Source: an uncultured Myxococcales bacterium (GTDB lineage: Bacteria > Myxococcota_A > Polyangia > Polyangiales > Polyangiaceae). From it: a DNA stretch of 35,228 nucleotides. The notes beneath the pieces are model-generated. The model was given only the letters and a program-made list of their open reading frames with translations. It searched no databases and was not told the DNA's origin. The position numbers were made by a program, and so were the translations under genes. How positions within the stretch are numbered: position 1 is the stretch's first letter; each line of letters starts with the position of its first letter. Below, one piece after another: positions 1 to 35,228 of the stretch. The stretch covers positions 1 through 35,228 of the forward strand of contig CALFNG010000501.1 of NCBI GenBank assembly GCA_937902985.1, in the 5' to 3' direction.

Positions 1-89
1 GGAGTCCGCGAGGCGGGTGACGTGCCGGCAACGCCGCGGTCGCCTCGCCCGAGGCCATCGCCGAGCACGTCACCCGCCTCGCGGACTCC
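1..89. repeat. 24-bp perfect inverted repeat at window edge
   Basis: Bases 1-24 are the exact reverse complement of bases 66-89, separated by 41 bases. The right arm reads naturally as codons of the TPR gene that follows, whereas the left arm puts a TGA (18-20) into that frame. A fold-back copy exactly at a sequence end is typical of a chimeric read or contig-end artefact; a real hairpin is possible but less likely. Confidence 0.85.
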
Positions 90-827
90 AAGCAGCTCGC
101 CGGGTGCGTGACCGCCGGCGCCGACGAGGCGCCCCGGATGCCGCCGGGAACGCCGCTCGCCGACGTCTTGCGTGCGGCGCTGGGCTGCGCCAAGGACCTG
201 CCCGCCAGCGCTCCCGAGCGGGCGCGGCTCGCCGACCTGGCCCGCATGGGCGAACGCGTCGTCTCCGATCCGGCGCAGCCGATCCTCGCCGACGATCGCT
301 CCGACCTCTACGACTACGTGGTCGACGCACTGAGCGATCTCGGTCGCGACAGCGACGCGAAGCGGCTCGCGGGCGCGTGGGTCGCGTTCCTCGAAGAGAG
401 CGCCGCCCGCGCCGCGTCGCCGGCCGCGCGGACCGTGTTCGATGCCCATCGCTTGCTCGCGTACGAGGCCGTCGGCGAGCCCGCGCGGGCCCTCCCGATG
501 CTCGAGCAGAGCGCCCGAGACGTCCCGGGCGACTACAATCCGCCGGCGCGCCTCGGCCGCGCGCTGTTCGATCTCAAGCGGTACGACGACGCGATCACCG
601 CGCTCGAGCGCGCGCTCGCCCTGGCCTATGGGCCGCGAAAGCTGCGGCTCTGGTCGCTCGAGGCCGACGTGTACCTGGCTAAGCCCGACCCTGCCGGGGC
701 GCGTCACGCGCTCGAGAGCGCCCTCGCCTTCGCCAAGACGATCACCTTGACCGGCGCGTACCCGTCGCTGGCCGCGTCGATCGCCCGGCGGCTGGCGTCT
801 ATGGACGCCGCGCGGCCAAATCGGTAG
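21..827 (+). CDS. TPR-containing protein, 5' end missing
   Basis: The C-terminal part of a longer protein, open in frame from base 21 with no convincing start; GTG at 108 is the first usable codon. The sequence is Ala/Arg/Leu-rich and helical. A TPR-like block (GRALFDLKRYDDAITALERA, near 556-615) is followed by a second helical pair ending in LESALAFAK. From memory it resembles the C-terminal half of myxobacterial thioredoxin-fold plus TPR proteins, but the thioredoxin part is not in the window, so that is inference. The upstream TGA at 18-20 lies inside the suspect inverted repeat and is probably not real. rpiA starts 12 bases downstream, so the two are likely co-transcribed. The substrate or partner cannot be read from the sequence. 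Confidence 0.7.
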   Translation, partial: RAGNAAVASPEAIAEHVTRLADSKQLAGCVTAGADEAPRMPPGTPLADVLRAALGCAKDLPASAPERARLADLARMGERVVSDPAQPILADDRSDLYDYVVDALSDLGRDSDAKRLAGAWVAFLEESAARAASPAARTVFDAHRLLAYEAVGEPARALPMLEQSARDVPGDYNPPARLGRALFDLKRYDDAITALERALALAYGPRKLRLWSLEADVYLAKPDPAGARHALESALAFAKTITLTGAYPSLAASIARRLASMDAARPNR

Positions 828-839
828 AAGCTCGCGCAA

Positions 840-1529
840 ATGGAAGATCCCAAGCGGGCCGCCGCCATCGCTGCGCTGAACGAGATCCCGAACCGAGGGC
901 ACGGCGCCGTGCTGATCGTCGGACTCGGCACCGGGTCCACGTCGCGCCTCTTCGTCGAAGAGCTCGGCGCGCGCGTCCGGGCGGGGTGGAACCTCTTCGG
1001 CGTGCCCACGTCGGAGTCGACACGAGCGCTCGCCTCGGCGGTCGGCATCGCCCTCCTCGACGACGAGGGGCCCTGGGACATCGACGTGAACGTCGACGGC
1101 GCCGACGAGGTGAGCGCGAAGCTCGACCTCATCAAGGGGGGCGGCGCCGCCCACACGCGCGAGAAGGTCGTGAACTACGCCTCGCGCCGCAACGTCATCA
1201 TCGTCGACGCGACCAAGATGTCGACGAAACTCGGCGAGCGCTGGCCCGTGCCCGTCGAGGTGCTCCCCTTCGCGAACGGGACCACGCGCGCGCACCTCGA
1301 GCGCCTCGGCGTCCCCGTTCTTCGGGTGCGCGACGGCCACCCCGTGAAGACGGACGCGGGCAACCTGATCTTCGACCTGAAGGCGGGGCCGATCGCCGAT
1401 CCCGGCGCCCTCGATCGCGCCCTCCGGGGCATCCCGGGGGTCGTCGAGACGGGCCTCTTCGTCGGCCGCGCCGACGTGGTGCTCGTGGCCGGCGGCGCCG
1501 GCGTCGAGCGCCTCGTACCCCGTGCGTAG
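840..1529 (+). CDS. rpiA: Ribose-5-phosphate isomerase A
   Basis: Interconverts ribose 5-phosphate and ribulose 5-phosphate in the non-oxidative pentose phosphate pathway; cytosolic. The 229-residue length matches RpiA. Family motifs are in place: GLGTGST phosphate loop at residues 28-34, DGADE at 86-90 with the catalytic acid, and KGGGAAHTREK at 99-109 with the substrate-binding Lys. The ATG at 840 puts the N-terminal helix at the expected distance from the phosphate loop. It follows the TPR gene by 12 bases and ends about 100 bases before a helicase gene. No regulatory site is evident. The identification is firm; nothing looks truncated. Confidence 0.96.
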   Translation: MEDPKRAAAIAALNEIPNRGHGAVLIVGLGTGSTSRLFVEELGARVRAGWNLFGVPTSESTRALASAVGIALLDDEGPWDIDVNVDGADEVSAKLDLIKGGGAAHTREKVVNYASRRNVIIVDATKMSTKLGERWPVPVEVLPFANGTTRAHLERLGVPVLRVRDGHPVKTDAGNLIFDLKAGPIADPGALDRALRGIPGVVETGLFVGRADVVLVAGGAGVERLVPRA

Positions 1530-1632
1530 CGGCCCCCCGCCACCCGCCGGAGGGCATCAATTATCACGAGTCCGCGCCCGCATGGGTAGCTTCCTTCTTG
1601 GGTCCGACCGGGGGCCTAATGCGAGAACGGGC

Positions 1633-3216
1633 ATGACGACTCCGTCACGGTCTCTCCCCCGCTGGCTGCAACCGCGCTCGCGCGCTGAGCGGCAGCGACC
1701 GGCGTCGCTCATCGACGTCGACCTCGATCCGGCCCAGCGCGGCGCCGTCGAGCTCCCCGCCGAGCGGGCGCTGCTCGTTCTGGGCGAGGCCGGTCACGGC
1801 AAGACGACCGTCGCGCTCCACCGGCTCGCTCATGTCTGGCGCGGTCTCGCGGACCGCGACGGAGAGGCGCCCGTGCGGGCCGCGGTCATCGTGCCCTCGG
1901 AGGGCCTTGCGCGCTTGCTCCAGCCGCTCGTTCGCAGGCTGGGCGTCGACGTCGAGGCGATCACGTACGACCGCTGGGCCGCCGCGCAAGCCCGGCGCGC
2001 GCTGCGAGACGTGCCGCGCCGTGAGAGCGAGACCGCGCTCCCGCTGGTCGCGCGCTTCAAGAGGGATCCCGCGGTTCGCGTCGCTCTCGCCGAGCTCGCG
2101 CCGCGGGCGCCGGCGCGGATCGACGACGATCCCGACGCGCCGCCAGCCCGCTCGCGCGCGCTGGTGCGACGCGCCGATCTGCAGCAGCTCTTCGGCGATC
2201 GCTCGCTGGTTGAAGCCATCGCCCGGGCCTCGGGGTCGGTCACGTCGCGCATGATCGACGAGGTCATCGACCACACCCGCGTGCAGTTCTCGCGCGCGGC
2301 AGAAGACGAGTGGGACCACGTCACCGACCGAGCGCGCCTCGTGGCGGTCGATCGGCGCGCGATGGACGACGGGACGGCCGCGGCGGACGCCGGCTCCATC
2401 GACGTCGAAGACTACGCCATCCTCTTCGAGCTCGATCGGATGCGCGCCGACCGGCGAGGCGTGCCCGCGAGGGCGCCGCGCCTCTACGACGTCCTCGTGC
2501 TCGACGAAGCTCAGGAGATGGCACCCCTCGAGCTCGCGCTCGTGGGTCGAAGCCTCGCGCCCGGCGGAACGCTCGTCGTCGCCGGCGACGTGCACCAGCA
2601 GACCGACCCGACCACCGCGTTCCTCGACTGGGAGGCCACGATGCGCGAGCTCGGATGCGCCGAGTACGCGGCCGTCGAGCTGGAGATCGGGTACCGCTGC
2701 CCGCCCGCGATCGCGTCGATCGCGCGCCGGATCCTCGCGGGGGGCGGGTCCGGGTTCGCGGCCGGAGGCGAGCCCGCGGCCGAGTTCGCGCCCGTCGCTG
2801 TCGCGTTCGACAGCGAGCGTGACCTCGCGGCTCGTCTGGGCCACGACATCGCCGCGTTGCAGCGGCGCGATCCGCGGGCCTCGGTTGCCGTCATCTGCCG
2901 GTCTCCCCTGACGGCGCGCCGCATGGCCGAGGCGCTTCGCGCGAAGGTCCCCGCTCGTCTCGTGTTCGACGGTCGATTCCTCGCGCGAGGCCCGGCGCAG
3001 GTCACCATCGTCGACGAGGTCAAAGGGCTCGAGTTCGACTTCGTGCTCGTTCCAGACGCGACGGCGGTCGAGTACCCCGATACGCCAGCCGCCCGCCGCG
3101 CCCTCTACGTCGCGGCGACGCGCGCACGGCACCAGCTCCTCTTCGCCGCGGCGAGTCGCCCGACCCCGCTGCTCGCCGGGCTGACCTTTCTTGATCCACC
3201 GCGGGGCGGTGTGTGA
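1633..3216 (+). CDS. UvrD/Rep-like superfamily 1 helicase, compact
   Basis: Predicted ATP-dependent DNA helicase or translocase of superfamily 1A. Motifs in order: Q-like motif (LDPAQRGAV, about residue 31), Walker A GEAGHGKT (51-58), Walker B VLDEAQEM, motif III VVAGDVHQQTDP, motif IV IGYRCPP, motif V VKGLEFDFVLVPDA and motif VI LYVAATRARHQ. At 527 residues it is shorter than UvrD or Rep (about 670-720), so the 1B/2B insertions must be reduced, as in HelD-like or stand-alone UvrD-like ATPases. ATG at 1633 is chosen because longer in-frame starts (1582, 1522) approach or overlap the end of rpiA. The substrate is unknown; transcription-linked (HelD-like) or repair roles are both possible. Confidence 0.85.
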   Translation: MTTPSRSLPRWLQPRSRAERQRPASLIDVDLDPAQRGAVELPAERALLVLGEAGHGKTTVALHRLAHVWRGLADRDGEAPVRAAVIVPSEGLARLLQPLVRRLGVDVEAITYDRWAAAQARRALRDVPRRESETALPLVARFKRDPAVRVALAELAPRAPARIDDDPDAPPARSRALVRRADLQQLFGDRSLVEAIARASGSVTSRMIDEVIDHTRVQFSRAAEDEWDHVTDRARLVAVDRRAMDDGTAAADAGSIDVEDYAILFELDRMRADRRGVPARAPRLYDVLVLDEAQEMAPLELALVGRSLAPGGTLVVAGDVHQQTDPTTAFLDWEATMRELGCAEYAAVELEIGYRCPPAIASIARRILAGGGSGFAAGGEPAAEFAPVAVAFDSERDLAARLGHDIAALQRRDPRASVAVICRSPLTARRMAEALRAKVPARLVFDGRFLARGPAQVTIVDEVKGLEFDFVLVPDATAVEYPDTPAARRALYVAATRARHQLLFAAASRPTPLLAGLTFLDPPRGGV

Positions 3217-3232
3217 TGTGCTTCCGAGTCGC

Positions 3233-4765
3233 ATGCAAGGCAACCGCGCGAAGTGGTCACGCCGCAACTACCAAGCAGGCCTCGCCTTCACGTGCCTGGG
3301 GCTCGCGGGTTGCACGGCGCTCCTCGGCGACTTTTCGAGCAGCCCCGAGGGCCCGGCCGATGGCGCCGCGCTCGATGGCCGGATCGAACCACCCGACGTC
3401 GAGGCCCCCGACGGGACCGACGCGTCGGACGCGACGACGCCGGGGCACACCGACGCCGCATCGTCGTCCGACGCGCCCTTCGAATCCGGCCGCGGCGAGG
3501 GCGGCGCCGACGCAGCGGTCGGTCGGCTGACCTGCAAGACCTGGCTCTACGCGCAACCCGTGGTGCTCGAGGTGCTGTCGACCGGCAACCGCAGCGTCGG
3601 CGATCCGCTCCTGGTCTTTCCGCTGCCCTCGGGTCGGGTGCGCGTCATCGCGGGAAAGAGCGGAGGTGTCCCGTTCTCGGTCTACACGGTCGACACTTCT
3701 CAGGCGGCCGCGCAGGTCACCCGGCTCGACGCGCCTTCCGTGCCGAACGGGGCTTATGCGAACGGGCACCGCAGCGGAAGCTCGATCCAGCCGTATACGG
3801 CGGTCGCCTTCGTCTCCAAGCCGCTGATGGTCACGGGCAGCTTCTATGCGTACGTCCTGCCGGATACGATGCCGGCCAATGGTCCCTTGCCCGCCACCTT
3901 CGCGGTGTACGGCGAGACGATCCAGCTCCCGGCCGTGAACGAGCTCCGGGTGTTGCCGTTCAGCACGACGGACCTCTTCACGGCGGTCGCTTATCCGACG
4001 CAGACCACGCCCACGAACTACGTCCTCGGCGTCGGACGGGCCACCACGGCGGCACCCGCGACGCTCACCTCGGCGGCCACGACGCCCAACGCCGACGACC
4101 TGAGGAACCCGGTCATGTTCCACGCGAACAGCAACGTCTACATCTACGATCAGAACGACAACTCGTCTCCCGGCCTCTCGGCGTGGACCGTTCCGGACAC
4201 GGGCACGGTGGTCACGGCGTCGGCGAAGCGCGCGATCTCCGGCGGCCAGCCGGCTTTCCTTCACGACGTCGCCGAAAGCACCATGAGCGCCGCGGCAGAC
4301 GTGGCCTACCAGAGCGGTATCATCGCGGCGGGGGGCGGAGCCATCACGTGCCGAGCAGGGACCGTCGATTACGCCAAGCTCGATTCGTGGGTCTCCACGG
4401 ATCTTCCCGTCGTGAGGACCTTCAGCGACGCGAGCATGGCGCCGATCTTCCCTGCGGGCTCCGGCGCAGACTCGCGCTGGTCTAGCGACAGCATGATGCT
4501 GCTCGGTCCCGGCAGCCACGCGGCCGATGGCGGCGTCGCGCCCGGGCTGAACCTCCTCTGGTTCGATGCGACAGGCGCCATTCGAAGCGAGGAAGACGGG
4601 CCCAACGCGGTGCTCACCGACCGGAGCGACTTCACCGCGGCGACGGCCTCGCCCATCAGCCTCGGCGCAGCAAACGCCCGCTGGGGCGTCGCATGGGTCG
4701 AAACGAAATCCGACGACGCCGGAACCTACGACACGCTCATGTACGACGAACTCGACTGCCAGTAG
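3233..4765 (+). CDS. Secreted lipoprotein with Asp/Ala-rich linker
   Basis: A 510-residue predicted lipoprotein. It has a basic N-terminus, a hydrophobic stretch and a lipobox LAGC with Cys27, followed by a disordered Asp/Ala/Ser/Gly-rich linker to about residue 105 and then a beta-rich body with repeated Val/Thr/Ser strands. The body resembles the propeller-like domains common in myxobacterial surface lipoproteins and recalls the gene at 14723-16390 in layout, not in clear sequence. The start at 3233 places the signal peptide correctly and avoids overlap with the helicase, which ends at 3216. No catalytic motif is seen. Likely envelope-anchored; function unknown. Confidence 0.85.
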   Translation: MQGNRAKWSRRNYQAGLAFTCLGLAGCTALLGDFSSSPEGPADGAALDGRIEPPDVEAPDGTDASDATTPGHTDAASSSDAPFESGRGEGGADAAVGRLTCKTWLYAQPVVLEVLSTGNRSVGDPLLVFPLPSGRVRVIAGKSGGVPFSVYTVDTSQAAAQVTRLDAPSVPNGAYANGHRSGSSIQPYTAVAFVSKPLMVTGSFYAYVLPDTMPANGPLPATFAVYGETIQLPAVNELRVLPFSTTDLFTAVAYPTQTTPTNYVLGVGRATTAAPATLTSAATTPNADDLRNPVMFHANSNVYIYDQNDNSSPGLSAWTVPDTGTVVTASAKRAISGGQPAFLHDVAESTMSAAADVAYQSGIIAAGGGAITCRAGTVDYAKLDSWVSTDLPVVRTFSDASMAPIFPAGSGADSRWSSDSMMLLGPGSHAADGGVAPGLNLLWFDATGAIRSEEDGPNAVLTDRSDFTAATASPISLGAANARWGVAWVETKSDDAGTYDTLMYDELDCQ

Positions 4766-5240
4766 GGCGCGGGCGCACCTGCCGCGCGCGGGGCTGCTCG
4801 GATGAGTCCCTATGTCGGGATACTCCCGGAACGTCGGGGGAGACGAAGGCGGAGGGTTGAGCGAGTGGCGAGGCGGGGGCGAGGCGGCGGCGAGGCGGCG
4901 GCGAGGCGGCGGCGAGGCGGGGGCGAGGCGGGGGCGAGGCGGGGCAATGGGTCACATTCCCGCAAAGTCGCCACGCGCCAGCGGCCGCCGTCGCGACCCC
5001 GCGAGTGCCGAACCCCGGCGGAGACGGGCTCGTTCGTCCCAAGCGCCGAGGCACATGAAATGCTTGGGACCCACTGGGTGTTCGAGCGCGGTTCCCGTCG
5101 AGTCGCGCTGATCTGGACTGGCCAGCGCTAACCAGACAAGCGCTAGCGAGAGCGAACCAGAGCAAGCACCCGATGCGGAACAATCGGGGGGTCCAGGTCG
5201 TGAAGTGCAGTTTGGTAAGGGCGCCCGTTCGGGCCAGGCT
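4766..5240. other. Intergenic stretch without a convincing gene
   Basis: About 475 bases between the lipoprotein and the response regulator. It holds the 11-bp tandem repeat (4869-4945) and otherwise shows no credible coding sequence on either strand. Open frames here are repeat-derived Arg/Gly/Ala translations. The last part carries an AGCGCTAACC / AGCGCTAGCG near-repeat (about 5123-5150) and presumably the promoter of the response regulator, although no clear -35/-10 can be assigned. Confidence 0.6.
4869..4945 (+). repeat. 11-bp tandem repeat, seven units
   Basis: Seven head-to-tail 11-base units of the form CGAGGCGGSGG, where S is G in the outer units and C in units 2-4. The last unit ends in C. 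The 11-bp period is close to one helical turn and is not a multiple of three, so the array is not under reading-frame constraint. The array lies in the intergenic gap upstream of the response regulator gene. Confidence 0.9.
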
Positions 5241-5717
5241 ATGTTCCAGTCGAGGGATCACGGGCAAACGGTGGCCTCTAGAATCAACCGCTCCTACGTG
5301 CGACGTCGAGACGCACGGAAGCCGGTGGTCCTCGTCATCGACGACTGCGCCGAGGCGCGCGACCTCTACTGCGCTTACCTCGAGTTCCACGGCTTCGGCG
5401 CCGAGACCGCAGAAGACGGCCCGTCCGGCATCGCGTCGGCGGTCGCCCTCGGGCCAGACGCCATCGTCCTCGACTTTTCGATGCCCCGGATGGACGGCGC
5501 CGAGGTGCTGCGTCGACTCAAGGCTGACGCGCGAACGCGCTCGATCCCGGTGGTGATGGTCACCGCCGTTCCCGAGCTCGTCGACCGAGAGGCCCGCGGC
5601 GCTTGCGCCGCGTTCCTCGAGAAACCCTGCGAGCCCGATCGCTTGATGGAGACCCTCGACGAGCTCACTCCGAGCGAGTCCCCCCTCGGCCGCGAGAGCG
5701 ACCGCTCGGGAGCGTAG
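5241..5717 (+). CDS. Single-domain response regulator (receiver only)
   Basis: A 158-residue protein made of one CheY-like receiver domain (about residues 28-145) with short tails and no output domain. Receiver landmarks are present: acidic pair D34/D35 (VIDDCAEA), phospho-acceptor D78 (IVLDFSMPRMDG), switch Thr108 (VTAV) and Lys128-Pro129 (LEKPCEP). It probably relays phosphate or acts by protein contact, as in CheY/DivK-type proteins. A GTG at 5205 is an alternative start; 5241 leaves a 27-residue basic N-terminal tail. No kinase is adjacent; the nearest histidine kinases lie about 14 kb away. It converges with the methyltransferase gene, whose stop is 28 bases beyond. Confidence 0.9.
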   Translation: MFQSRDHGQTVASRINRSYVRRRDARKPVVLVIDDCAEARDLYCAYLEFHGFGAETAEDGPSGIASAVALGPDAIVLDFSMPRMDGAEVLRRLKADARTRSIPVVMVTAVPELVDREARGACAAFLEKPCEPDRLMETLDELTPSESPLGRESDRSGA

Positions 5718-5745
5718 CCCGGCGGCAATCGGCCGCGATCGTGCG

Positions 5746-6591
5746 TCACGTCGGTGGGGAGAAGCCGACGCAGACCGGCCCGTGGGCCGCGAGGCGAGCC
5801 GCGGCGATGGTGACGGCCTCGATGTTGTCGTCGACGAGAACGAAGCCGCGACCGTGACGCGCGGCGGCGTCGCCGGTCGTGCCGCTGCCCGCGAAGAAGT
5901 CGAGAATCACGTCGCCCGGGGTCGAGTGTACCTTGATGAGGCGATTCATGATTCCGAGGGGCTTCTGCGTCGGATACCCGGTCTTTTCGTGCCCGCCGGT
6001 GGCGACGATCGTGTGCCACCAGACGTCGGTTGGCGTCTTGCCGCGCTCGGCCTTCTCGGGAGATACGAGCGCCGGGGCCATGTAGGGAATACGATCGATC
6101 TCGTCGTAATTGAAGACGTACCCGTCGGGGTTCATCGTGTACCAGAGAATCGTGTCGTGCTTCGCGGGCCAGCGATCTCTCGGGCGGCCGCCGTAGTCGT
6201 AAGCCCAGATGATCTCGTTCTGGAAGCAGCCTCTGCCGAGCAGGCGGTCGAGCGCCACCTTGATGTGGTGGACCTCGCGGTAGTCGAGGTGAACGAAGAG
6301 CGAGCCGTCGGGAGTCAGGCAGCGAAGCGCCGACTCGACGCGCGGCAAGAGGAACGCTTCGAAGTCGTCGAACTCGTCTCCGAACGACCCGCTCGCGACC
6401 TTGCTGGCGTCGTAGCGGCGTCCGCCGAAGCCGCCGCGATCGCCCGCGCCCTCGGCGGCCGTGACGCGCATCCGGTCGCGCTTCTGGCGGCGGCCCGTGT
6501 TGAACGGCGGGTCGATGTAGATGACGCGCGCGAACGCGTCGGGGAGCGTCGGAAGGACGACGGCGTTGTCGCCCAGGATGATCGTCTTCAT
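5746..6591 (-). CDS. Orphan DNA methyltransferase, beta class (N6-A/N4-C)
   Basis: A site-specific DNA amino-methyltransferase of 281 residues. Catalytic motif IV appears as DPPFNTG at residues 27-33, and the AdoMet-binding motif I as FFAGSGTT at 232-239. This order (IV before I) defines the beta class, which includes CcrM and type III Mod enzymes. A motif-III-like HLDYRE and a QKP motif (TQKPLGIMNRL) before motif I support the call. The central stretch carries the presumed target-recognition region. The start codon overlaps the stop of the upstream YfhO-like gene by ATGA (6588-6591), so translation is probably coupled. No endonuclease gene is nearby, suggesting an orphan, regulatory or decayed system; the recognition site cannot be inferred. 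Confidence 0.9.
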   Translation of the reverse strand: MKTIILGDNAVVLPTLPDAFARVIYIDPPFNTGRRQKRDRMRVTAAEGAGDRGGFGGRRYDASKVASGSFGDEFDDFEAFLLPRVESALRCLTPDGSLFVHLDYREVHHIKVALDRLLGRGCFQNEIIWAYDYGGRPRDRWPAKHDTILWYTMNPDGYVFNYDEIDRIPYMAPALVSPEKAERGKTPTDVWWHTIVATGGHEKTGYPTQKPLGIMNRLIKVHSTPGDVILDFFAGSGTTGDAAARHGRGFVLVDDNIEAVTIAAARLAAHGPVCVGFSPPT

Positions 6592-8546
6592 GCGGTGGCG
6601 CGGCGACGGAGAACGTAGGCGACGGCGATCCCGGAGGCGGTCGCGGTGAACACGGCCAGCGAGAACCACCAGTAGTTGGGCCGGTAGCGGAAGAGGATCG
6701 TCTCGCTTGGCGCGTCGATGACCGTGGCGACCGCGTCGTGATAGGCCACCGCCCGGACGCCGTTGGCGCGCCACCCGCCGTCCCAGTTCTGGTTGAGCAC
6801 CACGAGGTCGCCGGGCGTCGCGCCGTCGACTCGAACCGTCATGGCGTTCGGCGTGAACCGGATCAGGGAGGCCTTGCCCTTCCCGCTCGCCGTGTAGGCC
6901 TCGCCGCGGTACGCCGGGTCGCCCCTGCCCTTGGCCCCCAGGCCCTTGATGATGCCCTTCGCGTCCTTGGCGAAGATGCTGAACGCGGGAGAGATCATGC
7001 AGTCGATCTGGCCGACGTTCGCGATCTCCGACGGCAACGTGCCCTGACCGTATGAGACGCCGTCGTACTCGTATTTGTCCGCGACGTGCGCGTCGGTGTG
7101 AAACTCGGCGGTCTCCGTGGGGATCGTGGGCATGTGCGCGCCGAACATCTCGGCGATCGGCAGGCGCGCGATCGTCGCGACGTCCCACGAGATCCACGTC
7201 GCCGACGCCAGGAGCACGCCCTCGAACAGCGGTCGAACGGGGCGAAGCCGTGCGAGCCCGCGCTCGCACATGGCGACGAACACCACGCCGAGAACGAGCG
7301 TGCCCGGATAGAGCCAGCGCGACGGAACGTGCTGCGACTTGAAGATCGGTGCGAAGTGCAGGAGCGTCCAAGGGGCGTATTCGTGAAACGCCCCGAAGCC
7401 GAGGACCATGAGCAAGAGCCCCACCCACTTGAACGGCAACTCGCGCCTGCCCCGGGCGAAGACGGCACCGACGAGGAGCGCCAGGAACGCGACCCAGCCG
7501 ATGTAGATGCCCCACTCGTGCCAGCCGTAGAAGCCGACCGGCGCCGGCCGCGAGCTGAACCCCTGGTCGCGCGACGTGTACATCGTCACGAAGGCGCCGA
7601 GGTCCATGGTCTCGGGCGAGTCGATGAGGCGCGGGAACCTCATCAAGGCGTCGATGACTGGAAATAACTTGGGCGCCGAGAGCCCCACGCTCGCGACGCC
7701 CGCCGCCGCCAGGACCACCAGGGGCCGAACTGTTCGGTGGACGATGGCCAGCACGCACGCCAGGACCCCGAGCGCGACGACGGTCTCGGGGAGCGGATAA
7801 ATCGCGCCATTATAGACCATCATCGCCAGCGAAGCGCCGCAGAGCACGACGTCACGCCAGCGAGTCTCGACGTGGCGCAGGCGCTCTCGCGCCGCTCGAC
7901 CGACACCCCCCGCTGGCCCCGTTCCGCCCGTCAGCTCGCCGCAGCCGCTCGCGCGGTCGAAGAAGAAGAGCGCCCACGGGGTCCAGGCGTAATAGAGGTG
8001 CCAGGTGTGCCCCGCCGCGATCTGGAGCGCCCAGCGGCCGTCGACGACGAAGACCGCGCAGCAGAACGCGCGGAGGCCGGGGCTCTTGGTGAAGCGTCCG
8101 GCGAGGAGCCACGTGCCAATGCCCGAGATGAGCGCCGTGCCCGCCATCTCGACCTTGAGCGCGAGCGGCAGCGAGGCGAGGAGATAGAGCGGGAGCCAGG
8201 GCGACACGATCGTCGTCCCGCTCTCGATCCCGGCCCACGAGGGGTGCCCTCCGCAGCCGTAGGGATTCCAGAACGGGAACTGCCCGTATTCGCGGACGGA
8301 CTTGAAAACGAGGTACCGGTGGGACTCCATCTGGTCCCAGTCGTGCGAGCCCAGCGAGTGAAGGTCGCGAAACGCCGGAGCCACGACGAACGCGATCGTG
8401 AAGACCATCACCGCGAAGCCCGCGAGCGAGCCGGCGAAACAGCCCGCATCGGCCCACGTCCGGGGCCACCAGCCGCGTGCCAGACGTGACGGACGCGGGA
8501 CGCGCTGCAGATGCAAAGCGCGCCCGGGCTCGGGGCCGGCGTTCAT
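6588..8546 (-). CDS. YfhO-like multi-pass membrane protein
   Basis: A 652-residue integral membrane protein with a first membrane segment at about residues 34-57, many further hydrophobic helices through about residue 440, an exposed domain and a last helix just before the basic C-terminus (LRRRATA). The C-terminal block (NQNWDGGWRANG, then ETILFRYRPNYWW) is the signature of YfhO-family and related GT-C-like proteins, where a beta domain precedes the last helix. The family is linked to sugar transfer onto envelope polymers; substrate and activity here are inference. The start at 8546 is 11 bases after the aldehyde dehydrogenase stop, and the end overlaps the methyltransferase by four bases, so the three genes form one transcription unit. 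Confidence 0.85.
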   Translation of the reverse strand: MNAGPEPGRALHLQRVPRPSRLARGWWPRTWADAGCFAGSLAGFAVMVFTIAFVVAPAFRDLHSLGSHDWDQMESHRYLVFKSVREYGQFPFWNPYGCGGHPSWAGIESGTTIVSPWLPLYLLASLPLALKVEMAGTALISGIGTWLLAGRFTKSPGLRAFCCAVFVVDGRWALQIAAGHTWHLYYAWTPWALFFFDRASGCGELTGGTGPAGGVGRAARERLRHVETRWRDVVLCGASLAMMVYNGAIYPLPETVVALGVLACVLAIVHRTVRPLVVLAAAGVASVGLSAPKLFPVIDALMRFPRLIDSPETMDLGAFVTMYTSRDQGFSSRPAPVGFYGWHEWGIYIGWVAFLALLVGAVFARGRRELPFKWVGLLLMVLGFGAFHEYAPWTLLHFAPIFKSQHVPSRWLYPGTLVLGVVFVAMCERGLARLRPVRPLFEGVLLASATWISWDVATIARLPIAEMFGAHMPTIPTETAEFHTDAHVADKYEYDGVSYGQGTLPSEIANVGQIDCMISPAFSIFAKDAKGIIKGLGAKGRGDPAYRGEAYTASGKGKASLIRFTPNAMTVRVDGATPGDLVVLNQNWDGGWRANGVRAVAYHDAVATVIDAPSETILFRYRPNYWWFSLAVFTATASGIAVAYVLRRRATA

Positions 8547-8557
8547 CCTCGAAACGG

Positions 8558-10321
8558 TCAGCCGCTCATGGCGGCGAGGGCGATCCCCGGCACCTTCAGC
8601 CAGCTCGGGGCGGCTTCGAAGTCGACGAGACGGCGACCGACCTGGTCGAGCGTCTTGTGCGACGGGAAGTAGATCGGTTTGGGCATCGGCTTGAGCGGCG
8701 CGTGAACGACGCACTTCTCGACGTCTTCGAGCATCACCGTGTTGTGCACCCAGCCGAGTCCGCTCTGCACGTTCGTCAGGGTCGCGCTCGGGTGACCGCC
8801 CCACGGGGTCGTGACGAGCGCATACCCGATTGCCGGCCACGTGTTGATGGCGACGGTTCCGAACCGCAGGTCGCGCACGGCGGCGTCGAGATCCTTCGTC
8901 ACGCTCGAGGCCTCGACCTTGGGGTGAACGAACAACGTCGCGTTCAGGGTGCCCCACACGCGGTCGTTGGCGAACGGAACGGCGGCCCGGAGGAACTCGG
9001 CCGGATCGTCGCTGCCGAGGGTGACCTCGCTCAAGATCGAGCAGAACGGTTCGGTGACGAAGTTCTTCTCGCCGGCGTCGCCGGCGTCGAGGGCGAGCAC
9101 CAGCGTCCACGGCAACACGTGCTCGCCGGGCGTGCCGATCTTGCGCACGTCGCCGTGGCCGGTCGTGAGCGACTCGTAGCGCTCGAGCGCGCCCGGGTAA
9201 TACGCCTTTCGCGGCGCCACCCGCGAGAGCACGTCGGTCAACTTCCGGATGAACGCGTCGCGCAGCGACCACCCCTTGGGCAGGATCAGGAGCTTGGCCG
9301 CGTTGCAGTTGAACGACGCGTTGTTGGTAACCATGCCCGCCGCGTTCTCGGCCATGCTCGAGAGCTCGACATCGGTGTAGGGCCCCGGCACCACGAGAAC
9401 GGGACTCACGTTCCCGAGCTCGCTCGTGATCGGCTTCTGGAGGAGCGGATCGTTACGGAGCTTGCGGTCTTCGCGCCCGGGGCCGGGCGGCCCCCACACG
9501 ATGAGATCGTGGGTCTTGTCGGAGCCGGTGATGTGCACGTCGCCGATGCCCGGGTGGTACGCGAGGTAGGAGCCGACCTCGCCGCCGCCGTACACGATGG
9601 CGAGGTACCCTCGATCGAGGAGCGGACGGAGGGCGCGCTCGAAGAACGGCCCGAGGTACTCGTTGACCGGGTTCATCTTGAGGAGCACGACGCTCCCGTC
9701 GACGAACATCTTGTAGAGGATGTCCATCGGCGGAATCGACGCGACGTTCCCCGCGCCGAGCACGAGCGACACGCGGCCCTCGGGATCGCGCTTCTTGTAA
9801 AACGACGCCTGATGGTTCGCGACGTCGCCTCGCCGGATCCCGGGCTGCAGCCAGGTGTCGGCCTTGATACCGCCGTAGAGCGCGCCGTCGAACGCGTCGT
9901 AGGGAGTGACCCGGACCGCGACGGCCCCGTGGGCGGTCTCGGAGATCGACTTGTCCCGGAGCAGCGGAGCGCCGTGGTGGCCGATTTCGCGCAGCGTGCG
10001 AGTGAGGAGGCGAATGTTCCGGAGCGTGAGCGCCGGACCCGCGATCCACTCTTCGCCCGCGACGGGCGCGTTCAGCGAGATCCCCTTGGCGCGGCAGGCC
10101 GCGGTGACCCAGTCGGACGCGACCGCGTGGGTGCCGCGAAGGCAGTCGTCGAGGAGCCCGATCTTGGTGGCGACGTTCAGCCGCGCGAACTCGGTCGCCC
10201 GATCCTTCAGGCGGCCGACGTGGCGGTCGAGGTCCTTCTCGCCGGTGGGGGGCTGCGCGTCGAACGAGCGGGCGGGGATTGGCCCAACCGACGGGCCGAA
10301 CGCTTCCTGATTGGCGACCAT
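8558..10321 (-). CDS. Aldehyde dehydrogenase family protein (divergent)
   Basis: A 587-residue NAD(P)-dependent aldehyde or acyl reductase-like enzyme. Recognisable ALDH elements are GAGNVASIPPMD (189-200), ITGSDKT (264-270, in place of FTGS), the general-base region TSELGNVSP with Glu301, NASFNCNA with the nucleophile Cys339, and TEPFCSIL (in place of EEIFGPVL). Spacing fits a catalytic ALDH, but the departures from consensus and the long N-terminus recall fatty-acyl reductase-like members. The substrate is unknown. ATG at 10321 is chosen because the frame continues upstream into the divergent sigma-factor gene. First gene of a minus-strand unit with the YfhO-like and methyltransferase genes. 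Confidence 0.9.
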   Translation of the reverse strand: MVANQEAFGPSVGPIPARSFDAQPPTGEKDLDRHVGRLKDRATEFARLNVATKIGLLDDCLRGTHAVASDWVTAACRAKGISLNAPVAGEEWIAGPALTLRNIRLLTRTLREIGHHGAPLLRDKSISETAHGAVAVRVTPYDAFDGALYGGIKADTWLQPGIRRGDVANHQASFYKKRDPEGRVSLVLGAGNVASIPPMDILYKMFVDGSVVLLKMNPVNEYLGPFFERALRPLLDRGYLAIVYGGGEVGSYLAYHPGIGDVHITGSDKTHDLIVWGPPGPGREDRKLRNDPLLQKPITSELGNVSPVLVVPGPYTDVELSSMAENAAGMVTNNASFNCNAAKLLILPKGWSLRDAFIRKLTDVLSRVAPRKAYYPGALERYESLTTGHGDVRKIGTPGEHVLPWTLVLALDAGDAGEKNFVTEPFCSILSEVTLGSDDPAEFLRAAVPFANDRVWGTLNATLFVHPKVEASSVTKDLDAAVRDLRFGTVAINTWPAIGYALVTTPWGGHPSATLTNVQSGLGWVHNTVMLEDVEKCVVHAPLKPMPKPIYFPSHKTLDQVGRRLVDFEAAPSWLKVPGIALAAMSG

Positions 10322-10640
10322 AGGCGGCACGATACCACCGCCGGGTTTGCCGGTCCTAGCGGCTGCGGGCAGGTCATCAGGGGCCGGCGGAGAGCCCAAC
10401 CGCCCCGGCTGCGAGCCAGCCACGAGCCCCGGGAATGTTGTAACCGGCGCCGCCGCCGCCTCGTACGTCGTGAAGAGCGCCGGTCGAGTGTGCGCTCGCG
10501 GAGCGATCCCCCCCGCCGTGTCTCCTCCCACCGATGGTTCCACGTTGACCCTGCGGGGGCCCATCGGTGATGGTTCGCCTTTCCCGACGGCGTTCTGGAT
10601 GGGCGAACCCAGCGACAAATTCGCGGCCGGCGCCGCGGTC
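10322..10640. other. Divergent intergenic region between ALDH and ECF sigma genes
   Basis: About 320 bases between the two divergent starts; it should contain both promoters. The sigma-factor frame is open throughout, but its translation here is Pro/Gly/Ala low-complexity and unlike any sigma N-terminus. The only clear element is the inverted repeat at 10529-10569. Confidence 0.5.
10529..10569. promoter_or_regulatory. Inverted repeat CACCGATGG / CCATCGGTG
   Basis: Perfect 9-bp arms at 10529-10537 and 10561-10569 with a 23-base spacer. Arm centres are 32 bases apart, about three helical turns, as expected for a dimeric or looped operator. The repeat lies 70-110 bases upstream of the sigma-factor start and within the divergent region. 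A chance origin is possible in GC-rich DNA. Confidence 0.35.
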
Positions 10641-11300
10641 ATGAGGGCGTCGCCCCGTGCCGGCAGCAGCGCCTCGGGCGACCTCGACGCCGTCATGGAG
10701 AAATGCGCCACCGGCGACGACCGCGCCTTCGACGAGCTCTACCGTCGGGGGGCGCAGCGCATTCGCGGCTTTCTCGTTCGCCTCTCGAGCGACGCCGCGA
10801 TCGCCGACGATCTGACGCAGGAGACCTTCGTCCGCATTCACCGGGCGCGCGGCAGGTTCGACCCGGGGGCGGCGGCCCTGCCGTGGATGTTCGCCATCGC
10901 CCGCAACGCCTTCCTCGATCACACGCGGCGCGAACAGGTGCGGCGAAACTCCCGCGTCAACCAGTGCCAGCCGCGCGAGGCCGCGCTCGACACCCAGGGC
11001 GACGAGGTCCTCGCGGCCCGCGAGATGCTCGGGGTCGTGCGGCGGACGCTCGACACCCTCCCGATGTTGCAGCGGGAAGCGTTCGTGCTCATCCGGTTCG
11101 AAGGGCTGAGCGTCAGCGAGGCGGCCCTGATCCTGGGTGCGAGCGAGGCCGCCGTGAAGGTGCGCGCCTTTCGCGCCTACGAAGCGCTCCGCGAGGCGCT
11201 CGAGCGAGAGACCGGCGACCGACATACAGCTGGATCGCGCGCTGGAGCGAGCGCGGGACCGAACGCGGCGCCGAACGCGCGACCGAGGGCGGGGCCATGA
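10641..11300 (+). CDS. ECF-family RNA polymerase sigma factor
   Basis: Extracytoplasmic-function sigma factor of 219 residues. Region 2 (AFDELYRRG, then DDLTQETFVRIHRARGRF and WMFAIARNAFLDHTRR) binds core polymerase and the -10 element. Region 4 (LPMLQREAFVLIRFEGLSVS and SEAAVKVRAFRAYEALRE) is the -35-binding HTH. A short Ala/Gly/Pro/Arg tail follows. ATG at 10641 is preferred; 10599 is an alternative. The stop overlaps the start of the next gene by ATGA (11297-11300). That gene encodes an NrsF-like membrane anti-sigma factor, so this sigma is probably held at the membrane until a signal releases it. Confidence 0.92.
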   Translation: MRASPRAGSSASGDLDAVMEKCATGDDRAFDELYRRGAQRIRGFLVRLSSDAAIADDLTQETFVRIHRARGRFDPGAAALPWMFAIARNAFLDHTRREQVRRNSRVNQCQPREAALDTQGDEVLAAREMLGVVRRTLDTLPMLQREAFVLIRFEGLSVSEAALILGASEAAVKVRAFRAYEALREALERETGDRHTAGSRAGASAGPNAAPNARPRAGP

Positions 11301-12004
11301 GTGCGAACGACGAGCACGACCTCGCCCGGCTGGCAGCCATCGGCGATCCCTTCGCCGACGACGCGGCCGCTCCCGTGCGCTCGCTGGAGCCGCCGCGCAT
11401 TCCGGCCGGCGAGAACGCTTCGCCGACGCGATCGCGCGTGCGCGCCATCCGGTGGATCGCCTTCGCGGCGGCGCTGCTCTTCGAAGTGCCGCACCTCGTC
11501 TTTGCCAGGCACCGTCGCGACGTGACGGCGGTGGCCCCGGCGGAGCTGGCGGTGGGCCTCGGGCTCCCTCTTGCGGTGGCCGCGGTGGCCTTCTTCGCAG
11601 GGACGCGAAGAGGAGCGCGCGGGCTGGGCCTCCCGGCGCGCGTGATCGCCGGCCTCGCCGTGGCCGCGCCGGCTCTCTTTGCGCTCGGCACGCTCGCGGG
11701 CGCGCCCGACAACGCCCCGGACCCGGCCTTCTGGCAGCACGCGGCCGGGTGCGCGTCGACCACGGCCGTGCTGGCGCTTGGCCCCGTGGCCCTCGGTTTA
11801 TGGGCGTTCCGGCGGGCGTTCGCCGTGGCCGCGCCATGGCGCACGGCGGCGCTCGGCATCGCGGCAGGCGGCATCGCCGCCGCGGTCATGAGCATCGCCT
11901 GCCCCATCACCGGGGCGTGGCACGTGCTTCTCGGCCACGGCACCATGATGCTGGCCGCCGGACTCGCCGGCGCGCTGCTCGCGCCGGCGGTCTCGAGGAG
12001 CTGA
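11297..12004 (+). CDS. NrsF-like (DUF1109) membrane anti-sigma factor
   Basis: A 235-residue protein with a cytosolic N-terminus of about 50 residues followed by six hydrophobic helices (from IRWIAFAAALLF to LAAGLAGALLAP). The pattern CASTTAVLAL near residue 155 and ACPITGAWHVLLGHG near 205 resemble the conserved Cys and Cys-Pro...His-Trp-His elements of the NrsF/DUF1109 family, known negative regulators of ECF sigma factors. The four-base overlap with the sigma gene fits a sigma/anti-sigma pair made in fixed ratio. The inducing signal is unknown; conserved Cys residues suggest a redox or metal cue, which is inference. Confidence 0.8.
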   Translation: MSANDEHDLARLAAIGDPFADDAAAPVRSLEPPRIPAGENASPTRSRVRAIRWIAFAAALLFEVPHLVFARHRRDVTAVAPAELAVGLGLPLAVAAVAFFAGTRRGARGLGLPARVIAGLAVAAPALFALGTLAGAPDNAPDPAFWQHAAGCASTTAVLALGPVALGLWAFRRAFAVAAPWRTAALGIAAGGIAAAVMSIACPITGAWHVLLGHGTMMLAAGLAGALLAPAVSRS

Positions 12005-12029
12005 GCTCAGAAGAGCGGCCAAGCCGTCT

Positions 12030-12695
12030 TTACTTCGGCGCGACGCACATCTCGACGTCGACCGTGCCGGCGAGCATGTAGTCGCCGCTCTGCAGATCGA
12101 TCTTGAGCTTGCCGGTCGCGCCCTTGTCCATGGGCGCCGAGACTACGGTGACCGTGCCGCTGGGCTTGAAGGTGGCGGACACGTCTTTCTTGCTGCGACT
12201 GAAGCCGATCTCGGCCGGGCCCTTCTTGCCTGCGAGCTTGAGCGCCGAGACGTCGACCTTGTAGCCGTCGGACCAGGGCACGACGAGGAGCATCGACGCG
12301 TGGTCGCCCTTGTCGCCGGCCCCGGGGCAATCGGTGGCCTCCGTCAGGCTGAGCGTGATGCGGCCGTCTTTCTTCATCGGGCCGATGACCTGCGCGACCT
12401 TCGGCGAGAACGGCTTGCCGTCGATGGTGCCAGTCGCCGACGGGGCCGGGTGAAACGCGGCCGCCGGAGCCGCGGTGTCGGCCGTGGGCGCCGCCGAGGC
12501 GACCGGGGCGGGCGCGGCGGCTGGAGCCGACGAGGCCGCGGACGACGCCGTGTCGTCGGTCGACTCCTTGGAGGACCCGGACTTCGCCTCGAGCGACGAT
12601 GTGTCGGCCGCCGGGGGCTCGGCGGGCGGCGGCGGCGACCCTCCGCACGCGGCGAGTCCGATAACCCCGAGAACGATGACGGCGGCAGCGCGCAT
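12030..12695 (-). CDS. Lipoprotein with Pro/Ala/Ser-rich linker
   Basis: A 221-residue predicted lipoprotein. The signal peptide MRAAAVIVLGVIGLAAC ends in lipobox LAAC with Cys17, followed by a Pro/Ala/Ser/Asp-rich linker to about residue 85. The globular part (ATGTIDGKPFSPKVAQV...) is beta-rich with two conserved-looking Cys and ends SGDYMLAGTVDVEMCVAPK. A strong Shine-Dalgarno (AAAGGAGA) precedes the ATG at 12695 and decides this start over longer frames. It diverges from the Hsp70-like gene and converges with the anti-sigma gene. No enzymatic motif; envelope location inferred. Confidence 0.85.
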   Translation of the reverse strand: MRAAAVIVLGVIGLAACGGSPPPPAEPPAADTSSLEAKSGSSKESTDDTASSAASSAPAAAPAPVASAAPTADTAAPAAAFHPAPSATGTIDGKPFSPKVAQVIGPMKKDGRITLSLTEATDCPGAGDKGDHASMLLVVPWSDGYKVDVSALKLAGKKGPAEIGFSRSKKDVSATFKPSGTVTVVSAPMDKGATGKLKIDLQSGDYMLAGTVDVEMCVAPK

Positions 12696-12912
12696 GAGAG
12701 TCTCCTTTGAACCGGTCTGAAGCGAGGGAGCGCGCGAGCGTACCGCAAGAAGGCGGCCGCGTCCGATTCGGACGGCGACAACGAGGCGCTTGAGGTCGGC
12801 GGCTCGCGGATGAACAATGTTGCGCAGTTGCGGGCCTCCGCGCGAGACGCACGCCCCCCCGTCTCGGCTCTCGACCCCTCTCACGGCATCGGCCAGGAAA
12901 CACGGACCCAAA

Positions 12913-14454
12913 GTGGACCTCGGGATCGACTTCGGAACGACGCGCACCGTGGTCGCTTGCGCCGATCGCGGGAACCATCCCGTCGTCAGCTTTCAAGACG
13001 CCGCCGGCGACACCGTGGGGTTCATCCCGTCGATCGTCGCCGAGCGTCGGGGCACGCTGCACTACGGCCTCGACGCCGTCGGGCTCGACGGCTCGTCGCG
13101 CGTCGTTCGTTCGTTCAAGCGGCTGCTCTCGGGCGCGGCGAGGCCGGAGCAGATCGTGCGCATCGGCGCCGCGGAGATCGCGCTCGCGGACCTGATGGCC
13201 GGCTTCGCGGCGCACGTCCGCGAGGCCCTCGGCACCCGGTCCGACGTGAAGCGCGCGGCGCTCCGCGGGAGTCTGCGCGCCGCGGTGGCCGTTCCGGCGA
13301 ACGCGCACAGCGCCCAGCGGCTCATCACGCTCGACGCGTTCCGCCGCGCCGGCTTCGAGTCGATCGCGATGCTCAACGAGCCATCGGCCGCGGGGTTCGA
13401 ATACACCCATCGGCACCGCGACACGCTCTCTTCCAAGCGCGATCTCGTCGTCGTCTACGATCTCGGGGGCGGCACGTTCGACGCGTCGGTCGTTCGCATG
13501 AGCGGTCGCCGTCACGAGGTGATCGCCACGGCCGGCTTGGCCCACCTCGGGGGCGACGACTTCGACAGCAACCTCGCCCATGTCGCGCTCTCGCACGCGG
13601 GCATCGAGGGCTCGAGCCTCGACGGCCCCGCCTTCGACCGCCTCGTCGACCATTGCCGCGCGGCGAAGGAGGCCCTCAACCCGGCGTCGCGAAAGATCAC
13701 CATCGATCTCGAGGGCGCGCTCGGCGCAGCCGCGCCGCGACCGGAGGTCACCCTGCCGGTCTCGGATTTCTACGACGCGTGCGCGCCGCTCGTCGAGCGC
13801 ACGGTCGAGGCGATCGCCCCCTTGATGAGCCGCCTCGAAGACGAAGCCATGTCCCCCGCGTTCGGCGAAGTCGCGGGCATCTACGTGGTCGGGGGCGCGA
13901 GCGAGCTTCCCGTCGTGGCCCGCACCTTGCGCCAGCGCTTCGGGCGCAGAGTCCACAGGTCGCCGTACCCGTCGGCCGCCGTGGCCATCGGCCTGTCGAT
14001 CGCGGCCGACGCCGGCTCCGGCTTCGAGCTGGTCGATCGCTACGCGCGCACGTTCGGGGTGTTCCGCGAGCGCGAGAGCGGGCGCGAGATCACCTTCGAT
14101 CCCATCTTCAGCCCCGAGACCGAGCTGCCGCGCGCGCGCGGAGAGCGCCTCACCGAGACACGCGAGTACCGCGCGGCCCACAACGTCGGGCACTTTCGCT
14201 TCTTCGAGTGCAGCGCCATCGACGCGGCCGGCCGGCCGCGGGGCGACATGGCTCTCTACCGCGACGTGTACTTTCCGTTCGATCGGGCGCTGCGCGAAGC
14301 GGGCGACCTCGCGGGCGTTCGCGTCGAGCGCCAAAGCGACGGCGGCCCGCCGGTCGTCGAGCGGTATTCGCTCGACGACAAGGGAATCGTCGAAGTGGTC
14401 ATTCGCGACGTCGACGCCGGCTACGAGCGCACGTACCGCCTCGCGCGCGGCTGA
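12913..14454 (+). CDS. Hsp70-family protein lacking the C-terminal lid
   Basis: Actin-fold Hsp70 ATPase. Phosphate-1 loop LGIDFGTTRT lies at the very N-terminus, phosphate-2 VYDLGGGTFDASVV near residue 180, and the adenosine motif YVVGGASELPVVARTLRQRF near 330. About 150 residues follow, enough for a short beta substrate domain but not the helical lid and EEVD-type tail of DnaK (about 640 residues); this protein has 513. It resembles HscC- or YegD-like non-canonical Hsp70s. GTG at 12913 puts the phosphate loop where the family has it; ATG at 12817 would add 32 Arg/Pro-rich residues. No DnaJ or GrpE gene is adjacent, so it is unlikely to be the housekeeping chaperone. It may serve a dedicated client. 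Confidence 0.88.
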   Translation: MDLGIDFGTTRTVVACADRGNHPVVSFQDAAGDTVGFIPSIVAERRGTLHYGLDAVGLDGSSRVVRSFKRLLSGAARPEQIVRIGAAEIALADLMAGFAAHVREALGTRSDVKRAALRGSLRAAVAVPANAHSAQRLITLDAFRRAGFESIAMLNEPSAAGFEYTHRHRDTLSSKRDLVVVYDLGGGTFDASVVRMSGRRHEVIATAGLAHLGGDDFDSNLAHVALSHAGIEGSSLDGPAFDRLVDHCRAAKEALNPASRKITIDLEGALGAAAPRPEVTLPVSDFYDACAPLVERTVEAIAPLMSRLEDEAMSPAFGEVAGIYVVGGASELPVVARTLRQRFGRRVHRSPYPSAAVAIGLSIAADAGSGFELVDRYARTFGVFRERESGREITFDPIFSPETELPRARGERLTETREYRAAHNVGHFRFFECSAIDAAGRPRGDMALYRDVYFPFDRALREAGDLAGVRVERQSDGGPPVVERYSLDDKGIVEVVIRDVDAGYERTYRLARG

Positions 14455-14502
14455 GCGGGGCCGAACGGGGCTCTCGAGCGAGGGCGCGGCAGGCCCCGCG
14501 CC

Positions 14503-14714
14503 TCAGATGGCAGCGGCCGCCGAACGCCCGGCGCACCGGCCGGAGAAGAGACAGCCGCCGAGGAACGTCCCTTCGAGCGATCGGTACCCGTGAGGTTCCG
14601 CTGCGGCTCCTGATCGACCACGAGCACCGATCGCCCGGCGTCAGCGAGCTCCGTTGCCGCGACGAGCCCCGCGAGCCCTGCACCCACCACGACGGCGTCG
14701 GTCTTTTCGATCAT
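14503..14714 (-). pseudogene. FAD-dependent oxidoreductase remnant, middle deleted
   Basis: The first 41 codons encode a clear FAD-binding N-terminus (VVVGAGLAGLVAATELADAG, then VDQEPQRNL) of the fumarate-reductase/ketosteroid-dehydrogenase-like family. Directly after it, in another frame, comes the family's C-terminal end (GYRSLEGTFLGGCLFSGR, then a short Ala tail and TGA at 14505-14503). About 500 residues expected between them are absent. The join lies near 14585-14593, and the two pieces are out of frame, so no functional protein can be made. Family members are usually about 550 residues. The remnant sits 8 bases after the stop of the upstream lipoprotein gene and converges with the Hsp70 gene. 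Confidence 0.8.
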
Positions 14715-14722
14715 CTCAGTGC

Positions 14723-16390
14723 TCAGTGCCCGGCAGCGGCCGTGGCCGGACAGCCCGAGGCGAAGCCGTAGGTGCGCTGCTCTTGAACCGCATACCGGAA
14801 GAGGCCGAAGTGCCCCCCGAAGGCGGAGATGTTGACCGGATCGTCGTTGCCGGCGGTGGTCACAGGGGTGACGTGCAGCGTCGACCCGGTCGAGTAGCCG
14901 AAGCTCAAGCCGTCGTCGTACAGGAGGGCGAAGCCCGCTCCGGTGCCGTCGCTGGTCCCGCGCGCGACGTCGACCTTTCCGCCCGCGATCACCGCCGGGG
15001 CCCCGACGGTGGGGGATGCCGTTCCCGCCAGGGTCACGTTGACGCTCTGCGCGACGTCGCCCGCGTCGCCGGCGCCGTCGTAAACCGCGACGAACCCGGT
15101 GGCCGTCCCCCCGAGGGCGTACGCCGTCGGGACGACCGGCGCCACCGAGACCGGCCCGCCGATCGCGGTCGCGTTCAGGTCGAGGAGCTGTACGACCGGG
15201 TAGTGGTTGACAGAGCTCTCGTAGCCAACCGCGACGGTGTTTCCGGATACGGCCACCGTGACCAGGTTGCCGAAGACGGTGCTGTCCGGAGCGTCGGTGG
15301 CGAGCGTCCCCGCGCCGAACACACTCCCGTCGGTGCCAAGCATCTGGACCTTGACGCCCTTGCCGGCCGCCCCGTTGTAGAGCCACGCCATGACGAAGCG
15401 ATCCCCCGCCCACTGAAGGTCGGCGGGGAACGCGGCCGTGTTCTCGAGCGACGACGCGACGACCACGCTCAAATCGGGCTTCAAGAGGAAGTAGTTCGTG
15501 CTGGTGTACTGGCCCGAGAAGAGCCCGTCTTCCACGAAGAGGGTCGTCCCGTCGGGGGAGGTTCCGGCGGCGAGGATCGTTCCCACGCCGGCTCCGTAGC
15601 TGATCGGCTGCAGAGTGGGTCCCGTTGTGACCGGGTTGCCGGCGAAGTCGAACCCTTGGGGAACGACCTCATAGATCGTCCCTGCGTCGGTCATGATCGG
15701 TGCGTTGTCGTCGTTGAGCAAAATGAGGCCACTGGCCGTGCGGGTTCCCGCGCCCGACGCGTACGAGCCCTTGGACGTCCCGACCGCCCCGCGGCCGAAG
15801 GCGCTCGGGTTCGCGCATCCTGGGGACGTCGTGCCGCTTCCGTCCATTCCCGTCGAGGGGCTGCCGTCGTTCGAGCCGCCACCCGACGAGCCGGAGCCGT
15901 CACCCCCGCTGCCCGGTGCGCCGTCGCCGGGGCCGACGATGCCGCCGTCGCCGAGTTCCGTGTCGTCGAAGCACGCGCCGCCGACGATCGCGGTGACGGC
16001 CTGGGCGAGGCAGACCTGGCCGCCCGCGCACTGGTTGTTCATCTCGCAGGGCGTCCGGCACTGTTCGTCGGAGGCGCACAGGAGCGTGGTCGGGCAGGGC
16101 TTCGTGCCGCTGCATGTGAGCTCGTCGGGCAGCTCGCACACGCCCGTGGTCCCCGAGACGATGCATCGTTCGGCGGGGTTCGTCACCGGGCAATCGCTCG
16201 AGACCTCGCACGCCTTGTGGCACTTGCCGAACGCGCAGATGAGCGGCGGATCGCAGTCGCTGTTGATCGAACAGCTGCCCGAGAGCTCGACCCCCGACGA
16301 GCTGCAGCTCGCCGACGTCGCGGCAACGACCGCCCCCAGGACAAGAAGCGCGGCGAGAGCGATGGTGCGGCGAACGTTCGGCGTGTACAC
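14723..16390 (-). CDS. Cys-rich secreted protein, probable lipoprotein
   Basis: A 555-residue exported protein. The signal peptide ends TSASC (Cys29), a non-classical lipobox. Residues about 35-140 contain many spaced Cys in CxxxxDC/CxxGxC patterns like the disulfide-rich segments common in myxobacterial surface proteins (CSINSDCDPPLICAFGKC, CPTTLLCASDEQCRTPC). A Gly/Ser/Asp-rich linker follows at about 146-190, then a beta-rich C-terminal domain of repeated strands suggesting a propeller. The layout matches a surface adhesin or sensor; no catalytic residues are seen. It lies in a run of minus-strand envelope genes with 16543-16974 and 17029-18558. Confidence 0.85.
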   Translation of the reverse strand: MYTPNVRRTIALAALLVLGAVVAATSASCSSSGVELSGSCSINSDCDPPLICAFGKCHKACEVSSDCPVTNPAERCIVSGTTGVCELPDELTCSGTKPCPTTLLCASDEQCRTPCEMNNQCAGGQVCLAQAVTAIVGGACFDDTELGDGGIVGPGDGAPGSGGDGSGSSGGGSNDGSPSTGMDGSGTTSPGCANPSAFGRGAVGTSKGSYASGAGTRTASGLILLNDDNAPIMTDAGTIYEVVPQGFDFAGNPVTTGPTLQPISYGAGVGTILAAGTSPDGTTLFVEDGLFSGQYTSTNYFLLKPDLSVVVASSLENTAAFPADLQWAGDRFVMAWLYNGAAGKGVKVQMLGTDGSVFGAGTLATDAPDSTVFGNLVTVAVSGNTVAVGYESSVNHYPVVQLLDLNATAIGGPVSVAPVVPTAYALGGTATGFVAVYDGAGDAGDVAQSVNVTLAGTASPTVGAPAVIAGGKVDVARGTSDGTGAGFALLYDDGLSFGYSTGSTLHVTPVTTAGNDDPVNISAFGGHFGLFRYAVQEQRTYGFASGCPATAAAGH

Positions 16391-16486
16391 GACCTCAGGC
16401 GGTAAACCGGGCGCCTCGACGCGTCAACGCGCGTGGCGGGCGTCCGAGGTCGTGTCAACGAGAGAGCGGGCCGACCGTGCACCGGA

Positions 16487-16502
16487 TCATTCGGTAGAAT
16501 GA
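16487..16502 (-). terminator. Small hairpin TCATTC-GGTA-GAATGA
   Basis: A perfect 6-bp stem with a 4-base GGTA loop, 41-56 bases after the stop of the minus-strand lipoprotein gene at 16543. The stem is short and no T-run follows on the minus strand, so a transcription terminator is only a possibility; an operator or chance palindrome is equally likely. Confidence 0.25.
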
Positions 16503-16542
16503 GCCACGCTTTGTTCGAATCGGAACGAGCGACGCGTCGCCA

Positions 16543-16974
16543 TCAGTCTGAGCCCGAATCCGGGCGGGGGACGGAGTCGTCGCCGCCGAAGCAATCGACG
16601 TCGATGGCGACGCAGCTCGCCGGATGCGCGAGCGCGGGCGTCGCACACACGTTCGCGAAGGCCCATCGAGCGCACGTCATCCAGTCGGAGACCGGAGCCA
16701 CGCACGTTCGCTGGCCCCAGTGCGGCGTCACGTCCGTCACGCAGTTCGCCTGATCGACCGGGACTTCGAGCGAAGCGCCACCGGCGTTGCAGACGACCGT
16801 GTTCCCGTATCCCCCTTCTGCCTTCGCCGTCCAATCGCAGAGCGACTGGACCTCGGCCGGCGAGAGCGCGTCGAGGGCTTTTTTCGGATCGACGCCGGAG
16901 CTCGTCGCCGAGGTCGATGAACACGCAACTACCGTTCCCATGAGAACGAGTCTCGCCCCGCAAGCAGGTCGCAT
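16543..16974 (-). CDS. Small Cys-containing lipoprotein
   Basis: A 143-residue predicted lipoprotein. The short signal peptide has a lipobox-like VVAC (Cys18), followed by a Ser/Thr stretch and a compact domain with about seven Cys (SLCDWTAKAEGGYGNTVVC, NCVTDVTPHWGQRTC, CARWAFANVC, SCVAIDVDC), probably paired in disulfides. The sequence ends in a short Asp/Ser tail. Small Cys-rich lipoproteins of this kind are frequent in Polyangia genomes; no function is known to me. ATG at 16974 is chosen because the longer frame would bury the signal peptide. It follows the 17029-18558 gene by 54 bases on the same strand, so co-transcription is plausible. Confidence 0.8.
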   Translation of the reverse strand: MRPACGARLVLMGTVVACSSTSATSSGVDPKKALDALSPAEVQSLCDWTAKAEGGYGNTVVCNAGGASLEVPVDQANCVTDVTPHWGQRTCVAPVSDWMTCARWAFANVCATPALAHPASCVAIDVDCFGGDDSVPRPDSGSD

Positions 16975-17028
16975 CACGCGATCGTATCGGAGACGCGCTC
17001 CGTTCGACACTGGGGTGTCGTCGGCCCG

Positions 17029-18558
17029 TTACTTGGGCGGCGGCAGGCCGCCCGCGGGCTGATCAGGCGGCGTCACGCATCCCGATAGATCGAACAACAT
17101 GAACTCCAGCGCCTTCTCTTGCGGGGAGAGGTCGCCGTTGCCGCAGCCGGTGGGCACGACCGCGTTCCCGGGAACACTGTCGGTATACCCACCGTAGTCG
17201 CCCGAGGCCGCGCCGACGTGCAGATCGCTGTAGACCACGCGACCGCACTGCTCGGCGGGCGCCGTTCCGAACGGCGTGTCGAACGAGAAGTACTCTGTCT
17301 GGCTGGGCGGATTGGCCTTGGTGTCGGTGGCGATCCAGGGCAGCGTTGCGGTGTTGGCCGCCGTGACGAGCGCGTTGTGACGTGCCTGCACGATGTGCAG
17401 CTCGCTGTTGGCGAGCGCGTTGACGTTGGTCATCCACTCCTGCATCGCGACGCCCCGCGGAAACGGCTGGCCACCCGGCAACGCCGTCAAAATGACAGCG
17501 TCCGGATCGGTGTCGTAGTGCTGGCCGCCGGTTTGCCACGTCGCCAGGTTCTGCATGCCGAAGGGCCCCGCGTTGAACCAGTTGTAGTGGTAGTGCGACG
17601 CGAAGACGCGCCCGCCGTTCGCCGCGTAGTCGTAGAGCGCCTGCCGCATCGCGTCGGTGAGGGCGCCGCCCTGGCCGTCTTTCGTCGCCTCGTGGCCCTC
17701 GCAGGTGAGCAGCGTGATGTCGTACGGCATCAGATCGGGCTTCGTGTCCCAGAGCGAGGCCCAGGCATTGGGCGCGGCCGGCGTCGTGTTCGAGCCGCCG
17801 TCGCCGTAGAAGATGTGAATGCGCCCCGGGCTGGTCGGTCCCGGCCCGTATTCGGCCTCGTCGACGCCGATCCGGTGCAAGAGGCACTCGAGCGAGTCAG
17901 CGCCGCCGGTGGAGATGGCGATGCTCGGGATGTCGCCGACCTGATGGTTGCTAGGCAGCGTGAGCTTGGTCTTCAGGAGTGCGGTCGCGTCGTTCGCCTG
18001 GCAAGGCGTCACGCTCGGCAGCTTGTACTGCATCCGCCACTTTCCGACCTGCACGACGAGCGGGATGTCGGCGCCGTCGGGCACGCCGTGAATCGTGAAC
18101 TTGCCCGATGAATCGGTCACCGCGAACGCGATGGGATTGCCGGTGTAGAGGCTGTTGCACGAGTAGCACGACGCCCCGGTGGTGATAGCCGCGGGCGGTT
18201 CGCTCGGTATGTAGACGACGATCCCGTAGAGGGGATTCTTGCCCGCCGGGTCGTAGACGGTTCCGGTCAGCGTCGTATCGCCGGCGGCCGCGTTCGTCGC
18301 GCAGGCGCTCACGCACTCGTGGGTCGCGGTGATGCACCGTGGCAAGTTCGCCGTCATCTCGCCGCCGTCGCTCAGCGGCGTCGTGAAGAGGCTGCCGCCG
18401 TCGTCGCCCGTGGGGCCCGCGTCGGATGAGAATACGTTCTTGTTGTCCGAACCGCTCGGCGATCCCGAAGGGGTCGAGCCGCAGGCAGCGGCGAGCATCA
18501 ACGCTCCGAACGTGAGCACTGGGACAACCAACGGGACAGTGGGGCGAACGAGCTGCAT
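17029..18558 (-). CDS. Lipoprotein with carboxypeptidase-regulatory-like domain
   Basis: A 509-residue lipoprotein. The signal peptide ends LAAAC (Cys26), with a Ser/Gly/Asp linker to about residue 70. A transthyretin-like/carboxypeptidase regulatory-like beta sandwich follows (LTGTVYDPAGKNPLYGIVVY ... FTIHGVPDGADIPLVVQVGK, about 95-185), with a CYSC motif inside. The larger C-terminal part (about 220-495) contains LPYDITLLTCEGHEA-like text and ASHYHYNWFN, suggesting a ThuA/glutamine-amidotransferase-like fold in which a Cys and His could matter; this is inference. The Shine-Dalgarno GAAGGAT before ATG 18558 fixes the start. This architecture recurs as a lineage-specific family in Polyangia; substrate unknown. 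Confidence 0.85.
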   Translation of the reverse strand: MQLVRPTVPLVVPVLTFGALMLAAACGSTPSGSPSGSDNKNVFSSDAGPTGDDGGSLFTTPLSDGGEMTANLPRCITATHECVSACATNAAAGDTTLTGTVYDPAGKNPLYGIVVYIPSEPPAAITTGASCYSCNSLYTGNPIAFAVTDSSGKFTIHGVPDGADIPLVVQVGKWRMQYKLPSVTPCQANDATALLKTKLTLPSNHQVGDIPSIAISTGGADSLECLLHRIGVDEAEYGPGPTSPGRIHIFYGDGGSNTTPAAPNAWASLWDTKPDLMPYDITLLTCEGHEATKDGQGGALTDAMRQALYDYAANGGRVFASHYHYNWFNAGPFGMQNLATWQTGGQHYDTDPDAVILTALPGGQPFPRGVAMQEWMTNVNALANSELHIVQARHNALVTAANTATLPWIATDTKANPPSQTEYFSFDTPFGTAPAEQCGRVVYSDLHVGAASGDYGGYTDSVPGNAVVPTGCGNGDLSPQEKALEFMLFDLSGCVTPPDQPAGGLPPPK

Positions 18559-18981
18559 GGTCGATCCTTCGGGGCGTGGCCTTATGCCGAATGCCGAACC
18601 GTCAGAGTACCTTGTTACAGTCCTGCCGTGAGCGAGGGGCCGCGAATCGATGGCAGTTCGTGCGCGCTCGACCCACCTTGGGTGCCCGCGAGAAGCACGC
18701 CGCGTGTACGCCGAGTGAAGGCGGCGTGTGCGCGCGCGTGCCCGATCGAAGAGGGGCTCTCGGGTCGAGAGCGATCCGGGTCTCTTCCGCAATGCCGTTC
18801 ATTTCGGAGAAGAGCGAGATTTCCCCGACATCCTCGAGGCCCTCGCCCGGCTCGCGATCAGTCGCGAGCGCTGACGCCGGGCGCGCGGTCCTGGCCGGCG
18901 AACAGGGGAGCGGGGGCCGCGGCGAGACGCGATCGCCTTCCCGTTTGCGCTCCTGGCGCGCCTCGCCGAGACTCGTCTACG
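18559..18981. other. Intergenic region with a possible 3' gene scrap
   Basis: About 420 bases between divergent starts. Presumed promoters for both sides lie here but none can be assigned. Bases 18773-18874 on the plus strand read as a natural-looking C-terminal tail with codon use like real genes (LFRNAVHFGEERDF, then PDILEALARLAISRER and TGA). It has no start and its family is not recognised, so it may be another remnant or chance. Confidence 0.4.
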
Positions 18982-19485
18982 ATGAGAACGGTCCGCTTCA
19001 AGCTCGTGGCGCTCGTCCTTGCCTGCGTCTTACCGGCGGTCGTCGGCGCCGTTCTGCGGTCGCGCGCGGCCGAGCGCGACATGCTGGACCAGGTCGAGCG
19101 GCGCGTGAACGCCAGCAACCGGAGGTTCGGCGAGGAGCTCGACGAGTACCAGGCCAACTCGAAGCTGGCTCTTTCGCTGGCCCAGCACGCGGTGAAGTTC
19201 CAGCAGGCGCTCGCCGCCCGCGACGCAGCCGGCGCGGACGCGATGGTGAAGCGCCTCGCCGACGTGTACGCGCAACGCATCATCCTCGCCTCCGACAGCA
19301 AGGGTGTCGTTCTGGCGCGTGCCAGCGCCGACCGCGGGCCCGCTTCGCTCGGACCGGAGTCGAGCCCGGCGTTCGCCGACCTCCTGGCCGGCAAGGCCCT
19401 CAAGCGCGGGCTCCCCGAGCTACGGACCGGCATCGGCCTGCACTCGGGGCAGGTGGTCGCCGGCACTCCAGGGAACCCGGGCTAG
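18982..19485 (+). CDS. Adenylate-cyclase-like gene, internally deleted
   Basis: A 167-residue open frame. Residues 1-30 are a signal-anchor helix, and 31-140 a helical periplasmic sensor of the kind found at the front of membrane cyclases and kinases (MLDQVERRVNASNRRF, IILASDSKGVVLARASA). At residues 148-161 the text becomes RTGIGLHSGQVVAG, which is the conserved core of class III adenylate/guanylate cyclase domains, then stops six residues later. The rest of the sensor, the second membrane helix, any HAMP and most of the cyclase domain are missing. The join is in frame near 19402-19423. The product cannot be an active cyclase; it might still insert in the membrane. A natural in-frame short protein is possible but unlikely given the motif. 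Confidence 0.7.
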   Translation: MRTVRFKLVALVLACVLPAVVGAVLRSRAAERDMLDQVERRVNASNRRFGEELDEYQANSKLALSLAQHAVKFQQALAARDAAGADAMVKRLADVYAQRIILASDSKGVVLARASADRGPASLGPESSPAFADLLAGKALKRGLPELRTGIGLHSGQVVAGTPGNPG

Positions 19486-19524
19486 CCGGGACCCGAAGTT
19501 GCAGAGGCCGTGCCAACCCCCCTC

Positions 19525-20592
19525 ATGCTATTTGACTTCATCGTCACCCACCGCGACGAACTCATCGCTCGAACGCGCGCAAAAGTCGCGTCACGATTGT
19601 TTCGACCTACCGAGGTCTCGCTCAACGGCGGCGTACCCCTCTTTCTCGAGCAACTCGCCGAGACGTTACGGCTATCGCCCGCCGGGATGCCCGAGACGAT
19701 GGCGCGAAGCGCAGCGGTGCACGGCGCGGCGCTGCTTGGCCGCGGCTACACCGTGGCACAGGTGGTCCACGACTACGGCGACGTTTGCCAGGCCATCACG
19801 GAGCTGGCCGCGGAGACCGACGCCACGATCAGCACAGACGAGTTTCAGGTCCTCAACCTGTGCCTCGACAATTCGATCGCGGAGGCCATCACCGAGTATA
19901 TGCGGCTCAGGGACCACTCGAGCGCCGAGGCGGAAACCGAGCGCTCGGGGGCCTTCGCGCACGAGCTACGCAACCGAATTTCGGCCGCAATCCTGGGCTT
20001 CACGGTGATCCGAAGCGGACGCGCCCCGCTCAGTGGCAGCGTCGCCGCGCTCGTCGCCCGGAACTTGAAGGCGGTCGCCTCGCTCATCGACCGCGTGTTG
20101 GTCGAGGTGCGCCTGGACTCGGGAGGCGCGCGGCGCGAACGCGTCCATCTGTACGACCTCATCGAAGACGCTGAGGTCGACGGGACGCTTGAGGCGGGTG
20201 TCCACGGCGTCTCGCTGGCGGTGGCCGTGACGGATCTCGGGACCCACGTCGACGGCGACCCGCAGATCCTCGCGGGCGCGCTCGCCAACGTCCTTCAAAA
20301 CGCCTTCAAGTTCACCCCGACCGGCGGGCAGGTCTCGCTCAGGACGGCCGTGCTCGACGGCCGCGTCCTGATCGAGGTCGAAGACCAGTGCGGGGGCCTC
20401 CCCACGGGCAAGGCCGAGGAGCTGTTCGAGGCCTTCAAGCAGCGAGGCGCGAACCGCAGCGGCCTGGGCCTCGGCCTCTTCATCAGCCGCAAGGGAGTGG
20501 AAGCCAGCGGCGGGAGGCTCGGCGTGCGCGACATTCCGGGGACCGGATGCGTCTTCACGATCGACCTTCCGCTGGCGACCGGTGCCCCCTAG
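19525..20592 (+). CDS. Soluble sensor histidine kinase A
   Basis: A 355-residue cytosolic histidine kinase without membrane helices. The N-terminal all-helical sensor (1-135; GYTVAQVVHDYGDVCQAITE) resembles RsbRD-type N-terminal domains by impression. H-box FAHELRNRI with His146 (Arg replaces the usual Pro); N-box LANVLQNAFKFTP (about 253-265); G1 DQCGGLP (287-293); G2 GLGLGLFI (313-320). All catalytic motifs are intact. ATG 19525 is chosen over GTG 19510 because the paralogue at 20704-21774 begins with the same MLFDFI. The two paralogues face each other tail to tail. It starts 39 bases after the deleted cyclase gene and may share its promoter. The partner may be the NtrC-type regulator at 21918-23270. 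Confidence 0.92.
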   Translation: MLFDFIVTHRDELIARTRAKVASRLFRPTEVSLNGGVPLFLEQLAETLRLSPAGMPETMARSAAVHGAALLGRGYTVAQVVHDYGDVCQAITELAAETDATISTDEFQVLNLCLDNSIAEAITEYMRLRDHSSAEAETERSGAFAHELRNRISAAILGFTVIRSGRAPLSGSVAALVARNLKAVASLIDRVLVEVRLDSGGARRERVHLYDLIEDAEVDGTLEAGVHGVSLAVAVTDLGTHVDGDPQILAGALANVLQNAFKFTPTGGQVSLRTAVLDGRVLIEVEDQCGGLPTGKAEELFEAFKQRGANRSGLGLGLFISRKGVEASGGRLGVRDIPGTGCVFTIDLPLATGAP

Positions 20593-20664
20593 AGGCAACG
20601 GCCAGGCGCCTCCCTCGCGCGTGAAAGGCGGGCTGCCGAAAGCGAGCGCGCGTCGCAAACTGCC

Positions 20665-20679
20665 TTGGCGAAATGCCAA
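20665..20679. terminator. Hairpin TTGGC-GAAAT-GCCAA between convergent kinases
   Basis: A perfect 5-bp stem with a GAAAT loop, in the 111-base gap between the two kinase stops. It could serve both directions, but the stem is short and has no T-run. The same sequence family (TGGCATTTTGCCA) appears at 23435-23450 and 32935-32964, so this may instead be a recurring intergenic element. Confidence 0.3.
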
Positions 20680-20703
20680 AACACCCCACCGGGCTGGGCC
20701 GTT

Positions 20704-21774
20704 CTAAACCTCCGCTGGCGTCCGTGCCAGTTCGATCGTGAAGACGCATCCGCGTCCCGGCATGTCCCGGACGCGAAGCTCGCCGCCGATCGCCTCGACG
20801 CCCTTACGGCTGATGAAGAGGCCGAGGCCCAGGCCGCTGCGGTTCGCCCCTCGCTGCTTGAAGGCCTCGAACAGCTCCTCGGCCTTCCCCGCCGGAAGCC
20901 CGCCGCAGCTGTCTTCGATCTCGATCTTGACGCGGCGGTCGACCACCGCGGTGCGCAAGGTCACGAGCCCACCCGCGGGCGTGAATTTGAACGCATTTTG
21001 AATGAGGTTGGCGAGAGCTCCAGACAGAATCTGCGGGTCGACGTCGATGCACACGTCGGGGTCGGTGGCCGTGACGTTCAGCGAAACGCCACGCTCGCTG
21101 GCCTCGAGCATTCCGTCGACCTCGGCCTCCTCGATGAGCTGATGCAGATGGACGCGCCGCGAGGTGGCACTGGCCGAGTCCACGCGGACTTCGATGAGCT
21201 CCCGGTTGATGAGCGTGGCCATGTCAGCCAGGCTCCGCGTGACGACCGACGCTACGCTACCGCCGATCGGCGCGCGCCCGCTCTGGATCACGTTGAAGCC
21301 GAGCTGGGCGCTCGCGATGCGGTTTCGAAGCTCGTGCGCCAGGACCCCGGCGCGCTCGGTGGTGGCCGCAGCAATGGATTGCTCGCGAACCAGCGCGTAC
21401 TCCGTCACCGCGCCCGCGATGGCGCTGTCGAGGCACAGGTTGAGCGTATGAAACTCGCTCGTGCTGATCGTCGCGTTGGTCTCGATGGCCAGCTCGGTGA
21501 TGGCCAAGCAGATGTCACCGTAGCCGTGAACGACCTGGGCAACCGTGTAACCGAGGCCAAGGAGGGCCGCGCCGTACAGCGCTGCCGCCCGTTCCATGCT
21601 CGCGGGGATCTCCGGAGGCGCGACCCGGAGCGTCTCGGCAAGCTGATCGAGGAACAGCGGCACGCCGCTCTCCAGCTCCCGCTCGGTCGCCCGGGGAGCC
21701 AGGCGCTTCGCGACCTTCGCCCGCGTTCGGGTGATGAGCTCGACGCGATTTGCATCGATGAAGTCGAAAAGCAT
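20704..21774 (-). CDS. Soluble sensor histidine kinase B (paralogue of A)
   Basis: A 356-residue cytosolic histidine kinase, clearly paralogous to the 19525-20592 gene over its whole length. Shared features are MLFDFI at the start, the GYTVAQVVHGYGDICLAITE sensor helix, H-box LAHELRNRI with His147, N-box LANLIQNAFKFTP, G1 DSCGGLP and G2 GLGLGLFI. The Shine-Dalgarno AAGAAGGG precedes ATG 21774. It lies 143 bases downstream of the NtrC-type regulator on the same strand, so the two are likely a cognate pair. An 86-base segment (20801-20886) matches kinase A (20410-20495) with only two differences, far above the flanks. The signal sensed is unknown. Confidence 0.93.
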   Translation of the reverse strand: MLFDFIDANRVELITRTRAKVAKRLAPRATERELESGVPLFLDQLAETLRVAPPEIPASMERAAALYGAALLGLGYTVAQVVHGYGDICLAITELAIETNATISTSEFHTLNLCLDSAIAGAVTEYALVREQSIAAATTERAGVLAHELRNRIASAQLGFNVIQSGRAPIGGSVASVVTRSLADMATLINRELIEVRVDSASATSRRVHLHQLIEEAEVDGMLEASERGVSLNVTATDPDVCIDVDPQILSGALANLIQNAFKFTPAGGLVTLRTAVVDRRVKIEIEDSCGGLPAGKAEELFEAFKQRGANRSGLGLGLFISRKGVEAIGGELRVRDMPGRGCVFTIELARTPAEV

Positions 21775-21917
21775 GCGACCCTTCTTGTGGTCGGCAAGGT
21801 TACTAGAGGGCGGGAGCCGCACTAGACGCGCCGACCGGTTTTGAGCTGCATTTGTCGCCCCATGTGGGTCGCGTGCGAAGCGCCTGAGACATGGCGGCCG
21901 GGCGGCGCGATCGACCA

Positions 21918-23270
21918 TCAATTGCCCTGCACGCGTAACCAGCGGTACAAAGTCGAGAGGTCGATTCCGAGGATCTCGGCGGCGCGCTCTTTGTTGCCCC
22001 CCGTCTCCGTGAGAACCCACGCCGTGTACGCCCGGCTGAGCTGGCGGAGCGTCCACGGCGCGTTGCTGGGAAAAGGCCACGAGCGCGCGGGTGCGCCGTT
22101 CTCGACCGGGGAGAAGGCCTTCTCGTCGAGCACCTCGCTGGTGCCGAACACCACCGCGCGCTCGATGGCGCTTGCGAGTTCCCGCACGTTTCCTGGCCAG
22201 ACCGACTCGATCAACATGCGAAGCGCGTCCTGGCCGATCGCACGAACCGGTGACCGTGGCGCGCGCTGACAGGCCCCCGCGAGAAAGTGCGCCGCGAGCT
22301 CTGGAATGTCGTCGCGCCGGTCGCGCAGAGGCGGAACGGACACCGGCAGCACCGAGAGGCGATAGTAAAGATCCTCCCGGAACCGCCCCTCCTTCACCAG
22401 AGCCGAGAGGTCGCGGTGCGTCGCGGCGATCACGCGAACGTCGACACGCTGAGTGCGGTCGCTGCCAACCGGTCGAACATCGCCGAACTGGAGGACCCTG
22501 AGGACCTTCGCCTGGAGAACCGCGGGCATATCGCCTATTTCGTCGAGGAGCAGCGTACCGCCGTCGGCCTCGGTGAGGAGCCCCCGGCGCGCCTGCACGG
22601 CGCCGGTGAAGGCGCCGCGCGCGTGCCCGAAGAGCTCGGCTTCGAGCAGCGCCTCGGGGATGGCCGAGGTGTTGATCGCCAGGAAGGGACGATGGCTGCG
22701 AAGGCTCCTCGCGTGAATGGCCCGGGCGACGAGCTCCTTCCCGACGCCCGTCTCCCCGGTGATGAGGACCGGGGCACTCGATCCCGCAACGCAGTCGATG
22801 GCAACCTGGAGCGTTCGCATCACCGGGCCCGAGCCCACGAGCTCGTGCTCCCCGGCCAGGCCGGCCGGCAGCTGGGAGGGCCGCGGGCTGTCGACCGAAA
22901 GCAGCCGCCGCTCCTCGAGCGCCGCGCTCACGATCCTGCGCAGATCGTCGCCGTCGCAGGGCTTGACCACGTACTCGAAAGCGCCCCGCTTGATGGCTTC
23001 GACGGCCTGGCGCGGCGCCCCCGCCGCGGTGATGACGATGAACGGCAACCCGGGGTGGCTGCGTTTCACGCGGTCGAGTAGCTCGAGCCCGTTCATACCC
23101 TCCATGCGCACGTCACTGACGACGACGTCGAGCGGCAGCCGATCCATGATGTCGAGGGCTGCCGACGCGTCTGGCGCCAGCTCGCAGGCGTATCCATCGC
23201 TCGAAAAGAGCGCCCGCAGAGTCTCCCGCATCCCGCGGTCGTCGTCGACGATGAGCATCCGGGCCTGCAT
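21918..23270 (-). CDS. NtrC-family sigma-54-dependent response regulator
   Basis: Activates sigma-54 promoters after phosphorylation. 450 residues in three domains. Receiver 1-120: acidic D9-D11, phospho-acceptor D53 (VVVSDVRMEGMNG), Thr81 and Lys103. AAA+ domain about 143-375: Walker A GETGVGKE 173-180, GAFTGA 220-225 for contacting sigma-54, Walker B GGTLLLDEIGDM, then arginine-finger region FREDLYYRLSVL and WPGNVREL. C-terminal Fis-type HTH: NKERAAEILGIDLSTLYRWL. All functional motifs are intact. ATG 23270 is taken; GTG 23282 is possible. It is upstream of histidine kinase B and close to kinase A. The receiver has no visible defect, so it is probably controlled by one or both kinases. Confidence 0.95.
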   Translation of the reverse strand: MQARMLIVDDDRGMRETLRALFSSDGYACELAPDASAALDIMDRLPLDVVVSDVRMEGMNGLELLDRVKRSHPGLPFIVITAAGAPRQAVEAIKRGAFEYVVKPCDGDDLRRIVSAALEERRLLSVDSPRPSQLPAGLAGEHELVGSGPVMRTLQVAIDCVAGSSAPVLITGETGVGKELVARAIHARSLRSHRPFLAINTSAIPEALLEAELFGHARGAFTGAVQARRGLLTEADGGTLLLDEIGDMPAVLQAKVLRVLQFGDVRPVGSDRTQRVDVRVIAATHRDLSALVKEGRFREDLYYRLSVLPVSVPPLRDRRDDIPELAAHFLAGACQRAPRSPVRAIGQDALRMLIESVWPGNVRELASAIERAVVFGTSEVLDEKAFSPVENGAPARSWPFPSNAPWTLRQLSRAYTAWVLTETGGNKERAAEILGIDLSTLYRWLRVQGN

Positions 23271-23739
23271 ACCGGCCCACACTTAACCATTGTCCGGGCG
23301 AGTTGCCGAACGCTTCTTGCGATTTACCGCCACCTGGACCCGTCCGCTTCGGTCCTCGGACCCCCGCCGCGCCCCGCATTCGCAGGCGGTTCCAGCACTC
23401 CGAGCGCCGGCCGCGCCATCGACCGCCCGCTGCGTTTTGCAAAATGCCACCGCGAGTCGACGCACGCATGCGTATAAGCGGATGATCCGAAGGCTGCTCG
23501 GCGTTCGACGCAGCCCGTCACGAGAGCGCCGAATCGGCCGGCGATCGGGATTGACCGCTGGCGATTAACCATCGGCCTCGACCGAGGATCGCTGCGAAGC
23601 GCGGATCCGCTACCGTGACGCCGCGCGGGCCCATGCGAGGACCTGTCGATGAGCCGCTCGTCGGCCTGCCGGGCGCCTGCGCCTCGACGGTTTTGGCGGC
23701 GCGCCAGCCCGTGAACGCGCGCCTCCGAGGAGAATTCCG
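23271..23739. other. Intergenic region upstream of the NtrC-type gene
   Basis: About 470 bases between divergent starts with no credible gene. It contains a copy of the recurring motif at 23435-23450 (reverse strand GTGGCATTTTGCAAAA), about 165 bases upstream of the regulator start, and an ACGCATGCGT palindrome near 23463-23472. A GAGGAGA ribosome-binding site at its end serves the broken lipoprotein at 23740. Confidence 0.55.
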
Positions 23740-23979
23740 ATGAAGACGATGCACACGGGAATGGTCGCCGTCGCGCTGTTCTCTGCGCTGGCCACGCTGG
23801 CGTTGACGCATTGCAGCGACTCGAATTCGACGACGGGAACCGATGGCACCCCCGTGAAGGTCCCGTCGCGACGATGGTCGAAGCCGCGCGCCCGCCACCC
23901 ACGTCTACGAGCGAGTGACGGTCGGCGAGCCGACGGGGATAGACGAGGCCGTGGGGGCCTCCGCGAGCGAAGAAATTGA
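23740..23979 (+). pseudogene. Truncated lipoprotein gene
   Basis: Begins like a real lipoprotein: GAGGAGA ribosome-binding site, ATG, basic start, hydrophobic stretch (MVAVALFSALATLALTHC) with lipobox-like LTHC, then a Ser/Thr/Asp linker (SDSNSTTGTDGTPVK). From about residue 42 the frame turns into Arg/Pro-rich text unlike a secreted protein and ends at 23979. Another frame just downstream (from about 23900) reads more like protein (VYERVTVGEPTGIDEAVG), which suggests a frameshift or a join of unrelated pieces. The family is not recognised. Could be expressed as a short anchored peptide, but decay is the better reading. Confidence 0.55.
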
Positions 23980-24136
23980 GACCAGAACGGAAATCTACCA
24001 CCAAAGGCATCGTCAGATGCCGCGCAGGGTGCGCAATCCAATGCCCATCGTGGCGAGATGAAATGGACATGCGGCCAAAGCGAATGGCGTCGTGCTCGTA
24101 TTGCGCGAGCTTGCCGAGCGCCGTAATGTCCGCGGC

Positions 24137-25381
24137 GTGAATAGCTTTCGCTTGATTGGGCGCCTCCTCGTGATCACCTCCCTCGTCGTCGCGGGCTGCG
24201 GAAGCTCGTCGAACCCGTCGAACCCGTCGAACAACGCCGCGGCAGTTGCCGGGGCCAAGGAGGCAGATGCCGGGGTCAAGGAGGAGGCAGGCCCGAGCGC
24301 ACCTGACGCCGGAGGCGAGTTCGCCCCCGATGCCGCGCCGGTCGATACGACCGCCATCCCGAACCTGCCGGCGAACACCTGGCAGTACGTTCCCATCCAG
24401 GGGGCGATGTGTCGCGACGGCTCACCGACGGGCATCGGCGTCAACGTGAACCCCGGCTCCAAGAACTTGATGATCTACCTCGAGGGGGGCGGGGCCTGCT
24501 TCAACGCGTTCACGTGTGCCGCGAATCCGGCGACGTTCGGGATGACGGAGTTCACGACCCGGCTCGGCGGCACCGCTGGCGACCAGGGCGTCTTCAGCCG
24601 CACCGACACGGCCAACGCGATGGCCGACTGGAACTTCGTTTACATTCCCTTCTGCACAGGCGACGTGCACGCCGGCAACAAGCTCGACGCGACCGTCCCT
24701 GGCGTGACCGGCAAACAGCAGTTCGTGGGGTACGCCAACGTCACCCGCGATCTCGCGCGCATCATTCCGACCTTCCCCGGCCTCGACAAGGTCCTCCTCA
24801 CGGGGGTCAGCGCCGGCGGATTCGGCGCCGCCGCGAACTACCCTCAGACCGCGAAGGCGTTCGGGTCGGTGCCGGTCTACAGCCTCGACGACTCGGGGCC
24901 GCCGATGGCGGACCCCTACGCCCCGAGCTGCCTGCAGGCGCAGTGGGCGCAGACTTGGGGCTTCGACAAAACCGTCCTCGCCGACTGCGGCTCCGACTGC
25001 AAAGATCCGACGAACTACACGATCGACGCCACGATGCACACGGCCAAGATGTATCCGAAGATTCCCTTCGGGATCGTCGAAGACACTGACGATGGAGTCA
25101 TCACGCTGTTCTACGGCTTCGGCGCCGGCATGTGCACGGCTCTCATTCCGACCCAGCTCACCGCGGACACGTTCACGGCGGGCCTGCTCGATAGCCGGAT
25201 GAGGCTCGCCGCGCTCCCCAACGTCGGCGGGTTCATCTTCCAGGGCACAGTCCACACGACGCTCGGCGGCGCGAGCTTCGACACGCGCACGGCCGGCTCG
25301 GGCGACGCCGCGACGGTCAAGCTCACCGACTGGGTGGCGACGCTCATCAACAGCGGCACGGTCACGAACGTCGGGCCGTAA
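24137..25381 (+). CDS. Notum/pectin-acetylesterase-like lipoprotein hydrolase
   Basis: A 414-residue predicted lipid-anchored alpha/beta hydrolase. The signal peptide ends VAGC (Cys21), followed by an Asn/Pro/Ala linker with a CGTCGAACC-type triple repeat (24208-24233). Family marks: IYLEGGGACFN (113-123) before a disulfide Cys, NFVYIPFCTGDVHAG (166-180), nucleophile elbow TGVSAGGFG with Ser225, acid in EDTDDG (315-320) and His373 in VHTTLGG. These match pectin acetylesterase/Notum enzymes, which remove acetyl or acyl esters; the substrate here is unknown. GTG 24137 gives a correct signal peptide; GTG 24092 is a less likely start. The flanks on both sides are poor in genes. Confidence 0.87.
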   Translation: MNSFRLIGRLLVITSLVVAGCGSSSNPSNPSNNAAAVAGAKEADAGVKEEAGPSAPDAGGEFAPDAAPVDTTAIPNLPANTWQYVPIQGAMCRDGSPTGIGVNVNPGSKNLMIYLEGGGACFNAFTCAANPATFGMTEFTTRLGGTAGDQGVFSRTDTANAMADWNFVYIPFCTGDVHAGNKLDATVPGVTGKQQFVGYANVTRDLARIIPTFPGLDKVLLTGVSAGGFGAAANYPQTAKAFGSVPVYSLDDSGPPMADPYAPSCLQAQWAQTWGFDKTVLADCGSDCKDPTNYTIDATMHTAKMYPKIPFGIVEDTDDGVITLFYGFGAGMCTALIPTQLTADTFTAGLLDSRMRLAALPNVGGFIFQGTVHTTLGGASFDTRTAGSGDAATVKLTDWVATLINSGTVTNVGP

Positions 25382-25922
25382 GCTTAGAGCAAGCGTCGGC
25401 CGCCGACTTCACCGGAAGCGCGAACGCCTGGCGAAGGAGCGGAAGAGTTTCCACATCGTGCTCGGCGAGCCCGGCTTGCGGGCGCCGCACGCACTTTCCT
25501 TCCGCGTGCGGAGCCACGGCGTGAACCGTCTTTCGCGCCCTCTCGACGACGGGCTTCGTTGCCTCCCTCCATCACGGGCGGAGCGCGCAATACCTGGCCT
25601 AACCCCGCCCGACAGAAACGAGAACGCGATGAGCGCCGTTATGAATGTCAGGCGCGGGGCGGTCGGATGCCCGTGCGCCATCGGAACGAGGCTCCATCGG
25701 AACGAAGCGACCGGCGGACGGTCGGATCCGCGGCGGCGCCTTGAGCGGAGTGCGAATGCGCTGTCGCAAATCGCGACTGAGCAGGGCGCCCAGTCACGAT
25801 CGCGTCACGCGTGGTCACGACCTGCTCACATCGATTTCGCCACGCGCGCGGAACTACGACGCGCGACACACGTTTCTGAGCAAGCTCCGGAGCATCGGCT
25901 TCCGGGTTCGTCAGGAGATATC
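25382..25922. other. Gene-poor stretch before the desaturase
   Basis: About 540 bases with no supported gene. A perfect 8-bp inverted repeat CCGCACGC / GCGTGCGG at 25485-25511 (11-base loop) lies about 100 bases after the esterase stop and could be a weak terminator. A 12-bp direct repeat CCATCGGAACGA occurs at 25678-25689 and 25694-25705, 16 bases apart, and may be a tandem protein-binding site. Confidence 0.5.
25913..25917 (+). promoter_or_regulatory. Ribosome-binding site AGGAG deciding a TTG start
   Basis: AGGAG lies five bases before TTG at 25923. The first in-frame ATG (25965) has no comparable site and would begin at the first membrane helix, so the Shine-Dalgarno supports the rarer TTG start for the desaturase. 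Confidence 0.65.
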
Positions 25923-26825
25923 TTGTCCGCTGCTCACGGGTCGGAAGGTCGGCCCTTCTCCGCCATGGAGCACGTCTCCAACGCGCTCTTCGTCGCCATT
26001 CACGCGTCTGTCATGCTCGTGTTCGTCGTCCCGTTCTCGTGGAAGGTGGTCGCGCTCGCCTTCGGCGGTTACGGGCTTCGAATGTGGGCCATCACCGCGG
26101 GCTACCACCGCTACTTCGCGCATCGATCGTACAAGACGAGTCGCGCTTGGCAGCTCGTCCTCGCGCTCGTCGGGACCACCGCGATGCAGAACGGGCCCAT
26201 CTGGTGGGCGAGCGTCCATCGCCGCCATCACAAATATGCCGACGGCCCCACCGATCCCCACTCCCCCGTGCAACGCGGCTTCTGGTATTCGCACATCGGA
26301 TGGATTTTCGATCGCACCATTCCCGCTCCGCGCGACGAGTCGACCGTGCAAGACCTGATGGTCTACCCCGAGCTCCGGTGGGTCGATCGCCACGAGTGGG
26401 TGCCCCTCGTCGCCTACGCGTTTGCGTGCTTCGCGATCGGGGGCGTCCCCGGCCTGGTCTGGGGATTCGCGGTGAGCTCGGTAGCCGTCCTTCACGCGAC
26501 GATGCTCATCAACTCGCTGGCGCACCTCTGGGGTTCGCGGCGATACGAGACTCGCGACCAATCAAGGAACAATGCCTTCCTCGCCGTTCTGACGTTCGGC
26601 GAGGGCTGGCACAACAATCATCACTTTTACATGAGCTCGGCCCGCCAGGGGTTCTTCTGGTGGGAGCTCGATTTCACCTATTACACGCTCAAGGTCCTGT
26701 CGTGGCTCGGCGTCATATGGGACGTGCGCGTGCCGCCACGGTCGGTGCTCGGTCACTCCGCGCCCGGTCTCGCCCGACACCCTACGCTTCGACGAGGCTC
26801 ACGCGCGTCAGCTCTCCCTCGATGA
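25923..26825 (+). CDS. Acyl-CoA/fatty-acid desaturase (membrane di-iron)
   Basis: Introduces a double bond (delta-9 type by family) into acyl chains; a 300-residue membrane enzyme. The three His boxes that bind two irons are complete: HRYFAH (62-67), HRRHH (99-103) and HNNHH (230-234). Flanking family text (ITAGYHRYFAHRSYKTSR, NGPIWWASVHRRHHKYAD, FGEGWHNNHHFY) and four hydrophobic segments support the call. It is shorter at the N-terminus than many relatives. The last 25 residues are Arg/Pro/Ala-rich and overlap the convergent YaeQ gene by 44 bases, so the C-terminus may be a late extension. Electron donor not seen nearby. Confidence 0.93.
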   Translation: MSAAHGSEGRPFSAMEHVSNALFVAIHASVMLVFVVPFSWKVVALAFGGYGLRMWAITAGYHRYFAHRSYKTSRAWQLVLALVGTTAMQNGPIWWASVHRRHHKYADGPTDPHSPVQRGFWYSHIGWIFDRTIPAPRDESTVQDLMVYPELRWVDRHEWVPLVAYAFACFAIGGVPGLVWGFAVSSVAVLHATMLINSLAHLWGSRRYETRDQSRNNAFLAVLTFGEGWHNNHHFYMSSARQGFFWWELDFTYYTLKVLSWLGVIWDVRVPPRSVLGHSAPGLARHPTLRRGSRASALPR

Positions 26826-27330
26826 CCTGGCCGCCGACCGTGACGTAGAGCCGCCCATCGGTCCGCACGAGCTCCAGCCTCGTCGCGCGGTCGACCTGCG
26901 CCTCGACCGCGTCGAGGAAGGTGGGCGCAAAACGGTGAACTTCGATCTCTTCGAGTCGGTGAATGGCGCGGGTCGCCGCTTCGCGCCGCAGCAACATCGG
27001 GGCGACATGCGTGTAGAGCGCCACGCGACGCGCCGCCTTGGAGGCCTTGTGGAGACGCTCCGCCGAAGGCGCCCCCACGTCGATCCACGCGAGCAGAACG
27101 CCCGTTGGATCGCGGACGGCGATGGGCGGCTCTTCGGCCGACGACAGGCCCCCCTTGCTGAACGCGATGCCCTCCTCGTAAGCGAGGCAGTACGCGAGCG
27201 TTCGCGTCACCAGGTAGCGGGCGCTCTCCGAGGGGTGGCGTGCGACGCGCAGGTCGAGCGTCTCGTACACGGAGCGATCGACGTCCGAGAGGGCGATTTC
27301 GAAGTGGTGGATGGTCGCGGTCTGGGCCAT
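26782..27330 (-). CDS. yaeQ: YaeQ family protein
   Basis: A 182-residue protein matching the YaeQ family from start to end: short beta N-terminus (TATIHHFEIALSDVDRSVYE), LARHPSE-like text (LRVARHPSESARYLVTRTLA), FSKGGLSSAEEP, VLLAWIDVGAPSAERLHKAS and a VALYTH strand. YaeQ has a PD-(D/E)XK nuclease-like fold; its role is unclear, and a link to transcription elongation has been proposed for some members. The length agrees with the family (about 180). The gene converges with the desaturase gene and shares 44 bases with its end. A frameshifted HTH remnant stops 12 bases upstream of its start, so it may once have been the second gene of that unit. Confidence 0.88.
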   Translation of the reverse strand: MAQTATIHHFEIALSDVDRSVYETLDLRVARHPSESARYLVTRTLAYCLAYEEGIAFSKGGLSSAEEPPIAVRDPTGVLLAWIDVGAPSAERLHKASKAARRVALYTHVAPMLLRREAATRAIHRLEEIEVHRFAPTFLDAVEAQVDRATRLELVRTDGRLYVTVGGQVIEGELTRVSLVEA

Positions 27331-27341
27331 GGATCATCGCT

Positions 27342-27520
27342 TCACTTTCGAATGCCGTATTTGGCCATGAGCCGCGCGAGCACGTGCCGGCTCGCTAGAC
27401 CAGCGCTCGCCGCGTCTGATCCATCCGGCCTTCGTTTCTGACGAGAGCGGCCTCGATGTCCTCTGCGGAGACCCGGGGCGCCGAGAGCCGGGCCCGGCAG
27501 TTTGGTGCAGGGCGGAACAT
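27342..27520 (-). pseudogene. Fis-type HTH tail of a sigma-54 activator, frameshifted
   Basis: Reads VSAEDIEAALVRNEGRM and DQTRRAL in one frame, then LASRHVLARLMAKYGIRK and TGA in the next. Together this is the C-terminal Fis-type helix-turn-helix typical of sigma-54-dependent activators (GR...RAL-G-LASRH.L.RLM). Adding one G at about 27398-27402 would restore a single frame. The receiver/FHA and AAA+ parts are absent upstream; only about 20 unrelated residues precede. It is therefore a 3' remnant with a single-base deletion. Unlike the regulator at 21918-23270, whose HTH ends LSTLYRWL, this one is of the ASRH-L-RLM subtype. Confidence 0.7.
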
Positions 27521-27610
27521 TCGGCAAGCGTCTAGACCACGGGGGGCTCTCGTCGGGCCACTTAGTTTAGCCGTCCTGGCGGAGAGCCACGGCTGCTACG
27601 TTCGCCGCGC

Positions 27611-28435
27611 ATGGCACGAGCCCCCGCGCTTTGGCTCATCGTCGCCGCATGCGCCGTGCCGTCGGTCGCTCAGGCGGGCGATCCCTTCGAGATCCAGGTG
27701 TACGACGGCACGGCGAACGCGCCCGGCGCGCCCGGCATCGAGCTTCATCTGAACGACTGGGCGACCGGCAACCGCGACGCGGCCCCACCGGAGGCTCCGC
27801 TCCACGGCCAGTTCCACGCCACGCTGGAGCCGTCGCTCGGACTCCTGCCGTTCTGGGAGATCGGAGCCTATCTTCAAGGTGCCGTGCGAGCCGACGATGG
27901 CATCGTGGGCTGGGGCGGGGTCAAGCTCCGGTCCAAGTTCGTCACCCCTCCGACGTTCGACGCGCACTGGCGTCTGGGCGTCAACCTCGAGCTCGCGTAT
28001 CTCCCGCCGGCGTACGATCGCGACCGCTGGGGCTCCGAGCTCCGGCCCATCGTCGCGTGGCAGGGCGCCGGTTGGCTCTTCGTCGTCAATCCGATCCTCG
28101 ACCAGCCGTTCGCCGGTCCGGACGCCTCGAGCGGACCCTCGCTGCAACCTGCCGCCAAGGTGGCGCGCACCGTGGGGCCTATCGCGCTCGGGTTCGAATA
28201 CTACGCGACGCTCGGGCCGCTGGCCGCCGTGCTCCCGTGGAACGAAGAGCAGCAGCAGCTCTTCGAGGTCGTCGATCTGCTCTCGATCGAGGGGGTCGAG
28301 CTCAACCTCGGCGTCGGCGAGGGGCTCACGGCGTCGAGCGCGGGGATCGTCGTGAAGGCCATCGTGGGCTATGCGTTCGAGCGTGGGAGCGAGCGGGAGC
28401 CCTCTCGCGCGGCGGCATGGGCGCCCAGGCGGTGA
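27611..28435 (+). CDS. Exported outer-membrane-like beta protein
   Basis: A 274-residue protein with a cleavable signal peptide (LWLIVAACAVPSVAQAG, cleavage after AQA). The mature part is rich in alternating aromatic and small residues (FEIQVYDGTAN, EPSLGLLPFWEIGAYLQGAV, WRLGVNLELAYLPPAYDRDR, AKVARTVGPIALGFEYYATL), consistent with a beta-barrel. The acidic and Gly-rich turns fit an outer-membrane porin-like protein. The end is basic rather than the usual terminal Phe, so insertion by BAM is not certain. It precedes the RibD-like gene by 137 bases containing a GGGGGAAAAAAAA tract. Similar exported proteins are frequent in myxobacteria; specific function unknown. Confidence 0.75.
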   Translation: MARAPALWLIVAACAVPSVAQAGDPFEIQVYDGTANAPGAPGIELHLNDWATGNRDAAPPEAPLHGQFHATLEPSLGLLPFWEIGAYLQGAVRADDGIVGWGGVKLRSKFVTPPTFDAHWRLGVNLELAYLPPAYDRDRWGSELRPIVAWQGAGWLFVVNPILDQPFAGPDASSGPSLQPAAKVARTVGPIALGFEYYATLGPLAAVLPWNEEQQQLFEVVDLLSIEGVELNLGVGEGLTASSAGIVVKAIVGYAFERGSEREPSRAAAWAPRR

Positions 28436-28572
28436 GACGCCGGGCGCGCACCACGCGGGGGCCGAAGACGAACCCGGGGGAAAAAAAAGATCGCGAGCGA
28501 TGTCGATCCGGGCGCCCCCCGTTCGTCGCCTGGTCGAAGGCCGAGCCCGGGCTCGGTCAAGGAGAAGAAGCG

Positions 28573-28851
28573 ATGTCCAAGCTGACGACCACGACGTTCG
28601 TGACCCTCGACGGTGTGATGCAAGCGCCAGGTGGCCCAGAGGAAGACCGCACCGGCGCCTTCGGGCACGGTGGGTGGCTCGTGCCCTACGCGGACGCCGA
28701 CATGGGCACGGGAAAGCGCCTGTTCGGCGCCGGCGCCGTGCCGGCGGCGCTCACGCTGGCAAGCACGCAAACGACCGGCAAAGGGGTCCTCATCAGCACG
28801 TACCTGCGCGCCGGCCGTCCCTCGTACGGCTCGTTCGCGATCGACGGCTGA
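28573..28851 (+). CDS. RibD-C/DHFR-type reductase gene, in-frame internal deletion
   Basis: A 92-residue open frame with a good ribosome-binding site (AGGAG, 28559-28563). Residues 1-44 match the N-terminus of the RibD C-terminal/dihydrofolate reductase-like family (FVTLDGVMQAPGGPEEDRTG, HGGWLVPYADADMG). Residues 46-92 match its C-terminus (GKRLFGAGAVPAALTLA, YLRAGRPSYGSFAI). Relatives are about 185 residues; roughly 100 residues with the NADPH-binding core are missing. The join is at 28705-28710 and keeps the frame. The product is unlikely to be an active reductase, though it could still be translated. The upstream exported-protein gene is on the same strand. Confidence 0.85.
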   Translation: MSKLTTTTFVTLDGVMQAPGGPEEDRTGAFGHGGWLVPYADADMGTGKRLFGAGAVPAALTLASTQTTGKGVLISTYLRAGRPSYGSFAIDG

Positions 28852-28920
28852 TATCCCACGACGCGCGAGGCATGCTGACGTCGTGTAGGATCCGGGGGTC
28901 ACGTCGCTCTTCACCGGGCC

Positions 28921-29908
28921 ATGGCCATGAAGGCTCCGATTTCCTCGATTGCCTGGGCCGCCGTTTCGCTCGCCACGACGCTCGTGCCGGGGTTCGCCTC
29001 GGCTCAAACCGAAGGCGCCGCGGCAATCGATCTCGCGTGGAACGCGCCGGCCGAGTGCCCCACGCGAGACGTCGTCCGGGGGGGAGCTCGCCCGCGCTTT
29101 GGGTCCGACGGCGAGCGGGCAAACCGCGGGTAGGGTGCAGATCGACGTCGAACGCGATGCGGACTCGAGCTGGACGGCGAAGCTCCACATCGTGGTGCGG
29201 GGGATCGCGAGCCAACGTTCTCTGCATGCCGAGAGCTGCGAAACAATCGCCTCCGCCGCCGCAGTCATCGCGGAAGTTGCCCTGGAAGGGCCTTTCCACG
29301 AGCCGCGGCCGGCGCCGAACCTGCCGTCGAACGAATCCGCGAACGATACGCGCCAGGGCGCACCGCATGGGGGCGCGTCGCAGCTCATCGTCGGCCTGGC
29401 CGGGACTCTCGACACGGCAACGCAGCCTTCGCTCGATCTAGGTCTCGAGGGCGATCTCGGCTGGGCGCGGCGAACGGCCTCGTGGACCCTTCGAGCCGAA
29501 GCCAGCGGCAGCGTGTTCGAGAATCGGTCGACGGAAGTCGCGGGCCAGCCCGGCGAGGGCGGGACGTTCTCCCTCGTGACCGGTGGCGTCCGGGCGTGCG
29601 CCACGCGGGTCTTCGGAACACTGGAGGCGGGGCCGTGCCTCGGAGGCGAAGTCGATTTCATGAGCGGCTCGGGCACGGGAACTGGAGCGGAACAGGGAAG
29701 CGGCGCGTGGGGCGGGCTCAGCGGCTCGGCCCTCGGAACGTGGAACCTGGGACGCGCGTTCGGAGTGACGGTGCGCGCGGACGGCGTGCTTCCACTCTCG
29801 CGGCCCCCCTTCGTGATCACGCGCTTCGAAGCCAGCGACATCGTCGTACATCGCCCGGCCCCGGCAACCTTCCGGATGGCCGTCGGAATCGAAGCGCGCT
29901 TTTTCTGA
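28921..29908 (+). CDS. Exported protein, frameshifted at a G7 tract
   Basis: The first frame gives a signal peptide (SSIAWAAVSLATTLVPGFASA) and the start of the mature chain (AIDLAWNAPAECPTRDVV), then meets a run of seven G at 29078-29084. Beyond it the natural reading continues in the next frame (ELARALGPTASGQ, VQIDVERDADSSWTAKLHIV ... TFRMAVGIEARFF). Removing one G restores one protein of about 328 residues. The C-terminus ends in Phe-Phe, as in outer-membrane barrels, and the strand pattern of the second half agrees. This can be a sequencing or assembly error, a true mutation, or slippage-based switching; the sequence cannot tell. The ECF sigma gene starts 37 bases after the stop. Confidence 0.75.
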
Positions 29909-29945
29909 CGGAACCTCACCGCAGGAGGCACAAGATCGGGAGAGC

Positions 29946-30536
29946 ATGGTCGTCTCCCGCCCGGAAGCCCTGACGTCGGCCCCTGCGGCGCCCGTGGCGG
30001 CGCCGTGCTCCTTCGCAGAGGTCTACGACGCCCACTTCGCTTTCGTCTGGCGAAGTGCCCGCCGGCTGGGTGCCCCCGCGCTGACGGTCGACGATGTCGT
30101 TCAGGAGACGTTCGTGATCGTGCATCGACGCCTCGCCGAGTTCGAGGGGCGATCCTCGCTGAGGACCTGGCTCTTCGGCATCGTGCTCAACGTCGTGCGC
30201 GCCCACCGCCGATCGCTGCTCGCGAAGCACCCCCACGCACTTCGCTCCGAGGTGGCCGCGGATCTCGAGGCGGTCAGGGATGCGGCGCCGGGCCCTCACG
30301 AGATTGCGACGCAGGCCGAAGCCGTGCGGCTCGTCGATCGGCTTCTCGAGGCCCTCGACGAGGGCAAACGTGAGGTCTTCGTGCTGGCGGAGCTCGAACA
30401 GATGAGCGCTCCAGAGATCGCAGCGGCGGTCGGGATTCCTCTCAACACCGTGTATTCGCGCTTGCGGCTGGCACGCCAGGAGTTCGCAGCCGCCGCGGCG
30501 CGACATCGAGCGCGAGACGAACGGAGGATTCCATGA
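29946..30536 (+). CDS. ECF-family RNA polymerase sigma factor (second)
   Basis: A 196-residue ECF sigma factor. Region 2: FAEVYDAHFAFVWRSARRLG, VDDVVQETFVIVHRRLAEF and LRTWLFGIVLNVVRAHRR. Region 4: LLEALDEGKREVFVLAELEQ, MSAPEIAAAVGIPLNTVYSR and LRLARQEFAAA. Both promoter-binding regions are complete. GGGAGAG before ATG 29946 is the likely ribosome-binding site. Its stop overlaps the next gene by ATGA (30533-30536). That gene encodes a single-span membrane protein likely to act as its anti-sigma factor. The frameshifted exported protein upstream could be a target or co-transcribed partner. Confidence 0.93.
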   Translation: MVVSRPEALTSAPAAPVAAPCSFAEVYDAHFAFVWRSARRLGAPALTVDDVVQETFVIVHRRLAEFEGRSSLRTWLFGIVLNVVRAHRRSLLAKHPHALRSEVAADLEAVRDAAPGPHEIATQAEAVRLVDRLLEALDEGKREVFVLAELEQMSAPEIAAAVGIPLNTVYSRLRLARQEFAAAAARHRARDERRIP

Positions 30537-31528
30537 GCGACCTGACGCCCGATGACAGGGCCCTGCTCGACCTCGCGCGCGGCGGCCACGATCCGGCAGC
30601 CGTCGACCGCGACCGCGTGCGTACGGCCCTGGCCGCGCAGCTTGGCATCGCCGCGGGCCTGGTGTCGTCGTCGGCGGGGGCCGCTGCGGGTGCGAGCGCC
30701 GCGGGAGGCGTCCTTTCCGGTGCAGGCGTGCTGGCCGCCAAGATCCTCGGCGCCGTGGCTATCGTGGGCTCGGTGTGTGCCGGGGGCGTGGCCATCCACC
30801 GGGCGCTGCGCGTCGCGGCTCCCGCAGCGCCGCCCCCGGCCGCATCCCTCGTCGTCCCGCCGCCGCGGGCGATCGAACCAGCAACGACGCTGCGACTCCC
30901 GGTTACGTCGGCGCTCGGGAGCGACGTCCCTGCACCGATGCCCGCTCTCGAGACGGCCCCTTTCCCGGAGCCGACGCGTCCCCGGGCCACTGCACCGCCC
31001 GTTTCGAATGCCGAGCGAACGACGGAATCGGCGAAGGCCTTGGCCGCCTCTCCCTCCCTTCGTCGCCCCGATCCCCGAGCTGACCGTCCGATCGCGGCGG
31101 CGTCTGCCGGGTCGAACGCGCTCGCCAGCGACGAGACTCACGATGATCCCGGAGCTCCCGGCGATGCCGTTTCGCGAGCCCCCGCGGCTCTCTCCACGAC
31201 GGCCGGAATCGAGACGAACGTGCCGGTCCCCACGGCCGCCGCGGCGACCCTTCTCGCGGAGACCGAGTTGATGCGCGCCGGACTCTCGGCTTTGCACGGG
31301 GGGGATCCGGCGCGCGCCCTCGCCCTCTTCGACCAGCACGCGCGCGCGTTTCCGGCGGGCGTCCTCGCCGACGAGCGCGACGTGGAGCGCATCACCGCCC
31401 TGTGCGACCTCGGTCGGAGCGCGGAGGCGCGCGCAGCCGCTGTGTCCTTTCTGAGCCGCCGCCCGGGTGCCCCCCTCACCGGTCGCGTTCTCTCCTCGTG
31501 CGGCAGCCCCTCGCGGTCGATTCCGTGA
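30533..31528 (+). CDS. Single-span membrane protein, probable anti-sigma partner
   Basis: A 331-residue protein. A short cytosolic N-terminus (MSDLTPDDRALLDLARGGHD) precedes a Gly/Ala-rich stretch and one membrane helix (ILGAVAIVGSVCAGGVAI, about 70-88). A long Pro/Ala/Ser-rich linker follows (90-240), then a helical TPR-like end (LMRAGLSALHGGDPARALAL ... ITALCDLGRSAEARAAAVSF, about 243-315). No ZAS-type zinc motif is seen. Position (four-base overlap with an ECF sigma gene, own ribosome-binding site GGAGG) and topology suggest a membrane anti-sigma factor or regulator with a periplasmic sensor, as in many myxobacterial ECF loci. The assignment rests on context. Confidence 0.72.
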   Translation: MSDLTPDDRALLDLARGGHDPAAVDRDRVRTALAAQLGIAAGLVSSSAGAAAGASAAGGVLSGAGVLAAKILGAVAIVGSVCAGGVAIHRALRVAAPAAPPPAASLVVPPPRAIEPATTLRLPVTSALGSDVPAPMPALETAPFPEPTRPRATAPPVSNAERTTESAKALAASPSLRRPDPRADRPIAAASAGSNALASDETHDDPGAPGDAVSRAPAALSTTAGIETNVPVPTAAAATLLAETELMRAGLSALHGGDPARALALFDQHARAFPAGVLADERDVERITALCDLGRSAEARAAAVSFLSRRPGAPLTGRVLSSCGSPSRSIP

Positions 31529-31579
31529 TGGATCGGTGGGCGGTGGAGCACTCCTCGATCGAACCTGCGGGAGGCCCCT

Positions 31580-32482
31580 ATGAAACGCGCCATCTTGTCC
31601 TTTTCTCTCTTTTCGCTCGGCGGTCTTGCCATGGCCGGAGGCGGCTGCAGCTCCGCGGGCATTCCTATCGGGCAGGACGGAGCTACGGCGATCGAAGGCG
31701 ACTCCGCCGGGGCGTTGTGCGGATCGACGACATGTAGCCAGGGGGAACTCTGCTGCGCAGGAGTAGACCTGTACTGCACGCCCACGTGCATGCGCGTGAC
31801 CTCGTGCCCCGTTCTCGGCCGTCCGTGCTTCATTCCGCCAGACGCCGGTACGAGCGTGGACTCTGGGTCCGCGGCCGACGCAAAACCCACCGCCGATGCG
31901 CAGCCCCCTGCTGATGCCGAGCCCGGCGACGCGCAGCCAGGGAGCCTGTCCTGGTACATGACCTGCGGCGATTCGGTGTGCCAGGCGCCCGAGTCGGACG
32001 CGGGGCTGACGGAGCCCGACGGCGGAGCATGCCCGGCGGTGGGCTCGAGCTGCTCGACGATGGGCGAGCAGTGCGGCACGCGCAATCCCGGAGTCGCGTG
32101 CGGCGCCGTCTTGACCTGCGCGGCGCGCGATCCGAGAGCAGGCTTCGGCGGCTGTCCGATCTCGAGCCGGCAGTTCAAAGACGGGATCGAGTACCTCGAC
32201 CCGGCTCGGCTCGAACAGCTCCACGATCAGACGTTGCGCATTCGACTCGCCACTTACAACTACAAGGCGGCGTACGCCGATCCCAAACCACGGCGCCTCG
32301 GGTTCATCATCGAAGACGATCCGGCGAGCCCCGCCGTCGACTCCGCGCACGACGCCATCGAGATGTACGGTTACCTGAGCATGGTCGTCGCCACGATGCA
32401 GGTGCAGGAAAAGGAAATAGCCTCCCTGAAACGTGAGCTTGCCGAGACCCGAAAGAGCGCCGGCCGGGTGGCCCCGAAGTGA
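31580..32482 (+). CDS. Lipoprotein with C-terminal S74 (endosialidase-type) chaperone domain
   Basis: A 300-residue lipoprotein: signal peptide with lipobox GGGC (Cys23), Cys-rich segments (TTCSQGELCCAGVDLYCTPTC), an Asp/Ala linker with repeated DA-P units (88-122), another Cys-rich block, then from about 193 a domain like the intramolecular chaperone/peptidase S74 of phage tail spikes. Key text: SSRQFKDGIEYL with Ser195 and Lys200 spaced as in the S-x4-K autocleavage dyad, IRLATYNYKA, RRLGFIIEDDP, YGYLSMVVATMQVQEKE and a C-terminal coiled coil. The usual Asp after the Ser is replaced by Ser. Such domains trimerise and cut themselves off. Here it would act on a small surface lipoprotein. Confidence 0.78.
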   Translation: MKRAILSFSLFSLGGLAMAGGGCSSAGIPIGQDGATAIEGDSAGALCGSTTCSQGELCCAGVDLYCTPTCMRVTSCPVLGRPCFIPPDAGTSVDSGSAADAKPTADAQPPADAEPGDAQPGSLSWYMTCGDSVCQAPESDAGLTEPDGGACPAVGSSCSTMGEQCGTRNPGVACGAVLTCAARDPRAGFGGCPISSRQFKDGIEYLDPARLEQLHDQTLRIRLATYNYKAAYADPKPRRLGFIIEDDPASPAVDSAHDAIEMYGYLSMVVATMQVQEKEIASLKRELAETRKSAGRVAPK

Positions 32483-32505
32483 TCGGAAGCCGAGGAGACG
32501 TCTCG

Positions 32506-32885
32506 ATGCATCGACCCATTTCACGGTCTCTCGCACTCGCCACGCTCTCGGTCGTTGCCGTCCACTGCGCGGGTTCGACAACCAGCCTGGGTGGCTCCAG
32601 CGACGCGTCGGCGGGAGGCGTTGGCGACGGCGCGAGCACCTCGTCGTCGAGTGGTGAACCAGTTCGAGCGGCACGAGCAGCTCGGGAAATGCGAGCTTTC
32701 CCGGTCTCACGGGTGCGCACGGGCCCTTGCTCTACGACGGCGACGACGGAAACCCGGTCGACGCCGGAAGCCCGATCGATACCGGGAACCCCACCGACGC
32801 CGGGAACTCGATCGCTGCCGGGGGCGGCAATGGCGCCGCGCCGCCGACGCAAGACGGGGGATCAGGCCCCGACGCGTGTTCTTGA
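32506..32885 (+). pseudogene. Frameshifted lipoprotein gene
   Basis: Starts with a GAGGAGA ribosome-binding site and a lipoprotein signal (SLALATLSVVAVHC, Cys21) followed by a Gly/Ser/Ala linker. Near 32650-32660 the frame slips: the original frame turns Arg-rich, while the frame starting TSSSGTSSSGNASFPGLTG continues the linker and ends with Asp-Gly/Asn-Pro repeats (NPVDAGSPIDTGNPTDAG) and TGA at 32883-32885. One missing or two extra bases explain it. The restored product would be about 125 residues, nearly all linker, so this may be the shortened remains of a larger lipoprotein. Confidence 0.65.
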
Positions 32886-32934
32886 TCGGTCACACGAACC
32901 TTTGGCCAACGGCTTTTCGTGACAATCGCTGGAC

Positions 32935-32964
32935 GGCCATTTTGCCAACCGTGGCATTTTGCCA
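32935..32964. repeat. Two copies of TGGCATTTTGCCA-like motif
   Basis: GGCCATTTTGCCA (32935-32947) and TGGCATTTTGCCA (32952-32964) are 17 bases apart and share CATTTTGCCA. Related copies lie at 20665-20679 and 23435-23450. This pair is between convergent gene ends. The second copy is a palindrome (TGGCA-TTT-TGCCA). Confidence 0.6.
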
Positions 32965-32996
32965 GCGGTGGTGGGGAACGCGTGCCGCGGTGCGCG

Positions 32997-33305
32997 TCAC
33001 CGGATGGCTCGACCCAGCGGCTGCGCCGCTTTTTCCATTTCCGCGGCCAGGGCGAAGTCGAGCGCGCTGATCCCGCCGGCGTCGTGCGTGGTCAGATCGA
33101 CCACGACCCGATCGAAGACGTTGAACCATTCGGGGTGATGGTCCTGCTTCTGGGCGACGAGCGCGCAGGTCGACATGAACCCGAACGCTTCGGCGAAGCC
33201 AGCGAACTTGTACTCCCGATGCAGCTTGCCGCCCTCGAGCGCCCAGCCCGGGAGCTTGTTCAGTCGGTCCTTCACTTCGTCGTCGCTCAGCCTCGGGATC
33301 TTCAT
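32997..33305 (-). CDS. phhB: Pterin-4a-carbinolamine dehydratase
   Basis: Dehydrates 4a-hydroxytetrahydrobiopterin to regenerate the pterin cofactor used by aromatic amino acid hydroxylases; a small cytosolic enzyme. 102 residues, the usual family length. The active-site motif is complete: DHHPEWFNVF with His56, His57, Pro58 and Trp60, then LTTHDAGGIS with His74. The N-terminal LPGWALEGGKLHREYKF and FAEAFGFMSTCALVAQ agree with the fold. ATG 33305 is the family start; longer frames run into unrelated sequence. No phenylalanine hydroxylase is nearby, so it may serve a distant hydroxylase or molybdopterin-type recycling. The upstream DNA is a mosaic of gene scraps. Confidence 0.93.
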   Translation of the reverse strand: MKIPRLSDDEVKDRLNKLPGWALEGGKLHREYKFAGFAEAFGFMSTCALVAQKQDHHPEWFNVFDRVVVDLTTHDAGGISALDFALAAEMEKAAQPLGRAIR

Positions 33306-33412
33306 GGGTCCACCCGACGCAGGGTCCATGCCGCGGCGGGGCCTCGGCATGGCAAACGATGAGGCCGTAAGCGCAACCGGCTCAGGCGTGGAGAGGTTCG
33401 TCCCCGCCCCCG

Positions 33413-33601
33413 GCCCCAATACGGGCTCTGCATCAGCTGGTTCATGTACTTGACCGTCCATCCCTCGCCCGAGTAGACGCCGCCGACCGGAATGTTGAGG
33501 TCGGGGACGACCACGTCCGGGTGCCCGCTGTCCTGGTCTTGGTCCACCAGCCAGGCGACGCTTGGCAGCGTGCCGTTCTGGAGATCACTGGTGAACTCGC
33601 G
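33413..33601 (-). pseudogene. Internal fragment of a phosphoesterase-family gene
   Basis: About 63 codons reading REFTSDLQNGTLPSVAWLVD, then QDSGHPDV, GGVYSGEGWTVKYMN and LMQSPYWG. This is the middle of bacterial phosphoesterase/acid phosphatase-like proteins (the FxxDLxxGxLPxVxW and GExWTVxxxNxxMxSPxW blocks). Neither the catalytic N-terminus nor the rest of the C-terminus is present. It is joined at 33598-33601 directly to the C-terminal scrap of a transposase, and at the other end to unrecognised sequence. Confidence 0.68.
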
Positions 33602-33780
33602 TAGGCGTTCAAGTTCGGGCTTCGCGCCGGCAGGCGCAGCAGCTCCACGCCCCGACGCGGGGCCGGCTCGATCCCGTTCTCTCGCAAGATGCGTTGGATC
33701 GTGGAGCGAGCCACGTCGAAGCCGATGGATCCAACCGGCGAGCAGAGAGACGAGAAACTGGAATGGGGCGGCCAGCTTCG
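33598..33780 (-). mobile_element. IS transposase scrap made of three joined pieces
   Basis: On the minus strand three parts of one integrase-core transposase family follow each other. First, an N-terminal FQFLVSLLAGWIHR (33722-33763). Second, FDVARSTIQRILREN and GIEPAPRRG (about 33720-33657), out of frame with the first. Third, VELLRLPARSPNLNAYA (about 33648-33598), the segment that normally lies after the catalytic DDE middle. The DDE core is missing. No terminal inverted repeats or target duplication are seen, so this cannot move. Read from recalled family text; moderate certainty. Confidence 0.62.
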
Positions 33781-33912
33781 GAAGTCTCACGGCGAGCGAC
33801 GATAGTCGCCGATCGTCCTCGCGCCAACGGGCGCCGCCACTGCGAATGTCTTTCAAATTGGCGCACGGCCCAGTTTCCGGACAGCACGCGATGGCGGCGG
33901 ACCCCGCAGTTC

Positions 33913-34038
33913 GACGCGCGCGTCATCAGGGACGCCGGCCACTGGCTCATGCTCGACAAGCCAACCGAGTTCGCGGGCACGCTGCGCGACGTGGTCGAGT
34001 CGATCGGGTCGGGCAAGGCGAAGCGTCGCCCCATTTGA
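33913..34038 (+). pseudogene. C-terminal scrap of an alpha/beta hydrolase
   Basis: 41 codons reading DARVIRDAGHWLMLDKPTEF, AGTLRDVVESIG and a short basic tail to TGA. This is the typical C-terminal end of alpha/beta hydrolases, with the catalytic His in AGHW. No matching N-terminal part precedes it; the upstream text in this frame is Arg-rich noise. It is on the opposite strand to the other scraps in this region. Confidence 0.6.
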
Positions 34039-34139
34039 AGACGTTCGTCGCGGACCGAGGACCACCCCGGCTTCCGTGGCATCGGCGCGCGACGCGCGCT
34101 CCAGCGTGGAATCGTGCACCGCGAGCCCGTGGCCCGGTC

Positions 34140-34155
34140 TTACCCATCGTGGTAA
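34140..34155. promoter_or_regulatory. TTACC-CATCGT-GGTAA operator-like palindrome
   Basis: A 5-bp inverted repeat with a 6-base spacer, ending 9 bases before the antitoxin start. It overlaps a TAATAC sequence (34153-34158) that could be a -10 element. AbrB-type antitoxins bind such palindromes in their own promoter, so autoregulation is the likely use. Inference from position. Confidence 0.45.
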
Positions 34156-34164
34156 TACTCACCC

Positions 34165-34404
34165 ATGCGCGTCACCACCAAGGGCCAGGTCACGATCCCT
34201 CAGGAGATCCGGGACCAGCTCGGGCTTCTCCCCAACACCGAGGTCACTTTCGACATCGTTGACGGCGAGGCACGGCTTCGCAAAGCCAAGCGTGGCGGCA
34301 AACTCTCGCGCGGGGACGGTGTGATCTCTCACCTGCGCGGTGTGCGCCCGTCGAACAAGCTCTCGACCGACGAGATCATGGCGCTGATGCGAGGCAAGGG
34401 ATGA
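34165..34404 (+). CDS. vapB: AbrB/SpoVT-type antitoxin (VapB-like)
   Basis: A 79-residue antitoxin. The N-terminal swapped-hairpin DNA-binding domain is typical (MRVTTKGQVTIPQEIRDQLG, then LLPNTEVTFDIVDGEARLRK). The C-terminal half (DGVISHLRGVRPSNKLSTDE) would wrap around and block the toxin. Stop and toxin start overlap by ATGA (34401-34404), so the pair is made together. It follows a mosaic of dead gene pieces, a common setting for toxin-antitoxin modules, which may have arrived by transfer and helped retain this region. Confidence 0.88.
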   Translation: MRVTTKGQVTIPQEIRDQLGLLPNTEVTFDIVDGEARLRKAKRGGKLSRGDGVISHLRGVRPSNKLSTDEIMALMRGKG

Positions 34405-34796
34405 AGACGCTCGTCGACTCGAACGTCCTGCTCGATATCGTCACCCAGGATGCCCGATGGCAGTCCTGGTCAGAGGCCGCACTCCGGAAGGCGGCCGAGC
34501 ACACGACGCTGGCGATCAACCCGATCATCTTCGCCGAGATCAGCGCCAAGTTCGATCGCATCGAGGATGCCGACATGGCGCTCGTCGACTTCACGCGCGA
34601 GCCGCTGCCGTACGAAGCGGGCTTTCTCGCCGGTAAGGCCTTCCTCGCGTACCGGAAGCGCGGCGGGACCAGGCGTTCGCCGATGCCCGATTTCTACGTC
34701 GGGGCCCATGCGGTCATCGGACGAATGGCGCTCATCACGCGCGATGGAGCCCGCTACCGAACGTATTTTCCAGCATTGCAGATCATCGCGCCGTAG
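34401..34796 (+). CDS. vapC: PIN-domain ribonuclease toxin (VapC-like)
   Basis: A 131-residue PIN-domain endoribonuclease. The four acidic residues that bind the metal are present: Asp6 (LVDSNVLLDI), Glu46 (FAEIS), Asp97 (MPDFYVGAHA) and Asp115 (ITRDGARYRTYFP). Length and ending (YFPALQIIAP) match VapC-type toxins of the DUF4411/PIN group. It would cleave tRNA or other RNA when not bound by the antitoxin encoded just upstream. Nothing indicates loss of function. A strong hairpin (34828-34861) follows 32 bases after the stop and probably ends the transcript. Confidence 0.9.
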   Translation: MKTLVDSNVLLDIVTQDARWQSWSEAALRKAAEHTTLAINPIIFAEISAKFDRIEDADMALVDFTREPLPYEAGFLAGKAFLAYRKRGGTRRSPMPDFYVGAHAVIGRMALITRDGARYRTYFPALQIIAP

Positions 34797-34827
34797 GATC
34801 CGTTACCGTGGCTTTCCGCTCTGCCCC

Positions 34828-34861
34828 CCCGGCCCTCTCGCACGGTGCGAGAGGGGCCGGG
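34828..34861. terminator. Strong GC hairpin after VapBC-like operon
   Basis: A stem of about 15 bp with a CGG loop (CTCTCGCA / TGCGAGAG core extended by GGCC pairs) and one bulged G. No T-run follows on either strand. It lies between the toxin gene and the convergent Pro/Ala-rich gene, so it may end both transcripts. Confidence 0.55.
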
Positions 34862-35000
34862 AGGGAGCGCGTTTACTGCCTAGCGACTACCTACGAACGA
34901 CGAAGAAAGCGGACTACGAGACGCGCGGCGCCGCCGTTACGGCTGGCGGTGCCGCCTGCGACGGCGCCGGGGTGACCGGCGACGGCGCGGGTGCGATCGG

Positions 35001-35228
35001 CTACGCCGCCGGAGTGACCGGCTGCGTCGTCGAAGGGACCGACGCAGCAGGTGTCACCACCGGCTGCGTCGGGCTGGGCGCCGGAGCGGTCGGCGAGGAG
35101 GTCGCCGGAGCGGTCGGAGTGACCGTGCCTTTGATCTTCGCCTTCTCCTTCGGGCCCATGGTGTGACGCGCAACACGGGTGGCCTTGGCCTTGGCGGCCG
35201 CGGCGACCTTCACTTCGGGCGTCGTGAC
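35001..35228 (-). CDS. Lys/Pro/Ala-rich protein, 3' part only
   Basis: The frame is open to the window end; only the last 75 codons are seen. A basic segment (VKVAAAAKAKATRVARH, then TMGPKEKAKIKGTV) is followed by a Pro/Ala/Thr/Ser-rich tail ending at TAG 35003-35001. The same frame continues after this TAG with the same composition (PIAPAPSPVTPAPSQAAPP) to a second TAG at 34916-34914, which suggests a premature stop in a longer tail. The KAKIKG text recalls small uncharacterised proteins of Polyangia. Possibly nucleic-acid binding through its basic part; not established. The gene converges with the toxin-antitoxin pair. Confidence 0.5.
   Translation of the reverse strand, partial: VTTPEVKVAAAAKAKATRVARHTMGPKEKAKIKGTVTPTAPATSSPTAPAPSPTQPVVTPAASVPSTTQPVTPAA

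Follow-up and report, generated by a model that had tools for sequence, protein, structure and literature searches.

Gene conversion between repeated genes in bacteria is a well-known, RecA-dependent process that has been described for nearly identical genes (PMC5485169), and it also acts between rRNA operons, again mostly on near-identical copies (PMC8022953). Repeats can further be made more alike by template switching. In yeast this process homogenises inverted repeats inside coding genes, as found in a study which searched for arms of at least 7 bp with spacers of up to 70 nt, and whose events had arms of 7-16 bp (PMC8604942); quasipalindrome mutations caused by template switching are also known from E. 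coli (PMC7202029). The locus described below, a pair of histidine kinase genes denoted A and B, shares features with both. As in ectopic conversion (PMC5485169, PMC8022953), there is a short and apparently non-reciprocal tract whose near-identity exceeds the pair's background by far, but the copies in those reports were almost identical beforehand, whereas A and B are only about 72% identical, inverted and 0.3 kb apart. With template-switch homogenisation (PMC8604942, PMC7202029) the locus shares nearby inverted arms that are more alike within coding sequence; compared with the yeast events, the tract and the spacing in A and B are several-fold larger.

The window, i.e. the whole stretch of 35,228 nucleotides that was analysed, is an entire contig (C501) of an 8.3-Mb, 563-contig assembly of an uncultured Myxococcales bacterium, and the evidence on A and B comes from this one assembly and one contig of the organism. 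Kinase A is a soluble histidine kinase of 355 aa, consisting of an N-terminal region of about 140 aa, an H-box (HELRN) and a HATPase_c domain. Kinase B, a paralogue of 356 aa, is convergent with A, tail to tail, and the two genes show 72% nucleotide and 68% amino acid identity over their whole length. Each protein contains a single HATPase_c domain, with a G2 box and a GLGLGL motif; the near-identical patch falls in the ATP-lid/G2 region, as given in the preliminary description. The ends of the two genes form an inverted repeat with arms of 319 nt each and a spacer of 161 nt (Table 1). The patches lie inside these arms, and the distance between the facing patches, given earlier as some 300 bases, was measured as 305 nt. 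Judged from this layout, the arms would be close enough to permit intramolecular pairing. The gene for an NtrC-type regulator adjoins B on its upstream side and on the same strand; its adjacency suggests that the regulator is probably the partner of kinase B. NtrC-type regulators are also found adjacent to the kinase relatives in genomes G150 and G151.

Table 1. Coordinates of the kinase genes, the near-identical patches, the inverted-repeat arms and the neighbouring regulator gene in the window
Feature	Position	Strand	Evidence and remarks
Kinase A	19525..20592	+	ORF; HATPase_c PF02518, E 8e-20
Kinase B	20704..21774	-	ORF; HATPase_c PF02518, E 7e-20
Putative converted patch in A	20410..20495	+	encodes KAEELFEAFKQRGANRSGLGLGLFISRK, ATP-lid/G2 box; 84/86 match to B
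Matching patch in B	20801..20886	-	84/86 match to A
Inverted-repeat left arm (3' end of A)	20249..20567	+	repeat search, 81% complementary
Inverted-repeat right arm (3' end of B)	20729..21047	-	repeat search, 81% complementary
NtrC-type sigma-54-dependent response regulator	21918..23282	-	PF00158 E 2e-65, PF00072 E 7e-28, PF02954

The extent of the patch reported in the preliminary description was reproduced exactly, with its two differences at 20448 (codon GGC/GGG) and 20490 (codon CGC/CGT), both of them silent. Within it, a sharp core at 20410-20489 in A is identical at 79 of 80 positions to its counterpart at 20807-20886 in B. This core is made up of two exact runs, one of 38 nt (20410-20447) and one of 41 nt (20449-20489); beyond these, the longest exact runs shared by the two genes measure 21 and 19 nt. 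The edges are abrupt, the mismatch density being back immediately on either side, and the flanks are indeed more diverged than the patch, as had been noted by eye. The statement that the remaining codons use identical synonyms likewise holds for the 28 codons of 20410-20493, bar the two named. When the patch was sought elsewhere in the genome as a repeat element, no further near-identical copy was found, the next best match being paralogue C with 80% identity.

Codon usage in 32 local ORFs, with 12,436 codons in total, supplied the null model. Outside the patch, 118 of the 212 A-B codons for shared residues are identical, against 99.5 expected from codon usage, which places A and B near synonymous saturation. 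Inside the patch the same holds for 26 of 28 codons, against 13.9 expected (Poisson-binomial P 3.2e-7, for a patch chosen after inspection). In 20,000 recodings of B drawn from codon usage, the longest one-mismatch run was 71 nt, short of the observed 80 nt; a plain exact run of 41 nt was reached in 29 of them. Synonymous divergence in the patch and in its flanks had been set beforehand as the comparison that could overturn the idea of conversion, and it proved to be far lower in the patch, where 2 of 14 four-fold sites differ between A and B versus 73 of 135 elsewhere (Fisher P 0.005). In a Sawyer-type permutation of the polymorphic columns of A, B, C and the family member G144_a, none of 10,000 permutations reached the A-B one-mismatch run when all polymorphic sites were used, and by the same measure the other five pairs among these four sequences were not significant. 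GC3 in the patch is high (0.93-0.96). This, together with the conserved protein, raises synonymous agreement, and the four-fold test alone is modest. The shortness of the patch and its post hoc choice also count against the gene-conversion reading.

The same genome encodes paralogue C (G000:C128:934-2001), with 65% amino acid identity to A and the same to B, a more distant paralogue D (C531), and an N-terminal-only match on C47. At the four-fold sites of the patch, C differs from A at 9 of 13 and from B at 11 of 13, and the closest relative outside the genome, G144:C53, differs from A at 8 of 12 and from B at 10 of 12. The proportions of identical codons among those shared in the patch columns are unremarkable for A-C (13/24) and B-C (11/24). 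Relatives carrying the codons common to A and B, which would have spoken for independent conservation, were not seen; C and G144:C53 use ordinary diverged codons. Among all 465 pairs formed by 31 family members, the longest two-mismatch run is that of A-B (86 nt), followed by one of 47 nt between kinases which are 81% identical in protein. None of the family's 13 other within-genome pairs, among them a convergent pair in G150 and a tandem pair in G027, showed a conversion patch. With 14 such pairs compared and a patch in A-B alone, the region is no hot spot of conversion across the family. When 183 genomes of the order were searched for orthologues of the two kinases, only G144:C53 exceeded about 51% amino acid identity (64% to B), and in two genomes of the same genus no kinase of this family passed the cut-off. 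A possible A-C conversion at 20278-20410, where windows show 75-80% synonymous identity, was rejected since the permutation was not significant (600/10,000).

The near-identity is thus confined to the patch and absent from the other paralogues and relatives, which supports gene conversion between A and B as proposed in the preliminary description. The copying itself is what we infer from this pattern: a single recent, short and non-reciprocal transfer from one arm of the inverted pair to the other, i.e. ectopic gene conversion broadly defined, to which we assign a probability of about 0.88. In such a history, A and B would be old tail-to-tail paralogues that had first diverged to near synonymous saturation, after which about 80 bp of catalytic-domain sequence would have been copied between them in a single event. 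The two silent differences may stem from later mutation or from incomplete heteroduplex repair. At the two codons that differ, C and G144_a agree with A, so that B is the likely changed copy; whichever gene was the donor, B probably either acquired mutations once the exchange had taken place or was left unconverted at the counterparts of 20448 and 20490. A tree built without the patch places A, B, C and G144_a in one supported group (100/100), with the order inside the group unresolved, and gene-specific codon use of A versus B gave no signal on the direction of copying.

The agreement between A and B in the patch might be put down to purifying selection on the ATP-lid/G2 protein combined with strong codon bias, without any exchange. 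Indeed, the motif is among the most conserved parts of the family and third positions are GC-rich. Selection on the ATP-lid protein would yield the same amino acids, but it does not account for the same synonymous codons: C and G144_a keep most of the residues but not the codons, no recoding from local codon usage matched the observed one-mismatch run, and none of the other family pairs comes close to A-B. Moreover, A and B also agree at positions within KAEELFEAFKQRGA that vary among family members, and we regard this explanation as highly improbable. The same low standing is given to selection for a function of the inverted repeat itself, for example as a long hairpin that forms in read-through RNA and keeps the convergent genes apart. 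For such an RNA a hairpin of very high stability is predicted (-380.7 kcal/mol, z -21), and no ordinary terminator was found between A and B. The hairpin, however, follows automatically from inverted homology and would be stable even at 80% identity, the near-identity is confined to the outer part and absent from the inner arms, and no comparable patch occurs in the other convergent pair, that of G150, whose genes are separated by about 2.1 kb and a further gene. Finally, the genome is fragmented and probably metagenome-assembled, with the patch seen on one of 563 contigs, and an assembly artefact comes to mind. A mis-join at a repeat would swap flanks but should be unable to create a second near-identical copy with two differences of its own, and a fold-back chimera would be expected to render the entire arms identical rather than 72% so. 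Since both patches also lie inside distinct, intact ORFs, an artefact is considered very unlikely.

Within ectopic conversion in the broad sense, two routes can be envisaged, and ordinary recombination is somewhat favoured over template switching. The preliminary description proposed hairpin-mediated conversion; the trace left by ordinary RecA-dependent conversion would look no different. RecA pairing is inefficient between sequences that are about 72-80% identical, which counts against the gene-conversion reading. Template switching during replication within a hairpin, leading to quasipalindrome homogenisation, is a possible though less probable route. The arms of A and B are imperfect and closely spaced, as this mechanism would have it, but a tract of about 80 nt and patches this far apart are atypical and exceed the short tracts and short spacers of the described events. 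It is conceivable, though improbable, that the close inverted placement has led to repeated template-switch homogenisation of the ATP-binding core in diverged kinase paralogues. If so, the catalytic parts would be kept alike as sensing parts and specificity drift apart.

Taken as a copying event, the patch is a clear, well-supported and ordinary case of a known process, mildly notable for its clean tract within genes of about 72% identity, and our understanding of conversion is unchanged by it. It does provide a natural example, from a pair of signalling genes, of how a short tract can be converted between bacterial paralogues that are diverged and inverted. It appears that the catalytic core of such kinases is open to local overwriting, and phylogenies based on HATPase_c alone may mislead.

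The N-terminal regions of A and B, about 140 residues, gave no Pfam match. In relatives from the Myxococcota, Acidobacteriota and Betaproteobacteria the region (MLFDFI..HR.ELI.RTRAKVA...; window 19525-19940) is conserved. Conserved across relatives yet lacking a Pfam model, it probably represents an input domain of soluble histidine kinases that has yet to be described. Several loci (G000:C47:2063-2656 (L041), L074-L081 and L083) match the N-terminal part of the kinases alone, over about 190-200 residues, and on this basis the region seems to occur without the HATPase_c domain too.

Immediately upstream of A, an ORF at 18982-19485 has a start reminiscent of a membrane sensor (MRTVRFKLVALVLACVLPAVVGAV...), and just before its stop comes a stretch resembling a nucleotide-cyclase catalytic motif (GIGLHSGQVVAG). 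It has no Pfam match, and looks like what is left of an adenylate/guanylate cyclase gene after an internal deletion. In the convergent kinase-family pair of G150 (L116, G150:C14:100000-112000), which carries no conversion patch, the genes lie about 2.1 kb apart with an XylR_N/V4R sigma-54 activator in between and an NtrC-type regulator beside them. For another family member, G144:C299:18522-19586 (L108), one TAG stop was reported within the family match; its translation ends after 353 aa at ...IFTIDLPK, and the TAG is the natural end of the protein.
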